In this document: positions 1 through 64,000 of the stretch, in pieces
Position numbering within the stretch: the stretch's first letter is position 1
Layout: each line of letters opens with the position of its first letter
From: Xanthobacteraceae bacterium
Lineage (GTDB): Bacteria > Pseudomonadota > Alphaproteobacteria > Rhizobiales > Xanthobacteraceae
DNA length: 64,000 bases
NCBI GenBank assembly: GCA_022841625.1
Contig: JALHRD010000005.1
Coordinates: 62,001-126,000, forward strand
Direction of reading: 5' to 3'
Program-made: the position numbers and the translations under genes
The notes under the pieces: generated by a model
Told to the model about the DNA's origin: nothing
Databases searched by the model: none
The model's input: only the letters and a program-made list of their open reading frames with translations

Positions 1-1728
1 GGCATGGGTTGGACCGGCGGCATTCTCGCCAAGGAACTGGGGCCGACCGGACTGAAAATCGTAGTGCTCGAACGCGGCGCGCCGCGCTCGCCGCAGAACG
101 ATTTCGCGGTGCCCTATATCCGCGACGAGCTGCGATTTGCGCAGCGCAACGACATGATGATGGACGTGTCGCAGGACACCTACACCATCCGCAACAATCC
201 GTCCGAGACCGCATTGCCGATGCGGCGACTGGGCTCATTCCTGCCGGGCGAAGGCGTCGGCGGCGCGGGCGCGCATTGGAATGGCGTCACCTGGCGCTGG
301 CCGGACCACGAGCTGCGCATCCGCTCCAAATATGAGGAGCGCTACGGCAAGAACTACATCCCCGCCGACATGCAATTGCAGGACTGGGGCGTCAGCGGGC
401 CCGAGCTTGAGCCCTATTACGACCGGTTCGAATATGTCGCGGGGATTTCCGGCAAGGCCGGCAATCTCAAGGGCCAGATCCAGAAGGAGGGCAACCCATT
501 CGAGGATCCGCGCGCGCGCGAATATCCGCTGCCGCCGCTCTTGCAAAACCATGCCGGACAGATTTTCTGGAAGGCGGCCAAGGACCTCGGCTATCACCCC
601 TTCATCCGGCCGACCGCCAATGCGTCGCAGCCCTATACCAATCCCGACGGGATGAAGATCGGGCAATGCCAATATTGCGGCTTCTGCGAACGCTTCGGCT
701 GCGAGGCCAATGCCAAGGGCAGCCCGAACATCACCGTGATACCCGTTGCATTGCGCAATCCCAATGTGGAGCTGCGCACCTATGCCTGGGTCACCAAGGT
801 GCTGAAGGATTCGACCGGCAAGAAGGCGACCGGCGTGCTCTATGTGAACGTGCTGACCGGCGAGGAGATCGAACAGCCGGCGGACCTCGTCATCATCGCC
901 GCCTATCAGCTTTCGAACGTGCACCTGATGCTCGTGTCGGGCATCGGCAAACCTTACGATCCGGCGACCCAGAGCGGCGTTGTCGGCAAGAACTATGCCT
1001 ATCAGGCCGGCGCCGGCGTGACGCTGTTCTTCGAGGACAAGAGTTTCAATCCATTCATCGCGACCGGCGGCTGGGGCACCTCGCTCGACGACTTCCACAC
1101 CAATTGGAACTTCGACCGCGCCGCCCATGGCGGGATCGGCGGCGCTTACATCACGGTCGGCGGATCAAACGGCCGCCCGATCGCCTATCGGCCGGTGCCG
1201 GGCGGCACGCCGCAATGGGGCTCGGAATGGAAGCGCGCGGTCGCCAAATGGTATCACAGCGCGGTGTCAATCAGCGCGTCGGCATCGGTGATGCCGAACC
1301 GCGTGAACTATCTCGATCTCGATCCAACCTACACCAACCGGTTCGGCCAGCCGCTGATGCGCATGACGTTCGACTTCCGGGAAAACGAGCACAAGCTGGT
1401 CAAGCATGCGGCGGGGATCATCGGCGGCATCGGCAAGGCGATGAAGCCGACCCGCATGGGAACGCCAACGCCACGATTGAGCTGGAGCGTCGTGCCCTAT
1501 CAGAGCACGCACAATACCGGCGGCGCTGTCATGGGCATCGATCCCAACACCAGTGCGCTCAACCAGCACTGTCAAAGCTGGGATCTATCCAATGTGTTCG
1601 TTACCGGCGCATCGGCATTCCCGCACAATTCGGGCTATAACCCAACCGGCCCGGTTGGCGCCCTCGCCTACCGGATGGCTGATGCGATCCGCGAAAAATA
1701 TCTGAAGCGCCCGGGCTTGCTGATCTGA
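1..1728 (+). CDS. GMC-family flavoprotein dehydrogenase, large subunit (5'-truncated by window edge)
   Basis: The reading frame is open from base 1. The first residues (GMGWTGGILAKEL) are the second half of an FAD-binding GxGxxG loop followed by VVLERG, so only a few N-terminal codons are missing. It matches the membrane-associated gluconate/alcohol dehydrogenase branch of the GMC family. A cysteine-rich stretch CQYCGFCERFGC lies near residue 225, and the C-terminal HNTGG and HNSGYNPTGPVG blocks carry the catalytic His/Asn region. Its stop overlaps by one base the start of a c-type cytochrome, the usual electron acceptor of this enzyme class. A small subunit may lie upstream, outside the window. 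The substrate (sugar acid, polyol or alcohol) cannot be read from sequence. Confidence 0.9.
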   Translation, partial: GMGWTGGILAKELGPTGLKIVVLERGAPRSPQNDFAVPYIRDELRFAQRNDMMMDVSQDTYTIRNNPSETALPMRRLGSFLPGEGVGGAGAHWNGVTWRWPDHELRIRSKYEERYGKNYIPADMQLQDWGVSGPELEPYYDRFEYVAGISGKAGNLKGQIQKEGNPFEDPRAREYPLPPLLQNHAGQIFWKAAKDLGYHPFIRPTANASQPYTNPDGMKIGQCQYCGFCERFGCEANAKGSPNITVIPVALRNPNVELRTYAWVTKVLKDSTGKKATGVLYVNVLTGEEIEQPADLVIIAAYQLSNVHLMLVSGIGKPYDPATQSGVVGKNYAYQAGAGVTLFFEDKSFNPFIATGGWGTSLDDFHTNWNFDRAAHGGIGGAYITVGGSNGRPIAYRPVPGGTPQWGSEWKRAVAKWYHSAVSISASASVMPNRVNYLDLDPTYTNRFGQPLMRMTFDFRENEHKLVKHAAGIIGGIGKAMKPTRMGTPTPRLSWSVVPYQSTHNTGGAVMGIDPNTSALNQHCQSWDLSNVFVTGASAFPHNSGYNPTGPVGALAYRMADAIREKYLKRPGLLI

Positions 1729-2105
1729 TGATGGCGATGGCGATCCGTGTGCTGGCCGCCGCCGGCGCGATAATGATTTCATTCACAGCGGCGGCGCAGG
1801 ACGCGCAACGCGGCGAGGCGCTGTACGCCCAATGCGTCGCCTGCCACTCCTTCGACCCGGCCCGCAACGAAGCCGGGCCGCATCTTAGGGGCCTCATCGG
1901 CCGCAAGGCTGCGAGTGTCGGCGACTTCGTCTATTCGCCGCCCATGCGCCGCTCCGATTTCGTCTGGACGACGGAACTGCTCGACAAGTTCTTGGCCGAG
2001 CCACAGGAGCCGCCGTTCCGCGGCAACCGCATGCCGTTCGCCGGCATGCCCGACGCGCAGGCCCGCGCCGACCTCATCGCCTATTTGAAACAGGCGAGCC
2101 AGTAG
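1728..2105 (+). CDS. periplasmic monohaem cytochrome c
   Basis: A 125-residue protein with a signal peptide ending near AAAQDAQ, a CVACH haem-binding motif about 36 residues in, and a class I cytochrome c fold ending in a conserved LIAYLKQ helix. A methionine in the FAGMPD segment is the likely sixth haem ligand. The start overlaps the stop of the GMC dehydrogenase, so the two are translationally coupled. The inferred role is to take electrons from that flavoprotein in the periplasm and pass them to the respiratory chain. Confidence 0.9.
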
Positions 2106-2127
2106 CCGTGACCGCTGGTATGGCCTA

Positions 2128-3027
2128 ATGACAGGCATGGATGTGAGCCTGATCGAAACCCGCAAGGCCCGCGCGCGAACCTGGTTCGAGAACCTGCGCG
2201 ACGAGATCTGCGCCGCCTTCGAGGCGTTGGAGAACGCCCTGCCGGCTTCCGCGCGCCATGCGGATCATGCGCCCGGCCAATTCGTCCGCACGCCTTGGAC
2301 CCGCACCGACCATACCGGACAACCCGGTGGCGGCGGCGTGATGGCCATGATGCACGGCCGGGTGTTCGAAAAGGTCGGGGTGCATTGCTCGACCGTGCAC
2401 GGCGAATTCGCGCCGGAATTCCGCAAGGAGATCCCCGGCGCCGCCGACGATCCGCGCTTCTGGGCCTCGGGCATTTCACTGATCGCGCATCTGCATAATC
2501 CGCACGTGCCGGCGGTGCATATGAACACGCGCTTCGTCGTCACCACCAAAGCGTGGTTCGGCGGCGGCGCCGATTTGACCCCGGTGCTCGACAAGCGCCG
2601 GACCCAGACCGACCCGGATACCACGGCCTTTCACGCCGCGATGAAAGTGGCCTGCGACGCGCACAAGGCGGTCGCGCCCTATGACAAATACAAGCAATGG
2701 TGCGACGACTATTTCTTTCTCAAGCACCGCAACGAGATGCGCGGCATCGGCGGCATCTTCTACGACTATCTCGAAGCCGACTGGGACGCCTGCTTTGCGT
2801 TCACGCAAGACGTCGGCCGGGCATTCCTGAGAATCTATCCGGAACTGGTGCGCCGGAATTTCGCGACGCCCTGGAGCGAAGCCGAACGCGAGGAGCAACT
2901 CGTGCGCCGCGGCCGCTATGTCGAATTCAACCTGCTGTACGACCGCGGCACCATCTTCGGCCTGCGCACCGGCGGCAATATCGCGTCGATCCTCTCGTCG
3001 ATGCCGCCGGTGGTGAAGTGGCCGTGA
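2128..3027 (+). CDS. hemF: oxygen-dependent coproporphyrinogen III oxidase
   Basis: Full-length (299 residues) HemF, which oxidatively decarboxylates coproporphyrinogen III to protoporphyrinogen IX in haem synthesis. Family signatures are all present: MNTRFV, the [10 protein letters not shown] block, [20 protein letters not shown], and the C-terminal [11 protein letters not shown] followed by the GLRTGGN and LSSMPP signatures. It starts 22 bases after the cytochrome c gene. No strong Shine-Dalgarno is visible and an ATG four codons downstream is an alternative. Being next to a haem protein gene may be coincidence, since hemF is usually monocistronic. Confidence 0.95.
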
Positions 3028-3111
3028 CGAAGATATTTTTTGCCAAGCAAGATTGCTATCGCATGGGGCGCCGAACGATCCGACCTGTAATTGGATTCGC
3101 CGCCAATCGTG

Positions 3112-3435
3112 TCATCGCGGGCGCATGGCGGAGGCGATGTCGGTGCGGGCGAAGTCGACACCCTTGAACAGCAGCGGCTGGTCCAGGGTCTTGGCCAGTG
3201 CATAAGCGAAACAATCGCCGAAATTGAGCTTGGCAGGATGCCTGCTGCCTTTGCCGAAATCGCGATAGGCCGCGCGCGCGATCTGCGCTTGCGCCGGGGT
3301 CACCGCTTCGACGACGATCTTGGCCGCGGCGACGAAATCGTCGAACCGCCGCGTCGCGATGGGATCGCGGCCGGCATCGATCACGACGGCGGCTTCGACG
3401 AAATTGACGGTGCTGATGCGCCGCTCGGCGGCACG
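3112..3435 (-). pseudogene. decayed VapC-type PIN-domain toxin (N-terminus lost)
   Basis: On the minus strand the frame reads like the C-terminal three quarters of a VapC ribonuclease. ERRISTVNFVEAAVVID is the second PIN segment, LNFGDCFAYALAK holds the later acidic residue, and LLFKGVDFARTDI is the usual tail. The stop is at 3112-3114. Upstream of about 3435 the similarity ends abruptly. The first about 25-30 residues, including the N-terminal catalytic Asp (expected as DTSAL), are replaced by unrelated antisense sequence, and no vapB precedes it. The frame stays open to 3642, but that extension is antisense to a LuxR-type fragment. An inactive remnant is the best reading. Confidence 0.75.
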
Positions 3436-3450
3436 CGGACACGCGAGCGA

Positions 3451-3735
3451 AGCCGCGATGCCATCGCCATCCTGTTCGTGCGCGACCCGCTCGGCCGCAA
3501 TGCCGCCGCCACGCGCATGCTGCGCGCGCTCTACGGCCTGACCGAGGCCGAAGCCAACCTCGCCCAGGCGCTGCAAGCCGGCGTGCTGCTGGCAGACTAC
3601 GCGCGCGAGCACGCGGTAACGCTCAACACCGTCTACACCCACCTGCGCCGCATCAAGGACAAGACCGGCTACAGCCGCATCGCCGCGCTCACCCGCAAGC
3701 TCAAGGAGTTGCAGGTGTCAGTGCGGACGGATTAA
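3451..3735 (+). pseudogene. C-terminal fragment of a LuxR-type HTH regulator
   Basis: About 94 residues on the plus strand resemble the C-terminus of alphaproteobacterial LuxR-type regulators. An IAILFVRDPLGRNAAA-like linker is followed by a four-helix HTH containing LYGLTEAEANLAQAL and NTVYTHLRRIKDKTGYSR. The frame is open back to 3091, but the first about 120 codons of that ORF are antisense to the VapC remnant and look like nonsense protein. The gene therefore appears to have lost its sensory N-terminus at a junction near 3436-3450. Translation of a chimera cannot be excluded but is unlikely. Confidence 0.7.
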
Positions 3736-3741
3736 AGGCGG

Positions 3742-3907
3742 CTCGTGTGGCGGTTCAGAAGTCCGCTCCATTCTCGCGGCGAGTCCGAATAGCGGACTTC
3801 TGAACTAAAGCCACACGAGACTCAATGAGCTGCAAGTGTCCTTCGATTCCGAAGTTCGTAAACGAGGCCGCCGCAGAATGATACGGACTTCGGAATCGGG
3901 ACACTCG
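3742..3907 (-). repeat. double-hairpin composite element, copy 1 (166 bp, reverse orientation)
   Basis: Two adjacent imperfect palindromes. Hairpin beta spans about 3745-3818 (arms built on TTCAGAAGTCCGCT / AGCGGACTTCTGAA). Hairpin alpha spans about 3835-3905 (arms GATTCCGAAGTTCGT / ACGGACTTCGGAATC). They are separated by ACTCAATGAGCTGCA. Reverse-complemented, it has the same order, spacer and length as the copies at 11022 and 35977. It lies between the LuxR-type fragment and vapBC. Both edges read CTCG instead of CTAG. Confidence 0.9.
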
Positions 3908-3932
3908 CCCCCATTGCAATGCCGCGCACGAT

Positions 3933-3974
3933 CCTATATATGGCTACCCATATTATTTGACCCATATATATGGG
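3933..3974. promoter_or_regulatory. predicted VapB operator/promoter region
   Basis: AT-rich stretch upstream of vapB in otherwise GC-rich DNA. It holds a perfect 14-bp palindrome CCCATATATATGGG at 3961-3974 and a related imperfect one, CCTATATATGG, at 3933-3943, with ACCCATATT between. Ten bases separate the perfect palindrome from the vapB ATG. Type II antitoxins usually bind such dyads to autorepress. The assignment is inferred from position and symmetry. Confidence 0.6.
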
Positions 3975-3983
3975 CATTTAACC

Positions 3984-4232
3984 ATGAAGACCACGCTGGA
4001 AATCTCCGATCCGCTGTTGCGCGATGCCCGCAAGGTTGCCGCGCAGGAACAGACGACGCTTCGCGATTTGGTCGAACAAGGGCTCCGAAAGGTCTTGGCC
4101 GACAAGAAACGGCGCAAGCGGCCGTTTCGGCTGCGTAAGGCGAGCGTCGGCGGCGGCGGGCTGAACCCAGAATTGGCCGATGCAGGGTGGGATCGGATAC
4201 GCGATATCATCTACGAAGGGCGCGGCAGTTGA
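3984..4232 (+). CDS. vapB: VapB-family antitoxin
   Basis: An 82-residue protein starting MKTTLEISDPLLRDARK, the N-terminal ribbon-helix-helix typical of short VapB antitoxins of the DUF2191 type. The C-terminal half is basic and then glycine-rich (ASVGGGGLNPEL) and would wrap the toxin. I chose ATG 3984 over the in-frame ATG at 3957 because the upstream codons would lie inside the palindromic operator. The stop overlaps the toxin start (TTGA), showing coupling. It neutralises the downstream PIN RNase and probably represses its own promoter. Confidence 0.85.
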   Translation: MKTTLEISDPLLRDARKVAAQEQTTLRDLVEQGLRKVLADKKRRKRPFRLRKASVGGGGLNPELADAGWDRIRDIIYEGRGS

Positions 4233-4663
4233 TCGCAGTCGACACCAATATCCTGGTGTACGCTCATCGCGAGGATTCGCCGTTTTATGACGCCGCCTTG
4301 CATTGCATCACCGAGCTTGCGGAGAGCACAGCGGCCTGGTCAATTCCCTGGCCCTGCCTGCACGAGTTTTTCGCGATCGTGACCCATCCACGCGTCTACA
4401 AGCCGCCGAGCGCAATTGCCGTAGCCTTCAAGCAGATTGAAACTTGGATGGAATCGCCCAGTCTGGTGCTGCTTGCCGAACATGACGATTATTGGATGAC
4501 GTTCCGCGCCGTCATCGCCGCGAGCCAAGTCACCGGCCCTCGCATCCACGATGCGCGCATCGTCGCCTTGTGCCGCCATCATGGCGTGCGCGAACTTTGG
4601 TCTGCCGATCGGGACTTCAGCCGGTTTGGGGACATGAGGGTTGTAAATCCGCTGGTCAGATAG
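4229..4663 (+). CDS. vapC: VapC-type PIN-domain ribonuclease toxin
   Basis: A 144-residue PIN-domain protein. The N-terminal IAVDTNILVYAH supplies the first catalytic Asp, LHEFFAIV the Glu, HDARIVALCRHHG the third acidic residue and SADRDFSRF the C-terminal acidic pair. The start is set at TTG 4229, overlapping the vapB stop by four bases. The longer frame from 4187 would run deep inside vapB. All PIN acidic positions are present, so this toxin is probably active, unlike the remnant about 1 kb upstream. Members cleave RNA (tRNA, rRNA or mRNA); the target here is unknown. Confidence 0.9.
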   Translation: MIAVDTNILVYAHREDSPFYDAALHCITELAESTAAWSIPWPCLHEFFAIVTHPRVYKPPSAIAVAFKQIETWMESPSLVLLAEHDDYWMTFRAVIAASQVTGPRIHDARIVALCRHHGVRELWSADRDFSRFGDMRVVNPLVR

Positions 4664-4670
4664 GCGCATC

Positions 4671-5459
4671 ATGACGGTAACAAACCCAGCGCGGGAGCGG
4701 CTTGAGCGCGGCGAAGTATCGCTCGGGTTCGGCATCCGCGTCGCGCGCTCGGTCGAGATCGCGCGGGCCATGCGCGCAACGGGCTTCGACTGGCTGTTCC
4801 TCGATTTCGAGCACGGCGCCATGTCGGTGGAGACCGCGGCGGCACTGTCGGTCGCGGGCCTCGACGCCGGCATCGCGCCGCTGGTGCGGGTGCCAAAGGG
4901 CGACACCGCGTTGGCGACGCGTCTGCTCGACAACGGCGCGCTCGGCGTGGTGATGCCGCATGTCGACACCGCCGACGAGGCGCGCAAGACGGTCGCCGCG
5001 CTGAGCTACCCGCCGCGCGGCAAGCGCGGCCTGTTCGGCAGCCTGCCGCAGTTCGGTTTCGGCGCGGTCGATCCGCGCACGATCATGGCGACGCTCAACG
5101 CCACCAACCTGATCGTGGTGATGATCGAAACCGCGACCGGGGTGGCGAATGCCGAGGCGATCGCCGCCGTGCCGGGGGTCGATGCGCTTTTGATCGGCAC
5201 CAACGATCTGGCGCTCGATCTTGGCGTGCCGGGCGACCTCGGCCACGAACGGGTGACGGATGCCTATCGCCGCGTCATTGCCGCTTGCCGCGCCCATGGC
5301 AAGTGGCCGGGCATGGGCGGCGTCTACAACCAAGCGCTGATGCAGCGCTATGTCGAGATGGGCTGTCTGTTGCTGCAGGCCGGCTCCGACCTCGGCTTCA
5401 TGCTCGATGGCGGCGCCCAACGCACGACATTCCTGCGTGGATTAAAGACTCCGCCCTAA
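4671..5459 (+). CDS. HpcH/HpaI-family class II aldolase
   Basis: 262 residues with the TIM-barrel signatures of the HpcH/HpaI aldolase/citrate lyase family. FDWLFLDFEHGAMS carries the catalytic His, followed by LVRVPKGD, GVVMPHVDTADEA, the metal-binding MIETATGVANAEAI, and LIGTNDLALDLG. Such enzymes reversibly cleave hydroxy-oxo acids such as 4-hydroxy-2-oxoheptanedioate to pyruvate or related products and an aldehyde. It starts eight bases after vapC but is functionally unrelated to it. It converges with the PrpD-like gene. The substrate is not determined. Confidence 0.9.
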   Translation: MTVTNPARERLERGEVSLGFGIRVARSVEIARAMRATGFDWLFLDFEHGAMSVETAAALSVAGLDAGIAPLVRVPKGDTALATRLLDNGALGVVMPHVDTADEARKTVAALSYPPRGKRGLFGSLPQFGFGAVDPRTIMATLNATNLIVVMIETATGVANAEAIAAVPGVDALLIGTNDLALDLGVPGDLGHERVTDAYRRVIAACRAHGKWPGMGGVYNQALMQRYVEMGCLLLQAGSDLGFMLDGGAQRTTFLRGLKTPP

Positions 5460-5477
5460 CGCTGCGCTCGCGGGCCG

Positions 5478-6977
5478 TCACTCCGTCTTGGCGGTATCGA
5501 CGCCGGCGGACTCCGGCAGCGCGAGCAAGGGCGTCAACGCGCGCGCGCTCTTGAGGTTTTCCAATGCCAGCAGCGCCTTGAGCAGCGCGGCAGTCTGCTC
5601 GGCGCCCGCGAACGGCGCCATATTCTCCTTGAGCTTGCCCGCAAGATCGGCGTCGGTGAACGGGTTCTTCGGGTGGCCGGGGAACGGCTTGGCTTCGCCG
5701 CGCAGCACCGTTCCGTCGTCCAACTCGATCTCAACGCGCGACAAATAGCCGGCCTCGTAGCGCTTATGTTTGCCGCCCGCATTGGTGCCGAGCTCCGGCG
5801 CCGGGAATGCCTTGACCTTGTCCTTGACGAAACGACGCCGCGCCGGTGCGAGCACGCGCGCGGGCGCGAAACTTTCGGTCGTGATTGCGCCATCGAGCAC
5901 CGCGGCGGCGACGATATAAGGCATCGCATGGTCGGCGGTTTCGCGCGAAATCGGATCGTAGGGCGCCTGGCGGATTGCGACCAGATGCTGATAGGCGCCC
6001 TCCTCCGAATAGACCCGCACCTGCGCGATACGCGACAGGTCGGCGCATTGCGCACGCGCCGCCAGCGCCGCCTGGATCGCGCTCTGCGCCAGCGAGCCGA
6101 CCGGCCAACGCTTCATGGCGGTTTCAGTGACGCGGCGCAGCGGCCGCTTCGGACCCAGCAAGCTCTTAAGCACCGGGATCGATTCATCGGATTTGTTGAC
6201 GAGCTTATTGATGAAACCCTGCTTGCCGACAAACGGCCGCACCGCGCCCTCGACTCCGGACTGCGCCAGAAGACAGGCCTGCAACGCGTTGCGGATGGCA
6301 TCGCTGCCATTGAACCGCTTCCACATCGTGAGATCGCCGCGCGCGTTGAGATCACCGGACTCAATTTCGTCAGTGGCCATGTGCGGCACCACCGTCATCG
6401 CCAGCGCTTCACGGGTCTGCGCCGCGCTCAGGCCGAATAGCCGCGCGATCGCGCAGGTGCCGCCGATCGCAACCAGATTGGTGTAGTCCCAGCCGCCCGG
6501 CGCGGTGGAAAAGGCGTCGAACATCGCCGCCACCACCTCATAACCGAGCGCCGTGGCGGTGAGCAGGTCCGCGCCGCTGGCGTCGGCCCATTCGGCGGCC
6601 GCGATGACGCCTGCGACCATGTCGCTCGGGTGGCCGCTGTTGCGCTTGCCGACAAAGAAATCGTTGTAGTCGTAGCAGCGCAGCAGAACACCGTTCGCGA
6701 GCGCGGCGGTGTCCGGCATGGCGCGCCGCTCCGAGCCCCAGACCACACAGCCGGCGGGCGTCGAAAAGCGATAGGCATGACGGCGCGCGGCCTGCGCCGC
6801 CGGATGGGTCAAGGCGCCCATCGCCACTGCGATGGAATCGATCAGCACCGCTTTGGCGGCGCGGCTCGCCGCCGCGTCGAGCGCGCCGGGAACATTGGCG
6901 ACGAAGTCCGCGATCAGTTCGGCAACGTCGTCACGATAGTCGGCGAGATTGATGGGCGAGGCTTCGATAACAGACAT
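5478..6977 (-). CDS. MmgE/PrpD family protein
   Basis: 499 residues matching the MmgE/PrpD family (2-methylcitrate dehydratase, cis-aconitate decarboxylase and relatives). The helical N-terminal domain contains AVLIDSIAVAMGA, CYDYNDFFVGKRNSGHPSDMVAG and NLVAIGGTCAIARLFGLS. The C-terminal lid contains a VYSEEGAYQHL block. No prpB or prpC is nearby, so it is unlikely to serve the methylcitrate cycle. Members of this broad family in catabolic clusters often act on other hydroxy-acids. It converges with the aldolase gene 18 bp away and may belong to the same pathway. Confidence 0.88.
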   Translation of the reverse strand: MSVIEASPINLADYRDDVAELIADFVANVPGALDAAASRAAKAVLIDSIAVAMGALTHPAAQAARRHAYRFSTPAGCVVWGSERRAMPDTAALANGVLLRCYDYNDFFVGKRNSGHPSDMVAGVIAAAEWADASGADLLTATALGYEVVAAMFDAFSTAPGGWDYTNLVAIGGTCAIARLFGLSAAQTREALAMTVVPHMATDEIESGDLNARGDLTMWKRFNGSDAIRNALQACLLAQSGVEGAVRPFVGKQGFINKLVNKSDESIPVLKSLLGPKRPLRRVTETAMKRWPVGSLAQSAIQAALAARAQCADLSRIAQVRVYSEEGAYQHLVAIRQAPYDPISRETADHAMPYIVAAAVLDGAITTESFAPARVLAPARRRFVKDKVKAFPAPELGTNAGGKHKRYEAGYLSRVEIELDDGTVLRGEAKPFPGHPKNPFTDADLAGKLKENMAPFAGAEQTAALLKALLALENLKSARALTPLLALPESAGVDTAKTE

Positions 6978-7050
6978 GACGCTTACGCCCCTTCACAACT
7001 GCACATGCGCACGACCATACCAATCTCCGGAGGGATCGACATTTCTTCCC

Positions 7051-7140
7051 GTCATGGTCGGGCTCCGTCCCGGCCATCCACGGCTTTAAATCGACTCGTG
7101 ATTTACAACGTCGATGCCCGCGACAAGCGCGGGCACGACG
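7051..7140. repeat. intergenic palindromic repeat
   Basis: GTCATGGTCGGGC ... GTCCCGGCCATCCACG followed by GATGCCCGCG and CGCGGGCACGAC. The outer GTC(A/G)TG-type ends and the inner GCCCGCG/CGCGGGC arms form a dyad. This layout is common as an intergenic repeat in Bradyrhizobium-like genomes. It lies between the PrpD-like gene start and the end of the Rieske gene. The remainder of 6978-7192 holds nothing recognisable. Confidence 0.6.
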
Positions 7141-7192
7141 AGTCAAACATTACACGCCCTGGTACCGTTGCAACCGCCAAACGTCCGCGCCA

Positions 7193-8473
7193 TCAAACCG
7201 CGACGAACGGCTGGCCCATGCGAACCTTAGACGCATCAAGCGCCTTGCCTTTGAAATCCTCGGTCTCGGGAATGACGAACGACGCCGAGCGCACTTCTTG
7301 CGCCTCGGGCTCGACGCCCGGTGGCCGCTCACCCTGCTGTAGCGCCGCGGCGGCTTTGCGCAGCCGCAGCCGCGCCATGATGATGGCGTTGTCGGTTGAA
7401 ACCAGGTTCTCCTTGGAACGGTCCTGAATAGCCCCCATGCTTTCTTGAATCGCGGCGTCCTGCATGGCGAGACCCTTGACGCCGCAATAAGTCAGGTTTG
7501 CTTCCTGCGCCGCCCGATCGATCATGTAGTTGTTGTCGCGATTGGCGAGCGGACGGAAGGTGCCGGGGATCAATTCGGCATGGACCCCGGCGCCCTGCCT
7601 CATGCCCTCAATCTCCTCGTCGGTGAGCGGCCGGGTCGGATGAAACGTCATGGTCCAAGCCATGTTGTTGGTGTCATCCATCGGCACCCAAGCGTGGCCG
7701 TTGAGCGCGTTGCCCTTGTAAGGCGGAATCAGCGTGTACCAGGGGAACAGCCATTGGGTAATGCGCCAATAGTGATAGCCGGCGTCGGCATTGCGCCGCG
7801 CCCCGATCAACAGACCGCCCGGCGACTCCAGAATGTCGAACACGGTGTTGGTATTGCGGGTGTGCTTGGCGCCGTCGGTGTTGCGGTGGAGCGGATCGCG
7901 ATCGAGATCGAAACGGTGCAGGAACGAGACGTGGCTCGAATCGATGCCGCCCTCCATGCCCTGCAAATAATTGGTTTCCTGCCAGCGCTTGGTAATGAAA
8001 ACATGCGACTTTGGCAGATGAACCCATTCGAAATTCGGGGCCGGCGGCCGCTCGCTGTCAGGCCCCATATAGGCCCAGATGACACCGCCGGCCTCGATCG
8101 TCGGATAGGATTTCAGTTTGATCTTTTGACAGAAGCCGCTGGAAGCGGGCTCGGACGGCACATCGACGCATTGCCCGGTCACATCATATTTCCATCCGTG
8201 ATACGGGCAGCGGAGGCCGCTTTCCTCATTGCGGCCGAACCACAACGAAACGCCGCGATGGGCGCAGAATTCGTCCATCAATCCGATCCGCCCCTCGGTA
8301 TCGCGGAAGCCAACCAGCCGCTCGGACAATAGTTGAACCCGCACTGGCGGACAGTTCGGGCGCGGCAGTTCTTCCGCCATCATCGCCGGGATCCAGTACC
8401 GCCGGAACAATTCGCCCATCGGCGTGCCCGGGCCGGTGCGGCAGAGATATTCGTTCTGCTCTGCGGTGATCAT
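7193..8473 (-). CDS. Rieske non-haem iron oxygenase, large (alpha) subunit
   Basis: 426 residues. The Rieske [2Fe-2S] ligands are Cys70/His72 (FCAHRG) and Cys89/His92 (RCPYHGW). The mononuclear iron region is NYLQGMEGGIDSSHVSFLHR (Glu/Asp/His/His). The overall arrangement is that of phthalate 4,5-dioxygenase / vanillate demethylase type alpha subunits, which hydroxylate or demethylate aromatic acids using electrons from a separate reductase. No reductase is adjacent. I set the start at ATG 8473, with AAGGAG seven bases upstream, rather than the in-frame TTG at 8479. Confidence 0.92.
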   Translation of the reverse strand: MITAEQNEYLCRTGPGTPMGELFRRYWIPAMMAEELPRPNCPPVRVQLLSERLVGFRDTEGRIGLMDEFCAHRGVSLWFGRNEESGLRCPYHGWKYDVTGQCVDVPSEPASSGFCQKIKLKSYPTIEAGGVIWAYMGPDSERPPAPNFEWVHLPKSHVFITKRWQETNYLQGMEGGIDSSHVSFLHRFDLDRDPLHRNTDGAKHTRNTNTVFDILESPGGLLIGARRNADAGYHYWRITQWLFPWYTLIPPYKGNALNGHAWVPMDDTNNMAWTMTFHPTRPLTDEEIEGMRQGAGVHAELIPGTFRPLANRDNNYMIDRAAQEANLTYCGVKGLAMQDAAIQESMGAIQDRSKENLVSTDNAIIMARLRLRKAAAALQQGERPPGVEPEAQEVRSASFVIPETEDFKGKALDASKVRMGQPFVAV

Positions 8474-8639
8474 GTGCAATCTCCTTCGTAGGCTGTGAAG
8501 CGCATCGTAGCGACTGCCTGAGCGAATCTAACCACTGACGAAGGCTCCCGTCCAGCATTTGCGCTTACGGCAATTTGCCAGCCGGGACGCCCCATGGCAT
8601 GAAATAGCGATCGGTTGGTCGGCTGCCAGGAGGCGTTCG

Positions 8640-9083
8640 GTGCAGCAGCAAGCAGAAGTCGCCCGCCCCATTCCGGGACACCGCATTGTCGGCTACCGAA
8701 ACTCGCAGCCCCGTAATGTGCGGCTTTACGGGCTGGGCGATCTCGGCGCGCGGGTGGTCGGCGAGATCGGTAAAAAGGGCTGGCCCAACGTGGCCGTGAC
8801 CTCCGGCCGTGCACGCGTCGGCTGGCGTCAAGTGGCCGGCGATGCGAGCGATTCCGACACCAATATGATCGTGGTCGTCTGCGGCGAAGCCGACACGGAG
8901 TTATTCGATGCAGAATCCGAAAAGCCGGATTCGCTCGTGACCTTCGTCTTGCTGCAGAGCACCGGCAATATCCTGGTGGTCGGCGACCGCAAGCTCGCCA
9001 AGGCGCGCGCCCGCTCGGACCTGTTCGTGACCACCTCGGACGTCGCATACGTCGCCGACTTGATCGAGAACCTGGCAAGCTGA
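8640..9083 (+). CDS. small protein of unknown function with a GxGxxG motif
   Basis: 147 residues from GTG 8640, which has a perfect AGGAGG at 8628-8633, six bases upstream. The frame continues upstream to 8559 but that part lacks a ribosome site. The protein contains RLYGLGDLGARVVGEIG, a GxGxxG glycine loop after a short beta strand as in nucleotide-binding Rossmann or FtsZ-like folds. Further on are a DTNMIVVVCG strand and a C-terminal DVAYVADLIENLAS helix. I do not recognise the family. It stands alone between the divergent Rieske gene and a convergent racemase-like gene. Confidence 0.7.
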   Translation: MQQQAEVARPIPGHRIVGYRNSQPRNVRLYGLGDLGARVVGEIGKKGWPNVAVTSGRARVGWRQVAGDASDSDTNMIVVVCGEADTELFDAESEKPDSLVTFVLLQSTGNILVVGDRKLAKARARSDLFVTTSDVAYVADLIENLAS

Positions 9084-9099
9084 CATTGCGGCGGTCGCG

Positions 9100-9852
9100 T
9101 CAGTGCTCGCTTAACAAGCGGCCGTAGCCCTCGATCCGATCGTCTATGCCGGCGCCGCGTAGCGCCCCCCAGATTGTCGCCTGCGACGTCGACATGACGC
9201 TCACACCGAATTCGCGCTCCAGCGGATCGATCGCTTCGATCGTTGGCCAGTTCGGGGTCCGCAGCAGGATTGAATCGGCCTGCGGATGCTCGCTCATTAG
9301 ACGACGGCCCATCACCAAAGCGGCATCGCGCGGTATGCTGCCGAATGCCGGGAGCGTACTGCCCCAGTGGGTTACCCCCAGAACCTCGCAGCCCAATGCT
9401 CTGATGTAACCGGCCTGCCGTTCGTTTTCCTCGGGCCCATAAGGCTGAGCGAGCACGACTTTTTTACAGCCAAGCGCGCGCACAGCCTGCTCTTCAATCG
9501 CGGCGCCAGTGGCAATCTTGACGCCCAATTCGGATTCGAGCTGCGCAATGACCTCGGTGGCGCTCTCGGCGCCGCGCGACATCGCGATCGGCGTGCCTCC
9601 CAATACCACAATGTCAACGCCCGACTGCGCAATTGCGCGCGCCGCCCGCATGGTGATCGCGTAAGCTTGATCGATTTGCGCCGTGGTCGGCTGGCTGACG
9701 CCAATGGTGGTAACAACGAGCGTCACACCCTTGGGGACGATCCGGTAAAATTCATAGGGGAAGACTTCGGCGAAGAACGGCGGCGAGGTGTAGCCAACCC
9801 GCGCGCGGCAGCCATAGAGAACCGCGCGCGCGCGCTCAGGCGATTGGGACAT
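9100..9852 (-). CDS. Asp/Glu racemase superfamily protein (maleate isomerase / arylmalonate decarboxylase-like)
   Basis: 250 residues with the two-domain fold pattern of the Asp/Glu racemase superfamily. VDIVVLGGTPIAMSRG comes at the first active-site loop, then ELGVKIATGAAIEEQAVRALG, then DSILLRTPNWPTIEAI at the second. The catalytic cysteine positions of this superfamily read Gly (LGGTP) and Thr or Arg (LLRTPNW); the only cysteines lie elsewhere. Start ATG 9852 has GGAG nine bases upstream; the in-frame ATG at 9873 is an alternative. The adjacent Bug receptor suggests an organic-acid substrate. The reaction is unknown. Confidence 0.8.
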   Translation of the reverse strand: MSQSPERARAVLYGCRARVGYTSPPFFAEVFPYEFYRIVPKGVTLVVTTIGVSQPTTAQIDQAYAITMRAARAIAQSGVDIVVLGGTPIAMSRGAESATEVIAQLESELGVKIATGAAIEEQAVRALGCKKVVLAQPYGPEENERQAGYIRALGCEVLGVTHWGSTLPAFGSIPRDAALVMGRRLMSEHPQADSILLRTPNWPTIEAIDPLEREFGVSVMSTSQATIWGALRGAGIDDRIEGYGRLLSEH

Positions 9853-9965
9853 CGTAGGTCGCTCCGGCCACATTGACGGTGCGCAACGCGCGCCGCCGCA
9901 ATGTCAGGCGAGGCCCCTGCCCTGTCAACGCTGCTCTGTGACTGACGCAGAGCTGACTCTCCGCG

Positions 9966-10985
9966 TTACTTGTTAGTGGTCACCTTCTTGCCATCCTCAA
10001 GCGCCGCCACCGCACGCGCAACGATCGGAGCCGGGGTCGCAAAAATCCTGCCGAGCAATTTTGCGATGTCCTCGCCGCGCATGGCGTCGACGTCAAGAAG
10101 CTGCTTCTTCGCATCGGCGACATAATCGGGATCTTTTATCACCGCATCGAATGCCCGGCGCAGGACCGCGACCCGCTCCGCCGGAACGCTGGGCGGCGCC
10201 ACAATGGGATAGGCCATATCTTGCCGCGCAAAGATCAATTCCAAGACGCCGCGATCGGAATCGTCTTTGGCAAACTCCGTCACCAGCGGCGCGCTGCCCA
10301 TGTCGGGATGTTTCTTCAGGCCGAGCTGAAGGAGAATGTTGATTTTTTTGCCTGTTACCCATTCCGGCCGACCGGCGCTGATCGTGCTCCAGGAAATAGC
10401 AGCGCCGTCGGCCTCGCCGCGCTCCACCGCCAGAAGAAAATCATTGGCGCCGGGATAGCCGGTAACAACCTTGAACTTGGTGTTGAGCACACCGTTGAGA
10501 ATGTAGGGGTAGATCACGCTGTCGGCGCCGGGGCCAGAACCAGCGATCACCATCTCACTCTTCTGCGCGTCCGCGATGGTCCTGAATGGCCGCGCATGCC
10601 AGCCCATCAGCATGCTGACATCCGCGGTCTGGCTGCCGATCCAATTGAACTGGCGCGCATCATATTGGACGCCGGTCGCATCGAGCAGCTGCTGCATCGC
10701 AAGCCCACGTGCGAACATGCCGATGGTGGTGCCGTCCTTGGGAGCCGCATTATAGAGGAAATTGGCGGCGCGCAGACTGCCGGCCCCGGCCATGTTCTGC
10801 ACGACGATGTTTGGATTACCCGGCAGATGCTTGCCAAGATGGCGCGCGAAGGTCCGCACGTAGATGTCATAGGCGGCGCCAGGCGGATAACCGACAACGA
10901 CATTGACTGTTTGTGCGGCAGCCGGCGTCCCCGCAGCACACGCAATAAGCAGGGCGAGCGATCCAAGCTTGATTGCAATCGTCAT
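9966..10985 (-). CDS. TTT-family (Bug/TctC) periplasmic solute receptor, divergent clade
   Basis: 339 residues with a signal peptide (cleavage near PAAAQTVNV) and the TctC core VVVGYPPGAAYDIYVRTFARH. The segment LPGNPNIVVQNMAGAGSLRAANFLYN places it with the receptor at 51166 in a branch distinct from the other eight in this window. Both also end with an (I/L)-rich helix followed by a P-x-I-V-A-R-(A/V) motif. These proteins trap organic anions with a Venus-flytrap fold and deliver them to a TctAB permease, which is absent here. The neighbouring racemase-like gene hints at a dicarboxylate-type ligand. Confidence 0.9.
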   Translation of the reverse strand: MTIAIKLGSLALLIACAAGTPAAAQTVNVVVGYPPGAAYDIYVRTFARHLGKHLPGNPNIVVQNMAGAGSLRAANFLYNAAPKDGTTIGMFARGLAMQQLLDATGVQYDARQFNWIGSQTADVSMLMGWHARPFRTIADAQKSEMVIAGSGPGADSVIYPYILNGVLNTKFKVVTGYPGANDFLLAVERGEADGAAISWSTISAGRPEWVTGKKINILLQLGLKKHPDMGSAPLVTEFAKDDSDRGVLELIFARQDMAYPIVAPPSVPAERVAVLRRAFDAVIKDPDYVADAKKQLLDVDAMRGEDIAKLLGRIFATPAPIVARAVAALEDGKKVTTNK

Positions 10986-11021
10986 GGCGACCCTCTGTGA
11001 CCTACTTTGTGAGCATTTAGC

Positions 11022-11187
11022 CTAGTGTCCCGATCCCGAAGTTCGCATCATTTTGCGGCAGCCTCGTTTACGAACTTCGGAATCGAAGGACACTCACAAC
11101 TCATTGATTCTCGTGTGGCTTTGGTTCAGAAGTCCGCTGTCCGGACTCGCCGCGAGAATGTAGCGGACTTCTGAACCGCCACACTAG
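11022..11187 (+). repeat. double-hairpin composite element, copy 2 (166 bp)
   Basis: It runs CTAG to CTAG. Hairpin alpha spans 11024-11094 (AGTGTCC outer arm; inner CCGAAGTTCG / CGAACTTCGG). A spacer containing CAACTCATTGATT follows. Hairpin beta spans about 11112-11185 (GTGTGGC outer arm, TTT bulge, GGTTCAGAAGTCCGCT inner arm). It lies between the end of the TauE/SafE gene and the start of the Bug receptor gene. Confidence 0.92.
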
Positions 11188-11293
11188 CGCGGTCTTGCGG
11201 CCGATTGAAGCCCGGCCAACGCCCAATCTAAGCAAATCTCAGGCCATCCGACCCGCAAGGTATCCAGGTCCGACAGATGCCGGCGCGGGCAAT

Positions 11294-12061
11294 TCAGCGC
11301 ATCAGCGCGCCCGCGACCATGGTGCCGCCGCCGATCAGCACCACCACATCGAGGATCGCGGTATGAACGGTGAGCGACATCCGCACGACCAGCGCCTTGG
11401 CGATGAAAGCGCCTGGCAGCGCCACCGCGCCGATCAGCAATGCGAACGCCATGACACGGGCGTCGATCACGCCGGAAAATCCGAATACCGCCATCCGTAC
11501 CGCCGTGACCACAATCGAGATCACGGCGTCGGTCGCGACCACCGCCGCACCCTGCAAGCCCGCGGCCATCAGGAGCGATAACAGGATCACGCCGGCCCCG
11601 ACGGTGCCGCCGACCGCGCCGCCATACATCACTGCACCGATCGCCAGCCCCTTGCCGTCGAGCGCCAAGACATAACGCTTGAAAACATAGCGCAATGGTA
11701 CAGTGAGCATCAGCATGGCGCCGATGACGATCGCCGCCCCCTTGCCGGTGAGCAAGGTATAGCCATAGGCGCTGACAATGCAGGTCGGCGTCGCCAGGAT
11801 CGCCACCAGCGCGGCGCGGCGCCAGTCGATCAGATTTTTGAACGCCAGCGCCCGCCAGGAATTATTGAACAGCGCCGAGATCGCAATGATTGGAACCACC
11901 GGCTCGGGCCCCAATATCGGCACCAAGACCAGCGGCATCAGCGCGCCGGTGCCATAGCCGGCCACACCACCGATCATTGATGCGATCAGCGCGACCGCGG
12001 CGATGAGCAGGAGTTCAGCCAGCGAGATCGCATTCAGCGAAGCGAGCAGAGCCTCGAACAT
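11294..12061 (-). CDS. TauE/SafE family membrane exporter
   Basis: 255 residues, about eight hydrophobic segments, with the paired glycine-rich repeats of the TauE/SafE (sulfite/organosulfonate exporter) family: MIGGVAGYGTGALM early and VGGTVGAGVILL in the second half. It starts at ATG 12061. An upstream in-frame ATG at 12115 would add 18 polar residues. Family members move sulfite, sulfoacetate or other small anions across the inner membrane. The substrate here is unknown. It is transcribed towards the Bug receptor gene but separated from it by a double-hairpin element. Confidence 0.85.
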   Translation of the reverse strand: MFEALLASLNAISLAELLLIAAVALIASMIGGVAGYGTGALMPLVLVPILGPEPVVPIIAISALFNNSWRALAFKNLIDWRRAALVAILATPTCIVSAYGYTLLTGKGAAIVIGAMLMLTVPLRYVFKRYVLALDGKGLAIGAVMYGGAVGGTVGAGVILLSLLMAAGLQGAAVVATDAVISIVVTAVRMAVFGFSGVIDARVMAFALLIGAVALPGAFIAKALVVRMSLTVHTAILDVVVLIGGGTMVAGALMR

Positions 12062-12138
12062 TTCACCCACGTCTTGTTGTTGGTACAGCAATAAAGGCGT
12101 GGATGGCCGGAGCAAGCCCAGTCACGATGAAAAACCGG

Positions 12139-12642
12139 CTATTTCACCGTTTGCGCGGACTTCAAGTCCGCTGGCGAGATCAGCACGTCGAAGCGCGCGC
12201 ACCAGATGATGACGCTCGGATATTTCGCCAGGCCGACGCCCGCGGGGATGGCATAACGCTGACTGCCCTTGAAGGCTCGCAACCGGCCGAGGTCCACGAA
12301 CATGACATCCTTCATGTCTGACGAAGAACGGATCGACGCCTTCGGCACCAGATAGACATGGAATGCCGGGCCGGGCCCAACCTCGAAATCCTGCTCCAGA
12401 AAAACCGCTCGTTCATAGACGCCCACCTTACCCTTGCCGTAGTGAATCGGGTCGGAGGGATTGGCGTGGATGAAGGTGCCGGTGGCAACCAAGCGGCTGC
12501 GGTCGGCCTCGGCCAGGGTCTCGGTCGCGGGCGGCGGCGCGAAAACATATGGAAAAATGAAAAAACCGAGCGCGACGCCGAACAGCGTCCCGACGATGCC
12601 GCCAATCATGAACACAAAGAGGTCGCGCAACAATCGGCGCAT
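12139..12642 (-). CDS. membrane-anchored DM13-domain protein
   Basis: 167 residues with one N-terminal transmembrane segment (LFVFMIGGIVGTLFGVALGFF). A DM13 domain follows: GTFIHANPSDPIHYGKGKVGVYE, then FHVYLVPK, DLGRLRAFKGSQRYAIPAG and VIIWCARFDVLI. The Cys in the last block is the near-invariant DM13 cysteine, proposed to act in redox or haem chemistry. ATG 12642 follows GGGAG by seven bases. The domain faces the periplasm. Its function is poorly known in bacteria. Confidence 0.85.
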   Translation of the reverse strand: MRRLLRDLFVFMIGGIVGTLFGVALGFFIFPYVFAPPPATETLAEADRSRLVATGTFIHANPSDPIHYGKGKVGVYERAVFLEQDFEVGPGPAFHVYLVPKASIRSSSDMKDVMFVDLGRLRAFKGSQRYAIPAGVGLAKYPSVIIWCARFDVLISPADLKSAQTVK

Positions 12643-12717
12643 GATCAAGCTCCCGGCGCAGGACCGTTACATCGCAATACGCACCGCCGTCACCCGAGGT
12701 TACGCAGCGCGCCACGC

Positions 12718-12960
12718 TCAGTCGGCGCTGGGCAGGCGCCGCACGGTGAATTCGATGCAATCGTCGGGCAGGACCCGCCAGCTCTCGATCTCGGTTTGGT
12801 AGGCCGCCTTGGGAAAGCGGCGGAACAACTCCCGTGCCTTTTCGCGCGCCTGTACGCGCGGCAGCGCAAAGGTCTCGCGCCGGAAGGCATCGGCCTTGTG
12901 CCGCGCGAGCCGCATGGCGCTGCTGCGCGCCAGATCGGCCGGTCGTCGGATCGGGGGCAT
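12718..12960 (-). CDS. small conserved-type hypothetical protein
   Basis: 80 residues, strongly basic, beginning MPPIRRPADLARSSAMRLARHK and ending EFTVRRLPSAD. ATG 12960 has GAGGCG five bases upstream, and codon usage is like that of the neighbours. Lack of a signal peptide or hydrophobic segment suggests a cytoplasmic protein. I recognise no domain. It reads in the same direction as the DM13 gene 75 bp downstream. Confidence 0.55.
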   Translation of the reverse strand: MPPIRRPADLARSSAMRLARHKADAFRRETFALPRVQAREKARELFRRFPKAAYQTEIESWRVLPDDCIEFTVRRLPSAD

Positions 12961-13061
12961 GGAACGCCTCGTTTTAAGCAGAATAGCGCGTCCCGCCCCC
13001 CGGTGCGAGTCGCCTCAATCGAGGGTATGCTCGTCGGAACAAAGCGTCATGGGAGGTTCTG

Positions 13062-13829
13062 ATGGAGGTGAGATCCGGCCGACCGGGCGCTGCGTGCGCG
13101 CGCGGCAAGTTTTTTGGCTTGGCAACAGCGCTGCTGTTGCTCGCGGCGACGCGAACGGATGCGCAGGCCCAGACCGTCGTCGATCTCCAACTGGTTTTGG
13201 CCGTCGACGTCTCCGGCAGCATCAATGCGCAACGCTTCGAGCTTCAGAAAATGGGTTACGTCGCGGCGTTTCAAAACCGGCGCGTCCTCAATGCCATTCT
13301 CGCGGGCCGCAACCAATCGATTGCCGTAACGATGATGCAGTGGTCGGGACCATTCCTCCAATCGCAGGTTGTGCCTTGGGCCATTCTAAAGGATGAGTCT
13401 TCGATAAAGGCGTTTGCCGGCGCCATCGAATCGGCGCCGCGCATGATGTATGGCGGCGGCACTTCGATCTCGGGCGCGATCGACCAGGCCGCCGCGCTGT
13501 TTCCACATGCGCCGAGCAAGGCGGAGCGCCGCGTCATCGATGTGTCCGGCGATGGCTCAAACAATCGAGGCCGTTCGGTAACCCAGGCGCGCGACGAGGC
13601 GGTCGATGCCGGCCTTGTGATCAACGGTCTGCCGATCCTGGCGTTTGAACCGCAGCTCGATCGATATTTCAAGGACTACGTGATTGGCGGCCCCGGCGCC
13701 TTCATGATCGCGGCCAAGAATTTCGAAACGTTCGCGGAAGCGATTTTGATGAAGCTGATCCTCGAGATCGCCGACCGCACCCCGCCGCAGCGCCTCGGGC
13801 GGGCGGGCGGCGCTCGGTCGAGCCGATAG
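13062..13829 (+). CDS. exported DUF1194 (von Willebrand A-like) protein
   Basis: 255 residues. A signal sequence (ATALLLLAATRTDAQAQ) is followed by a vWA-type domain: VDLQLVLAVDVSGS gives a complete MIDAS DxSxS (Asp49, Ser51, Ser53), then AVTMMQWSG, GGGTSISGAIDQA with the MIDAS Thr, and RRVIDVSGDGSNNRG. This pattern matches DUF1194, found mostly in alphaproteobacteria. It starts after a strong GGGAGG. Metal-dependent protein binding in the periplasm is inferred from the MIDAS. No partner is evident nearby. Confidence 0.88.
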   Translation: MEVRSGRPGAACARGKFFGLATALLLLAATRTDAQAQTVVDLQLVLAVDVSGSINAQRFELQKMGYVAAFQNRRVLNAILAGRNQSIAVTMMQWSGPFLQSQVVPWAILKDESSIKAFAGAIESAPRMMYGGGTSISGAIDQAAALFPHAPSKAERRVIDVSGDGSNNRGRSVTQARDEAVDAGLVINGLPILAFEPQLDRYFKDYVIGGPGAFMIAAKNFETFAEAILMKLILEIADRTPPQRLGRAGGARSSR

Positions 13830-13845
13830 AGCCCCAAATAGCAAG

Positions 13846-13872
13846 AAGCGACCGGTGACAGACCGGCCGCTT
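13846..13872. terminator. hairpin between convergent genes
   Basis: AAGCGACCGGT-gacag-ACCGGCCGCTT forms an 11-bp stem with one mismatch, between the DUF1194 stop and the convergent psiF-like stop. There is no long T tract on either side, so intrinsic termination is possible but not certain. Confidence 0.45.
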
Positions 13873-13906
13873 CAAGTAATCCCAGACTACGATCGAAATC
13901 GTCGCG

Positions 13907-14164
13907 TCAGCCGCCGACCGCTTCGGTCACGCACTTCTTGGTGAAGCTGGTCTTGGCCGCGCCGGCGAGCTTTTGCGATCCCGCCTTGGTATCGCAAGCC
14001 TCCTGCGCTTCCCGTTCGCATTTGCTCATGAAGCTTGTCATGGCAGCGCCTGCCAATTTTCGCTTTGCCGCTTCTTCCTTGCAGGACGCCGCAAGCGATG
14101 GGCCCGCGGCATAGAATGAGGTCAGCGCAACCGTTGCAACCACAGCTGTGATGATGCGAATCAT
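13907..14164 (-). CDS. PsiF-repeat secreted protein
   Basis: 85 residues. A signal peptide (MIRIITAVVATVALTSFYAAGPSLA) precedes two PsiF repeats, KRKLAGAAMTSFMSKC and SQKLAGAAKTSFTKKC. This is the K-L-x-G-A-A-x-x-S-F-x-x-K-C signature of phosphate-starvation-inducible PsiF. I use ATG 14164 because GGAGGAAGG lies just upstream; the longer frame to 14242 adds a non-signal-like extension. It acts in the periplasm; the molecular role is unknown. Phosphate control is known for E. coli psiF, but I saw no clear Pho box here. Confidence 0.88.
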   Translation of the reverse strand: MIRIITAVVATVALTSFYAAGPSLAASCKEEAAKRKLAGAAMTSFMSKCEREAQEACDTKAGSQKLAGAAKTSFTKKCVTEAVGG

Positions 14165-14326
14165 GTCCTTCCTCCGTGAATCGGCGAATCTGCGCACCCG
14201 CCGGACTCGTAAGCCTAGCGAGTCTCGCCCGGGTGTGTCCATGGAACCGGGCGTAATTTTTCAACTCTGTTACACGACCATATCGGCCTTATGACAGGAC
14301 CTTTATATCGCGCGACGCTGGCACGC

Positions 14327-15586
14327 TTAGTTTTTGCCAATCGTCGCAACGACAATCTTTGCCAGGGCCTTGGCATCCCTTGGAAAGTCCTGCGCGATCC
14401 AGGCCGCTTCGGCCGCCCGCATTGCCTCACCCAACGCCGGCCCTTTGGCGACGCCACGCGCCGTGAAATCGGCGGACTTCAAAGGAAATGCCGGCGGCGT
14501 CCAACGCTCCGGCAGCAGGATGAGATCGTGCCAGCGGTCATCGGCAACGCCTTCGGACCAGGCCCGCGCCCACGCCAACAGCGCGCGGTCGAGAAATTTC
14601 TCCGGCCCGAGCCGGTAAATCAGCACCCGCGCGTCGTGCATGCCGGTCGCAGCCGAAACGCGCCACCAGCCGTCCGCCATCGACGCCAGGCGCTCATGTT
14701 CGGCATTGGCGAGACGCAGCCGCTCGCGCAGCCGCTCGGCGTCTTCAGCAACATGGACTGCAAGCGCACCCAGCCGACGCATTGGATCGGGCGTCAATGA
14801 AAGCTCGCGCTCAAGCTTGATCATATTGGCAAGGCTCGCGAGCAGCGGCACGCCGCCAAGCACCGCCATCAACAGACCGGTTTCGCTCATGGCGATCAGC
14901 GCCGGCACCACATGCGGCGCAACCAGGAGCTTGAGCACCTCCATCCGCACGCGCTCGCGGGACAGCGTCGCAAGCCCGGCACGCGCCGCAATGCAAGCGG
15001 CAAGCCCATTAGCATCGGGCGCGCCGCCGTCGCCACAAGCAGCGTAAAAACGGAAAAATCGCAGGATGCGCAGATAATCCTCGGCGATCCTTTTTTCCGG
15101 ATCGCCGATGAACCGCACGCGCCGCGCGGCGAGATCGTCGAGACCGCCGACGTGATCGTGAACCGTGCCGTCGCGCGTTGCGTAAAGTGCGTTCATGGTG
15201 AAATCGCGCCGCGCCGCATCGTGCTGCCAGTTGCGCCCGAAAACCACCCGCGCATGCCGGCCGAAGGTCTCCACATCCTCACGCAATGTGGTCACCTCGA
15301 ACGGCGTGCCCTCGACCACCACGGTGACGGTGCCATGCTCGATGCCGGTCGGCACCGGCTTGAAGCCGGCGGCCTTGACGCGCCGCACGACCTCGTCCGG
15401 CACGGCTGTGGTGGCGACATCGATGTCGCCGACCGGCGCGCCAAGCAGTTGGTTGCGCACCGCGCCGCCGACCACACGCGCCTCTTCGCCATCACGATCG
15501 AGAACGGCCAGCAACCGCGGTAACGCGCCTTCGCGCAGCCAAAGCGCGCGTTCGGGAGCGATCGCGACGCGGTGCGACGAAGTCAT
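14327..15586 (-). CDS. cca: CCA tRNA nucleotidyltransferase / poly(A) polymerase family
   Basis: 419 residues. The nucleotidyltransferase head has ARVVGGAVRNQLLGAPVGDIDVATTA (the DxD metal site) and RDFTMNALYATRDG; flexible-loop and neck motifs follow (RFIGDPEKRIAEDYLRILRFFRF). It adds or repairs the 3' CCA end of tRNAs. The length fits the alphaproteobacterial class II enzyme without an HD domain. It is last in a minus-strand run after Nudix and DUF6111, 16 bp from the latter, which is a common alphaproteobacterial order. Confidence 0.95.
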   Translation of the reverse strand: MTSSHRVAIAPERALWLREGALPRLLAVLDRDGEEARVVGGAVRNQLLGAPVGDIDVATTAVPDEVVRRVKAAGFKPVPTGIEHGTVTVVVEGTPFEVTTLREDVETFGRHARVVFGRNWQHDAARRDFTMNALYATRDGTVHDHVGGLDDLAARRVRFIGDPEKRIAEDYLRILRFFRFYAACGDGGAPDANGLAACIAARAGLATLSRERVRMEVLKLLVAPHVVPALIAMSETGLLMAVLGGVPLLASLANMIKLERELSLTPDPMRRLGALAVHVAEDAERLRERLRLANAEHERLASMADGWWRVSAATGMHDARVLIYRLGPEKFLDRALLAWARAWSEGVADDRWHDLILLPERWTPPAFPLKSADFTARGVAKGPALGEAMRAAEAAWIAQDFPRDAKALAKIVVATIGKN

Positions 15587-15602
15587 TGCGGCATCTCCGG
15601 CC

Positions 15603-15869
15603 TTACTTCACATATCCCGGAACAAACTTGCCGTCTTTGACATGCGCCGGAACATAAATCGAGCGTGGCGGCGCACCGCTCCAATGCGCCATCACCATGA
15701 AACCGCCGACCAATAGGAGAAAGCCCACGATTAGCAGCACAGTCACGCGCCTGAGTGACCAGTTGTCGCGTTCGAATATTTTGCCAGTTTTGGTCATCCA
15801 CAGAAACAGCATATAGAGCGCAAACGGGGCGGCAAACAAAGCCAGTTCTGTCAGGATGGGGCGGATCAT
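15603..15869 (-). CDS. DUF6111-like small membrane protein
   Basis: 88 residues with two transmembrane segments (LALFAAPFALYMLFLWM and TVLLIVGFLLLVGGFMVMA) and a polar C-terminal tail SIYVPAHVKDGKFVPGYVK. This position directly upstream of cca, and the length, match the DUF6111 family of Hyphomicrobiales. It lies 16 bp before cca and is probably co-transcribed with it. Function unknown. Confidence 0.8.
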   Translation of the reverse strand: MIRPILTELALFAAPFALYMLFLWMTKTGKIFERDNWSLRRVTVLLIVGFLLLVGGFMVMAHWSGAPPRSIYVPAHVKDGKFVPGYVK

Positions 15870-16011
15870 GGCGGCGTAACTTACACTGCTATTTCCGAAA
15901 GCGGCACAGGAGAGTTCGCACTATCTTACACATTTGTTTCTAGCCTTCTGTTTCCGCCTTCGCGAGGCGCCCAGCCGGTCGACCGGCGCCATCTTGGCAA
16001 CCCAAACGCCT

Positions 16012-16653
16012 TCACGCCGCATAAATCCGCTCATAGAGATTGCGCAAGATTCCCGCGGTTGCACCCCAAATATAGCGTTCGCCAAACGGCGTCGCATAAA
16101 AATGGCGCGTCAGCCCGTTCCAGTCGCGGCTGTGACGCTGGTGGTTCTCGGGCGACATCAAAAAATGGAGCGGCACCTCGAACGCGTCGTCGACTTCGTC
16201 GCGGTTGAGCGTCAGCGCGAAATCGGGCGCGACGCGCGCCACCAACGGCACAATGCGGAAGCCGAATGTCGTCAGATAGAGATCGAGATAGCCGATCGGT
16301 TCGACGGCGTCCGCAGCCAATCCAATTTCCTCATCCGCCTCACGCAGCGCCGCCGCCATCGGTGAATCGTCAGCCGGGTCGATCTTGCCGCCGGGAAACG
16401 AGATCTGGCCGGCATGATCCTTCAAGTGTGCCGTGCGCTGGGTTAGCAACACCATCGGCTCCTCGCGCGCGACCACCGGCACCAGCACCGCCGCCGGACG
16501 AATTGGGCGTACCGCCGCGATTGCCGCTGTCATCGGGTCGAGATCGTGGTCGCCGCGCGCCGGCACGACCGCACTGTCATTGATCCCTGGCGGCACATCG
16601 AGGGTCAGCATCGCGCGGGCGCGCACAAAGAATTCGGCAGGCGTGGCGCTCAT
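16012..16653 (-). CDS. CoA pyrophosphatase (Nudix hydrolase)
   Basis: 213 residues. The Nudix box runs GGKIDPADDSPMAAAL then READEEIGL, preceded by LKDHAGQISFPGG, the UPF0035 signature of CoA-specific Nudix enzymes (LLTQRT...H.GQISFPGG). It hydrolyses CoA or oxidised CoA to 3',5'-ADP and phosphopantetheine. Its start overlaps the stop of the upstream dehydrogenase by four bases (ATGA). It usually sits between DUF1285 and cca, as it does here apart from the inserted dehydrogenase. Confidence 0.93.
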   Translation of the reverse strand: MSATPAEFFVRARAMLTLDVPPGINDSAVVPARGDHDLDPMTAAIAAVRPIRPAAVLVPVVAREEPMVLLTQRTAHLKDHAGQISFPGGKIDPADDSPMAAALREADEEIGLAADAVEPIGYLDLYLTTFGFRIVPLVARVAPDFALTLNRDEVDDAFEVPLHFLMSPENHQRHSRDWNGLTRHFYATPFGERYIWGATAGILRNLYERIYAA

Positions 16654-17729
16654 TCGCGATTGTCTCCGGCCAGTGCCTCACAGACCGCCCGGGTGACGTC
16701 GACCGTGCCGGCCTTACCGCCAAGGTCTGGCGTGTGCAACGCCTTGTCCGCCGTCACCCGCTCGATCGCCCGCATCAGGCGCGCCGCGGCAGGCTTCTCT
16801 CCAAGGTGCTCCAGCAGCAGCACCCCCGACCAGAACGTCCCGATCGGATTAGCGATGCCTTTGCCCATGATGTCGAAGGCCGAACCATGGATCGGCTCGA
16901 ACATCGAGGGGAATTTCCGTTCCGGATTGAGGTTGGCGGTCGGGGCAATGCCGAGCGAGCCGGCGAGCGCCGCCGCCAGGTCGGACAGAATGTCGGCATG
17001 CAGATTGGTGGCGACGATGGTGTCGAGCGATTGCGGCTTGAGCGTCATGCGCATGGTCATGGCGTCGACCAGCATCTTGTCCCACGTCACATCGGGAAAT
17101 TCGGCCGCGACCTCGGAGGCGATCTCGTCCCACAGCACCATGCCGTGCCGTTGCGCATTCGATTTGGTGACGACGGTGAGAAGCCTGCGCGGCCGGGTGC
17201 GGGCCAGCGCAAAGGCAAAGCGCATGATCCGCGCGACGCCCGCGCGCGTGAACACCGACACATCGGTCGCCACTTCTTCCGGCAGGCCGCGATGTACGCG
17301 CCCACCGATGCCGGCATATTCACCCTCGGTGTTCTCGCGCACGATCACCCAGTCGAGCTCCGGACCGGCAACATGGCGCAGCGGGCTCACAATGCCCGGC
17401 AGAATGCGGGTCGGCCGCACATTGGCGTATTGATCGAATGGCTGACAGATCGCGAGTCGCAGGCCCCACAATGTGACGTGATCCGGCACATCGGGCGCGC
17501 CGGCCGAACCGAACAGGATGGCGTCGTGGCTTTTGATCAGATCGCGGCCATTGTCCGGCATGAAAGCGCCGGTCTTTTTGTAGCGCTCCGAACCCCAGTC
17601 GAAATGATCGAACGCCAGATCGAAGCCGCCGTCGCGGCGGGCGCAGGCCGCGAGCGTCTCGACGCCGGCGGCAACGACTTCAGCGCCGATGCCGTCGCCG
17701 GGAATGGCTGCGATTCGATAGATGCGCAT
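16650..17729 (-). CDS. tartrate / D-malate dehydrogenase-type beta-decarboxylating dehydrogenase
   Basis: 359 residues of the isocitrate/isopropylmalate dehydrogenase family: IAAIPGDGIGAEV at the N-terminus, VIVRENTEGEYAGIGG, and the metal/substrate segment VDAMTMRM with NLHADILSDLAAAL. The LRLAICQPFDQYANVRP stretch and the RENTEGEYAG form fit the tartrate dehydrogenase / D-malate dehydrogenase subgroup better than LeuB. ATG 17729 begins the family N-terminus; 12 extra residues from 17765 are unlikely. It is translationally coupled to the CoA Nudix gene. The likely substrate is tartrate, D-malate or a related 2-hydroxy acid. Confidence 0.88.
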   Translation of the reverse strand: MRIYRIAAIPGDGIGAEVVAAGVETLAACARRDGGFDLAFDHFDWGSERYKKTGAFMPDNGRDLIKSHDAILFGSAGAPDVPDHVTLWGLRLAICQPFDQYANVRPTRILPGIVSPLRHVAGPELDWVIVRENTEGEYAGIGGRVHRGLPEEVATDVSVFTRAGVARIMRFAFALARTRPRRLLTVVTKSNAQRHGMVLWDEIASEVAAEFPDVTWDKMLVDAMTMRMTLKPQSLDTIVATNLHADILSDLAAALAGSLGIAPTANLNPERKFPSMFEPIHGSAFDIMGKGIANPIGTFWSGVLLLEHLGEKPAAARLMRAIERVTADKALHTPDLGGKAGTVDVTRAVCEALAGDNRE

Positions 17730-17774
17730 GGGAAACTGTCCTAACCTGGAAACCAGCGGCTTCACGTTCTTGTC

Positions 17775-17866
17775 GGCACCTCAATGAGCTCAAGGTGACG
17801 GGCCATGGGGCGAAAGTCGCGATCATTGCGGGGCAACGGATGGCGACTTTCGATACATCAGGTGCC
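17775..17866. repeat. degenerate single-hairpin relative of the double-hairpin family
   Basis: GGCACCT (17775-17781) pairs with AGGTGCC (17860-17866), and GCGAAAGTCGC pairs with GCGACTTTCG inside. The loop contains CATTGCGGGGC, like the TTGCGGC loops of the composite elements. TCAATGAGCT next to the outer arm resembles the composite spacer. It looks like a rearranged or half copy. The rest of 17730-18003 holds no recognisable gene. Confidence 0.5.
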
Positions 17867-18003
17867 AATCAAAAGGTCGATCGTCTTGCGGATCGCGATC
17901 ACACGCGCACGCAACGCGCGGAAATTCCGAGCCGCGGCAAGCGCATTGCCCGCCATCGATACAATGTCAAAGCATGTCGCTCGGAGCAATCGCCTGCCCA
18001 AAA

Positions 18004-18606
18004 TTACCGAAACGCCTCGATCTCCGCTGCCGCCGCCATGGCGTAGAATTCGCCGCCCGACGCCACGCCAAACATGCGCACGCCATCGACGTCACGCTCT
18101 TCGCCCAGTTCGACCAGATCGTAGAACAGCGCCCGCGTCACCTTCGCCCAGAGATCGCGCCGCACATGCAGATAAGGCTTGAGCCCATCGGTGCCTTGCT
18201 CGCGCTCGAAGCGTAACGCGTGGCCGGGTCCGCAGGCGACCCAATCGTCCACATTGGTACGAAAGTGCAGCCGCCGGGCGTGCGGCTCGGCGCTTTCTTC
18301 AACCGTCAGTTCGACCGCCAGGAACGGCGCGTCATCGACGGCGATGCCGACCTTTTCAACCGGCGTAACCAGGAAATAACTTCCGCCCTCCCGCTTGAGC
18401 ACCGAGGCAAACAGCTTGACCAGCGCTGGACGCCCAATCGGGGATTTCAGATAATGCCATGTTCCGTCTGCGGAAATTCGCATGTCGAGATCGCCGCAAA
18501 ACGGCGGATCCCATAAATGCACCGGCGGCGGTCCCTTGCGAGCGGCCGCGTCGACCGCTCCCAGGATGCTCGCAAGACTTTGATCGGATTGCCCTTCCTT
18601 CGCCAT
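18004..18606 (-). CDS. DUF1285 domain protein
   Basis: 200 residues starting MAKEGQSDQSL. The DUF1285 signatures are VHLWDPPFCGDLDMRI, DGTWHYLKSPIGRPALVKLFASVL and the GSYFLVTPVEKVGI block. The longer frame from 18684 adds a poor N-terminus. Function is unknown. The gene sits, as often in Hyphomicrobiales, divergent from a moxR operon and upstream of the CoA Nudix gene. Confidence 0.88.
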   Translation of the reverse strand: MAKEGQSDQSLASILGAVDAAARKGPPPVHLWDPPFCGDLDMRISADGTWHYLKSPIGRPALVKLFASVLKREGGSYFLVTPVEKVGIAVDDAPFLAVELTVEESAEPHARRLHFRTNVDDWVACGPGHALRFEREQGTDGLKPYLHVRRDLWAKVTRALFYDLVELGEERDVDGVRMFGVASGGEFYAMAAAAEIEAFR

Positions 18607-18951
18607 TGTTTCCTGGAATGTGGACCCGTGATGAGCCGCCCGTTCCCCATGATCGCGACCGCGGGCGAGTTTATCCACTGTCACCGGCGATGTCCGGCCG
18701 ATCGAAAAAACGCGCCAGCGGCCAAAAACGAGGGCGCGTTGGCGCTGACCGCGGAACGATTACCGCAAACCCGCAGGAAGACAGGATCGCACCTCGTGAA
18801 AAGTAGCGTAATCTGCGTTCAGTTACAGAGATTCGTGCGCCCGGGCACCCACGAATACGTCGCTGACGGTACTTTACCGCATATCGCGCGCGCCGCGCGC
18901 GCCCTATAATGATCCCGTGGGGCACGGCCCCTGTAAGACGCCGGTAAGACA
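18607..18951. other. intergenic region upstream of DUF1285, no gene recognised
   Basis: No convincing coding frame on either strand. A perfect TATAAT at 18905-18910 sits in a GC-alternating stretch (CGCGCGCGCCGCGCGCGCC), but no good -35 box lies 16-18 bp upstream on the plus strand. It could contribute to moxR transcription through the downstream repeat. That is speculative. Confidence 0.3.
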
Positions 18952-19115
18952 CAAGTGCCGCCGATTTGAAGTTCCTACGATGCTTGCGGCAAATTCGGTA
19001 AGGAACTTCAAATCGAAAAGCGGCACTAGATCCATAGAGTTGCTAGTGCCCCGTTGTCGAAGTTCGTTTCAGTGGTTGCTGCGATGTATCGCGAACTTCG
19101 GAAACGGGGCGCTAG
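18952..19115 (-). repeat. double-hairpin composite element, class 2 copy (164 bp, reverse orientation)
   Basis: Hairpin beta' at 18954-19027 has outer arms AGTGCCGC / GCGGCACT and inner arms GATTTGAAGTTCC / GGAACTTCAAATC. Spacer ATCCATAGAGTTG is the reverse of a CAACTC-T-TG type. Hairpin alpha' at about 19044-19113 has outer arms AGTGCCCCGTT / AACGGGGCGCT and inner arms CGAAGTTCG / CGAACTTCG. Stem sequences differ from copies 1-3 but pairing is complete. It lies between the divergent DUF1285 and moxR genes. Confidence 0.85.
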
Positions 19116-19141
19116 CGTCGGAAATATAAGGAGCAGATGAC

Positions 19142-20149
19142 ATGGCGGCAGCCGGAGACGGGCTGGAAAAGCTTGAAGACATGATCGTGCGCGCCGCCGA
19201 GGCAACGAGCGCGCAGGTCGCGGCTGCCAAAGCTGCGATCGGCAAAGTCATCTTCGGTCAGGAGCGTGTCGTCGAGCAGGCGCTGATCACAGTGCTATCG
19301 GGCGGACACGCGCTGCTGGTCGGTCTGCCCGGTCTTGCCAAGACCAAGCTGGTCGAAACCATGGGCACCGTGCTCGGACTTGAGGCCCGGCGTATCCAGT
19401 TCACGCCCGATCTAATGCCGTCCGACATCGTCGGTTCCGAGGTGCTGGAAGAAAGCCCGGGCGGCAAGCGCAGCTTCCGCTTCATCCCGGGGCCGATCTT
19501 CGGCCAATTGCTAATGGCCGACGAAATCAATCGCGCATCGCCGCGCACCCAATCGGCGCTCTTGCAAGCGATGCAGGAGCAGCACGTCACCGTCGGCGGC
19601 AACCGCCACGACGTTCCCCGTCCGTTCCATGTGCTCGCGACGCAGAATCCAATCGAACAGGAAGGCACCTATCCGCTGCCCGAGGCGCAACTCGACCGCT
19701 TTCTGATGCAGATCGACGTCGACTATCCCGATCTCGAAAACGAGCGCAAGATCATCTTCGACACCACCGGCACCGAGGAAAGCAAGCCGAAGACGACAAT
19801 GACCGCCGACGAACTGATTGCCGCGCAGCGGCTGGTGCGCCGCCTGCCGGTCGGCGAAGCGGTGGTCGATGCAATCTTGACACTGGTGCGCGCGGCGCGC
19901 CCGGGACCGGAGAGCGGCGAACTCGGCAAGCTGATCGCCTGGGGGCCGAGCCCGCGCGCCAGCCAAGCGCTGATGCTTGCGGCGCGCGCGCGCGCGCTGA
20001 TCGACGGCCGGTTGTCGCCGTCAATTGACGACGTCTTCGATATGGCCGAGCCGATCCTCAAGCACCGCATGGCGCTGACCTTCGCTGCCCGTGCCGACGG
20101 CGCGACCATGGAAGATGTGATCGCCCAGCTCAAGCAGCGCATCGGATAG
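19142..20149 (+). CDS. moxR: MoxR-family AAA+ ATPase
   Basis: 335 residues. Walker A is the MoxR variant GLPGLAKTKLVETM and Walker B is LLMADEINRA. Sensor 1 is FHVLATQNPIEQEGTYPLPEAQLDRF, and the C-terminal lid contains GPSPRASQALMLAARARA. MoxR proteins are chaperone-like ATPases that help mature or activate partner complexes together with vWA-domain proteins. It is the first gene of a four-gene operon with DUF58, DUF4159 and a large membrane protein. A ribosome site (TAAGGAG) lies just upstream. Confidence 0.95.
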   Translation: MAAAGDGLEKLEDMIVRAAEATSAQVAAAKAAIGKVIFGQERVVEQALITVLSGGHALLVGLPGLAKTKLVETMGTVLGLEARRIQFTPDLMPSDIVGSEVLEESPGGKRSFRFIPGPIFGQLLMADEINRASPRTQSALLQAMQEQHVTVGGNRHDVPRPFHVLATQNPIEQEGTYPLPEAQLDRFLMQIDVDYPDLENERKIIFDTTGTEESKPKTTMTADELIAAQRLVRRLPVGEAVVDAILTLVRAARPGPESGELGKLIAWGPSPRASQALMLAARARALIDGRLSPSIDDVFDMAEPILKHRMALTFAARADGATMEDVIAQLKQRIG

Positions 20150-20154
20150 ACCGA

Positions 20155-21096
20155 ATGGCGCGGCGGGCGGACAAGCATGAGACCAAAGCGGCGCTGCACG
20201 CCAGCGGCGAAGCCCGCTCGCTGGCCGAATCTCTGCCTCGCCTGATCCTGGAAGCGCGCAAGATCGCCGCCACCGTCATTCATGGACTGCACGGCCGCCG
20301 GCGCGCCGGACCTGGCGAAAACTTTTGGCAATACCGCCGATTCATTTCAGGCGAGCCGGCGCGCCGCGTCGATTGGCGACGCTCGGCGCGTGACGGCATC
20401 CTGTATGTGCGTGAGCAGGAATGGGAAGCCGCGCATACCGTCTGGATCTGGCCGGATCGTTCGCCGTCGATGCTGTTCACCTCGCCGCTCGCAACCGAAT
20501 CAAAATTGAACCGCGGACTGGTGATCGCCTTCGCGCTGGCCGAGGTTCTGGTGCATGCCGGGGAACGCGTCGGCGTGCCGGGCCTGATGCGGCCCACCGG
20601 TAGCCGCAACGTGCTCGACAAAATGGCGAACGCGATCGTGCATGACGTGACCGAGCGCGCCAGCCTGCCACCGTCGTTCGTGCCATCGTCGCTGTCGGAA
20701 ATCGTGATGGTGTCGGACTTCTGGTCGCCGATCACTGAAATTAGCGCAACGCTATCGCGGCTGTCCGCAACGGGCGCGCACGGCCATACCGTGCAGGTGG
20801 TCGATCCGGCAGAAGAGACATTCCCCTATTCCGGCCGCATCGAGTTCATCGAGCCTGAAGGCGCTGGCTCGATCACCGCCGGCCGTGCCGAGGCGTGGAA
20901 GGCCGATTACGACAAACGCGTCGCCAACCACCGAACGGCGCTGCGGACCGAGACCGACAAACTGGGCTGGAGCTTCGCGATCCATCGCACCGATCGGCCG
21001 GCGACCGAATTGCTGCTGGCGTTGCACGCCCGCATGGCCGCGCCGCCGCCGGGAGCGGTGGTCGGCGGCCGCATTCAGGCCCGGAGGTCGGCATGA
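20155..21096 (+). CDS. DUF58 domain protein of the MoxR operon
   Basis: 313 residues. The DUF58 core is RRRAGPGENFWQYRRFISGEPARRVDWRRSARDG, followed by YVREQEWEAAHTVWIWPDRSPSM. The last part matches the degenerate vWA strand, with a DxS-type motif, seen in MoxR partner proteins. No signal or membrane segment is obvious. It lies five bases after moxR and overlaps the next gene by four (ATGA), so it is tightly coupled. It is a putative substrate or adaptor of the MoxR ATPase. Confidence 0.92.
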   Translation: MARRADKHETKAALHASGEARSLAESLPRLILEARKIAATVIHGLHGRRRAGPGENFWQYRRFISGEPARRVDWRRSARDGILYVREQEWEAAHTVWIWPDRSPSMLFTSPLATESKLNRGLVIAFALAEVLVHAGERVGVPGLMRPTGSRNVLDKMANAIVHDVTERASLPPSFVPSSLSEIVMVSDFWSPITEISATLSRLSATGAHGHTVQVVDPAEETFPYSGRIEFIEPEGAGSITAGRAEAWKADYDKRVANHRTALRTETDKLGWSFAIHRTDRPATELLLALHARMAAPPPGAVVGGRIQARRSA

Positions 21097-23894
21097 TGCC
21101 GTGGCTACCGCTCGGCTTCGCCCAACCGCTGATGCTGCTCGGCCTTTTGAGCCTGCCGGTGCTATGGTGGCTGTTGCGTCTGATCCCGCCGCAGCCCAGG
21201 CGCATTGATTTCCCACCGGCGCGGCTCCTGTTCGATATCAAGCCGCAGGAAGAAACGCCGCGCCGCACGCCTTGGTGGCTCACGCTGCTCCGCCTCACGC
21301 TGGCGGCCCTGGTAATCCTGGCCGCTGCCGGCCCGCTCTGGAATCCGGCGGCGGAGTCGACCCGAACAAACGCACCGCTCGCGCTTTTAATCGACGACGG
21401 CTTCCCGGCGGCCGGCACCTGGGAGGCGCGGGTGCGCACCGCCGATGACCTGATCAACCGCGCCGAAGCCGATGGGCGCGCGGTCGCACTCATCCCACTG
21501 TCGGACACCAGCCGCGAAATCGGCTTTGAGACGCCGGGCGCGGCGCGCGTGCGTTTAAAACAGCTTAAGCCGAAGCCATATGCGGTGCAGCGCTCCGATG
21601 CATTGCCTGGATTGAGCCGTTTCTTCGGTGCAACCCCCGAAGTCGAAACCGTATGGCTGTCTGACGGAGTTGACCTGGGCGGCGGTACGGAATTCGTTGC
21701 CGCGCTGGGACGCTTGGTTGGAACGCGCTCCATGAGCGTGATGGAAGGCGGCTTGGCGCCGACGCTTGCGCTGACCGGCGCCGAGAACACCGCCGGCGCA
21801 TTGACGGTTAAGGTGTTGCGCTCCGCCAAGGGCAGCGCACAATCCGGCGTGATCCGCGGCCTCGATCTCAAGGGCCTGCCGCTGGGCGAAGCGACGTTCG
21901 CCTTCGGCGTCAATGACACCGAAACCGAGGCCGCGCTGACGCTTCCGGTGGAAATCCGCAACGACATCGCCCGGCTCGATATCGGCGCAGAACGATCGGC
22001 CGGCGCGGTCCAATTGCTCGACAAGCGTTGGCGCCGGCGCGCCGTCGGCATCGTCAGCGGCGCGTCCACCGATACCGCACAGCCACTCTTGGCCTCGAGC
22101 TACTACCTGACCCGCGCCCTTGGTCCATTTGCCGATGTACGTCACGCCGATCGCGGTTCGGCGGCGCAGGCGGTCAATCAACTGATGGATCAGCGGCTGC
22201 CAATGATGATCCTTGCCGACGTCGGCAATGTCGCCGAGGCGCGCGAACGGCTGACGCGCTGGATCGAAGATGGCGGCGTGCTGGTGCGCTTCGCAGGCCC
22301 GCGGCTGGCGGCCAGCGACGACGATCTCGTGCCGGTCAAATTGCGCCGCGGCGGGCGCGCGCTGGGCGGCGCGCTAAGCTGGGACCAGCCGCAATCGCTC
22401 GCGGCGTTCTCGCGCGAGGGCCCCTTCGTCAACATGACCGTGCCGAACGACGTGACCGTGAGCCGGCAGGTCCTGGCCGAGCCGGACGCCACGCTCTCCG
22501 AGCGCACATGGGCGACATTGGCAGACGGAACACCGCTGGTCACCGCCCAGCCGCGCGGCAAGGGGCTGATCGTCCTGTTCCATGTCAGCGCCGACACCCG
22601 CTGGTCCAACCTGCCGCTGTCGGGCGCCTTCGTGGATATGCTTAAACGCATCGTTGCGCTTGCCGGCACCAGCGCAACTGGCGGTGACGGCAGCCGCGGT
22701 GGTCGCGAAGCGATCCAACCGACCCGCATTCTCGATGGTTTCGGCGTATTCGGACCGCCGCCCGCAAACGCGCGGCCGGTCGCCGCGGGATATTCGGGCC
22801 GGGCGACCGCAGACCATCCGCCTGGATTTTATGGTCCGGCCGAGGGAATGCTGGCGGTCAATGCACTGACGCCCGACGATCGCCTCACGCCGCTGCAATT
22901 GAGCGGTCTCAATGCGCGGCGCGACGTCTATCGTGTGAGCGAGCCGCAGGATTTGCGCGGCCCGGTTCTACTGGCGGCCATGGCGTTGCTCGCGATCGAT
23001 GCGCTGGTGGTGTTCCTGCTTGCCGGCGGCATCGCGCAATTGTTCCGCCGCCGCACCCGCCCGGCAACCGCAGCCGTCCTCGCGCTCGCGGCCGGCTTGG
23101 CGACGCTGACACTGACGCAGCCGGGACACGCGCAGAACGACGACATGGCAATGCGCGCGGCGCTTCAGACCCGGCTCGCTTATGTCATCACCGGCAATGA
23201 CGAGGTCGACCGCATCAGCCGCGCCGGCCTACAAGGTTTGACTCTGTATCTGGCGCAGCGCACCGCGCTTGAAGCCGGCGATCCGATCGGCGTCGTCCCT
23301 GGCAAGGATGAGCTGGTGTTCTTTCCCTTGATCTACTGGCCGATGGTGGCAGGCACAGCCCGCCCCTCGCGCGAAGCGTTGGAGCAGATCGACGCTTACA
23401 TGAAAAATGGCGGCACGGTGCTGTTCGATACCCGCGATGCGATCGAAGGATCGCCCGGAAGCGGCATCGTCTCACCCAACACCACGGCCTTGCGGGCCAT
23501 TCTTTCCTCACTCGATATTCCGGATCTGGAAGCGGTGCCGCGCGACCACGTTCTGACCAAGACGTTCTATCTGCTGAAAGAGTTCCCCGGTCGTTATGCC
23601 GGCGGGCAGCTCTGGGTGGAGGCGACCGCGGCGGAGCGGGACGACGACACCCAGGAGCGGCCGGCACGCGCCAGCGACGGCGTCTCTTCCATCATCATCT
23701 CGGCGAACGATCTCGCCGGCGCTTGGGCGCTGCGACCGGACGGCCAAGCCATGCTGCCGATCGTCGGGGGCAATCCGCGCCAGCGCGATTTTGCGTTCCG
23801 CACCGGCGTCAACATCGTGATGTACACCCTCACCGGCAATTACAAAGCCGATCAAGTTCACGTACCGGCCCTGCTTGAGCGGCTCGGGCAGTAG
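21093..23894 (+). CDS. BatA-like N-terminal / DUF4159 membrane protein
   Basis: 933 residues from ATG 21093, which overlaps the DUF58 stop. Two N-terminal hydrophobic segments (MLLGLLSLPVLWWLLRLI and LLRLTLAALVILAAAGPLW) match the aerotolerance-regulator (BatA) N-terminal domain. A vWA-like region with ALLIDDGFPAAG lacks a complete MIDAS. Around residue 630 come more membrane segments (LLAAMALLAIDALVVFLLAGG). The last about 230 residues form DUF4159: MAMRAALQTRLAYV, VFFPLIYWPMV, GGTVLFDTRDA. The soluble parts face the periplasm. With MoxR and DUF58 it probably forms an envelope assembly or stress complex; the cargo is unknown. Confidence 0.9.
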   Translation: MMPWLPLGFAQPLMLLGLLSLPVLWWLLRLIPPQPRRIDFPPARLLFDIKPQEETPRRTPWWLTLLRLTLAALVILAAAGPLWNPAAESTRTNAPLALLIDDGFPAAGTWEARVRTADDLINRAEADGRAVALIPLSDTSREIGFETPGAARVRLKQLKPKPYAVQRSDALPGLSRFFGATPEVETVWLSDGVDLGGGTEFVAALGRLVGTRSMSVMEGGLAPTLALTGAENTAGALTVKVLRSAKGSAQSGVIRGLDLKGLPLGEATFAFGVNDTETEAALTLPVEIRNDIARLDIGAERSAGAVQLLDKRWRRRAVGIVSGASTDTAQPLLASSYYLTRALGPFADVRHADRGSAAQAVNQLMDQRLPMMILADVGNVAEARERLTRWIEDGGVLVRFAGPRLAASDDDLVPVKLRRGGRALGGALSWDQPQSLAAFSREGPFVNMTVPNDVTVSRQVLAEPDATLSERTWATLADGTPLVTAQPRGKGLIVLFHVSADTRWSNLPLSGAFVDMLKRIVALAGTSATGGDGSRGGREAIQPTRILDGFGVFGPPPANARPVAAGYSGRATADHPPGFYGPAEGMLAVNALTPDDRLTPLQLSGLNARRDVYRVSEPQDLRGPVLLAAMALLAIDALVVFLLAGGIAQLFRRRTRPATAAVLALAAGLATLTLTQPGHAQNDDMAMRAALQTRLAYVITGNDEVDRISRAGLQGLTLYLAQRTALEAGDPIGVVPGKDELVFFPLIYWPMVAGTARPSREALEQIDAYMKNGGTVLFDTRDAIEGSPGSGIVSPNTTALRAILSSLDIPDLEAVPRDHVLTKTFYLLKEFPGRYAGGQLWVEATAAERDDDTQERPARASDGVSSIIISANDLAGAWALRPDGQAMLPIVGGNPRQRDFAFRTGVNIVMYTLTGNYKADQVHVPALLERLGQ

Positions 23895-23904
23895 GAGCAT
23901 TTTG

Positions 23905-25974
23905 GTGAACCTGGGCATATCATTCGCGCCACTGGTCTCCGACATCATCCTGTGGTCGGCGGCTGCAACCGCGGTCGCGCTCACGATTTTGCTCTTAGCA
24001 TCGCGCAGCCGCGGCGCCTTCGTGCGCGTCGCCGCGATGGCGTTGTTTGTGCTGGCTCTGGCCAACCCGTCGCTAACGCGGGAAGACCGCGACCCGCTGA
24101 CCTCGATTGCGATCGTGGTCGTCGACAAGAGCGCCAGCCAAGAATTTGGCGACCGCCGCCAACAAACCGAGGCGGTGCGCGCGGCGCTCGCCGAGCGCTT
24201 GGGCCGGATCGCCAATCTCGAGGTCCGTTTCGTCGAGACCGGCGAGTCCGGCAACGATGCCGACGGTACGCGGCTGTTCACGGCGCTGACCGCCGCCATG
24301 ACCGATGTGCCCCATGAGCGCGTGGCGGGCGTTATTTTCATTACCGATGGACGTGTGCATGATGTGCCCATAGACACCGCAACGCTCGGATTCGCCGCGC
24401 CGGTGCATGGCTTAATTACCGGCCGCCCGAACGAACGCGACCGCCGGGTGGCGCTGGTAACGACGCCGCGCTTCGGAATCGTCGGACAATCGCAGACCGT
24501 TACCTACCGCGTCCTGGACCAGGGCGTGCCAGCCGGCACGGCGCAAGTAACCATACGCCGCGACGGCGAGACCATCGATAAACGAAACGTTCGCGTCGGC
24601 CAAGAGGTTCGCATCAATGTGCCGATCCAGCATGCCGGACCCAATATCGTCGAGATCGAAGCCGCGCCGCTCGACGACGAACTAACGATCGTCAACAACC
24701 GTGCCGTGGTTTTAATCGAGGGTATCCGCGATAAATTGCGCGTGCTGCTGGTGTCCGGCGAGCCGCACGCCGGCGAACGCGCATGGCGCAATTTGCTCAA
24801 GTCGGACGCGGCGGTGGATCTCGTGCACTTCACCATCCTGCGTCCGCCGGAAAAGCAGGACGGCACGCCGATCAACGAACTGTCGCTGATCGCGTTTCCG
24901 ACCCGCGAGCTGTTCCAGCAGAAGATCCATGAGTTCCAACTCATCATCTTCGACCGCTACGCCCGACATGGCCTGCTGCCAATTCTCTACTTTGACAACA
25001 TCGCGCGCTATGTGCGCGGCGGCGGCGCCGTGTTGGTGGCCGCGGGACCGGATTATGCGAGCCAGACCAGCCTTTGGCGCACACCGCTCGAGTCGGTATT
25101 GCCGGCGGAGCCGAGCGGCCGCACCACCGACATGCCGTATCGCGCAAAGCTTTCAAAACTGGGCGCACGTCATCCGGTAACGCGCAGCCTCGAAGGCTCG
25201 CAGAGCGACCCGCCACAATGGAGCCGCTGGTTCCGCCTGGTGGATGCGCGCGCTTCCAAGGGCATGACGGTGATGGAGGGCCCCGACAGCAAGCCGCTGC
25301 TACAGTTGTCGCGCGAGGGCGAAGGCCGCATTGCACTGCTGCTTTCGGACCACATTTGGCTGTGGTCGCGCGGCTACGAGGGCGGAGGCCCGCATATCGA
25401 CCTGATGCGCAGGCTGTCGCACTGGCTGATGAAAGAGCCCGATCTCGAAGAAGAGGCGCTGCGATTGACCGCGCGCGGCCGCGACCTCACGGTGCAGCGC
25501 CAAACCATGGCCGAAAGCGTCGGCGAGATCACGCTGACCGCGCCATCGGGCAAGACCCGCATACTCACTTTGTCCGAAGGCGATCCCGGCGTATTCCGCG
25601 CCACCATCGAGGTAGGCGAGCTCGGCCTGTGGCGCGCAAGCGATGGCAAGCTCACCGCGCTAACCAATGTCGGCCCTGCAAACCCCCGCGAATTCACCGA
25701 GGTTACTTCGACCACGCAAGTGATCGGCGCATTGACCGATGCAACCGGCGGCGCGTCGATGCGTATCGCGGACGCTTCGGGCGCGCTTACGATACCACGC
25801 ATCGTGTCGGTGCGCTCAAGCGACACCTACCGCGGCGAGGATTGGATCGGATTACGCATGCGTGAGGCCAGCGTGGTGCGCGGCATCGGCGTGCTGCCAA
25901 TCTTCGCAGGCGCCATTGGTCTGCTGCTGCTGATCGGAGCGCTGGCCGCCACCTGGGCCCGAGAAGGCCGCTAG
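23905..25974 (+). CDS. large membrane protein with vWA-like and glutamine-amidotransferase-like regions
   Basis: 689 residues from GTG 23905, seven bases after TAGGAG; the frame opening at 23875 overlaps the previous gene. Order: two N-terminal membrane helices; a vWA-like strand SIAIVVVDKSASQEFG with a near-complete MIDAS (DKSAS); a beta-rich middle section; a class-I-amidotransferase-like region (LRVLLVSGEPHAGERAWRNLL ... QLIIFDRYARHG ... YVRGGGAVLVAAGPD); and a C-terminal membrane helix (LPIFAGAIGLLLLIGALAATW). No nucleophilic Cys is seen in the amidotransferase-like part, so it is probably a binding domain. Fourth and last gene of the moxR operon. Confidence 0.85.
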   Translation: MNLGISFAPLVSDIILWSAAATAVALTILLLASRSRGAFVRVAAMALFVLALANPSLTREDRDPLTSIAIVVVDKSASQEFGDRRQQTEAVRAALAERLGRIANLEVRFVETGESGNDADGTRLFTALTAAMTDVPHERVAGVIFITDGRVHDVPIDTATLGFAAPVHGLITGRPNERDRRVALVTTPRFGIVGQSQTVTYRVLDQGVPAGTAQVTIRRDGETIDKRNVRVGQEVRINVPIQHAGPNIVEIEAAPLDDELTIVNNRAVVLIEGIRDKLRVLLVSGEPHAGERAWRNLLKSDAAVDLVHFTILRPPEKQDGTPINELSLIAFPTRELFQQKIHEFQLIIFDRYARHGLLPILYFDNIARYVRGGGAVLVAAGPDYASQTSLWRTPLESVLPAEPSGRTTDMPYRAKLSKLGARHPVTRSLEGSQSDPPQWSRWFRLVDARASKGMTVMEGPDSKPLLQLSREGEGRIALLLSDHIWLWSRGYEGGGPHIDLMRRLSHWLMKEPDLEEEALRLTARGRDLTVQRQTMAESVGEITLTAPSGKTRILTLSEGDPGVFRATIEVGELGLWRASDGKLTALTNVGPANPREFTEVTSTTQVIGALTDATGGASMRIADASGALTIPRIVSVRSSDTYRGEDWIGLRMREASVVRGIGVLPIFAGAIGLLLLIGALAATWAREGR

Positions 25975-26022
25975 TCAGCATAAAGCCGCTGCGGCCCGTG
26001 GCGGCAACCGGCCGCTGGCCGA

Positions 26023-26532
26023 TTACGGCACTGCCCAATCCGGCTGGAGCCCTCCGGCAACGCCCTCGAACGCGCCGGCGACGATTTCGCATACCAGCAG
26101 CCGCGCCGGATCGACCGGGCCCGGCATCTTGACTTGGCCTTTTGGAACCGCCTTGAAGCCGAGCTTGCCGTAATACGGCTCGTCACCAACCAGAACGACC
26201 AGGCGATGGCCGCGCAATGTTGCTTCCGCAAGCGCGCGCTCGATCAGCGCCTTGCCGATCCCATGCTGACGAAATGGCGGCTCAACCGTCAGCGGGCCCA
26301 GCAACAGAGCGGGCGCGTCACCGATCCGCACGGCCGACATCCGCACCGATCCAACCAGCAATGTGCCGATCCGCGCGGTAAACGACAGCGCGCGGCTATG
26401 TTCGTGCCCCTCGCGCAAACGATAGGCGGACTTGGCGAACCGCCCCGGCCCAAAGGTACGCTCGTGCAGGCGCTCGATCACGACCGCGTCGTCAACGGTT
26501 TCCGGCAGGATGGTGAGGGACAAATCGCTCAT
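26023..26532 (-). CDS. GNAT-family N-acetyltransferase
   Basis: 169 residues. The acetyl-CoA binding motif is LLLGPLTVEPPFRQHGIGKALIERALAEA (Q/RxxGxG/A form), followed by VVLVGDEPYYGKLGFKAV, typical of the YhbS-like branch. I start at MSDLSLT (26532); a GTG at 26556 is possible. It converges with the moxR operon. The acceptor substrate is unknown. Confidence 0.88.
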   Translation of the reverse strand: MSDLSLTILPETVDDAVVIERLHERTFGPGRFAKSAYRLREGHEHSRALSFTARIGTLLVGSVRMSAVRIGDAPALLLGPLTVEPPFRQHGIGKALIERALAEATLRGHRLVVLVGDEPYYGKLGFKAVPKGQVKMPGPVDPARLLVCEIVAGAFEGVAGGLQPDWAVP

Positions 26533-26660
26533 GGAATGGCGCGACCCGCTTAGCACCCGGTAAGGCTTTGGTCCATCTATTGAGACCCCATATTGGCGGC
26601 CATTGGGATTGTATAGCGGACGTGTAGAGTGCCCGCGCTAACCATCGAAAGGAGCGGTTA

Positions 26661-27653
26661 ATGGGGTTTTTCAACGACGGCGTCTGGACCGAAGACACCC
26701 CCGCCAACCGGTTCGAGCGCGGGCGGTTTATGCGCACCCCGTCGGTTTACCGCCATTGGATCACGACCGACGGCAGCCCCGGCCCAAGCGGCGACGGCGG
26801 GTTCCCCGCCGTACCCGGCCGCTACCACCTGTATGTCTCGCATTCCTGCCCGTGGGCCTACCGCACCACCCTGTTCCGCAAACTCAAGCAGCTCGAAAGC
26901 GCGATTTCCATCACCATCGCCGCGCCGCATTATGGCGAACGCAGCTGGCGCTTTTCCGATGAACCCGGCTGCATCCCCGACACCGTCAACGGCGCCAAGG
27001 AGCTTACCGAGGTCTATCTAATCGCCAATCCGCGCTATTCGGGGCGCGTGACGGTGCCGACGCTGTGGGACAAGGAACGACGGACAATCGTTAGCAACGA
27101 GTCCTCCGAAATCATCCGCATGCTCAATTCGGCATTCGATCGCTACACCGACAACCGGACTGATTATTATCCGCAGGCGCTCCGCGCGGAGATCGACCAG
27201 GTCAACGAACTGGTCTACGCCACCGTCAACAATGGCGTGTATCGCGCCGGCTTTGCGGTTGCACAAGACGCCTACGAAGAAGCCTGCCGCGCATTGTTCA
27301 ACACGCTCGACAAGCTTGAAGACCGTCTGTCGCGGCAACGCTGGCTGGTGGGCGCGCAGATCACCGAGGCCGACTGGCGCCTGTTCTCAACGCTGATCCG
27401 CTTTGACGCGGTCTATCACTATCACTTCAAATGCAACCTGAAGCGGATCGTGGACTACCCCAATCTGTCCAATTATGTGCGTGATCTCTACCAGCAGCCA
27501 GGCGTCGCCGAGACCGTCAATATGGACCACATCAAGCGCCACTATTACGGCAGCCAGAGGCAAGTAAACCCGACCGGCGTCGTTCCACTTGGGCCGGTCG
27601 GAGCGGCGGTCGATTTTGACGCACCGCATGATCGCGGACGCTTCAGCCGTTAG
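26661..27653 (+). CDS. glutathionyl-hydroquinone reductase (Xi-class GST)
   Basis: 330 residues, the length of the YqjG/PcpF/ECM4 family. The catalytic motif SHSCPWAYRT (the xi-class CPWA) lies near residue 59, then PTLWDKERRTIVSNESSEIIRML and the C-terminal all-helical domain with EADWRLFSTLIRFDAVYHYHFKCN. It reduces glutathionyl-hydroquinones, by-products of quinone or chlorinated aromatic metabolism. AAAGGAG precedes the ATG. The TAG stop lies inside the start of a truncated hairpin repeat. Confidence 0.95.
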   Translation: MGFFNDGVWTEDTPANRFERGRFMRTPSVYRHWITTDGSPGPSGDGGFPAVPGRYHLYVSHSCPWAYRTTLFRKLKQLESAISITIAAPHYGERSWRFSDEPGCIPDTVNGAKELTEVYLIANPRYSGRVTVPTLWDKERRTIVSNESSEIIRMLNSAFDRYTDNRTDYYPQALRAEIDQVNELVYATVNNGVYRAGFAVAQDAYEEACRALFNTLDKLEDRLSRQRWLVGAQITEADWRLFSTLIRFDAVYHYHFKCNLKRIVDYPNLSNYVRDLYQQPGVAETVNMDHIKRHYYGSQRQVNPTGVVPLGPVGAAVDFDAPHDRGRFSR

Positions 27654-27680
27654 TGCCCCGCTTCCGAAATTCGTGTCCGG
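27650..27680. repeat. truncated half-arm of the double-hairpin family
   Basis: TTAGTGCCCCGCTTCCGAAATTCGTG matches the 5' arm of hairpin alpha' at 19044 (CTAGTGCCCCGTT then CGAAGTTCG), but no complementary arm follows. It supplies the stop codon and 3' flank of the glutathionyl-hydroquinone reductase gene. Confidence 0.55.
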
Positions 27681-27798
27681 CCGCGGCAAGCTCGACACGC
27701 CGGCGGTCTCGTTGGTTAAGGCTTTATTGATACAAACATCGGATCGTGGCCAACGGGGTATTGGCCGAACAATGGCGGCCAATCGTTAGGGACGCGCT

Positions 27799-28875
27799 AT
27801 GGCCACGGCCAACCGGCAATATCACAGCACCGTCGCGACCGCGGATGCGGCGCTCAGCAAGATCAATGCACTCGGTCAGCCGGTCGATCCGCGCAGCTTC
27901 GCGCTCTGGTTCAAATATGCGGCCGGCGACAGCGGCCTTCTATCCGCCGCCATCAACGCGCGTCTTGCGCGCAATGGAACTCTTGCCGCCGAGGATATCA
28001 AGGAACTGCACGACACTCACATCGCTCCAGGCAACCTCCAGGACAAAGCCGACCACATCGGCGCGCGCATGGTGGGCGAGTTCGACCAGTTGCGCACCAC
28101 GGTCGGAACCGCCCGACATTTGACGAACCAGTACTCACGCGAACTGGCGCGCGCCGCGCGGCAGCTTGGGAGCAGCCAGGACAGCGGGGACATTCGGACG
28201 GTCGTCGACAGCCTGATGCAGGTCACCCGGGAGCTCGTCGACAGAAACGCAAAATTACAAACCGATCTGCAGGCAATGTCGGAGGAAATCGCACAGCTTC
28301 GCCGGGAGACCGCGGATCTGCGCATGCAAAATCAGACCGATCCCCTAACCGGGCTCGGCAATCGTCGATTTTTTCTTGCCGCACTCAACCGCTCAATCGC
28401 AGCCTGCCGCGCCGCCAAGGCGCCACTGACCTTGATGATCGCGGATATCGATAATTTCACGTCTTTCAACAAGGACTACAGCAGTGTCGTCGGCGATCGT
28501 GTGCTTCGCTTCATCGCTACGATCATCAAAGAAGCGATTACCGGGCGCGATGTCGCGTCTCGTTACAACGGCGATGCGTTCGCGATCATTCTACCGACCA
28601 TCAGCCTGGCACCCGCGGTCCGTCTCGCCGAGCAATTGCGGTATGCGGTCGCGAAATGCGAATTGGTCCGGCACACCACCGGTGAGAAGGCGCGGCTGAC
28701 CCTGTCAGCCGGCGTCGCAACGCTCGACGCCGGGCTGTCCGCGCAGGCGCTCATTGAGGCCACCGAACTGTGCCTGCACGCCGCCAAGCGCACCAAACGA
28801 AATTGCGTGATTAGCGAGGTCGACGAAAAACTGTTCGCCGCCCTCACGCGCTCGCCCGCCCCCGTCGTTCGTTAA
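27799..28875 (+). CDS. GGDEF-domain protein with degenerate signature (NGDAF)
   Basis: 358 residues. An alpha-helical N-terminal region of about 135 residues and a likely coiled coil (about residues 138-178, RELVDRNAKLQTDLQAMSEEIAQL) lead into a GGDEF domain starting TDPLTGLGNRRFF. The metal Asp of IADIDNFTSFN is present, but the signature loop is Asn257-Gly-Asp-Ala-Phe261 instead of GG(D/E)EF. The inhibitory RxxD site is also not conserved (ITGRD). Low or no diguanylate cyclase activity is likely, and a c-di-GMP- or GTP-sensing role is possible. No EAL domain. Confidence 0.88.
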   Translation: MATANRQYHSTVATADAALSKINALGQPVDPRSFALWFKYAAGDSGLLSAAINARLARNGTLAAEDIKELHDTHIAPGNLQDKADHIGARMVGEFDQLRTTVGTARHLTNQYSRELARAARQLGSSQDSGDIRTVVDSLMQVTRELVDRNAKLQTDLQAMSEEIAQLRRETADLRMQNQTDPLTGLGNRRFFLAALNRSIAACRAAKAPLTLMIADIDNFTSFNKDYSSVVGDRVLRFIATIIKEAITGRDVASRYNGDAFAIILPTISLAPAVRLAEQLRYAVAKCELVRHTTGEKARLTLSAGVATLDAGLSAQALIEATELCLHAAKRTKRNCVISEVDEKLFAALTRSPAPVVR

Positions 28876-28996
28876 GGCCAAACACTGCAATCGCATATTC
28901 TGTGACACCGATCACATCGATCCGGGCGCTATCCTGCGACAAACAGGACAAGTGGAAGGTAAGACGGGTCTTCTGACCGGATACGGAAAGGCGACC

Positions 28997-29173
28997 ATGC
29001 GCAGCGACGGCACACAATCCCAGATGGACCTCACATTACCTCCCGGTCTTTGGTCAGAGCTGTCCGCCATGGTCGCCCGCCTCCGGCGCGACTTGTTCGC
29101 AGACTACCGCCCGGAACGGCATTATATGCGCGGCCCCGGGCCGGCTTGGCGGCAACGACACGCCAGAATCTAA
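28997..29173 (+). CDS. possible small protein, unrecognised
   Basis: 58 codons from ATG 28997 (MRSDGTQSQMDLTLPPGLW...), with GGAAAGG seven bases upstream. The frame extends back to 28952. The C-terminal half is arginine- and proline-rich. Its stop is five bases from the convergent Nudix gene stop. I cannot assign a family; it is listed because ribosome site and codon bias are plausible. Confidence 0.35.
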   Translation: MRSDGTQSQMDLTLPPGLWSELSAMVARLRRDLFADYRPERHYMRGPGPAWRQRHARI

Positions 29174-29178
29174 GCCCT

Positions 29179-29676
29179 TCACCAGCGTTCGCTCACAGCT
29201 ACGCCACCCATCACCTCGATGATGCGGGCCCGCGTACCGGCGGTGGTGTCATTCGGCAATTCGTCGAGTTTGAAGAAGCCGTGCGCGACGACCTCGCGGT
29301 TGGGCACGGGTGTCGCCGTCTGACGGAAGTCGCGCAGCACAAACACCGCCACATGGTCGCGGCGCGATATCCGGCCGTTGAAAAACATCCCGTGCAGCAT
29401 CGGCGGCGCGGTCGGCTCGATATTGCCCTCTTCGGCGAGCTCCCGAATCAGCGCATCGATCACGGTCTCGCCGGGCTCGACGCCACCGCCCGGCAGGTGC
29501 CAACCGGCGACGTAGCTGTGCTTCACCAGAAAGACCCGACCCGCCTCATCAATGACCAGGCCGCGCACACCGAGCGTCATACCGCGCGCAATTCGCCAAT
29601 AAGCGTGGAGAACGCGCCACATCGCCGTTTCAATCGCTTGGCGAATTCGGTCAAGTCCAGTGGTTCGCTCGGTCAC
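29179..29676 (-). CDS. Nudix hydrolase
   Basis: 165 residues from GTG 29676, with GGAG eight bases upstream; the frame is open to 29715. The Nudix box is [14 protein letters not shown] then [10 protein letters not shown], with all catalytic glutamates, although the usual Gly near the end is Asn. The preceding [18 protein letters not shown] matches a house-cleaning Nudix group. Substrate unknown. It is divergent from mbfA. Confidence 0.88.
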
Positions 29677-29778
29677 CGTGCAGGCTCCGCCTTTGTCGAT
29701 TGGTTTGCACCGCATTTCGCGTTACATCCATGAAATCCGCAAGATTTCCACGCTGTGGGCAAATCGTCCGCATCTAGG

Positions 29779-29816
29779 TTGATCGCACAAGAGCGATAGT
29801 TTAGAAATTTTCTAAT
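29779..29816 (+). promoter_or_regulatory. Irr box (ICE motif) overlapping the mbfA promoter
   Basis: The dyad TTTAGAA-ATT-TTCTAAT (29800-29816) is the iron control element TTAGAA-N3-TTCTAA bound by the iron-response regulator Irr in Rhizobiales. It overlaps the -10 (TAGAAA, 29802-29807) of a promoter with -35 TTGATC (29779-29784) and a 17-bp spacer. This geometry predicts repression by Irr under low iron, as known for mbfA in Bradyrhizobium and Agrobacterium. It starts 42 bp before the mbfA start codon. Confidence 0.85.
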
Positions 29817-29841
29817 CTATTACCGGTTTCGAGGACTGCTC

Positions 29842-30798
29842 GTGAAACGCTTTTCCGACCTTACCGAACAGGAAGTGCTGGCGCTCGCGATCTCGAATGA
29901 GGATGAGGACAGCCGAATCTATCGCGGCTTCGCCGAGGGCCTGCGCGGGCAATATCCCTCCTCCGCCAAGGTGTTCGATGAAATGGCGGACGAGGAGGTA
30001 CAGCATCGCACGATGCTGTTTGACCTCTATCGCAGCAAATTCGGCGAATATCTGCCGCTGATCCGCCGCCAAGACGTCAAAGGCTTCATCAGCAAGCAGG
30101 CGCTGTGGCTGATGCCGCAACTCAACTTGGACGAGGTGCGCAAATACGCCGAGGCCATGGAGTTTGAAGCGGAGCGCTTCTACCGGCGCGCCGCCGACAC
30201 CACGCGCGACGCCTCGATCCGGCAACTCCTTTTGGAACTCGCAGAGATCGAGGGCCAGCACGAGAGCACCGCGCAAAAGCTCGGGCAGGAATTGCTCACG
30301 CCGACCGAGCGCGCCAAGGAAGACGAAACTGCCCGACGCATGTTCGTGCTGCAATATGTGCAGCCCGGACTGGTTGGGCTGATGGACGGCTCGGTCTCCA
30401 CGCTGGCACCGCTGTTCGCCGCCGCGTTTGCGACCCATAGCACCTGGGAGACCTTTCTGGTCGGCATGGCCGCCTCGGTCGGCGCCGGCATTTCGATGGG
30501 CTTCGCCGAAGCCGCCTCCGACGACGGCTCGCTGACCGGGCGCGGCACGCCTTGGCTGCGCGGCCTGGTCTCGGGAGTCATGACGACCATCGGCGGCGTC
30601 GGTCACACCCTGCCCTATCTGATCCCGCATTTCTGGACCGCCACGATCGTCGCTATTATTGTCGTCGCCGTGGAACTGCTTGTGATTTCCTATATCCGCT
30701 ATCGTTACATGGACACGCCATTCCTGTCGGCGGCATTCCAGATCGTTTTGGGCGGGACCTTGGTGTTCCTTGCGGGTATTCTGATCGGCAGTTCATAG
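29842..30798 (+). CDS. mbfA: membrane-bound ferritin-like iron exporter MbfA (Er-VIT1 family)
   Basis: 318 residues. An N-terminal erythrin/ferritin-like four-helix domain has paired iron motifs DEEVQH (about residue 51) and EIEGQH (about residue 135). A VIT1-type membrane domain follows with about five helices and PGLVGLMDGSVSTLAPLFAAAFA, characteristic of CCC1/VIT1 transporters. MbfA exports iron and protects against iron and peroxide stress. A start codon GTG is possible at 29839. The Irr box upstream supports the assignment. A phosphoesterase gene follows seven bases later. Confidence 0.95.
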   Translation: MKRFSDLTEQEVLALAISNEDEDSRIYRGFAEGLRGQYPSSAKVFDEMADEEVQHRTMLFDLYRSKFGEYLPLIRRQDVKGFISKQALWLMPQLNLDEVRKYAEAMEFEAERFYRRAADTTRDASIRQLLLELAEIEGQHESTAQKLGQELLTPTERAKEDETARRMFVLQYVQPGLVGLMDGSVSTLAPLFAAAFATHSTWETFLVGMAASVGAGISMGFAEAASDDGSLTGRGTPWLRGLVSGVMTTIGGVGHTLPYLIPHFWTATIVAIIVVAVELLVISYIRYRYMDTPFLSAAFQIVLGGTLVFLAGILIGSS

Positions 30799-30805
30799 AT
30801 AGCGC

Positions 30806-31711
30806 ATGGCCGCATTCCTGCTGGCGCATCTGTCGGACCCGCATCTTGCGCCGCTGCCGCAGCCGCGACTTACGGAATTGTTCGGCAAGCGCATCACCGG
30901 CTTGATCAATTGGCGGCGCAAGCGCGCGGCCATCCACCGGCCGGAGGTGCTGGCACGCCTGGTCGCCGATCTCAAGGCCCAGGCGGCGGATCACATCGCG
31001 GTCACCGGCGACCTCGTCAATCTGGGCTTACCCGCCGAATATATACGCGCGCGCGCCTGGCTCGACGCGCTCGGCCTGCCGCGCGACGTCACATTGGTCC
31101 CTGGCAATCATGACGCCTATGTACGAAGCGGCGTTGCGGCATCGCTGACGCATTGGAGCGACTTCATGCACGGCGACGACATGCCGATCGTTGCGTCGGG
31201 CTTCCCGTTCATGCGGCGGCGCGGCCCCCTGGCGCTGATCGGGGTGTCGACCTCGGTTCCAAGCCTGCCGCTGATGGCCACCGGCCGGATCGGGCCGGAG
31301 CAATTGCAGCGCCTGGAGCGAATTCTGCACGATTGCGGCCGCGCCGGGCTTTATCGCGTGGTGCTGATCCATCATCCGCCGACCAGCAAGCGCGCGCACT
31401 ATCTCAAGCGGCTGACCGACGCCCCACGGCTGCGTGACGTGCTGGCGCGGCAGGGAGCCGAGCTGCTGATCCACGGCCACAACCATCGCCGCCAGACGGT
31501 TTGGATCAACGGACCGGCCGGCCGCATTCCGACAATCGGCGTGCCTTCGGCGTCGGAAGCCCCGCCCGGTGAGCACGACCCGGCCGGCTACAATCTCTAT
31601 CGCATCACCGGCCAACCGGGCGCCTGGCGCTGCGAGGTGACGATGCGTGGCGTCGCCGGCGACAACGTGGTTGAAGTCGACCGCAAAGTGCTGATGGACG
31701 GCGTGGGTTAA
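30806..31711 (+). CDS. calcineurin-like metallophosphoesterase
   Basis: 301 residues with the full metal-site set: HLSDPHL (D-x-H), VTGDLVNLG (GD), VPGNHD (GNHD), LIHHPP and INGHGHNH-like LIHGHNHRR. This is the class III cyclic-nucleotide-phosphodiesterase-like fold. It lies seven bases after mbfA, so it is probably transcribed with it and thus may respond to iron. No signal peptide. Substrate unknown. Its 3' end overlaps the convergent neighbour by four bases. Confidence 0.9.
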   Translation: MAAFLLAHLSDPHLAPLPQPRLTELFGKRITGLINWRRKRAAIHRPEVLARLVADLKAQAADHIAVTGDLVNLGLPAEYIRARAWLDALGLPRDVTLVPGNHDAYVRSGVAASLTHWSDFMHGDDMPIVASGFPFMRRRGPLALIGVSTSVPSLPLMATGRIGPEQLQRLERILHDCGRAGLYRVVLIHHPPTSKRAHYLKRLTDAPRLRDVLARQGAELLIHGHNHRRQTVWINGPAGRIPTIGVPSASEAPPGEHDPAGYNLYRITGQPGAWRCEVTMRGVAGDNVVEVDRKVLMDGVG

Positions 31712-32283
31712 CCCGGCCCCGGCAGCAACAGCGCAAGCGCGATCAAAATTGCGAACCCGGCGAACAAGCCAAGCGCGAATATGCGCAGCGCCCGCAGCCA
31801 GCCGCGCCGCCGCGCCGCCTGTGCCTCACGCAGCGAACTCGCGATCGCCGGCGATTCGGCGAGCGCCCGCTCGCGCTCGATCAGGCGTTGCGCGACATAT
31901 TTCGTCACGGCGTCCGCCAGATCGGGAATTCTGGTGCTTTCCGCCAGCACCTTGCGTCCGTAGCGCGTGTCCTGGAGAAAACGATAGATCCGCTTGTCAC
32001 GTCCCATGGCGATATGAGCGATGGCGTCGATCCACAGGCGCGGCGTCTCGCCACGCGAAATTCCGCGGTCGAACAGATCGGTCTCCGCCGGAATTTCCGC
32101 AAAAACCGGGTCAAGCGCTTCGCTCAGCAGCTCAAGCCGCGCCACCTCAGCGTCGTGCAAATCCACCACCACGCCGGTGCGCTCGGCAGCGTCGATGCGC
32201 GCCCGTCGCAGTGCGTCCTTTAAGCGCTGCGGCTCGTCCGTGTCGGCCCGTGCAGCGGCCGGCTGATTCCTGCGTCCCCACAT
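31708..32283 (-). CDS. hypothetical protein with C-terminal membrane anchor
   Basis: 191 residues. A mainly helical, charged N-terminal body includes DLHDAEVARLELLSEALDPVFAEIP and DRGISRGETPRLWIDAIAHIAMGRDKRIYRFLQDTRYGR. It ends in one transmembrane segment (ALRIFALGLFAGFAILIALALLLPG), giving a tail-anchored topology. I do not recognise a named domain. It converges with the phosphoesterase gene with a four-base overlap of stop regions. Confidence 0.75.
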   Translation of the reverse strand: MWGRRNQPAAARADTDEPQRLKDALRRARIDAAERTGVVVDLHDAEVARLELLSEALDPVFAEIPAETDLFDRGISRGETPRLWIDAIAHIAMGRDKRIYRFLQDTRYGRKVLAESTRIPDLADAVTKYVAQRLIERERALAESPAIASSLREAQAARRRGWLRALRIFALGLFAGFAILIALALLLPGPG

Positions 32284-32489
32284 CGTCGCAAACTAGCAAT
32301 GGCCGTGATCGAAGCAACACCAACGATTCCGGCCTAATCGGCCACAATCGCCATTCCAGGCGTTAATTGATGTTTATCAATGGTTTGACGTTATTTCGAT
32401 GGATTCATGAGTGCGCGGCCCGTTTGGCACACCGGCCTGATGCAACTGCGCCAGAATTCGCTATTGTGGCCTGAGTAGGGGATACAGCC

Positions 32490-32801
32490 ATGTTGTTTGT
32501 GATTCACGCCCTCGACAAGCACGGCGAGATGCCGCGGCGCGCCAAGCACTACCGCGACCATCGCATCCACCTCGATCGCGCCCAGGACTATGACGTCGAC
32601 GTCATCACCGCCGGCACGCTTATTGCCGACGATAAAGAGACCCCCTGCGGCAGCGTTTTCGTGGTCGACGCCGATAGCCGAGGCGCCGCCGAGCGCTTCG
32701 TGCGCAGCGACCCCTACCACCTCAATGGCGTCTGGGAGCGGGTCGATATCCACGGCTACAGCAAAAAGCGCGGCACGCCGATAGCATCGCGGCGCGCCTG
32801 A
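32490..32801 (+). CDS. YciI-family protein
   Basis: 103 residues with the dimeric alpha/beta ferredoxin-like YCII pattern. MLFVIHALDKHG opens it, RAKHYRDHRIHLDRA carries the conserved His, then CGSVFVVDADSRGAAERFVRSDPYHLNGVW with the conserved Asp/Pro near the active-site cleft. Function is undefined for most members; some act in aromatic degradation. It stands alone; the upstream 206 bp (32284-32489) contains no recognisable gene. Confidence 0.9.
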   Translation: MLFVIHALDKHGEMPRRAKHYRDHRIHLDRAQDYDVDVITAGTLIADDKETPCGSVFVVDADSRGAAERFVRSDPYHLNGVWERVDIHGYSKKRGTPIASRRA

Positions 32802-32885
32802 TACGCCGGCCCATTCGACCCACTTTTCACCGATCGGATCTCTGCCTATGCTGACGCATGATGCCAAAGACAATGGGAGGACGAC

Positions 32886-34124
32886 ATGAGTAACGCGACA
32901 CTTCGAACATGGGTTGCGGCATCGGCCGCCACTGCGATCGCCATCACTGCCGCGCATGCGCAGGTCGGGTGGAGCCCGCTCGACCGCACCAACCAGGCCA
33001 AGAGCAACCAGAACACCGGACTAAAGCCGCACCCGACGCCGGTGACCGTGACCCCGGTCGAGAAAATTCCGGTCGACAAACTCACTTTGCCAGCGGGCTT
33101 CAAGGCGGAAATCTGGTCGCATGGCCATCCCGGCGGCCGCACCATGGTGCGGGGCGACAAAGGCACGATTTTCATGGGCACGCGCGGTCCCGGCCGCGTC
33201 TACGCCGTCACCGATCGCAACGGCAAGCGCGAAGTAAAGGTCCTGATGCAGGGATTGACGCAGCCCAATGGCCTCGCGTTCCGCAATGGCTCACTTTACG
33301 TGTTCGCGATCCATCAAGTGTTTCGCTACGACAATATCGAAGACAAACTCGACAATCCCGGCCCGCCGGTCGATCTGACCAAGGCATATAATTTGCCGGA
33401 CACGGTCCATCACAACTGGAAATACGTCGCGTTCGGCCCGGACGGAAAAATGTATGTGCAGGTCGGCGCCAATTGCAATGTGTGCGAGATCAATCCCGGC
33501 ATCCACGGGCAGATCCGCCGCTACAATGCCGACGGCACCGGCATGGAGATCGTGGCGCGCGGCGTGCGCAATACCGTCGGCTTCGACTGGCACCCGCAAA
33601 CCGGCGAACTCTGGTTCACCGACCAAGGTCGCGACTGGGCCGGCAACGATGGGCCGCAGGACGAACTGAACCGCATCCCGCGCAATCAGGAAGGCGCGTT
33701 CTACGGCTTCCCCTATTGCCACGCCAACGGCACCCCCGATCCAGACATACGGCGGCCGAACCCTTGCAGCGGCGTCATGATGCCGGCGGCGTTGACCGGA
33801 CCGCATTCGGCCGGACTCGGCATCACGTTCTATACCGGCAACATGTTCCCGGCCGCTTATCGCAACGTGGCGTTCATTGCGCGGCGCGGCTCGTGGAACC
33901 GCGAGCAGAAATTCGGCTATGACGTGGTAATCGCCCGGACTGCCGGTGCGCGGGCGGTCATCCAGCCATTCATGGGCGGGCTGCTCGACACCAAGGCCAA
34001 CGAGTTCCACGGCCGGCCGACCTATCTGTTGCAGATGTCAGATGGCTCGATGCTGGTGTCGGACGAACAAAATGGTGCGACCTATCGCATCTCCTATTCA
34101 GCCCCCCGCACGGCGAAGCGGTAG
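32886..34124 (+). CDS. periplasmic PQQ-dependent sugar (sorbosone/glucose-type) dehydrogenase
   Basis: 412 residues. A signal peptide (ending AAHAQ) precedes a six-bladed beta-propeller of the GSDH/sorbosone dehydrogenase type: FKAEIWSHGHPGGRTMVRG, GLTQPNGLAFRNGSLYV, HHNWKYVAFGPDGKMYVQVGANCN, ARGVRNTVGFDWHPQTGELWFTDQGRDW and the C-terminal LLQMSDGSMLVSDEQNGATYRI. GGGAGGAC lies upstream of the ATG. It is followed one base later by a dihaem cytochrome c, its probable electron acceptor. The sugar substrate is undetermined. Confidence 0.9.
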   Translation: MSNATLRTWVAASAATAIAITAAHAQVGWSPLDRTNQAKSNQNTGLKPHPTPVTVTPVEKIPVDKLTLPAGFKAEIWSHGHPGGRTMVRGDKGTIFMGTRGPGRVYAVTDRNGKREVKVLMQGLTQPNGLAFRNGSLYVFAIHQVFRYDNIEDKLDNPGPPVDLTKAYNLPDTVHHNWKYVAFGPDGKMYVQVGANCNVCEINPGIHGQIRRYNADGTGMEIVARGVRNTVGFDWHPQTGELWFTDQGRDWAGNDGPQDELNRIPRNQEGAFYGFPYCHANGTPDPDIRRPNPCSGVMMPAALTGPHSAGLGITFYTGNMFPAAYRNVAFIARRGSWNREQKFGYDVVIARTAGARAVIQPFMGGLLDTKANEFHGRPTYLLQMSDGSMLVSDEQNGATYRISYSAPRTAKR

Positions 34125-34125
34125 T

Positions 34126-34719
34126 TTGCGCTGGGCGTTCGATTGGTGGTCGCAGCCGCTAGCCCTCGGGCTGGCGGCTGTGGCGTTTTTTGTTAGCGAC
34201 TCAATCGCCCAACCGCTACCGCTCGCGGAGCGGATAAAACTCTGCGCGACCTGCCATGGCGAGGACGGCAATTCGCGCGTCCCTAACATCCCCTCGCTGG
34301 CCGGACAGCCGGAATTCTTCCTGGTCAACCAGCTGTTCCTGTTCCGTGAGGGCGTGCGCAAGCTCGAAGCGATGGCGCCCTTGGTCAAGGACCTGAAGGA
34401 CGACGATCTGGTGGCGATCGCGAAGCACTTCGCCGCGCTTGTCGCAAAGCCGAGCGAGGAACCAATCGACCCGGCACTGGCCAAGCGCGGCGCCGCATTG
34501 GCCGAACCGTTGCGCTGCGCGTCGTGCCATCTGCCCAATCTTGCCGGCCAAGCGCAGATGCCGCGGCTCGCGAAGCAGCGGATCGATTACCTCATCCATG
34601 CGATGCGGGAATTCCGCGACAACAAGCGATCCGGCGCCGACACGCTGATGAGCAATGTCATGATCGATGTCTCGGACGCCGACATTGCCGCGCTCGCGCA
34701 TTATTCAGCCTCGCGGTAG
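34126..34719 (+). CDS. dihaem cytochrome c (c4-like)
   Basis: 197 residues from a TTG start at 34126, right after the dehydrogenase stop. The longer frame from 33946 would lie inside that gene. A hydrophobic export segment (LALGLAAVAFFVSDSIAQ) precedes two haem motifs, CATCH and CASCH, each followed by a c4-type domain: NIPSLAGQPEFFLVNQL and NLAGQAQMPRLAKQRIDYLIHAM. This duplicated fold is characteristic of cytochrome c4. It probably accepts electrons from the PQQ dehydrogenase in the periplasm. Confidence 0.87.
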   Translation: MRWAFDWWSQPLALGLAAVAFFVSDSIAQPLPLAERIKLCATCHGEDGNSRVPNIPSLAGQPEFFLVNQLFLFREGVRKLEAMAPLVKDLKDDDLVAIAKHFAALVAKPSEEPIDPALAKRGAALAEPLRCASCHLPNLAGQAQMPRLAKQRIDYLIHAMREFRDNKRSGADTLMSNVMIDVSDADIAALAHYSASR

Positions 34720-34732
34720 GTCAATGCCGCAC

Positions 34733-34860
34733 GTGTCCCGGGCGCAGCGCAGTACGAAGTAGTGCGCTGCAGACCCGGGACCCCGGTTTATTCAGAAACA
34801 AAGTAACCGGGGTCCCGGATCAGCGGTGCATCACTGCGTGCTGCACCGCGTCCGGGACAC
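34733..34860. repeat. triple-palindrome intergenic repeat, copy 1
   Basis: Three adjacent dyads: CCCGGGCGCAGCGC ... GCGCTGCAGACCCGGG, then GGGACCCCGGTT ... AACCGGGGTCCC, then CAGCGGTGCA ... CTGCACCGCG leading to TCCGGGACAC. A near-identical copy lies at 63029. It separates the cytochrome c gene from a Bug receptor gene. Confidence 0.85.
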
Positions 34861-34953
34861 GGACTTGCGAGTTGCGCGGAGCACACCACAAGACGCTCGC
34901 GGACCCCTCGGCGCGCTGCTACTCTCTGCAAAACAATCCACGGGGAGGCGCCC

Positions 34954-35943
34954 ATGAATCTGCAGCGCAGACAATTCCTGCACCTGGCGGCCGGCGCCGC
35001 TGCATCTTCGGCGGTATCGCACCGCGCCCAGGCGCAAGCTTATCCCACCCGCCCGATCACGATGATCGTGCCGTTCCCGGCGGCAGGACCGGCCGATGTC
35101 TTGGCGCGAATCCTGAGCGAGCCAATGCGGGCTTCGCTGGGCCAGCCCGTCGTCATTGAAAACATCTCCGGCGCGGCCGGCAGTATTGCCGTCGGTCGCG
35201 CAGCGCGTGCGGAACCCGATGGCTACACCGTCATTCTTGGAAATCTCGGCACCCATGTCGTCAATGGCGCGATCTACACGCTCCAATACGACCTGGTGAA
35301 AGACTTCGAGCCGATCTGCTTGCTGCCGACCAATTTTCAACTGCTCATCGCCAAGACCGGCGTCCCGGCGAAGGATCTGAGAGAACTCCTGCCATGGCTC
35401 AAGGCAAACGCGGGCAAGGTCACGGTCGGGACCGCCGGGCCCGGCGCCCCTTCGCACTTGACCGCGGTCTATTTTCAGAACGCGCTGGGCATGCAATTCC
35501 AGCTCGTGCCCTATCGCGGCACACCGCAAGTCTTGCAGGACTTGGCGGCCGGCCAGATCGATCTGGTGTTCGACCAAGCATCGAGTTCCCTGCCCTTGGT
35601 GCGCGGCGGCAAGATCAAGACCTACGGCGTTACGGCCCTGCGGCGTCTGGCATCCGCGCCCGATATTCCGACCTTGCATGAAGGCGGATTGGCGGACTTC
35701 CAGGCCTCTTACTGGTTTGGACTATGGGCGCCCAAGGTCACGCCCGCGCCGATCATCGCCCGGCTGAATGCCGCGGTGATCGCCACCTTAAACGACCCCG
35801 CCGTGGCCAAGCGGCTGACCGATCTCGGATCGGTACTGCCGGCGCCGGAGCAGCTTAAACCAGAGGCGCTTGGCGCGCTCCAGAGATCTGAGATCGAGCG
35901 CTGGTGGCCAATCATTCGCGCCGCCAATATCAAGGGCGAGTAG
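34954..35943 (+). CDS. TTT-family (Bug/TctC) solute receptor with Tat-like signal
   Basis: 329 residues. The N-terminus LQRRQFLHLAAGAAASSAV is a twin-arginine type export signal (RRxFL). The mature start YPTRPITMIVPFPAAGPADVLARIL is the TctC hallmark, and GTAGPGAPSHLTAVYFQNALG plus LVPYRGTPQVLQDLAAGQIDLVFDQ line the ligand cleft. A good GGGGAGG precedes the ATG. Another receptor follows after a double-hairpin element. It is one of eight 'standard' receptors in the window; ligand unknown. Confidence 0.93.
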   Translation: MNLQRRQFLHLAAGAAASSAVSHRAQAQAYPTRPITMIVPFPAAGPADVLARILSEPMRASLGQPVVIENISGAAGSIAVGRAARAEPDGYTVILGNLGTHVVNGAIYTLQYDLVKDFEPICLLPTNFQLLIAKTGVPAKDLRELLPWLKANAGKVTVGTAGPGAPSHLTAVYFQNALGMQFQLVPYRGTPQVLQDLAAGQIDLVFDQASSSLPLVRGGKIKTYGVTALRRLASAPDIPTLHEGGLADFQASYWFGLWAPKVTPAPIIARLNAAVIATLNDPAVAKRLTDLGSVLPAPEQLKPEALGALQRSEIERWWPIIRAANIKGE

Positions 35944-35976
35944 CCAGTGGACCGCAAGAATGACCGTACTTCCAGC

Positions 35977-36142
35977 CTAGTGTCCCGATTCCGAAGTTCG
36001 TATCATTTCGCGGCGGCCTCGTTTACGAACTTCGGAATCGAAGGACACTAGCAACTCATTGAGTCTAGTGTGGCTTTGGTTCAGAAGTCCGCTATTCGGA
36101 CTCGCCGCGAGAATGTGGCGGACTTCTGAACCGCCACACTAG
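35977..36142 (+). repeat. double-hairpin composite element, copy 3 (166 bp, best preserved)
   Basis: CTAG (35977-35980) to CTAG (36139-36142). Hairpin alpha spans 35979-36049: AGTGTCC-C-GATTCCGAAGTTCG pairs with CGAACTTCGGAATC-GAA-GGACACT. The spacer is AGCAACTCATTGAGTCT. Hairpin beta spans 36067-36140: AGTGTGGC-TTT-GGTTCAGAAGTCCGC pairs with GCGGACTTCTGAACC-GCCACACT. Loops are about 25 nt. It lies between two same-strand Bug receptor genes, 15 bp before the ATG of the second. Confidence 0.95.
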
Positions 36143-36157
36143 GTGGAAAGGACAGCA

Positions 36158-37141
36158 ATGAAGCGTCCGCGTCGATGGCCTCATCCGGCGACGCTTGCCG
36201 CCGCGCTCGCCGTTCTATTCGCGAGCTTCGCTTATCATGACGCACGCTCCCAGACCGCGCGAACCATCAAGTTTATCGTCCCGAGCGCACCGGCTGGCGT
36301 GAACGACATCATGGCTCGGTTGCTGGGAGAACAGATCGCGCGCGCGCAAAACGTGACGGTCGTGGTCGACAACCGGCCGGGCGCCGGCGAAGTGATCGGG
36401 ACCGAGGCGGCGATGCGCGCGGCACCGGATGGCAACACGCTGCTGTTCGTGGCCAATCCGTTCGTGATCAATCCAAGCCTGCGGAAAACAAATTATGATC
36501 CGATCGCGAGCTTCGAACCGATCTGCCAATTGGTAAGCGCGCCGACGCTGATCGTCGTCCATCACGCCTCGCCTTATCGCACACTGTCCGATCTGCTTGA
36601 CGACGCACGCAAGCGGCCGGGCCAGGTGACCGTCGCCAGCATCGGCCCCGGCAGTCCATTTCACCTCGGAGTTGAGGCGCTCAAGCGCGCGGCCAAGGCC
36701 GAACTGACCTTTGTCCCTTACACCGGCAACGCCCTGGCGGTAAACGCGCTGCTGGGCCAACACGTCACGGCGATGTTCGGCACCTATTCGAATGTTGCGC
36801 AACAGCTCAAAGCCGGAACGCTGCGCGCCCTCGCTGCCGGCACGCGGACCAGAAACCAGCCATTGTTAGAGCTACCGACCGTGGCCGAGCTCGGATTTAA
36901 GGATTATGAAGTCACGGCCTGGTTCGGCGTGCTCGCACCGGCAAACACGCCGAGGGACCTGACCGCGCAATTTGCGCAATGGTTCATCGCCGCAATGCAG
37001 GCGCCGGAGGTAAAGGACAAGCTGATCGCGCAGGGGCTCTATCCGGTCGGCGCGTGCGGCGCGGATTTCGGCGCGCATCTTCGCCGACAATTCGACGATT
37101 ACCGCCGCATCATTCACGAAGCCAATATCAAGGCCGAGTGA
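36158..37141 (+). CDS. TTT-family (Bug/TctC) solute receptor
   Basis: 327 residues from ATG 36158, preceded by GGAAAGGA directly after a double-hairpin element. Sec-type signal ends near SFAYHDARSQ. The mature core is RTIKFIVPSAPAGVNDIMARLL, where the usual GG before the Asp is AGVN, followed by VVVDNRPGAGEVIGTEAAMRAAPDG and TVASIGPGSPFHLGVEALKR. It is convergent with the gentisate dioxygenase gene, eleven bases away, so an aromatic acid ligand is plausible but unproven. Confidence 0.93.
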   Translation: MKRPRRWPHPATLAAALAVLFASFAYHDARSQTARTIKFIVPSAPAGVNDIMARLLGEQIARAQNVTVVVDNRPGAGEVIGTEAAMRAAPDGNTLLFVANPFVINPSLRKTNYDPIASFEPICQLVSAPTLIVVHHASPYRTLSDLLDDARKRPGQVTVASIGPGSPFHLGVEALKRAAKAELTFVPYTGNALAVNALLGQHVTAMFGTYSNVAQQLKAGTLRALAAGTRTRNQPLLELPTVAELGFKDYEVTAWFGVLAPANTPRDLTAQFAQWFIAAMQAPEVKDKLIAQGLYPVGACGADFGAHLRRQFDDYRRIIHEANIKAE

Positions 37142-37152
37142 GCCCGATAGCC

Positions 37153-38244
37153 TCACGAAGCGTTGCGCTGCCCGCGCCAAATGCCGAGCGCTTCCTGCGC
37201 CGGACGGTCGGAGATCGAGAACAACACCGACTCCTTATTGGTCTGGTGCGAATAGCGCTTCCACGGCGGCACCACGAACACGTCGTTGACGCCCCATTCC
37301 AGCACTTTGCCCTCGACCGTGGTGGTGCCACCGCCTTCGGTGCAGACGAAAATGGTGCCGTCGGTCGCGCGGTACTTCTCGCCTTTGAAGCCCTTCGGAA
37401 ACAGCGCCAGACTCGCGCCCATGGTAGGCAGCACCGGCCCGCCATTGACCGGATTGACGTAATGCACGCGGGCGCCGTGGCTCTTGTCGATCTCGCCGGC
37501 CTTCTTCAGGCGGTCGAGGATCGGCCGCGTGCGCGCATAGGTGTAATTGATCACCGGGCTGCGGTTGAGCGTGGTCGGCGCGCCATCGGGCAGCACGCCC
37601 GAGCCGTAGAACGCGAGCGAGTCGCCGTCGCCGCGGGTGGTATTCTGCATCTTGTTCTTGTCGTCAAAATAGTCAGCGAACGACGCTTCGAAAAAATTGA
37701 CTGCGGGAAAATCGAGAACGTCGAGCCATAGCATCGGCTTTTTCGATGGATTGCCGTGATCGTGCGGCGCCCAATTGGCGGTGATCACAAAATCGCCCGG
37801 TGACATGAACGATTTCTCGCCCTCGACCGCGGTATAGGCACCCTCGCCGTCGAGCACAAAACGGATTGCCGAAGAGACGTGGCGGTGGGCCGGCGCAACC
37901 TCGCCCGGCAGGATCATCTGAATGCCGGCGAACAGCGTGTTGGTGGCTTTCGACTCGCCGCGCATTGCCGGATTTTCAAGGATCAGCACCCGCCGCAGCG
38001 CCTCCTCGGCCGAAATCAGGCCGCCCGATTCCATCACCAGCGCCTTCACGTCGTCATAGTGCCACACATGTGGCGCGCAGCGCGTCACCGGCTCCTTGGT
38101 GACCACCGAACTCATCACCTTCCACAGCGGCGCCATGTCGCGCTTGGAAATGCGTTCATAAAACGCCTCGCGCATTGCATCGATATTGTGCTTGGGGCCG
38201 GGCTTGCCATTCGACTTGGACTTGGCGGCAGCGGCGGTCGGCAT
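37153..38244 (-). CDS. gentisate 1,2-dioxygenase-like bicupin
   Basis: 363 residues with two cupin domains. The first carries metal ligands in PGEVAPAHRHVSSAIRFVLDGEGAYTAVEGE followed by WAPHDHGN. The second contains GTIFVCTEGGGTTTVEGKV and DVFVVPPWKRYSHQT. Layout, length and the LWLDVLDFP segment match gentisate 1,2-dioxygenase (Fe(II), ring cleavage of gentisate to maleylpyruvate). Related salicylate or hydroxynaphthoate dioxygenases cannot be excluded. GAGGAGG precedes the ATG. A double-hairpin element lies in its upstream region. Confidence 0.88.
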   Translation of the reverse strand: MPTAAAAKSKSNGKPGPKHNIDAMREAFYERISKRDMAPLWKVMSSVVTKEPVTRCAPHVWHYDDVKALVMESGGLISAEEALRRVLILENPAMRGESKATNTLFAGIQMILPGEVAPAHRHVSSAIRFVLDGEGAYTAVEGEKSFMSPGDFVITANWAPHDHGNPSKKPMLWLDVLDFPAVNFFEASFADYFDDKNKMQNTTRGDGDSLAFYGSGVLPDGAPTTLNRSPVINYTYARTRPILDRLKKAGEIDKSHGARVHYVNPVNGGPVLPTMGASLALFPKGFKGEKYRATDGTIFVCTEGGGTTTVEGKVLEWGVNDVFVVPPWKRYSHQTNKESVLFSISDRPAQEALGIWRGQRNAS

Positions 38245-38321
38245 GGCAGCCTCCTCGGATGGGGTGATTACATCCTAACGATAGGCCAAAACCGCCAAAT
38301 AGTCCAATATGAAACTATCTC

Positions 38322-38489
38322 CTAGTGGTCCAATTCTAACATTCGCATCCCATTTCCGCGGGCGATTTTGCGAATGTTAGAATCAAAGGACCACTAGCAA
38401 GTATAGGCCGCTAGTGGAGTTTTGGATTTGACATTCGCATCGCGTGCTTGCTGCCAGGTGGGTAGCGAATGTCAAATCCACTCCACTGG
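38322..38489 (+). repeat. double-hairpin composite element, class 3 copy (168 bp)
   Basis: Hairpin alpha: AGTGGTCC-A-ATTCTAACATTCGCA pairs with TGCGAATGTTAGAAT-CAAA-GGACCACT. The spacer contains AGCAAGTATAGGCCGCT. Hairpin beta: AGTGGAGT-TTT-GGATTTGACATTCGC pairs with GCGAATGTCAAATCC-ACTCCACT. Stem sequences are entirely different from copies 1-3, but helix lengths, the alpha asymmetric loop and the beta TTT bulge are the same. It fills most of the 342-bp gap between divergent gentisate dioxygenase and hydrolase genes. Confidence 0.92.
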
Positions 38490-38586
38490 GACGTCGGTTT
38501 TCGGCGGCTCCATTACGCAGTGCAATTGGCGAGCGCGGGCGGTGTGTTAGGCTTCCTACGCTCGCCCGGACAAAACGGAGCGCCCC

Positions 38587-39378
38587 ATGGCCGAACCGAA
38601 GACCACGACCATCGCCGTGCGCGACTGCAATATTCGGCTCATGCGCGGCGGTTCCGGGCCGCCGCTCCTGTTCCTGCACGGTTCGAGCGGCGCCGGCGCC
38701 TGGCTGCCATTCATGCAGGCGCTCGCCGGCCGGTTCGATGTGATTGTTCCAGAGCATCCCGGCTTTGGCGCGTCCGATACGCCGGACTGGCTCGATACCA
38801 TCCACGATGCCGCCTATTTCTATCTCGACTTTCTCACCCAGCTCGAACTCGAACGCGTCCATCTGGTCGGCGTCTCACTGGGCGGCTGGCTTGCTGCCGA
38901 ATTGGCGGTGCGCGACACCCGCCGGCTCGCGTCCCTGACACTGGTCGACGCCGCCGGCATTTATGTTCCCGGCGTTGCGCAGATCGATACTTTCTTACGC
39001 AGCGACCAGCAGCGCATCCGCGATTTCTTCTACGACCAGACGCGCGCCGACGAGATGATTGCGCGGCTGCTGCGGCCGGAACTTGAAGACATCACCATGA
39101 AAAATCGGATCGCCACCGCCAAGCTCGCCTGGCAACCGCGCGCCCATGACCCCCATCTGCACAAATGGCTGCACCGGATCGATGTGCCCACATTGATCCT
39201 ATGGGGTGCCAATGACCGGCTGTTCCCGGTAGAATATGCTTACGCCTATCAGCAACTGATCCCGGGCGCGAAAGCGGTCATCATCCCGGAATGCGGACAC
39301 ATCCCGCAGGTCGAAAAGTCCGCCGTGTTCGTCTCGGAGCTGACCGGTTTCATCGACGGCATGCGGATTGCCGCCTGA
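38587..39378 (+). CDS. alpha/beta hydrolase
   Basis: 263 residues with the alpha/beta-hydrolase core: oxyanion region LLFLHGSSGAGAW, nucleophile elbow LVGVSLGGWLAAELA (Ser in GxSxG), acid region TLILWGANDRLFPVEYA and catalytic His in IPECGHIPQVEKS. The arrangement resembles meta-cleavage product (C-C bond) hydrolases and dienelactone-type esterases. It is followed by a flavin-dependent monooxygenase gene starting 10 bases after its stop, so the two are probably co-transcribed in one degradative step sequence. Substrate unknown. Confidence 0.9.
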   Translation: MAEPKTTTIAVRDCNIRLMRGGSGPPLLFLHGSSGAGAWLPFMQALAGRFDVIVPEHPGFGASDTPDWLDTIHDAAYFYLDFLTQLELERVHLVGVSLGGWLAAELAVRDTRRLASLTLVDAAGIYVPGVAQIDTFLRSDQQRIRDFFYDQTRADEMIARLLRPELEDITMKNRIATAKLAWQPRAHDPHLHKWLHRIDVPTLILWGANDRLFPVEYAYAYQQLIPGAKAVIIPECGHIPQVEKSAVFVSELTGFIDGMRIAA

Positions 39379-39388
39379 GGATCGCAAG

Positions 39389-40552
39389 ATGAAATTCTTC
39401 AACTTCCATCTCATGCCCTATCGCCATGCCGATCTCGACGCGATCGATCAGAACGGCTCCGCCTGGGTGACCTTTTCCAACCGCCATTACGATCCGCAAA
39501 AAGGCGCGGAGCTTTATCACGAATATCTCGACCAGATGGAATTGGCCGACCGGCTCGGCTTCGACGGCGTATGCCTCAATGAGCATCATCAGACCGCCTA
39601 TGGGATGATGCCGATCCCGGGGGTGCTGGCCGGCGCGCTGGCGCGCAGCCTCAAGCGGGCGCGGCTTGCAATCCTTGGCCGCGCGCTGCCCTTGCTCAAC
39701 AATCCGCTGATGGTGGCCGAAGAATACGCCATGCTCGACAACCTGATGCGCGGCCGCTTCACCGCCGGTTTCGTGCGCGGCATCGGTGCCGAATATCATG
39801 CCATGGGCATCAATCCGGTGACCTCGCAGGAGCGCTACGCGGAAGCCCACGACCTGATCGTGCGCGCCTGGACCGAGCCAGGTCCGTTTACCTATGAGGG
39901 CAAGCATTATCACTTCAATTACGTGAACCCGTGGCCGCGGCCTTACCAAACCCCGCATCCGCCGATCTGGATTCCCTCGCAAGGCTCATCCAGCACAATC
40001 CGTTGGGCGGCGCAGAAGCGCTACACCTATGCGCAGACGCTATCCCCGATCGCGGTGGTGGCGCGGTTCTTCCAGATGTATCGCGACGAGGCGGAGAAGG
40101 CGGGCTATATGGCGACACCCGATCAACTCGCCTGGTCGAACACAATCTATGTTGCTGAAACCGACGCACAGGCGATGCGCGAGGCCAAGCCGCACCTCGA
40201 AGCGCTGGTCAATCGCTTCCTCAAAATGCCGGTCGAAATGCTGCTGCCGCCCGGCTACAGCAATATCGAATCGATGAAGCGCGTGCGCGCCGCCAAAGTC
40301 ACCGGCAAGATTTCGTCGATCGAAGACTTGAACCAGACCGGCGTGGTCATCGTCGGCAGTCCCAATACCGTGCGCGAGAAGCTCGCCGAATATCAAGACC
40401 TCGCGGGCTTCAACACGTCGCTGACCAAGACCCAATTTGGGACGCTGCCCGACGACATGACCCGCGCCAATATGACCGCGATCGCCGAGGAGATTTTGCC
40501 GCACTTCCGCAACCGGCTGCCACAAGGCAAGCAGCCGGCGGCGGCGGAGTGA
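39389..40552 (+). CDS. LLM-class (bacterial luciferase-like) flavin-dependent oxidoreductase
   Basis: 387 residues from MKFFNFHLMPYRH (39389), ten bases after the hydrolase stop, with GAGGA just upstream. Luciferase-like TIM-barrel features: DRLGFDGVCLNEHHQTAYG (the EHH motif), AILGRALPLLNNPLMVAEEYAMLDNLMRGRF, GFVRGIGAEYH and HPPIWIPSQGSSSTI. Enzymes of this class use FMNH2 from a separate reductase; an NADPH-FMN reductase gene lies 2 kb away (42370). It may oxygenate the compound later cleaved by the hydrolase. Confidence 0.92.
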   Translation: MKFFNFHLMPYRHADLDAIDQNGSAWVTFSNRHYDPQKGAELYHEYLDQMELADRLGFDGVCLNEHHQTAYGMMPIPGVLAGALARSLKRARLAILGRALPLLNNPLMVAEEYAMLDNLMRGRFTAGFVRGIGAEYHAMGINPVTSQERYAEAHDLIVRAWTEPGPFTYEGKHYHFNYVNPWPRPYQTPHPPIWIPSQGSSSTIRWAAQKRYTYAQTLSPIAVVARFFQMYRDEAEKAGYMATPDQLAWSNTIYVAETDAQAMREAKPHLEALVNRFLKMPVEMLLPPGYSNIESMKRVRAAKVTGKISSIEDLNQTGVVIVGSPNTVREKLAEYQDLAGFNTSLTKTQFGTLPDDMTRANMTAIAEEILPHFRNRLPQGKQPAAAE

Positions 40553-40556
40553 GGTG

Positions 40557-40606
40557 TTCCCCGGGTCTGCACCGCGTCATTTCATGCTGCGGTGCTCCCG
40601 GGACAC
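40557..40606. repeat. short hairpin repeat upstream of Bug receptor
   Basis: CCCGGGTCTGCACCGC ... GCGGTGCTCCCGGGACAC forms a single dyad in the gap between the LLM and Bug genes. It looks like a deleted form of the triple-palindrome repeat at 34733 and 63029 (same CCCGGG, GCACCGC and GGGACAC blocks). It could attenuate read-through between the two genes. Confidence 0.6.
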
Positions 40607-40624
40607 GAGCAAGGAGCGACTTCA

Positions 40625-41599
40625 ATGACACTGCCACGCCGTAAATTCCTGCGTCTCGCCAGCGTTGCCGCCGCGCTCCCTGCCCTCTCGCGCGCCGCGA
40701 TAGCGCAGAGCTACCCGACCCGGCCGGTGCGCTGGATCGTGCCCTATCCAGCCGGCGGCGCGACCGATCTCGTTGCACGGCTGATGGGACAATGGTTGAC
40801 CGAACGGCTCGGCCAGCCGGTCATCATCGACAACCGGCCAGGCGGCGGCACCAATATCGGCACCCAGGCGGCGGTAAGTTCGCCGGCAGATGGGTACACG
40901 CTGCTGTTCACCGCCTCGACCCACACCATCAATGTGTCGCTGCAGACCTTGCCGTTCAATTTCCTGCGCGACATCACCATGGTTTCGGGGCTGGCGGAAC
41001 TGCCGCTGGTGTTGGCGGTCGGGCCGAAAGTTCCGGTCAAGACGCTCGCCGAATTCGTTGGCTATGCGAAAACCAATCCCGGCAAGATCAATGTCGCATC
41101 GTTCGGCTCCGCGACCATCAGCCATTTGGCAATCGAGTTTTTCAAGGCGACTGTCGGCATCGACATGGTGCATGTACCGTATCGTGGCGGCGCGCAGATC
41201 ATGGCCGATCTGATTTCCGGGCAAATTCAGGCCGCGATCGACTCGCTGCCAAGCGCGCTGCCGCATATCAGGAGCGGCGCCATTCGCGGGCTCGCGCTGA
41301 TGTCGCCGGCGCGATCACCGGTGCTGCCGGATCTGCCGGCGGCGAACGAGATCGTTCCAGGATTGGAAGTGCAGACCTTCTCCGGCATCGGCGCGCCAAG
41401 CGGCACCCCAGCCGCGATCGTCGAACGGCTCAATCGCGAGATCAATGCCGGGCTCGCCGATGCCACGATCAGGGCCCGCTTCGCCGACGTCGGAGCAACG
41501 CCCGCCATTGTCACCGCGTCCGCGGCCAATGCTTTTGTGAAAGCCCAGACCGAAAAATGGGCCAAGGTGATCAAGACCGCCGGCATCAAAGCCGAATAG
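40625..41599 (+). CDS. TTT-family (Bug/TctC) solute receptor with Tat-like signal
   Basis: 324 residues from ATG 40625 with AAGGAG upstream. The N-terminus LPRRKFLRLASVAAALPAL is a Tat-type signal. The mature core is YPTRPVRWIVPYPAGGATDLVARL, with VIIDNRPGGGTNIGTQAAVSSPADG next. It lies downstream of the LLM monooxygenase gene and ends exactly where the convergent SDR gene ends, with no gap. Its ligand is probably the substrate of the hydrolase/monooxygenase pair. Confidence 0.93.
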   Translation: MTLPRRKFLRLASVAAALPALSRAAIAQSYPTRPVRWIVPYPAGGATDLVARLMGQWLTERLGQPVIIDNRPGGGTNIGTQAAVSSPADGYTLLFTASTHTINVSLQTLPFNFLRDITMVSGLAELPLVLAVGPKVPVKTLAEFVGYAKTNPGKINVASFGSATISHLAIEFFKATVGIDMVHVPYRGGAQIMADLISGQIQAAIDSLPSALPHIRSGAIRGLALMSPARSPVLPDLPAANEIVPGLEVQTFSGIGAPSGTPAAIVERLNREINAGLADATIRARFADVGATPAIVTASAANAFVKAQTEKWAKVIKTAGIKAE

Positions 41600-42367
41600 T
41601 CAGGTATTCACCGCGCCGCCATCGACCGCGATGATCTGGCCGGTGACGAAATCGCTGTCGGCCGACGCCAGAAACACCAGCGCGCCCAGAATATCCTGCG
41701 GATAGCCGTCGCGTTTGATCGCGCGGCGCTGGACGGCGTTCTCGCGTGAACTTTCCACATGGCCGGGATTGTTTTCGACCACGCTGTCGGACAGCGTGAA
41801 GCCGGGCGCAAGCGTATTCACGCAAATGCCGGAGCCGCCGACCGCGCGCGACAGCGAGCGCGTAAACGCAACGACCGCGCCCTTCGAGGTCGTGTAGTGC
41901 AGCATCTGCGGCATGCCGCGGAACACCGAACCGGAGCCGATATTGATGATCTTGCCGTAACCTTTCGAGCGCATATGCGGCACCACATGCTTGGCCAACA
42001 GGAACGGCCCACGCACATTCACCGCCATCACCTTGTCCCATAGCGCAACATCGATGTCGGTGAATTCGGTTTCATCAAGCCGTGAATAAAGCGCGGCATT
42101 GTTGACCAGGATATCGACCTTACCAAACCGCTCGATGGTTTTGGCAACCAGCGCCTTGACCTGGGCCTCGTCGCCGACATCGCACACCATGCTGGCGGTG
42201 GCGTTGCGGCCATGCTTGCCGGCAAGCTCCTCCGCCAGTGCTTGGCCGTCCGCGATATCCGCGATCATCACGGCAGCGCCTTCGGCCGCGAGCGCGGCCG
42301 CATAGTGCCGCCCGATACCGCGGGCGCCGCCGGTGACGATAGCGCTACGCCCGGCGAGCCGCGCCAT
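41600..42367 (-). CDS. short-chain dehydrogenase/reductase
   Basis: 255 residues of the classical SDR type. The cofactor loop is VTGGARGIGRHYA, with a dinucleotide-specificity Asp in MIADIADG (NAD-preferring), NNAALYS (NNA motif), active-site Ser in IINIGSGSVFRG and YTTSK (YxxxK). It is the last gene of a minus-strand operon after FAH hydrolase, Bug receptor and FMN reductase. The likely role is oxidation or reduction of a hydroxy or keto group in that pathway. Confidence 0.92.
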   Translation of the reverse strand: MARLAGRSAIVTGGARGIGRHYAAALAAEGAAVMIADIADGQALAEELAGKHGRNATASMVCDVGDEAQVKALVAKTIERFGKVDILVNNAALYSRLDETEFTDIDVALWDKVMAVNVRGPFLLAKHVVPHMRSKGYGKIINIGSGSVFRGMPQMLHYTTSKGAVVAFTRSLSRAVGGSGICVNTLAPGFTLSDSVVENNPGHVESSRENAVQRRAIKRDGYPQDILGALVFLASADSDFVTGQIIAVDGGAVNT

Positions 42368-42369
42368 GA

Positions 42370-42936
42370 TTAGCTCTTGCCGGTCTGCTTGCGCACAAAC
42401 GGCGCGAACGCTTCGAGCTGCAGCTTGACCATGTCCTTGGTCGCCTGATCGGTGAGCTCAAGCGACCCCTCGGCAAATTTCTTGGCCGAGAAATTGACGA
42501 ACACTTCCGGCCGGATCAGCATCACCGCTTCGACCGAAGTCAGGCACTGGCGCAAATGATACTGCATGCGCGCGCCACCCAGAAGCCCGCCGGCGCAGGA
42601 TTGGATCGCGACCGGCTTGCCCTTGAAGGGATCGTCCTTCAAACGCGACGTCCAGTCGATGGCGTTCTTGAGACCACCGGGAATGGTCCAGTTATATTCC
42701 GGCGATACGATGATGACGCCGTCAGCAGCGCGGATCGCTTCCGCCCACCCGGTCACCGCCGCCGGCATGCCGGCATTCTGCACATCGGTATTGTAAATCG
42801 GAATATCGGCCCATGACGGCGCCGGTGTAATTTTCATGCCGGCTGGCGCCAGCGCCGGCAACGCCCGCACCAGCGCGGCATTGAACGAGGCTTTGCGCAG
42901 CGAACCGCAGATCGTCACGACACTCAAATCAGCCAT
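42370..42936 (-). CDS. NADPH-dependent FMN reductase
   Basis: 188 residues with the flavodoxin-like FMN-binding pattern: TICGSLRKASFNAALVRAL (GSxRxxSxN), VSPEYNWTIPGGLKNAIDW (the SPEYN signature) and CAGGLLGGARMQ. Such enzymes reduce FMN or quinones. It may supply FMNH2 to the luciferase-like monooxygenase encoded nearby. GGGGAG precedes the ATG. Two bases separate it from the SDR gene. Confidence 0.92.
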   Translation of the reverse strand: MADLSVVTICGSLRKASFNAALVRALPALAPAGMKITPAPSWADIPIYNTDVQNAGMPAAVTGWAEAIRAADGVIIVSPEYNWTIPGGLKNAIDWTSRLKDDPFKGKPVAIQSCAGGLLGGARMQYHLRQCLTSVEAVMLIRPEVFVNFSAKKFAEGSLELTDQATKDMVKLQLEAFAPFVRKQTGKS

Positions 42937-42996
42937 TAAACTCCCCTTTTTCCAAGCAACCGACGACCAGCTTGTCCGGCCGTCGTGTTTGCAAAT

Positions 42997-43974
42997 TCAC
43001 TGTTGTTGTTCGATGCCGGCCTTCTCGCGCACCGCCCGCCAGCGATCGACCTCGGCCGCGATATGCGCGCGCAACTCCTCCGGCGTCGACGACCGCGGCA
43101 GCGCGCCGACTTTGGCGATCTGCCCACGCAGGCTATCGGTGGCCAGCAAATCGCGCAGCGCTTTGTTGGTCTTGTCGACGATCGCCGCCGGCGTGCCGGC
43201 CGGGAACGATAGGCCGTACCAGCTTGTGACGTCGTAGCCGGGCAATCCCGATTCCGCGAGCGTGGCAATCTCGGGCACGGTCGGAAAGCGCTGCGCCGAC
43301 GTCACCCCAATCGGCCGCATCTTGCCGCCCTGGACATGGCCCAAGAGCGGCTGGATCAATTCGATCACCATCTGAACCTCGCCCGCGATCAACGCCGTGA
43401 GCGTCGCCGGGGTCGACTTGTAGGGCACATGCTGGATGTCGAGGCCGGCGAGTTGTTTCATATACTCGACGGCGAAATGCTGGGTGGTGCCGACGCCTGG
43501 ACTGCCGAAATTGAGCTTGCCGGGATTGGCCTTGGTATAGGCGATCAGGCTCTTGAGGTCCTTGGCCGGAAAATCCGGCGCCGTCACCAGCATCAAGCCC
43601 GCGGTGCCGATCATCGACACCATTTGAAAGTCGCTAACCGAGTCATAGCGCAGCGATTTGTAAATTGCCGGCGCCACCACATGGGCGGCGCTCATCATCA
43701 GCGCGGTGTAGCCGTCCTTGGGCGACTTCGCGACCTGCTCGGCCGCCGTCGTGCCGCCGGCGCCGACCCGGTTCTCGACCACGACCGGCTGGCCCAGCGC
43801 CTTCGACAGCGGCTCCGCGACGATCCGCGCGGCAATGTCAGTACCGCCGCCCGGACCGAAACCGACTATGATCCGGATTGGCCGGGTCGGCCACTCCTGC
43901 GCTTGCGCAGGGCTGGCCACAATGGAAAGGGCGGAGAATACGAGCGCAGCACCGAACCCAAACCGCCTCTTCAT
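42997..43974 (-). CDS. TTT-family (Bug/TctC) solute receptor
   Basis: 325 residues with a Sec signal (ALVFSALSIVASPAQAQ). The mature core is WPTRPIRIIVGFGPGGGTDIAARI, then VVENRVGAGGTTAAEQVAKSPKDG and NFGSPGVGTTQHFAVEYMKQLAG. Start follows GGAGGG. It is inside a minus-strand operon between FAH hydrolase and FMN reductase genes, the clearest case here of a receptor embedded in a catabolic operon. Confidence 0.94.
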   Translation of the reverse strand: MKRRFGFGAALVFSALSIVASPAQAQEWPTRPIRIIVGFGPGGGTDIAARIVAEPLSKALGQPVVVENRVGAGGTTAAEQVAKSPKDGYTALMMSAAHVVAPAIYKSLRYDSVSDFQMVSMIGTAGLMLVTAPDFPAKDLKSLIAYTKANPGKLNFGSPGVGTTQHFAVEYMKQLAGLDIQHVPYKSTPATLTALIAGEVQMVIELIQPLLGHVQGGKMRPIGVTSAQRFPTVPEIATLAESGLPGYDVTSWYGLSFPAGTPAAIVDKTNKALRDLLATDSLRGQIAKVGALPRSSTPEELRAHIAAEVDRWRAVREKAGIEQQQ

Positions 43975-44028
43975 GCGAAGCCCTCCACGCTTACCTCAAA
44001 AGTAGAACAGGCAACCACCTCATCCGCT

Positions 44029-44103
44029 CATTCCCGCGCAAGCGGGAATCCAGGGCCGCTGGCTCGGCTCAACCTGGGTCCCCGCTTCCGCGGGGACGAG
44101 CGG
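44029..44103. repeat. intergenic repeat of two hairpins
   Basis: TCATTCCCGCGCAAGCGGGAATCCAGG ... CCTGGGTCCCCGCTTCCGCGGGGACGA. Two GC-rich hairpins (TTCCCGC/GCGGGAA and GTCCCCGC/GCGGGGAC) are joined by a CCAGG/CCTGG dyad. This type is widespread in alphaproteobacterial intergenic DNA. It lies between the FAH gene and the Bug gene of the same operon. Confidence 0.75.
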
Positions 44104-44115
44104 ACTGCTCTCGAT

Positions 44116-44988
44116 CTACTTCTCGTCTGCGATCGGGTTGACCAGCACGCCGACGCCTTCGATGTCGATCTCGCAAGTGTCGCCACCCTTCATGAACACC
44201 GGGGGTTTGCGCGCGAAGCCGACGCCGGACGGCGTACCAGTGATGATGATGTCACCGGGTTCGAGAGTGATGCCTTGGGTGACATAGACCAGCGTCTCGG
44301 CAACCGGGAACATCATGTTATCGGTGTTGTCCGACTGCATGGTGTTGCCGTTGAGACGGGTTTGGATCTTGAGGCCCTTGCCGCCGGGCGGGACTTCATC
44401 GGCGGTGATCATCCACGGTCCGAAGCCGCCGGTCTTGTCGAAATTCTTGCCCATGTCCCACTGGGTCGTTTTGCGCTGGAACTCGCGCACCGAGCCTTCG
44501 TTGAAGCAGGAATAGCCGGCGATGCAGGAATAGGCATTGTCCATGGTGAGGTGCCGCGCCCGCTTGCCGATCACGACCACCATCTCGGCCTCATAATCGA
44601 GCGTGTCCGACACCTTGGGCCGCACGATCGCCTGCTGGTGCGGCACCAGCGACGTCTGGCAACGCATGAAGATGGTCGGGAACTTCGGAATATTGTCGCG
44701 ACTGAAGCCTTCCTTGACGTGCTCCAAATAATTGAGGCCAAGGCAGATGCTCTTCGGCGGCCGCGCGACCGGGAGCCCGAATTTGAGGCCCTTCAAGGGC
44801 TTGCGGGCGCTGGCGGGGGCGCGTTTGGCAAGGTCGGCGAGGCCCTTGAGGTCGCCATTGCTCTGGGCCAGCACGTCGGCAAGGTTCGACGGGACCTTGG
44901 CGTCGACCGCCTGCAGGTCGATCACATTGTCACCTTCGACCACGCCCAGGCGCAATCCCTCGTTCGTCTCAAAACCTACAATCTTCAT
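44116..44988 (-). CDS. fumarylacetoacetate hydrolase (FAH) family protein
   Basis: 290 residues. FAH-domain features: ICLGLNYLEHVKEG, TIFMRCQTSLVPHQQAIVRP, the metal-binding DYEAEMVVVIGKRAR, GFGPWMITADEVPPGG, then VAETLVYVTQGITLEPGDIIITGTPSGVGF. Family enzymes hydrolyse fumarylpyruvate, acylpyruvates or decarboxylate oxo-hydroxy acids. With the gentisate dioxygenase 6 kb away it could be the fumarylpyruvate hydrolase of a gentisate pathway. First gene of the FAH-Bug-FMN reductase-SDR operon. Confidence 0.92.
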   Translation of the reverse strand: MKIVGFETNEGLRLGVVEGDNVIDLQAVDAKVPSNLADVLAQSNGDLKGLADLAKRAPASARKPLKGLKFGLPVARPPKSICLGLNYLEHVKEGFSRDNIPKFPTIFMRCQTSLVPHQQAIVRPKVSDTLDYEAEMVVVIGKRARHLTMDNAYSCIAGYSCFNEGSVREFQRKTTQWDMGKNFDKTGGFGPWMITADEVPPGGKGLKIQTRLNGNTMQSDNTDNMMFPVAETLVYVTQGITLEPGDIIITGTPSGVGFARKPPVFMKGGDTCEIDIEGVGVLVNPIADEK

Positions 44989-45349
44989 GGCTTTTGAAGC
45001 TCCTGATCAGCTGACCACGGGACTATACCGAAGCGCAGGAAAGCACGTCTATACGGCAGCCCCCTTTTGCGGGGCCGCTTATAGCGGGCTCCCCTCGCCG
45101 TGTCTTGTGGGGGGCGGCCTCATTCGCGGCGCAGGGCGATGCCTGGACACCAAAACAGCCGTTAGGATCGGACCACGCCGGCACCGGCATCCAACCCGCA
45201 GTCTGCGCCATCGCACGCAGCCTTCAGCGCGCGATTGATGCGCCCGAGCCGATTGAGGTCGAACGGTGCGGCCACGCCGGCAGCATCGTTATAAGCAAGC
45301 ATTGCGGACACGCGCGTCCCTGACGAAATGGTGATTCTATTATGCGAAG
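44989..45349. other. intergenic region, no gene recognised
   Basis: 361 bp without a convincing gene. A 46-codon minus-strand frame (45162-45302) with plausible codon use has no ribosome site and no recognisable domain. A GC-rich dyad (GCGGGGCCGCTTATAGCGGGC, near 45067-45090) may be a hairpin. The FAH operon promoter should lie in its first part. Confidence 0.35.
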
Positions 45350-45853
45350 CTACCGCACCGCGTTGACGCCCGCGGTCGCGGCGACTCCATTCTGCGGGCC
45401 GGTGCCGCCGCTCACGCCAATCGCGCCGATGATCTTGCCATCGACAATGATCGGCAAGCCGCCTTCCGATGCGGTCGGACGCGCCTCATCGGGGAAGGTC
45501 ATGAAGGCGACATTGCCGGCGGTGAATTGGTCGACAAAGACCTTGCTGGAGCGGCGAAACAATGCGGATGTGCGGGCCTTCGCGGTGGCAAGCTGGAACG
45601 ACGCATTCTGGGTGCCATCCATCTTTTCGAAATAGATCACGCCGCCTTCCGGTCCGACGACCGCCACCGCCATGCGCCAATTGTTGCGACGCGCTTCCGC
45701 CAATGCAGCCGCAGCGGCGGCTTTGGCCTGTTCGGCATTGATCGGCAGACCGTATTCTGGCGCCGGCGGCGACGCCGCCTGCTCCGCCTGGGCTGGAGCG
45801 ACCGCGAACAGTACCGAAGCGATCAACAGCGCCATCAGAACCCGCATTGACAT
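45350..45853 (-). CDS. secreted GlcG/HbpS-family protein
   Basis: 167 residues from MSMRVLMALL (45853), preceded by GGAGG. A signal peptide (VLFAVAPAQAEQ) leads into the GlcG/HbpS (DUF336) domain: INAEQAKAAAAAALAEARRNNWRMAVAVVGPEGGVIYFEKMDG, then ARTSALFRRSSK and GGLPIIVDGKIIGAIGVSGGTGPQNG. Family members bind haem (HbpS) or accompany glycolate and diol metabolism. The glycine-rich IGAIGVSGG loop is intact. Divergent from the lytic transglycosylase. Ligand unknown. Confidence 0.9.
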   Translation of the reverse strand: MSMRVLMALLIASVLFAVAPAQAEQAASPPAPEYGLPINAEQAKAAAAAALAEARRNNWRMAVAVVGPEGGVIYFEKMDGTQNASFQLATAKARTSALFRRSSKVFVDQFTAGNVAFMTFPDEARPTASEGGLPIIVDGKIIGAIGVSGGTGPQNGVAATAGVNAVR

Positions 45854-46091
45854 TCTCGCCTCCTGATCCCCAGTACCGTTCAAGCCGCACCGCCAAACCG
45901 TCGCAATGCAGTCGCAACATACCCCGATTCCGGCACAATCCCTTGGGCAATACCCTGGGCGGTCGGCAACGTCTAACGAATACCGCTAAGATGGCCGAGC
46001 CGCAAATCCAAGAAACGACATAGTGGATTACGCCGCTTGCGATGGCGACCGCTAACGGGAGACAATGGTGGTGACGATAACGGACGGTGAT

Positions 46092-47315
46092 ATGCGAAAA
46101 AAGCTCCTGAGCTTTGTCCTGCTCTTGATAACGATCATTGCCGTCGGCGCGCCAACCACGGCCTTTAGCCAGCCCAATTGCCGCAACACCGGCAATTTCG
46201 ATCAGTGGTTGGCGGAATTCAAGCGCGAGGCGGCGGCGCAAAAAATCTCTGCCGCGGCCATTGCCGCGGCATCGCCATACCTGACTCTCGACCAGCGCAT
46301 TATCGGCATCGACCGCGGACAGCGGTTCTTCGCTCAGAACTTCCTCGATTTCTCCAACAAACTGGTTCCGGCCTATCGTCTCCAGCGCGGCGCCCAGATG
46401 ATCAAGAAACACCAGGACATCTTCCAGCGCATCGACAAGGATTTTGGCGTGCCCGCGCCGGTGATCGTCGCGTTCTGGGGGCTTGAAAGCGATTTCGGCG
46501 CCAGCGCCGGCAAGGAACATGTGCTTCGCGCGCTTGCGACACTCGCCTATGATTGCCGCCGGCCGGAACTGTTCCGCCCGCGCTTGTTTGATGCCCTGCG
46601 CATGATCGAGCGCGGCGATCTGCGCCCCGAGGAGATGATCGGCTCGTGGGCCGGCGAACTCGGCCAGACTCAGATGATGACCTCGGAATATTACCGCAGC
46701 GCGGTCGACTATGACGGCGACGGCCGGCGCAATTTGATTAAGAGCGTACCCGATGTGCTCGCTTCGACCGCAAATTACCTCAAGCATCTCGGCTGGAAAC
46801 GCGGCCAGCCATGGGTGCAAGAAGTGCGCGTTCCCGCCAATCTGCCTTGGGAGCAATCCGACCTGACGATCCAGCATCCGCGATCGCAATGGGCGAAGTG
46901 GGGCGTGACGCGCGCCGACGGCAGGCCACTCGAAACCGACGCCCTGCCCGCCTCGCTGGTACTGCCGATGGGGCGTTTCGGGCCGGCTTTCCTCGCCTTC
47001 GACAATTTCAAGATTTACACGGAGTGGAACAATTCGCTGATCTACTCACTGACCGCCGCCTATTACGCGTCCCGGCTGGCCGGCGCGGGACCCTATAATC
47101 GCGGTCTTGGCGAGAAGATCCCCGGACTGAACGCCGATGAAGTACGCGAATTGCAGACGCTCCTGGCCAAGCGCGGCTATGATGTCGGCCGGATCGATGG
47201 CATTCTCGGCTTGAAGAGCCGCCACGCCGTCCGCGACATGCAAATCAAACTCAAGCTGCCAGCCGATTCCTGGCCAACGGCGGAATTGCTCGCCCGCCTG
47301 CGCGGCGGGCGCTAA
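46092..47315 (+). CDS. MltB-type lytic murein transglycosylase with peptidoglycan-binding domain
   Basis: 407 residues from MRKKLLSFVLLLITIIAVG, the best signal peptide. An ATG at 46065 would add nine partly acidic residues. The MltB/SltB catalytic segment is VIVAFWGLESDFGAS (catalytic Glu), with AGELGQTQMMTSEYYRSAVDYDGDGRRNL downstream. The C-terminal about 60 residues are a PG-binding 1 domain (LNADEVRELQTLLAKRGYDVGRIDGILGLKSRHAVRDMQ). It cleaves peptidoglycan to anhydromuramyl products in the periplasm. It is followed closely by a Bug receptor gene, probably by chance. Confidence 0.93.
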   Translation: MRKKLLSFVLLLITIIAVGAPTTAFSQPNCRNTGNFDQWLAEFKREAAAQKISAAAIAAASPYLTLDQRIIGIDRGQRFFAQNFLDFSNKLVPAYRLQRGAQMIKKHQDIFQRIDKDFGVPAPVIVAFWGLESDFGASAGKEHVLRALATLAYDCRRPELFRPRLFDALRMIERGDLRPEEMIGSWAGELGQTQMMTSEYYRSAVDYDGDGRRNLIKSVPDVLASTANYLKHLGWKRGQPWVQEVRVPANLPWEQSDLTIQHPRSQWAKWGVTRADGRPLETDALPASLVLPMGRFGPAFLAFDNFKIYTEWNNSLIYSLTAAYYASRLAGAGPYNRGLGEKIPGLNADEVRELQTLLAKRGYDVGRIDGILGLKSRHAVRDMQIKLKLPADSWPTAELLARLRGGR

Positions 47316-47336
47316 TTGAGAGTGGAAGAGACCGCG

Positions 47337-48350
47337 ATGACTAAGATCCGCGCACGCGCAATCGGCCTGCTTTGCCTGATGGCGCTAAGCCTGGGCGCAA
47401 CGCCGATTCTGGCCCAGCCGGCGCCAAGCGCCGCCGATGCCGCGAACTATCCCAGCCGGATCGTGCGTCTGATTGTGCCATTTCCGCCCGGCGGCCCGGC
47501 CGACGTCATCGCGCGCTTTGTCGGGCAGAAACTCACCGAGGATTGGGGCCAGACGGTCGTAATCGAGAACCGGCCCGGCGGCAATACCGCGATCGCCGCG
47601 CAGCAGGTCGCACGCGCCGCGCCCGACGGCTACACGCTACTGATCCCGATGGACACCACCATGGTGCTCAATCCTCTCCTCATGCCCAACCTGCCCTACG
47701 ATCCGCTGAAGGATCTCATACCGATCACCATGCTGACCAAGAACATGTCGCTGGTGGTCACCCGGATGGCGGGGCCGAAATCGATCCAGGACCTGATCGC
47801 GCAGGCCAAAGCCCGTCCCGGCAAGATGAATATGGGCGCCGGCACGATCACCTCGCGGCTTGGCGCGATCTTGTTCGCCAAAACCGCCGGCATCGACGTG
47901 CAACTGATTCCGTTCAAGGGCAGCGCCGAGATCGGCCAGGCGGTGCTCGCCGGCACGGTCGACTTCGCGCTCGACTCCACCGGCACCGCGTTGCCGCTGG
48001 TTCAAGGCGGCCAGTATCGGGCGCTGGCGAAATACACCAACCAGCCGCTGCCATTGTTTCCCGGCGTGCCGAGCCTGAGCGAAGCGGCCGGCCTGCCCTC
48101 GCTCGACGAAAGCTCGACCTGGATTGCACTCGCCGCCCCCGCCGGCACACCACGCCCGATCGTCGACAAGATCCAAAGGGCCGTCGCGAAAATCTATGCC
48201 GACCGGCCGACCATGCAGAAGCTCGAAAAGGCCGGCATCACGCCGATCGGTTCGACGCCTGACGAACTCACGGCTTTTATCCGCAGCGAGACTGCGCGCT
48301 GGTCGCAGGTTCTCAAAGAGAACAGCCATTTGTTACGGCTGGAAGAATAG
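47337..48350 (+). CDS. TTT-family (Bug/TctC) solute receptor
   Basis: 337 residues from ATG 47337 (GGAAGAG upstream). Sec signal ends near TPILAQPAPSAAD. The mature core is YPSRIVRLIVPFPPGGPADVIARF, then VVIENRPGGNTAIAAQQVARAAPDG and NMGAGTITSRLGAILFAKTAG. It lies 33 bp before the ThDP enzyme gene and reads the same way, so the two probably form a transport/catabolism unit. The 2-oxo acid handled by the enzyme is a plausible ligand. Confidence 0.93.
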   Translation: MTKIRARAIGLLCLMALSLGATPILAQPAPSAADAANYPSRIVRLIVPFPPGGPADVIARFVGQKLTEDWGQTVVIENRPGGNTAIAAQQVARAAPDGYTLLIPMDTTMVLNPLLMPNLPYDPLKDLIPITMLTKNMSLVVTRMAGPKSIQDLIAQAKARPGKMNMGAGTITSRLGAILFAKTAGIDVQLIPFKGSAEIGQAVLAGTVDFALDSTGTALPLVQGGQYRALAKYTNQPLPLFPGVPSLSEAAGLPSLDESSTWIALAAPAGTPRPIVDKIQRAVAKIYADRPTMQKLEKAGITPIGSTPDELTAFIRSETARWSQVLKENSHLLRLEE

Positions 48351-48383
48351 ACCCCAATTGACCGCATCATTCACGGAGTAACC

Positions 48384-50117
48384 ATGGACACCGGCGCCAA
48401 TGTCGCGAGCCACTCGGCCGCAAATTATTTCATCGAAGGATTAAACGAGGTCGGGATCGATTTCCTGTTCTCAAATATGGGCACCGACCACGCGCCGATC
48501 ATCGAGGCGTTCGCCGGCCGCAAACGGCGCGGCCAGAAAGTTCCGACCATCTTGGTATGCCCGCACGAGAACACCGCCGCGCACATGGCCGGTGGCTATG
48601 CCCTGGTGACCGGGCGCGGCCAGGGCGTGCTGGTTCATGTCGATGTCGGCACTGCCAATACCGCCAACGCCATGCACAACCTTTATCGCAGCCGGCTGCC
48701 GGTATTGCTGATGGCGGGCAAAGCGCCGTTCACCACCCATGGCGAACTCACCGGCACGCGCGACAATTATGTGCATTTCGTGCAGGAGCCGTTCGACCAG
48801 GGCAGCCTGGTGCGGCCCTACACCAAATGGGAATGGACGCTGCCCTCCGGCATCGTCACCAAGGAAGTCATCCGCCGCGCCCACACCATCATGCAGAGCG
48901 ACCCGAAGGGGCCGGTCTATTTGATGCTGCCGCGCGAAATCCTCACCGAAGTCTGGGCCGACGATGACGTTCGCTCCTATCCTGGCGAGCGCTATGGCTC
49001 AACCCAACCGGCCGGCGCCGATCCGCGCGTGGTCGACCAGCTCGCGGATGCGCTGCTGGCTTCAAGCTATCCGATCCTGCTCGCGTCCTATGCCGGCCGC
49101 ACCCCGGGCGCTTCCGAAGCGATCGAGCGGCTCGCCGCGTTCGCCGGCATTCGGCTGTTCGAAGCCAATATGGTCAACAATTTTGGCCATGAAGGCCCGT
49201 GCTTCTGCGGCTTTGGCGGCGGCCCACACATCGGCAAGGCCGACTTCGGCCTGTTGGTCGACGTCGACGTTCCGTTCTTCCCGCGCGAGACCAAGCTCAA
49301 CGAAAAGACGTTCTGGGGCCAGATTGACGTCGATGTGCTCAAGAGCGGTTCGCCAATGTGGAGCTTTCCCGCGAACCTGCGCCTGCAAGGCAGTAGCGCG
49401 CGGATTCTCGAACAGCTCTGCGAGGCGGTGCAACAAAAGGCATCGCCGGCGTTCCGCGATGCCGCCCAGGCCCGCGTCGCGGAGATGGCGGAGCAACAGG
49501 CGAAACGCAAACAAATCGCGGCCGAGCTCGCCGCCAACCAGGGCACGGTCGGGGCGATCAATGCGCATTACCTCTGCGCCGAATTAGCCAAGCGTATCGA
49601 GGACAAGGATATTATTTTCGCGGAAGCGGCGCGCAATTCGCCAGCGATCCAACAACAGATTCCGCGGCCGTTGCCCGGTACGGTCACACGGGTCGGCGGC
49701 GGTGGCCTCGGCTCGTCTGGCGGCATGGCGCTCGGCGCCAAGCTCGCCGCGCCCGACCGCATGATGATTCAAATCGTCGGCGATGGCAGCTTCTATTTCA
49801 ACGTGCCAAGCTCGGTGTTCGGCGCCTCGAAACAATACAAGCTGCCGATCCTTTCGATTGTGGTCGACAATGGCGGCTGGTCGGCGGTGAAGGAATCGAC
49901 GCTGCGCGTCTATCCCGACGGCGACGCCAAGTTCGAGGACGAGTTCTCGGCCAATTTGCCGAGCGACGTCGACTTCTCCAAAATCGGCGAGGCGTTCGGC
50001 GCCTATGGCGAGAAAGTCACCGACCCGGCCAAGGTGCCGGCGGCGCTCGACCGCGCCATCAAGGAGGTCAAGGGCGGCCGCTCCGCACTGCTGCACGTGA
50101 CGGTGACACGGCTGTAG
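48384..50117 (+). CDS. thiamine-diphosphate-dependent enzyme (acetolactate synthase / 2-oxo acid decarboxylase-like)
   Basis: 577 residues with the three-domain ThDP layout. In the PYR domain, CPHENTAAHMAGGYALVTGRG carries the catalytic Glu. The central domain follows. The PP domain has VGGGGLGSSGGMALGAKLA and the ThDP/Mg motif IVGDGSFYFN ... IVVDNGGW (GDG-x-N). It is not a housekeeping IlvB: no ilvH follows and the PYR start (IDFLFSNMGTDHAPIIEAFA) is of the divergent 'acetolactate synthase-like' group. Decarboxylation or carboligation of an aromatic or aliphatic 2-oxo acid is likely. GGAG precedes the ATG. Confidence 0.9.
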   Translation: MDTGANVASHSAANYFIEGLNEVGIDFLFSNMGTDHAPIIEAFAGRKRRGQKVPTILVCPHENTAAHMAGGYALVTGRGQGVLVHVDVGTANTANAMHNLYRSRLPVLLMAGKAPFTTHGELTGTRDNYVHFVQEPFDQGSLVRPYTKWEWTLPSGIVTKEVIRRAHTIMQSDPKGPVYLMLPREILTEVWADDDVRSYPGERYGSTQPAGADPRVVDQLADALLASSYPILLASYAGRTPGASEAIERLAAFAGIRLFEANMVNNFGHEGPCFCGFGGGPHIGKADFGLLVDVDVPFFPRETKLNEKTFWGQIDVDVLKSGSPMWSFPANLRLQGSSARILEQLCEAVQQKASPAFRDAAQARVAEMAEQQAKRKQIAAELAANQGTVGAINAHYLCAELAKRIEDKDIIFAEAARNSPAIQQQIPRPLPGTVTRVGGGGLGSSGGMALGAKLAAPDRMMIQIVGDGSFYFNVPSSVFGASKQYKLPILSIVVDNGGWSAVKESTLRVYPDGDAKFEDEFSANLPSDVDFSKIGEAFGAYGEKVTDPAKVPAALDRAIKEVKGGRSALLHVTVTRL

Positions 50118-50158
50118 CCGTTGCGCGGCCAGAGAAAAGCGACTGACGGGAGCGGACG

Positions 50159-51121
50159 CTATTTCTTCACCATCGTCCGCACCACCGGCACCCAGCGAGC
50201 GACTTCGGCTTGCACAAAACCGGTCAGTTCCGCCGACGACATCAGGCGCGGCTCCTCGCCTTCGTTTTCGAAGTGCTTTTTCAACTCCGGCTTCACCGCT
50301 ATCCGGAGCACTTCCCGATTGACCGCGTCGGCAATCGGCTTCGGGAGCCCCGCCGGCCCGCTGATCATGGTCCAGGTGGTGGTTTCAATGTCGGGATAGC
50401 CGAGTTCGCTCAGCGTCGGCAGGTCCGGCAGTTGCGGCAGTCGCTTCGCCGACGACACGCCGAGCGGGATGAGCGTCCCCGCCTGCACATGTTGGCGTGC
50501 GGTCGCCCAATTGAGCGCGCCCACCGGCACCCGGCCGGCCAGCAGATCGACCACCGCCGCGCTGCCGGCGCGATAAGGAATGTGCACCGCGTTGAGCTTC
50601 TCCTTCACCACCACATATTCAAACACAACATGGCCGACGGTGCCGGTTCCGGACGACACATAGGGCATCGCCTTGGTTTGCGACCGCGCATAGGCAAGCA
50701 GGTCCCGCATGCTCTTCACGCCGATGGCGGGATGCGCGACCATGATGCTTGGTGCGCCGCCGAAGAACGCGATGTGGGTGAAATCCTTGACCGGATCGAA
50801 ACCGGGGTTGTCGCTCAGCGCCGCCGCCAGCACATGCACCGACATCCCGCCTGAGCCGAGCGTGTAACCATCGGGTTCCGCCCGCGCTAGCGCCGCCGCC
50901 CCGATCAGCCCGCCGCCGCCGGTGCGATTTTCGACCACGAATTGCTGGCCGAAGGCCTGCCCGAGATGATCGGAAAACAGCCGCGCCACCACATCGGCCG
51001 CGCCACCGGCGCCATAGGGCACCAGCATCTTGATTGGCTTATTCGGCCATTCCGGCTTCTGCGCGAACGCAGCGCCGGTAATGCCGATGGTCATTGCCAA
51101 GAGCAGCGCATGTCTTGTCAT
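50159..51121 (-). CDS. TTT-family (Bug/TctC) solute receptor
   Basis: 320 residues from MTRHALLLAMTIG (51121), with GGAG upstream. The signal ends ITGAAFAQK. The mature core is WPNKPIKMLVPYGAGGAADVVARLF, then VVENRTGGGGLIGAAALARAEPDG and PYVSSGTGTVGHVVFEYVVVKEK. It converges with the ThDP enzyme gene and lies just downstream of a second receptor gene on the same strand (51166), giving a tandem of two receptors from different clades. Confidence 0.93.
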   Translation of the reverse strand: MTRHALLLAMTIGITGAAFAQKPEWPNKPIKMLVPYGAGGAADVVARLFSDHLGQAFGQQFVVENRTGGGGLIGAAALARAEPDGYTLGSGGMSVHVLAAALSDNPGFDPVKDFTHIAFFGGAPSIMVAHPAIGVKSMRDLLAYARSQTKAMPYVSSGTGTVGHVVFEYVVVKEKLNAVHIPYRAGSAAVVDLLAGRVPVGALNWATARQHVQAGTLIPLGVSSAKRLPQLPDLPTLSELGYPDIETTTWTMISGPAGLPKPIADAVNREVLRIAVKPELKKHFENEGEEPRLMSSAELTGFVQAEVARWVPVVRTMVKK

Positions 51122-51165
51122 TGCGATCTCCGCCACACAACCGGCGCACGGCGCGTATTCGCAAA

Positions 51166-52194
51166 CTACTTTGCCGCCGGAACGTCGAGCGCCGCCTTCA
51201 CCCGCGCAACGATTTCCGGCCGGGTGGCAGCAAGTTCGCGCACCAGCGCCTGCAAGGCTTCGCCGGTCATCGGCGAGATTTCGAGCTGAAGCTTTTCGGC
51301 GTCTGCAATGAACGCCGGATCCTTCATGGTCGCGTCAAACGCGCGGCGCAATGCATGCACCCGTTCGGCCGGGACATCGGGGGGCAGGAAATAAGGCCGC
51401 GCATATTCGGTGCGAGCGAACAGGAGCCGCATCGCGGTCCGCTGCTCCTCGGTCTTGGCGAGATCCATCACCATCGGCACGCCCGGCAGTTCCGGCGAAG
51501 GCCGCATATTGTATTGCACGAGGAACTTGATCTTCTTCTCGTCGATCCATTTCTGCGACAGCGTCTTGACCGACGCAAGGCCGACGCCGGCATTGCCGTG
51601 GATCTCACCGCGCTCGGTCGCGATGTTGATCTCCGGCGTCCCCTTGTAGCCGCGCACCAGCCTGAACTTGTAACCAAACAGATCGTTGAGCAGCAGCGGG
51701 AAATCATTCATGGTTGTGCCAACGGTTGTCGAACCGACCAGCACTTCCTTGGTTGCCATTTCGCTGATGTGTGAAACCGGCGCCGCGTGCCAAAGGAACG
51801 CGACATAGGCTTCGCTCTGGAGGCTACCCAGCCAGATCAGTTTGGACGCATCGAACTGCGTACCGGCGACCAGCATCGGCGCCGTGGGCGCGCCGTTGAG
51901 CGGCGCCGCAAGCACGGTGCCGTCCTTCGGGCCCTGATTGTAAAGCTGGTTCGTCATCAGAATGCCACCGGCCGCCGGCTGGTTCTGGACGATCATGCTC
52001 GGATTGCCCGGAATGTAGTTGACCATGTGGCGGGCCAGTGCGCGCGAATAAAGGTCGTAACCGCCGCCCACGGAGGAGCCGACGATCAGTCGCATTTGTT
52101 TGCCCTTATAGAAGGCAGCGACATCGTCCTGCGCCAGCGCCGGCGCGACATGCACGGCCAATGCGAGCATCAAGCCAAAAAATCGGATTTGCAT
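51166..52194 (-). CDS. TTT-family (Bug/TctC) solute receptor, divergent clade
   Basis: 342 residues from MQIRFFGLMLALAV (52194). The signal ends VAPALAQDD. The mature part begins VAAFYKGKQMRLIVGSSVGGGYDLYSRALARH and continues with YIPGNPSMIVQNQPAAGGILMTNQLYN. The 'PGNP...VQN' layout is shared with the receptor at 9966 and separates both from the other eight. It lies 44 bp upstream of the receptor at 50159. The longer frame to 52248 adds an unlikely N-terminus. Confidence 0.9.
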   Translation of the reverse strand: MQIRFFGLMLALAVHVAPALAQDDVAAFYKGKQMRLIVGSSVGGGYDLYSRALARHMVNYIPGNPSMIVQNQPAAGGILMTNQLYNQGPKDGTVLAAPLNGAPTAPMLVAGTQFDASKLIWLGSLQSEAYVAFLWHAAPVSHISEMATKEVLVGSTTVGTTMNDFPLLLNDLFGYKFRLVRGYKGTPEINIATERGEIHGNAGVGLASVKTLSQKWIDEKKIKFLVQYNMRPSPELPGVPMVMDLAKTEEQRTAMRLLFARTEYARPYFLPPDVPAERVHALRRAFDATMKDPAFIADAEKLQLEISPMTGEALQALVRELAATRPEIVARVKAALDVPAAK

Positions 52195-52443
52195 GGATTG
52201 CTCTCTGTTCCCGCTGCCCGGCTTGCACCGGGTCAATTTCCGCACCATTCCCGCCTTATTTGCTAATATTAGAGTACCCGTATCGCCGTGTCACAGCGCC
52301 CATCATGGTCCTATTGGCCGCGACAAATCCTCTAAATTGAACCGTTGTTAATCGACCGTGACTCAGTCAAAACCAAATCCGGCCGCAATATTCGACTACC
52401 ATCGATTTGATCGACTGCCGTCGATGACCAATAGGAGGTCAAA

Positions 52444-54339
52444 TTGTCCGGACTGCCCGTGAGCTTCACCAACACCGTCGTGCGCTACCGACACTGGCTG
52501 CTCGCCACTACCGTGGTGTCGGTGATCGCATTGCCGCAAATCGTCAGCGCCTTTGACGGAACATCGGATGCGCGCCGCATCATCGTTGCGCAGCAGCAGG
52601 AGGACCCCAAGAAGAAGAAGGACGCTCCGAAGGCGCAGCCGCCGCAGCAACAGCAGCCCAAGGCGGTGCAGCCGCCGCCACAGCAGCAGCCCAGGGCGGT
52701 GCAGCCGCCGCCACAGCAGCAGCCCAGAAGCGTGCAGCCACCGCCGCCGCCCCAGCAGCCCAGAAGCGTGCAGCCGCCACCGCCGCCCCAGCAGCCCAGG
52801 AGCGTGCAGCCGCCACCGCCTCCGGTGCAGCCCAAGGTCGTGCAGCCGCCGCAGCAACCCAAGGTGATTCAGCAGCCGCCCAAAACGGTGCAGCCACCGC
52901 CGCCGCCGATTCAGCCAAAGACCGTGCAGCCACCGCCGCCGCCGGTGCAGCCGAAGATCGTTCAACCGCCGCCGCCCGGGCAACCTAAGCTCGTGCAGCC
53001 GCCGGCCGTGCAGCCCAATGTGGTGCAGCCGCCGCCGCCCCCGGGACAGCCGAAGCTCGTGCAGCCGCCGGTCGTGCAGCCCAATGTGGTGCAGCCGCCG
53101 CCGCCCCCGGGACAGCCGAAGCTCGTGCAGCCGCCGGTCGTGCAGCCCAATGTGGTGCAGCCGCCGCCGCCCCCGGGACAGCCGAAGCTCGTGCAGCCGC
53201 CGGTCGTGCAGCCCAATGTGGTGCAGCCGCCGCCTCCGGGACAGCCGAAGCTCGTGCAGCCGCCGGTGGTGCAGCCCAATGTGGTGCAGCCCAATGTGGT
53301 GCAGCCGCCGGTCGTGCAGCCCAATGTCGTTCAACCCGCACCGCAGCCCAAATTTGTGCCGCAGAATTTCGGCCAACCGAAGGCCCCAACCGGCCCACAA
53401 ATCGGCAATGTCAACGAACTCAAGAGCAAACGAGTTGAGAGCAAAGTCGGCAACCAGATCGTAATCCGCGAACCTGGCAACCGGGTGATTATCCGCGAGA
53501 ACAACCACGTGATCATTCGCCACGATGAATCCGAACGTATGCGCCGCTGGGGCAACTCACGCTTCGAACTGCGTGGGCAGGAGCGCCTCACGATTGTCCG
53601 GCGCGGCGACTACGAAGTCGTGACGGTGACCGATGCGAACGGCCACCTGCTGCGGCGCTTCCGTCGCGATTCCGGCGGACGCGAATATATGCTGATCGAC
53701 AACCGTCGGCACCTCGCGATCGGCGCGGCGGCGGTTGCCGGCGTTGTGTTGCTCGGCCTCGCGATGCCGAGGATCACCTTGCCGCGCGAACGCTACCTTG
53801 TCGACATCGACACTGCTCCGCCGGTGTACTTGTACGAAGCGTTGGAGCCAACGGTATTGGTGCCGATCGAGCGCGCTTACTCGCTCGACGAAGTCCGCGA
53901 CAACTTTGAACTGCGCGCCCATGTGCGTAGCGTCAACGTCAACGTCATCACCTTCGCCACTGGATCGTGGGAAGTCACGCCCGATCAGGTTGCGCGGCTG
54001 CAGGCGCTCGCCGACGGCATTCTCCGTGTCCTCAACGAAAACTCCTCGTCGGTGTTCCTGATTGAAGGGCATACCGATGCGGTCGGCGGAGCCGAGGACA
54101 ATCTCTCGCTGTCCGATCGACGCGCCGAGGCGGTCGCGGAGATCCTCACCACCCACTTCCAGATCCCGCCGGAAAATCTGGTGACCCAGGGCTATGGCGA
54201 GCAACATCTGCGCGTTCCAACCGACGGCCCCTCCCGCGAAAACCGTCGGGTGGAGGTGCGCAACATCACGGGTCTGATGGCTGGCCCGCAGGGCGGCCAG
54301 CCCGGTCGGCCCGGTCGGCCCGGTCTGCCGCCGGGTTAA
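52444..54339 (+). CDS. OmpA-domain envelope protein with long Pro/Gln/Val repeat
   Basis: 631 residues from TTG 52444, four bases after AGGAGGT. Order: an N-terminal membrane or signal segment (WLLATTVVSVIALPQIVSA); a Lys-rich stretch; a repeat of QPPPPP, QPKxVQPP and VQPNVVQPP units (about residues 65-299); a charged domain with IVIREPGNRVIIRENNHVIIRHDE; a hydrophobic segment near residues 423-442; and a C-terminal OmpA peptidoglycan-binding domain (about 501-611: ITFATGSWEVTP, IEGHTDAVGG, LSDRRAEAVAEIL, NRRVEV). The repeat could span the periplasm. Related OmpA proteins in Bradyrhizobium carry similar low-complexity regions. Confidence 0.9.
   Translation: MSGLPVSFTNTVVRYRHWLLATTVVSVIALPQIVSAFDGTSDARRIIVAQQQEDPKKKKDAPKAQPPQQQQPKAVQPPPQQQPRAVQPPPQQQPRSVQPPPPPQQPRSVQPPPPPQQPRSVQPPPPPVQPKVVQPPQQPKVIQQPPKTVQPPPPPIQPKTVQPPPPPVQPKIVQPPPPGQPKLVQPPAVQPNVVQPPPPPGQPKLVQPPVVQPNVVQPPPPPGQPKLVQPPVVQPNVVQPPPPPGQPKLVQPPVVQPNVVQPPPPGQPKLVQPPVVQPNVVQPNVVQPPVVQPNVVQPAPQPKFVPQNFGQPKAPTGPQIGNVNELKSKRVESKVGNQIVIREPGNRVIIRENNHVIIRHDESERMRRWGNSRFELRGQERLTIVRRGDYEVVTVTDANGHLLRRFRRDSGGREYMLIDNRRHLAIGAAAVAGVVLLGLAMPRITLPRERYLVDIDTAPPVYLYEALEPTVLVPIERAYSLDEVRDNFELRAHVRSVNVNVITFATGSWEVTPDQVARLQALADGILRVLNENSSSVFLIEGHTDAVGGAEDNLSLSDRRAEAVAEILTTHFQIPPENLVTQGYGEQHLRVPTDGPSRENRRVEVRNITGLMAGPQGGQPGRPGRPGLPPG
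52978..53304 (+). repeat. in-frame tandem repeat, five units of about 66 bp
   Basis: Units begin at 52978, 53044, 53110, 53176 and 53239. Each encodes GQPKLVQPP(A/V)VQPNVVQPP plus prolines; the fourth unit is one codon shorter. Nucleotide identity between units 2 and 3 is essentially complete, showing recent expansion. It lies inside the OmpA-domain gene. Confidence 0.92.
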
Positions 54340-54368
54340 CTTGCTACGATCGATTGCACACGCGAAGT

Positions 54369-54401
54369 CATGCCCGGCCAACGTGCCGGGCATGATTTTT
54401 T
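54369..54401 (+). terminator. intrinsic terminator of the OmpA-domain gene
   Basis: CATGCCCGGC-caacgt-GCCGGGCATG followed by A and six T. The 10-bp perfect stem with T tract begins 30 bases after the stop codon. Confidence 0.9.
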
Positions 54402-54414
54402 CAAGCGCGCGCGG

Positions 54415-55557
54415 TCAGCCCCACAATTGCCTGCTGGCGATGGCGGCGCCTTCACTGAGCGATTTGAATTTCTCCCAGACGATGCTGGGGTGAATTTCCT
54501 TGGAGCCGGCGAAGGTGGCAAAACCGCAATCGGTGCCGGCGATCACATTCTCACGCCCGACCACCTTGGCGTAACGTCCAATCCGCTGGGCAACCAATTC
54601 GGGATGCTCGACCAGAATGGTCGAATGCGAGATCACGCCCGGAATTAGAATGGCGTCCTTCGGCAATTTGGCGCTCTCCCACACCTGCCACTCATGCTCA
54701 TGGCGCGGATTGGCGGCCTCAAACGAATAGGCGCCCGCGCGAATCCCCAAGATCATATCGACGCAATCCTTGAGCTGCATGTCGTGAATGCGCGGACCCA
54801 TATTGATGCTGTAGCAGGTATGAAACCTGATCTTGTCGGTCGGGATATCGCGCAAAGCGTGGTTGACCGCCGCAATCCGCGGCCCCGCCCATTTCTGGCA
54901 GTCCGCCACCGTCACGCCCGGTTTCAGCGCGTAGTAAGACACCAGCCGCGGATCGTCGATCTGGACCAGAAAGCCGGCGGCGACAATCGCCTTATATTCC
55001 TCCGCGAGCGCATCAGCGATCGCGAACAGGAATTCCTCATCGGTCTTGTAATAGGCATTCTTGTGCCGGTCCTCGACATTCGACGGCGAGATCGCCGGCA
55101 TGAACGCCTCTTGCGGCTTGGCGCTGCCGAGCGCGGCTTTAAAATTTTCGATGTCGCGTTTCACTAGGTCGTGGCCCTTATAGGTGATCGGCCCGGTGCA
55201 GATCATGTTGGGCGGGCGCGGCGGCCCGGCATTGGCTGGCGAGTTATAATATTCCGGAAATGCCAGCGCTTCGCGCGACCGCGACCACTGATTGGTGGGG
55301 CTGCCGGTCTTATCGACTTCAAATCCGCCCAGCCGCTCGTTGATGTAAGTCACGAAGCTCGGCTTTGAATATTCGCCGTCGTCGATCACATCGATGCCGA
55401 GTTCGACTTGCTTGCGCACGATCTCCGCGACCGCCGAACGCAAGCGCTGCTCGTACCCGGCCTTGCCCGGCCCGCCATCCATCATTTCCAGCAGATCGGC
55501 CGGCCGCGGCAGGCTGCCGACATGGGTGGTCAGTATGCGGTTGCTGCTGCGTTTCAT
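54415..55557 (-). CDS. cobalamin-independent methionine synthase-like (MetE C-terminal domain) protein
   Basis: 380 residues from MKRSSNRILTTHVGSLPRP (55557). It is a single MetE-type TIM barrel: TTHVGSLPRPADL, VIDDGEYSKPSF, VQIDDPRLV, RFHTCYSIN with conserved His/Cys, and VIAGTDCGFATF with Cys. These zinc-site residues (His-x-Cys ... Cys) are those of MetE/MSMEG-type methyltransferases. The absence of the N-terminal MetE half and the location beside a Bug gene argue against housekeeping methionine synthesis. Homologues are often found as demethylation or epoxyalkane:CoM-transferase-like proteins. Reaction unknown. Confidence 0.87.
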   Translation of the reverse strand: MKRSSNRILTTHVGSLPRPADLLEMMDGGPGKAGYEQRLRSAVAEIVRKQVELGIDVIDDGEYSKPSFVTYINERLGGFEVDKTGSPTNQWSRSREALAFPEYYNSPANAGPPRPPNMICTGPITYKGHDLVKRDIENFKAALGSAKPQEAFMPAISPSNVEDRHKNAYYKTDEEFLFAIADALAEEYKAIVAAGFLVQIDDPRLVSYYALKPGVTVADCQKWAGPRIAAVNHALRDIPTDKIRFHTCYSINMGPRIHDMQLKDCVDMILGIRAGAYSFEAANPRHEHEWQVWESAKLPKDAILIPGVISHSTILVEHPELVAQRIGRYAKVVGRENVIAGTDCGFATFAGSKEIHPSIVWEKFKSLSEGAAIASRQLWG

Positions 55558-55702
55558 GCGTGATCGAACTCCCCGTTTATGCGCGGCACGATAGCCGAGC
55601 ATGGCCGGATCGCAAGGGCGCGCGCGCACTGGACCGCCCGATAGACCATAGGACACACGGTCCCGGATCGCTTACGATCGCTGCAAAGCTGGGAGGACCG
55701 CC

Positions 55703-56671
55703 ATGACCGTGACACGCCGGGTCGCCGCCACGCTGTTGTTCGCCGCCGCCGCCGGCGGCGCCCTGGCGCAGACGGGAGCGCCAGTTTGGCCGTCGCGCCC
55801 GATCGAGCTGATCGTTGCGTTTCCCGCCGGCTCCGGCGTCGATGCGATCGGCCGCGCGCTGGGGGCGGCGATTGCGCAGCAGGCTGGCCAGACTGTGGTT
55901 GTTCTCAACCGCGACGGCGCCGCCGGCACGCTCGGCTTTGCAACCCTCGCCGCCGCCGCGCCCGACGGCCATACCCTGGCATTCGGCCCGACCACCCCGA
56001 TCGCCAACGCGCCTTATCTGGTGAAAGGCGTCCGCTACAATGTCGATTCCTTCAGCTATGTCTGCCAGGTGTTCGAGAATGTCTTCGCGATCGCGGTCGG
56101 ACCGCAGTCGAAATTAAAATCGGCGCAGGAGCTGTTCGCGGCTGCCAACGACAGTCCCGGCAAGCTGACCTATGGCCATGCCGGCATCGGCACCATCCCG
56201 CATCTCTCGATGGAAAATACCGCCTTGGCGCTCAACCACACCTTCACCGCGGTACCGTTCCGCGGCGACGCGCCGTTGGTTCCGGCGCTGCTGCGCGGCG
56301 AAGTCGATTTCGCCGCCGCCGGCGTCTCGACCATCCGGCCGCAGCCGGCGATAAGGCCGCTCGCAATCTTTTCCGACAGGCGCCATTCGGCTTATCCGGA
56401 GATTCCGACGGTCAAGGAGCTTGGCGTCGCGGTCGGCGTGCCGCCCGGCCACAACGGGCTGTTTGCGCCGGCCGGATTGTCGGCGGAAGTGCGCAACGCG
56501 CTTGACGGCGCGTGCCGCACGGCGCTCAAGCAGGATTCGATCCGCAAGGTGATGGAGAACACCGGCCAGACGATCGAATATCTCAGCGGCGCGGAATTCC
56601 ACGCCCAAACCGCCGCCGACTACACCGCCAAGGGCGCGCTGATCAAGCGACTGGGCCTGGGCGCGCCGTAG
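55703..56671 (+). CDS. TTT-family (Bug/TctC) solute receptor
   Basis: 322 residues after GGAGG. The signal sequence is rich in Ala (RRVAATLLFAAAAGGALAQ). The mature core is WPSRPIELIVAFPAGSGVDAIGRAL, then VVLNRDGAAGTLGFATLAAAAPDG and YGHAGIGTIPHLSMENTALALNH. The usual GG before the Asp is SGV. It is divergent from the MetE-like gene 145 bp away, with which it may share regulation. Confidence 0.92.
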   Translation: MTVTRRVAATLLFAAAAGGALAQTGAPVWPSRPIELIVAFPAGSGVDAIGRALGAAIAQQAGQTVVVLNRDGAAGTLGFATLAAAAPDGHTLAFGPTTPIANAPYLVKGVRYNVDSFSYVCQVFENVFAIAVGPQSKLKSAQELFAAANDSPGKLTYGHAGIGTIPHLSMENTALALNHTFTAVPFRGDAPLVPALLRGEVDFAAAGVSTIRPQPAIRPLAIFSDRRHSAYPEIPTVKELGVAVGVPPGHNGLFAPAGLSAEVRNALDGACRTALKQDSIRKVMENTGQTIEYLSGAEFHAQTAADYTAKGALIKRLGLGAP

Positions 56672-56675
56672 CGCC

Positions 56676-57068
56676 TTATCCCTCCCCGAAGGGGAGGGTG
56701 GCCGCGCGCAGCGCGGCCGGGTGGGGATCTCTCCTGGCGAGCAGTGTTTGATAAATGGTCTGCATGACACCGTTGAGGTCGCGATCAACTTCGTGATTCC
56801 AAAATCGCAGAACTGTATAGCCGGCATCCTTCAAGGCATTGTCGCGCGTGACATCGCGCTGCTGCCCCTCTTCCATTCCATGCTGTCCGCCATCGACCTC
56901 GACGATAAGTCTTTGACGACGGCATTCGAAATCCACGATGTACGGCAAGATTGGAGACTGACGACGGAAGTGGAACCCGAGCGGGCGCAAGGCGCGTAGA
57001 CGCACCCAAAGTTTGACCTCCTGTGGGGTCATGGTCTTGCGGAGACGGCGCGCTTGGTCGTTCGCCAT
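56676..57068 (-). CDS. DUF559 (Vsr-like endonuclease fold) protein
   Basis: 130 residues. DUF559 core: ARRLRKTMTPQEVKLWVRLRA, GFHFRRQSPILPYIVDFECRRQRLIVEVDGGQH (the D-x-n-E-V/D active-site pattern of PD-(D/E)xK nucleases) and AGYTVLRFWNHEV. These proteins are related to very-short-patch repair endonucleases, but activity is mostly untested. The C-terminal PFGEG and the stop are encoded by an intergenic palindromic repeat. An inverted copy of the repeat lies upstream of the start, so the gene is bracketed by them. Confidence 0.88.
   Translation of the reverse strand: MANDQARRLRKTMTPQEVKLWVRLRALRPLGFHFRRQSPILPYIVDFECRRQRLIVEVDGGQHGMEEGQQRDVTRDNALKDAGYTVLRFWNHEVDRDLNGVMQTIYQTLLARRDPHPAALRAATLPFGEG
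56677..56727. repeat. palindromic repeat, left copy around DUF559 gene
   Basis: TTATCCCTCCCCGAAGGGGAGGGTGGCCGCGCGCAGCGCGGCCGGGTGGGG, containing CCCTCCCC/GGGGAGGG and GGCCGCGC/GCGCGGCC dyads. It overlaps the 3' end of the DUF559 gene and starts five bases after the Bug receptor stop, where it may also terminate transcription. Confidence 0.8.
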
Positions 57069-57092
57069 GAGCAAGAGCTTACATCATCCAAG

Positions 57093-57153
57093 CGGCCCCC
57101 ACCCGACTGCTCGCTAACGCTCGCAGCCACCCTCCCCTCCGGGGAGGGATAAG
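57093..57153. repeat. palindromic repeat, right (inverted) copy upstream of DUF559 gene
   Basis: CGGCCCCCACCCGACTGCTCG ... CCACCCTCCCCTCCGGGGAGGGATAA. It is the inverted relative of the copy at 56677 with a different middle hairpin (CTGCTCGCTAACGCTCGCAG). It ends five bases before the stop of the convergent-side cupin gene. Confidence 0.8.
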
Positions 57154-57158
57154 ACAGG

Positions 57159-58391
57159 CTACATCACGTCGCCCATGACGGCCTCGCCTTCGGCCGGCGG
57201 GCGTTCGTAGAATTCCGGATTCATCCGGCTGTTGACGCCTTCCTTCGCCAGCGTCGCCGCGAATTCCGCCCGGATCGCCGGGTCTTCCTGGTGATAGGGA
57301 ATGGCGCTGCCGCCCTTGTTGAGATCGATCGCGCCGTAATCCATCAGCTGTTCGCCGGGGCGGCCCGCACGCCGCGCCCGCTGGTTGTTCGGCCCGTGCC
57401 ACGCGCTGATCCGCAGGGCCTCCTTGCTGACGCCGAAATGCTGATGGAACCAGTCGCCTGCCATCGGCGCTGCCGAAACCAGCCCGACCGGCTCATAGTC
57501 CTGGCGCAACACCTTGTCGGCCTTGCCATCCTTCCATGGCTGGGTGCCGAGCGCCTCGGGCCAAGTATAAGTGTAGCCCTTGCCTTTAACGCACACGAGC
57601 ACGGCGGCGGACTGATGCTTATGCGCCTTTGAATAGCGGCCGGTCTCGTGCTCGCCGATCCAGACATAGAAACGGTTATTCGCCATTTGCGGCTCGACCC
57701 GCCGATAGCCGGGCGAGCGCCGGTTATCGAGCGGCAGTTCGGTGTTGACGATATCGGGTACGAAATTGGTGCGCCGCATCGCCAGCCCGCGGATCGGGTC
57801 CGGCACCACATCGTCATTAGGTTTGAAGAAATCGTCGGCGCCCGAAAACCGCTCAGTGAAGGCATGCGGGCAATTGAAGATGAAGTTCGGGTTGTCGAGC
57901 AGGTTCATTACGTTTGGCGCCGACGTGCCGCACAGGATCAGCGCCGGTGAACTCGATGCATTGACAATGCGATGAAACGCATTGAGCGGGATCGCAAACA
58001 TCGAGCCCTTCTGCCATTCGAACACATGCTTTTTGCTTTGGCCTTCCTGCCAGACTTCGGTCGAGCCACGGCCTTCGACCACCAGACAGACCTTCTCATA
58101 AAGATGCCGCTCGATATTGAGCGCGCCGGCGCCGGGCACCTCGACAATGTATTGGCCCCACAGGCCTTCGGTGCCGAATAGCTGGATATAGCTGCCGCGA
58201 CCGCCAAGCCGCTTCCACGGCTGCATCGGCAGGTCCTGCACCCGCCGCACCCCGATGCCGCGAAAAACCGGAATGCCCTCCGCCTCCATGAAGGTGTCGT
58301 AGGGCATGGCCTTGCGGAGGAACTTGCCATGACCTGCGTTCTCGCCGGCCTTGGGTTCGTGCCAATGTTCGCCGCTGGTGGTGTCGTGCAT
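57159..58391 (-). CDS. bicupin protein, tandem paralogue A
   Basis: 410 residues with two cupin domains: RHLYEKVCLVVEGRGSTEVWQEGQ ... GSMFAIPLNAFHRIVN, and AHKHQSAAVLVCVKGKGYTYTWPE ... GDWFHQHFGVSKEALRI. The His pairs in AHKH and FHQH are likely metal ligands of the second cupin; the first has only RH at the corresponding place. The general layout recalls gentisate dioxygenase-type bicupins, but signature residues differ. It is the downstream of two tandem paralogues, with the second gene at 58441. Function unknown; an aromatic or organic-acid dioxygenase or hydrolase role is inferred from neighbours. Confidence 0.85.
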   Translation of the reverse strand: MHDTTSGEHWHEPKAGENAGHGKFLRKAMPYDTFMEAEGIPVFRGIGVRRVQDLPMQPWKRLGGRGSYIQLFGTEGLWGQYIVEVPGAGALNIERHLYEKVCLVVEGRGSTEVWQEGQSKKHVFEWQKGSMFAIPLNAFHRIVNASSSPALILCGTSAPNVMNLLDNPNFIFNCPHAFTERFSGADDFFKPNDDVVPDPIRGLAMRRTNFVPDIVNTELPLDNRRSPGYRRVEPQMANNRFYVWIGEHETGRYSKAHKHQSAAVLVCVKGKGYTYTWPEALGTQPWKDGKADKVLRQDYEPVGLVSAAPMAGDWFHQHFGVSKEALRISAWHGPNNQRARRAGRPGEQLMDYGAIDLNKGGSAIPYHQEDPAIRAEFAATLAKEGVNSRMNPEFYERPPAEGEAVMGDVM

Positions 58392-58440
58392 GGGGTGCTC
58401 TCGCTGCTGAGGGTAACGCGTGGGGTGGACTATATCACGC

Positions 58441-59667
58441 TCACATATCCGGCGGTACGTCTTCGCCGTCGGCCGGCGGCCGTTCGTAAAACGCCGGGTT
58501 CATGCGGCTGGCGACGCCTTCCTTGCGCAGCGTGGCGTCGAACTCCTGCCGGATCGCCAGGTCTTCCATGTGATAGGGGATGGCGTTGCCGCCTTTGTTG
58601 AGGTCGATCGCCCAGATGTCGGCCATCGCCTCGCCAGGACGGCCGGCCTTGAGCGCGGGATGGTTGTTCGGCCCATGCCAGGCGAGGAGCCGCAGCGGGC
58701 CTTTGCTCACGCCGAAATGCTGGTGGAACCAATCGCCCGCCATCGGCGCCGCCGACACGATGCCGACCGGCTCGTAGTCCTGCCGCAGGACCTTGTCGGC
58801 CTTGCCGTCCTGCCAGGGCTTGGTCCCCAGCGCATCCGACCACGTATAAGTGTAGCCCTTGCCCTCGACACAGATCAGCACCGCCGTCGAATGATGCTTA
58901 TGCGCCTTGGCATAACGGCCGGTCTCGTGCTGGCCGATGAACATGTAAAAGCGATTGCCCGCCATATGCGGTTCGACCCGCCGGTAGCCGGGCGACCGGC
59001 GATTATCGAGCGGCAGATCGCAATTGATTACATCGGGAATGAGATTGGTGCGCCGCATGGCGAGCCCGCGCACCGGATCGGGCGCGATCTCGTCATTCGG
59101 CTTGAAGAAGTCGTCGGCGCCGGAAAAGCGCTCGGTGAAGTTATGCGGGCAGTTGAAGATGAAATTTGGATTGTCGAGCAGGTTCATTACATTCGGCGCC
59201 GAGGTGCCGCACAGCAGGACGGCCGGCGAACTGGCCGCATTCACAAGGCGGTGGCACGCATTGAGCGGAATGGTGAACAGCGAGCCGCGCTGCCATTCGA
59301 AGGAATGGCGCTTGCTCTGGCCCTCCTGCCAGACCTCGGTGGTGCCGCGGCCTTCGACCACCAGCACCACCTTTTCATAGAGATGCCGCTCGGCATGAAG
59401 CGCGCCGGCGCCAGGGATTTCGACCACATACATGCCCCACAGGCCTTCGGTGCCGAAGAGCTGGATATAGCTGCCACGGCCGCCGAGCCGCGCCCACGGC
59501 GCCATCGGCAGGTCCTGCACGCGCCTGACCCCGATGCCGCGAAACACCGGTACGCCTTCCGCCGCCATGAAGCTGTCGTAGGGCATCGGCTTGCGCAGGA
59601 ACTTGCCGAAGCCGGCGTTCTCGCCAGCCTTGGGTTCGTGCCAATGGTCTGCGGTGTTGTCGTGCAT
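58441..59667 (-). CDS. bicupin protein, tandem paralogue B
   Basis: 408 residues, collinear with the next gene without large gaps. Shared blocks include PVFRGIGVRRVQDLP, GGRGSYIQLFGTEGLWG, CGTSAPNVMNLLDNPNFIFN, RFSGADDFFKPND and DYEPVG followed by VSAAPMAGDWFHQHFGVSK. Metal-ligand candidates AHKHHS and FHQHFG are kept. Forty-nine bases separate the two genes, so they may be co-transcribed as a heteromer or as enzymes of shifted specificity. GGCGGGA lies upstream of the ATG. A Bug receptor gene is divergent from it. Confidence 0.85.
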   Translation of the reverse strand: MHDNTADHWHEPKAGENAGFGKFLRKPMPYDSFMAAEGVPVFRGIGVRRVQDLPMAPWARLGGRGSYIQLFGTEGLWGMYVVEIPGAGALHAERHLYEKVVLVVEGRGTTEVWQEGQSKRHSFEWQRGSLFTIPLNACHRLVNAASSPAVLLCGTSAPNVMNLLDNPNFIFNCPHNFTERFSGADDFFKPNDEIAPDPVRGLAMRRTNLIPDVINCDLPLDNRRSPGYRRVEPHMAGNRFYMFIGQHETGRYAKAHKHHSTAVLICVEGKGYTYTWSDALGTKPWQDGKADKVLRQDYEPVGIVSAAPMAGDWFHQHFGVSKGPLRLLAWHGPNNHPALKAGRPGEAMADIWAIDLNKGGNAIPYHMEDLAIRQEFDATLRKEGVASRMNPAFYERPPADGEDVPPDM

Positions 59668-59824
59668 GAAGTCCCGCCTCGCCCCACGTGGACCGCCGCA
59701 TCATTTGACAGCGTCAGACCCGGGAGACAAGCTCTTCGACGGCAGCGACTTGATGCTCGACACGATCTTCATCCGCCCTCAGGGCGAGCCATTAGCGCGT
59801 TTACGCGCGTCTTTCGACGCGCTA

Positions 59825-59900
59825 TGGCGAGCGTCTCGAAGGATGGGGCGGCCTCATGCTTCGAGACGCGCACTTCGTGTGCTCCTCAGCACGAGGCCGA
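59825..59900. repeat. intergenic palindromic repeat
   Basis: GCGTCTCGAAG ... CTTCGAGACGC, then GCGCACTTCGTGTGC and CCTCAGCACGAGG, three nested or adjacent dyads. It precedes the Bug gene start in the 264-bp gap 59668-59931, which otherwise holds no recognised gene. Confidence 0.7.
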
Positions 59901-59931
59901 TTGAGACCGCATGCGATCGCAGGAGAAGCTT

Positions 59932-60891
59932 ATGTTTAGGATCATTCTATCAGCGGTCATTGGGCTTGTCGTGCTGGCCAATGAAGCCCTCGCACAATCC
60001 TGGCCGACCCGGCCGGTGCGGATCGTGGTGCCCTCGCCGCCCGCCGGTGGCACCGACATTGTCGCGCGCGTGATGGCCGAGCACTTCTCCAAGGCGTTCA
60101 AGCAACAATTCTTTGTCGAGAACCGCCCCGGCGCCGGCAACATGATCGGCATTGAGAGCGTCGCCCGCGCCGCGCCCGACGGCTACACCTTCCTGATGAC
60201 GGCGAGCACGCTGTCGCTCAATTCGGTGCTCTACAAAAAAGTATCGTACGACCCGATCAAGGATTTCGCGCCGATCACCTTGGCGGCGACCGCGCCGAAT
60301 GTGCTGATCGTCAATCCGGCAACGCCGGCCAAGACCCTGCCGGAGTTCATTGCACTCGCCAAACAGCAGCCCGGCAAATTGACCTATGGCACGCCGGGGA
60401 TCGGCACCTCGCCGCATATGAGCATGGAACTGTTCAAGAGCCTCGCCGGCGTCGATCTGCAACATATTCCCTATCGCGGCACGGTGCCGGCCCTCACCGA
60501 CGTCATCAGCGGCCAGATCAACGCCATGTTCTCGACCGCGCTTTCCGCCAAGCCGCAGATCGAGGCCGGCAAAGTGCGCGCCTTCGGCGTGTCGACCGCC
60601 AAGCGCAGCGCCGCGCTGCCGGACATTCCCACGATCGCGGAGGCCGGCGTGCCCGGCTACGAAGCCGTGCAGTGGTACGGCTTTCTGGCGCCGGCCGGAA
60701 CGCCAGCCGCGATCCTGACGCTGATCCACGCCGAAGCCATGACAGCGCTCAACGCCGCCGAAATGCAGGAGAAGCTCGCACATGACGGCGCCGAGCCCGC
60801 CCCTTCGACGCCGGAAGCGTTCGCCGCTCACATCCGGAACGAACTGGAAAAGTGGCGCAAGGTCGCGAAGGCCGCCGGCATCGAGCCGTAA
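59932..60891 (+). CDS. TTT-family (Bug/TctC) solute receptor
   Basis: 319 residues from MFRIILSAVIGL (59932), with AGGAG six bases upstream. The signal ends VLANEALAQS. The mature core is WPTRPVRIVVPSPPAGGTDIVARV, then VENRPGAGNMIGIESVARAAPDG and YGTPGIGTSPHMSMELFKSLAG. It is divergent from the tandem bicupin genes and convergent with a zeta-like GST. A ligand shared with the bicupin pathway is plausible. Confidence 0.94.
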   Translation: MFRIILSAVIGLVVLANEALAQSWPTRPVRIVVPSPPAGGTDIVARVMAEHFSKAFKQQFFVENRPGAGNMIGIESVARAAPDGYTFLMTASTLSLNSVLYKKVSYDPIKDFAPITLAATAPNVLIVNPATPAKTLPEFIALAKQQPGKLTYGTPGIGTSPHMSMELFKSLAGVDLQHIPYRGTVPALTDVISGQINAMFSTALSAKPQIEAGKVRAFGVSTAKRSAALPDIPTIAEAGVPGYEAVQWYGFLAPAGTPAAILTLIHAEAMTALNAAEMQEKLAHDGAEPAPSTPEAFAAHIRNELEKWRKVAKAAGIEP

Positions 60892-60896
60892 TGATA

Positions 60897-60955
60897 CCAG
60901 GAATCCGGGGTCCGGGGGTCAGCCCGAACCCTGATTACCGATGCCCGATTCCTGG
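60897..60955. repeat. large dyad between convergent genes
   Basis: CCAGGAATC (60897-60905) pairs with GATTCCTGG (60947-60955), with GGGTCCGGG ... CCCGAACCC inside. It begins right after the Bug stop and overlaps the last codons of the convergent GST gene. It may act as a two-way terminator. Confidence 0.5.
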
Positions 60956-61597
60956 CGCCGGCGCGCCCGGCTGTTTGAGCGGATGCGCCCGGGCGAAGGC
61001 GTCGATCGTCAGGCACGCATCGACAATGCGAGACACCGTCGGGTAAGGCGCAAGATCAACCTCGAACAGCTTCGCGCCGACCGCATGGCTGACCAGGCAG
61101 ATATCGGCCAGTGTAACAGAGTCGCCATGGCAATGACGTCCGGTCTCGCGATCGCGGCTCAGGTGGGTTTCAAGCGCGACGAGCGCCTCGTTGATCCAGC
61201 GCCTGATCCACTTCAACCGCGTCGGCTCGTCGAGTTTCAGTTCGTGTTCAAGATAGTTGCGTATCCGCGGCACCACCAGCGGATGGGCATCGCACGCCAC
61301 GATCAGCGCAAGGCCGCGCACCCGCGCGCGGTCGAACGGCTGCTTCGGCAACAGTGGCGGGTCGGGACGGATTTCATCGAGATATTCAAGGATCGCCAAT
61401 GACTGGAACAGCACCCGTCCGTCGTCCTCGACCAGCGCCGGGATCAGCATCTGCGGATTGACCGCGCGAAACTCGGGATTGCGTTGCTGCCCCTTGACAA
61501 GATCGACATCGACGACCTCGGGTGAAAGGCCCTTGAGATTGAGCGCAATGCGGACGCGAAACGTCGCGAGCGAGCGCCAGAAGGAAAATAGTTTCAT
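60935..61597 (-). CDS. zeta-like glutathione S-transferase (maleylacetoacetate/maleylpyruvate isomerase-like)
   Basis: 220 residues from MKLFSFWRSLATFRVRIALNLKG, the zeta-class N-terminus (RSxxSxRVRIALNLKG). The class Ser-Ser-Cys/Ser-Ala-Ser site reads Ser-Leu-Ala-Thr. Other motifs are NPQMLIPALVEDDGRVLFQSLAILEYLDE and VTLADICLVSHAVGA. Zeta enzymes isomerise maleylacetoacetate or maleylpyruvate. With the gentisate dioxygenase (37153) and FAH protein (44116) it could complete gentisate breakdown. The changed active-site triplet leaves activity uncertain. Confidence 0.82.
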   Translation of the reverse strand: MKLFSFWRSLATFRVRIALNLKGLSPEVVDVDLVKGQQRNPEFRAVNPQMLIPALVEDDGRVLFQSLAILEYLDEIRPDPPLLPKQPFDRARVRGLALIVACDAHPLVVPRIRNYLEHELKLDEPTRLKWIRRWINEALVALETHLSRDRETGRHCHGDSVTLADICLVSHAVGAKLFEVDLAPYPTVSRIVDACLTIDAFARAHPLKQPGAPAPGIGHR

Positions 61598-61771
61598 CGC
61601 AAGACCTCTATTCGTCACCACATTCGTTATGGCCCATCACGGTGCGCTGGCGCGGGCACCGCGGCAATGTGGTCCGGCCGCTGCGGCCTACCCCGCAACA
61701 GGCTGGCGGACGGCACAAAATTGAGCCATGCTGGCGGCAAATAACACGTCCATTTAGGGGAGGATACCAGC

Positions 61772-63016
61772 ATGACCATTCATCGTCGCCGTGTCTTGAA
61801 AGGTCTGGCGGGCGCCGGCGCCGCGGTTGCGACGTTGCGCGCACCCTATGTTCACGCGCAGGCGCCGTTCAAGATCGGCCTGCTCACTGTCAAGACCGGC
61901 CCGCTGGCGCAGGGCGGCATCCAGATGGAACAGGGAATCCTCACGTTCCTGAAGGAAAAGGGCAACACCCTTGCGGGGCGCAAGATCGATTTCATCTCGG
62001 CCGATACCGGCGGCAATCCGGCCGGCGCCCGCACCAAGGCGCAGGAGTTGATCGAACGCGACAGGGTCAACATCATCCTCGGACCGCTCGCCGCCTTTGA
62101 ACTTCTGGCCATCAACAATTATGTGCGCGATAACGCCACCCCGCTGATGAGTATCGCGGCAGCGGAAGACGTCACCCAGCGCCAAGCCAACCCCTTCATC
62201 ATCCGCCCGTCCGCGACGTCGGCGCAGTGCTGTCACGTCATGGCGGACTACGCCGCCAAGGACCGCAATTTCCGGCGCGCCGCCCTGATCTCGGAGGACT
62301 TCGCATTCGGCTACGAGCAGATGGCGGGCTTCCAACGCGTGTTCGAGGACAACGGTGGACGCGTGGTCAAGAAGCTGTGGCCGCCGTTGGTGACGCCGGA
62401 CTACACGCCCTATGTCGCGCAGATCGGCAAGGTCGATTGCGTGTTCAATGGATTCGCCGGATCGAATCCGGTGCGGTTCATGCGCACCTATGCCGATCTC
62501 GGGCTGCAAGGGAAAATTCCGCTGCTGGCCGGCTGGACGGCGATGGACGATGCACTGCTGCGTAGCCTCGGCGACGAGGCGGTCGGCGTATTGTCGGCGG
62601 CGTGGTATTCGGCCGACCTCGACACGCCGACCAACAAGCGTTTCGTCGCCGACATGCAGCGGGATTACAAGGTGCTTCCCGGTGGCTATTCCGCCGGCAT
62701 GTATGTCGCCGGCCAATGTGTCGAAGCCGCGATCCAAAAACTCGGCGGCAAGGCCGACGACCGCAAGGCACTGGCCGACGCTCTGCACGACATCTCGCTG
62801 ACCGACACGCCGCGCGGACCGGTCAAGTTCGACAAATTTGGCAACGTTATCGGCGACGTGTTCATCCGCCGCTGCGAGCGCAAGGGCAAAGTGCTCACCA
62901 ATACGGTGATCAAGACCTATCCGAACGTCAGCCAGTTCTGGACCTACAACGAGGCGGAGTTTCTGAAGAACCCGGTCTATGCCCGCGACTACCCGCCGGC
63001 GAAGTATCTCGAATAG
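61772..63016 (+). CDS. branched-chain amino-acid-type ABC transporter substrate-binding protein
   Basis: 414 residues. A twin-arginine-type signal (HRRRVLKGLAGAGAAVATL) precedes a periplasmic-binding type I (LivK) domain: FKIGLLTVKTGPLAQGGIQMEQGILTFL, DRVNIILGPLAAFELLAINNYV, NPFIIRPSATSAQ. In the C-terminal half, DISLTDTPRGPVKFDKFGN matches. GGGGAGGAT precedes the ATG. The related permease starts 163 bp downstream. Beyond amino acids, such systems in soil alphaproteobacteria often import aromatic acids or amides. Confidence 0.93.
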   Translation: MTIHRRRVLKGLAGAGAAVATLRAPYVHAQAPFKIGLLTVKTGPLAQGGIQMEQGILTFLKEKGNTLAGRKIDFISADTGGNPAGARTKAQELIERDRVNIILGPLAAFELLAINNYVRDNATPLMSIAAAEDVTQRQANPFIIRPSATSAQCCHVMADYAAKDRNFRRAALISEDFAFGYEQMAGFQRVFEDNGGRVVKKLWPPLVTPDYTPYVAQIGKVDCVFNGFAGSNPVRFMRTYADLGLQGKIPLLAGWTAMDDALLRSLGDEAVGVLSAAWYSADLDTPTNKRFVADMQRDYKVLPGGYSAGMYVAGQCVEAAIQKLGGKADDRKALADALHDISLTDTPRGPVKFDKFGNVIGDVFIRRCERKGKVLTNTVIKTYPNVSQFWTYNEAEFLKNPVYARDYPPAKYLE

Positions 63017-63028
63017 TCACAGTCGCTT

Positions 63029-63164
63029 GTCCCGGGCGCAGCGCAGTACGAAGTAGTGCGCTGCAGACCCGGGACCCCGGTTACTTGAGGACGCAAACAA
63101 CCGGGGTCCCGGATCAGCGGCGCACCGTTCCGCTTCGCTCCACGCTGCACCGCGTCCGGGACAC
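63029..63164. repeat. triple-palindrome intergenic repeat, copy 2
   Basis: Nearly the same as 34733-34860 across the first two dyads (CCCGGGCGCAGCGCAGTACG ... GACCCGGG; CCCCGGTT ... AACCGGGG). The third dyad is changed (CGTTCCGCTTCGCTCCACG insertion). It sits between the ABC binding protein and permease genes and may attenuate transcription between them. Confidence 0.85.
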
Positions 63165-63179
63165 GAGAGTTCACCCCCA

Positions 63180-64000
63180 ATGATGCAGCAGATCACGTCG
63201 GCGCAGGTCGTCATCCTCGCGATCAACAGTTTCGCGCTTGGCGGGCTGTTGTTTCTTCTGTCGGCCGGCTTCTCGCTGATCTTTGGGCTGATGCGCATCC
63301 CCAATTTAATGCATGGCGCGTTCTTCATGCTGGGCGCGTATTTCGGCGTATCGTTCCTGGAATGGGGTATGAACTTCTGGCTCGCGGCGTTGCTTAGCGG
63401 CCTCGCCATGGCCGCGATCGGCGGCCTGATCGAGCGCGTCCTGCTGCGCCGCCTCGAAGGACAGGTGCTGCCGCAGGTCCTGCTCACGCTCGGCTTCGCC
63501 TTCATCATCGCCGACATCTGCCTGATGATCTGGACCGGTGATCCCTGGCAGCCCACACCGCCGCCCGAACTGCGCGGCGCCGTGCAGGCGATGGGCATGT
63601 TCTTCCCGCTCTATCGGCTGATGGTTCTCGCCGTCGCGGTGGCGGTCGCGATCGCACTGTGGATCTTGGTCGACTGGACGCGGCTTGGAGCCATGATCCG
63701 CGCCGGCGTTGACGACCCGCCGATCGCCCGCGTCGTCGGCATCAAGGTCTCGCAGCTGTTTACGCTGGTGTTCTGCCTGGGCGCTGCGCTCGCGGCCTTC
63801 GCGGGCGTCATGGGCGCGCCGTTCCTGTCGGTCTATCCCGGCCTGGATTTCGAAATGCTGCCGCTGGCCCTAATCGTGGTGATCCTCGGCGGCACCGGCA
63901 GCCTGCTCGGCGCGCTGGTCGGCAGCTTCATTCTTGGCTTCCTCTACAATTTCGGCCAGGCGATGTTTCCCGACCTAGCCTATGTCATCTTGTTCCTGCC
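63180..64000 (+). CDS. livH: branched-chain amino-acid-type ABC transporter permease LivH (3'-truncated by window edge)
   Basis: The frame from ATG 63180 stays open to the window end (273 codons), reading MMQQITSAQVVILAINSFALGGLLF and continuing with LSAGFSLIFGLMRIPNLMHGAFFMLGAY, the LivH N-terminal signature. Several hydrophobic helices follow. The EAA-like loop DDPPIARVVGIKVSQLFTLVF and the late GGTGSLLGALVGSFILGFLYNF, typical of this permease, are present. A LivM permease and ATPases probably follow outside the window. Only the C-terminal few residues are missing. Confidence 0.95.
   Translation, partial: MMQQITSAQVVILAINSFALGGLLFLLSAGFSLIFGLMRIPNLMHGAFFMLGAYFGVSFLEWGMNFWLAALLSGLAMAAIGGLIERVLLRRLEGQVLPQVLLTLGFAFIIADICLMIWTGDPWQPTPPPELRGAVQAMGMFFPLYRLMVLAVAVAVAIALWILVDWTRLGAMIRAGVDDPPIARVVGIKVSQLFTLVFCLGAALAAFAGVMGAPFLSVYPGLDFEMLPLALIVVILGGTGSLLGALVGSFILGFLYNFGQAMFPDLAYVILFL

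Follow-up and report, generated by a model that had tools for sequence, protein, structure and literature searches.

The systems closest to the locus described here are the REP sequences, their paired form, the REPINs, and the RAYT genes that accompany them: short palindromes in many copies, frequently in inverted pairs, and a gene for an HUH/Y1 transposase flanked by its own, GTAG-tagged type of repeat. For the Alphaproteobacteria, the excerpted text of a 2018 survey describes Y1 transposase homologues as absent or few in each genome (PMC6006769). The excerpted text of a 2013 survey defines another class, the CGTC REPs, by a CGTC (or TGTC/CCTC) tag and a stem of 8-9 bp that begins with AT, and describes it as predominant in the alpha-Proteobacteria, mostly in inverted dimers, and seemingly without a dedicated transposase (PMC3733652). 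On the protein side, excerpted text on Caulobacter VsrA, the one studied protein with a DUF559 domain that was found, makes this protein responsible for the SOS response when the methyltransferase ScmA is missing and relates it to repair connected with 5mC, and that text mentions no flanking repeats and no link to mobility (PMC12907096). The SOS role of VsrA indicates that some member of the DUF559 family does act on DNA in cells.

The locus studied here is of the REP/REPIN kind in layout and behavior, and it differs from REP/REPIN-RAYT systems in its enzyme and in its class of repeat. The gene between the repeats is a DUF559 gene for a predicted PD-(D/E)XK-type nuclease, not an HUH/Y1 transposase, and its repeats are marked by a hairpin of the CCTCYCC type, often joined by a second one, and by an inner GGGTGRGG. 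A GTAG tag was found neither on these repeats nor on the surveyed DUF559 flanks. A search of open-access PMC, which is a weak test of absence from print, found no link of DUF559 or GIY-YIG to such repeats.

Results

The 64-kb stretch of DNA that was analyzed (the window) contains a single endonuclease-like gene enclosed by mutually inverted repeats, as a sequence-only reading of the same DNA had claimed. The gene belongs to the DUF559 family, and the outer arms of its repeats (56675-56709 and 57119-57153) are 35 nt long, inverted, and 91% complementary. The features are as follows.

55703-56671, plus strand: left neighbor gene and left flank of the empty site, which we take to encode a tripartite-tricarboxylate (Bug-type) binding protein
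56674-57157, no strand: cassette and a few bp, between the points where homology with the same-genus genome G001 stops and resumes
56675-56726, plus strand: left palindromic repeat, on the 3' side of the gene (hairpin 1, 56680-56698; hairpin 2, 56700-56718; inner GGGTGGGG, 56719-56726)
56676-56726, minus strand: repeat-encoded gene end inside the left repeat (last ~16 codons and TAA stop)
56676-57074, minus strand: DUF559 (PF04480) ORF for a predicted Vsr-like nuclease, 132 aa from TTG at 57074
57097-57153, minus strand: right palindromic repeat, inverted, on the 5' side of the gene (inner CCCCACCC, 57097-57104; hairpin 2, 57105-57127; hairpin 1, 57130-57148)
57159-58391, minus strand: right neighbor gene and right flank of the empty site, presumably of the cupin type

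The right neighbor forms a tandem paralogous pair, presumably both cupin-type genes, with 58441-59667. Each repeat is built as a hairpin CCCTCCCC-N3-GGGGAGGG, followed by a second hairpin and the inner GGGTGGGG, and the two ends give z-scores of -4.12 and -2.85 when folded as single-stranded DNA. The window hairpin, CCCTCCCC-GAA-GGGGAGGG, differs from those of CGTC REPs in having neither the CGTC tag nor an AT-initial stem. With up to 3 mismatches, CCCTCCCCNNNNGGGGAGGG occurs in the 64 kb at the two repeat sites only, matched twice at each in overlapping register (4 matches against 0.41 expected; the largest of 100 shuffles gave 3). The TAA stop (56676-56678) lies inside the left repeat, so that about 16 codons are repeat DNA; the proposal that the last residues and the stop codon are repeat-derived was therefore borne out, while the right repeat, placed at 57093 in that reading, begins at about 57097. 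ATG at 57066-57068 (130 aa) is a likelier start than the TTG at 57074.

The ORF matches PF04480 with an E value of 2.3e-38 and 130.9 bits, well above the Pfam gathering cutoff of 20.6, and scores 12.3 bits against Vsr (PF03852), below the cutoff of 27; the profile search found no transposase domain in it. The catalytic-type residues of DUF559, E19, D48, E59, D61, and H65 (132-aa numbering), are present. Across 185 domain sequences, 9 fusions among them, the residues E, D, E, D, H, D, and R are kept at 94-100%, and E19, D48, E59, D61, H65, and R77 are invariant in 22 sequences. An AlphaFold model of the protein (pLDDT 82) has as its nearest solved structure NGO0050 of Neisseria gonorrhoeae (PDB 3hrl; Z 16.1, 47% identity). 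It also resembles the catalytic domain of I-Bth0305I (PDB 3r3p; Z 13.6 over 96 residues, 21% identity; profile E value 3e-4) and Vsr itself (1cw0 and 1vsr; Z 11.2). On this model, the protein has a Vsr/homing endonuclease fold of the PD-(D/E)XK type with conserved catalytic-type residues. The likeness to I-Bth0305I lies in the fold of the catalytic domain; that protein is named in the PDB as a mobile intron protein or homing endonuclease, whereas the DUF559 gene stands alone, encodes about 130 aa, and occurs in many unrelated neighborhoods. Likewise, the protein resembles Vsr in fold but falls below the Vsr profile cutoff. Pairs of bracketed DUF559 genes have a median dN/dS of 0.17 (range, 0.11-0.38; n = 10 pairs), and a wider set of 18 pairs that includes unbracketed genes has the same median. 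Two other origins were considered and rejected: a phage origin, for which 4 phage records match, and a defense system, for which the top PADLOC match, DpdF (E value 5e-5), covers part of a 1078-position model.

To compare loci, a bracket score was taken as the best inverted local match between the 250-bp flanks of a gene, with same-locus intervals shifted by 900 bp as controls; DUF559 fusions, Y1 loci, and GIY-YIG loci served as further control sets. An inverted bracket of at least 28 was found at 141 of 172 short DUF559 loci and in 11 of 437 shifted controls, and one of at least 31 at 136 of 172 and in 0 of 437. These loci are mostly strong matches, and many come from one order. The sample from relatives had 94 loci (85 short, 9 fusions; partial matches and other fusions excluded), of which L030 was dropped for a short flank, and 77 of 84 short loci were bracketed. 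The class (29) and phylum (24) samples consist of new loci, mostly the best match per genome, and gave 25 of 29 and 14 of 24, the order-level loci of the phylum search contributing 3 of 10. Among named genomes, 19 of 24 loci were bracketed, three of the 24 being already counted in other samples (L224, L225, and L231 duplicate other loci and are outside the 172 but inside the 24 and a set of 175). Bracketed named loci include those of Sinorhizobium sp. K101, S. meliloti Ak57, Sphingomonas parapaucimobilis (three loci), and Sphingobium RAC03 and, outside the source phylum, Deinococcus psychrotolerans and D. proteolyticus. Fourteen of 45 matches in a plasmid collection were scored: eight gave 44-208, one gave 29, and five were negative. 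No inverted bracket was found at 31 of the 172 loci, including those of Azospirillum, Methylobacterium, and Synechocystis; the order-level families L205-L222 are mostly unbracketed (2 of 7 positive in f24, 1 of 3 in f26).

In the source genome (G000, 4.9 Mb), six of the seven PF04480 genes are short, and all six are inversely bracketed (scores, 40-69), so the prediction that other DUF559 genes would have the same flanks held there as it did in the wider survey. The bracket pairs vary between these loci, and the match is mostly confined to a gene's own locus. The seventh (L007) is a fusion of a methyltransferase-type protein with a C-terminal DUF559 domain, a form that recurs in the family (L117-L124) and whose partner is presumably an RNA methyltransferase of the TrmJ-like type. 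By a regular expression composed after inspection of the repeats, a CCTCYCC-type motif is present at 137 of the 141 inversely bracketed loci (all except L205, L228, L233, and L165); an earlier expression had called five loci GTAG, from GTAGG inside the same hairpins, and one CGTC-like. At 86 of 132 bracketed loci, the reading frame ends inside (32) or past (54) the downstream repeat. By eye, the repeat at L024, L034, L116, L163, and L169 seems reversed relative to the gene, with an extra C-rich arm outside the hairpin.

Such figures might arise by chance or from composition, if any small gene in a GC-rich genome full of palindromes looked bracketed. The hosts are indeed GC-rich, the reversed pattern does find matches in some genomes (29 in G019, 9 in G058, and 7 in G042), and direct matching gives scores of at least 28 in 18 of 327 controls. 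But no shifted control has an inverted score of at least 31, none of the 9 methyltransferase-DUF559 fusions has one of at least 28, and the strict palindrome occurs 15 times in the 4.9 Mb of the source genome, 4 of these flanking DUF559 genes, where its reversed control occurs 0 times. We consider this explanation extremely improbable and the association of DUF559 with the repeats almost certainly real and specific.

The repeats also vary with the nuclease that they enclose. The median flank match is 59.5 within a locus and 24 for mispaired flanks. Repeat and protein similarity across genomes are correlated (Mantel rho 0.32), and 1,000 within-genome permutations of the repeats, which preserve host relatedness, gave a mean of 0.07 and a maximum of 0.24. 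For each of 59 cassettes from genomes with two or more, the closest nuclease of a different genome was taken as partner, and the partner's repeats were compared with those of the cassette and of its paralogues. The cassette's own repeats gave the best match 49 times, and 48 times if partners were limited to unrelated neighborhoods; 18 were expected in each test, and reciprocal pairs make the tests nonindependent. By these tests, repeat type tracks the nuclease and not the host.

The orientation of the repeats is less uniform. Among the 143 of 172 loci with a match of at least 28 in either orientation, the inverted match was better at 101, the direct match at 41, and one was tied; direct matching has the higher background (18 of 327 controls at 28 or more). 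The inverted layout proposed earlier thus holds at the window (inverted 62, direct 23) and at those 101 loci, and it fails at the 41, so that no single end layout holds. In the source genome, L005 matches better in direct orientation (86 against 40). The long direct matches examined are often complete gene-less elements that flank the DUF559 gene on both sides; examples are L029 (171 bp, 92%), L159 of Sinorhizobium K101 (133 bp, 85%), and L165 of Picosynechococcus PCC 7002 (145 bp, 83%). Further DUF559 genes lie between long direct repeats at L019, L112, L113, L161, and L244. The gonococcal DUF559 locus L164, from the species of the closest structure, NGO0050, differs from the window in lying between direct repeats (114 bp, 89% identical, with the CCCTCTCCC motif); no inverted bracket was found there (score, 20). 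Recombination between direct whole-element copies would remove the gene, and a single gene-less element or pair would remain. The direct layouts reduce the weight of the inverted arrangement; because the pairing of gene and repeat, their codivergence, and the gene-less pairs are independent of orientation, the odds of the cassette reading are unchanged.

Repeats far outnumber genes. Genome G001 has 206 strict palindromes and 10 PF04480 matches; of 50 listed palindromes, 26 form 13 pairs less than 150 bp apart, and 8 of these pairs are exact reverse complements. G058 has 92 palindromes and one PF04480 match, and nine of nine close pairs chosen from its listing have the two unlike end types of the cassette, one with and one without hairpin 2, though with differing loop bases. 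Many-copy palindromes, close inverted pairs, and copies flanking a dedicated nuclease gene make up a REP/REPIN-like behavior, with direct copies at 41 loci. Genomes with more copies of short DUF559 genes have a higher density of palindromes (rho 0.53, p 1e-5), and the correlation is also seen inside the family (rho 0.38, p 0.02). The copy numbers rest on 90 matches that reach about 80 bits, some fragments included; G015 (a match of 69 bits), G028 (gene broken), and G027 (fusion and partial matches) were scored as gene-less. Density does not follow the number of Y1 transposases (rho -0.03), and 11 of 17 genomes with at least 50 palindromes have no Y1 match. Nineteen of 24 Y1_Tnp matches were tested for brackets: 11 of 19 are inversely bracketed, 6 with GTAG repeats by regular expression and none with CCTCYCC among the matches listed. 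The method therefore detects the RAYT-REP pairing and tells it apart from the DUF559 pairing. A RAYT or IS200-type transposase as the mobilizer was rejected, since its number is uncorrelated with the palindromes and it carries other repeats.

The sequence-only reading had named two observations that would count against it: DUF559 genes without these flanks and repeats equally common without the gene. Each was encountered in part, in the 31 unbracketed loci and in the excess of repeats over genes. Gene-less copies often stand as close inverted pairs whose ends are of the cassette type. The excess raises the alternative that the palindromes are REP-like sequences that owe their spread to a different enzyme or to recombination, with the DUF559 gene as a passenger caught between two copies. 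Two genomes that lack PF04480 matches still have palindromes (67 in G024 and 34 in G041), which favors a passenger, as do the loci with better direct copies, several of them whole gene-less elements, as if the gene were held between repeats. However, repeated capture of a gene by its own lineage's type of repeat, even in unrelated neighborhoods (the 48 of 59 cases above), is not expected of a passenger, and Y1 transposases, the only kind searched for, lie at loci with GTAG or other repeats and in numbers untied to the palindromes. We regard a passenger gene as unlikely.

Occupied and empty sites were compared at several loci. The site in the window is occupied in the source genome, and the cassette is absent from two same-genus genomes, in which the intergenic regions hold other palindromic sequence. 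In G001 two inverted CCCTCTCCC repeats without a gene occupy the site, and in the third same-genus genome the intergenic site (56672-57158 in the window) corresponds to another palindrome-rich stretch, with TGTCCCGG (the relatives' loci are L125 and L126). With three palindromic sequences in three genomes, this intergenic site is perhaps an insertion hot spot. Another cassette, L006, lies between genes that we take to be sucC and sucD; these are 14-17 bp apart at 12 of 29 relatives' loci, and in other relatives the gap holds different or longer sequence. A Sinorhizobium K101 insertion of ~730 bp is absent from Shinella. Other cassettes neighbor pntA or lie at sufB|sufC, yqeY|dnaG, and paaD|paaZ. 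In another genus, a DUF559 gene beside sucC/sucD is split over two contigs, with repeats at the contig ends (L110 on G010:C33, and G010:C5). For S. meliloti Ak57, the matches in the empty-site comparison were dominated by ISRm16. No target-site duplication or exact junction could be established at the window, sucC|sucD, the G058 pairs, or the Shinella sites, where the junctions are too diverged. The empty sites that had been predicted in relatives were thus found at the window, at sucC|sucD, and, for the Sinorhizobium site, in Shinella. The proposed small mobile cassette is supported by repeats and gene that are jointly present or absent at orthologous sites and that recur in unrelated neighborhoods; as far as genome comparison goes, gene and repeats are associated and have moved together.

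The same comparisons bear on whether the gene is instead a domesticated repair gene, that is, a host Vsr-like mismatch endonuclease whose repeats are left over from earlier mobility or serve as terminators. The dN/dS values point to purifying selection on DUF559, the hairpins could end transcription, and excerpted text on Caulobacter VsrA places that protein in a DNA-damage context tied to cytosine methylation (PMC12907096). A host repair gene would nevertheless fit poorly with patchy occurrence at orthologous sites, with up to 10 matches in one genome, with copies broken by stops (L069, L227, and L230), and with gene-less pairs that have the same end types, and it leaves the codivergence of nuclease and repeat without explanation. 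This alternative seems to us quite improbable.

The same genomes offer a parallel in their small GIY-YIG genes. In a sample of 30 loci, one per genome (L294-L323), 22 have inverted brackets, compared with 2 of 57 controls, and CGTC-like repeats were detected by regular expression at 17 of the 30. At L292, on Azospirillum lipoferum 4B AZO_p3, the gene order is sufB, GIY-YIG, sufC. It is possible that small GIY-YIG proteins are the dedicated enzyme of CGTC repeats.

Discussion

Our best reading of this locus and its relatives is that of a REP/REPIN-like mobile cassette in which a Vsr-like nuclease replaces the RAYT tyrosine transposase, and we give it a probability of roughly 0.6. The nuclease is probably the agent of the cassette's spread, and we infer that it catalyzes the process itself. 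The nuclease would recognize its own repeats by their hairpins, which it might meet at replication forks in single-stranded or cruciform form, and would nick next to them. Copying or repair would then establish a pair of palindromes elsewhere, either alone or together with the gene. In a variant of this scheme, the nuclease would cut gene-less pairs and the gene would home into them via the shared repeats; the gene-less pairs could then be the cognate site for homing. The recurrence of these packages of gene plus repeats suggests a little-noticed kind of mobile element, one that relies on a nuclease of the repair type in place of a transposase.

A broader proposal, to which we give slightly less than even odds, is that short mobile repeats have dedicated nucleases of several folds: HUH (RAYT) with GTAG repeats, Vsr-like DUF559 with CCTCYCC repeats, and GIY-YIG with CGTC repeats. 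DUF559 cassettes would then be autonomous, widespread, non-transposase elements, and alphaproteobacterial repeats regarded as lacking a transposase would gain enzymes. If this is true, different nuclease folds have reached short mobile repeats by the same route. For the spread of REP-like palindromes in Alphaproteobacteria, a nuclease matched to its repeat would be a testable candidate for one large class of repeat. The cassette reading also offers a role for DUF559, a domain labeled as of unknown function, and it would account for small ORFs with repeat-coded ends and for small genes inside conserved operons such as sucC|sucD and sufB|sufC.
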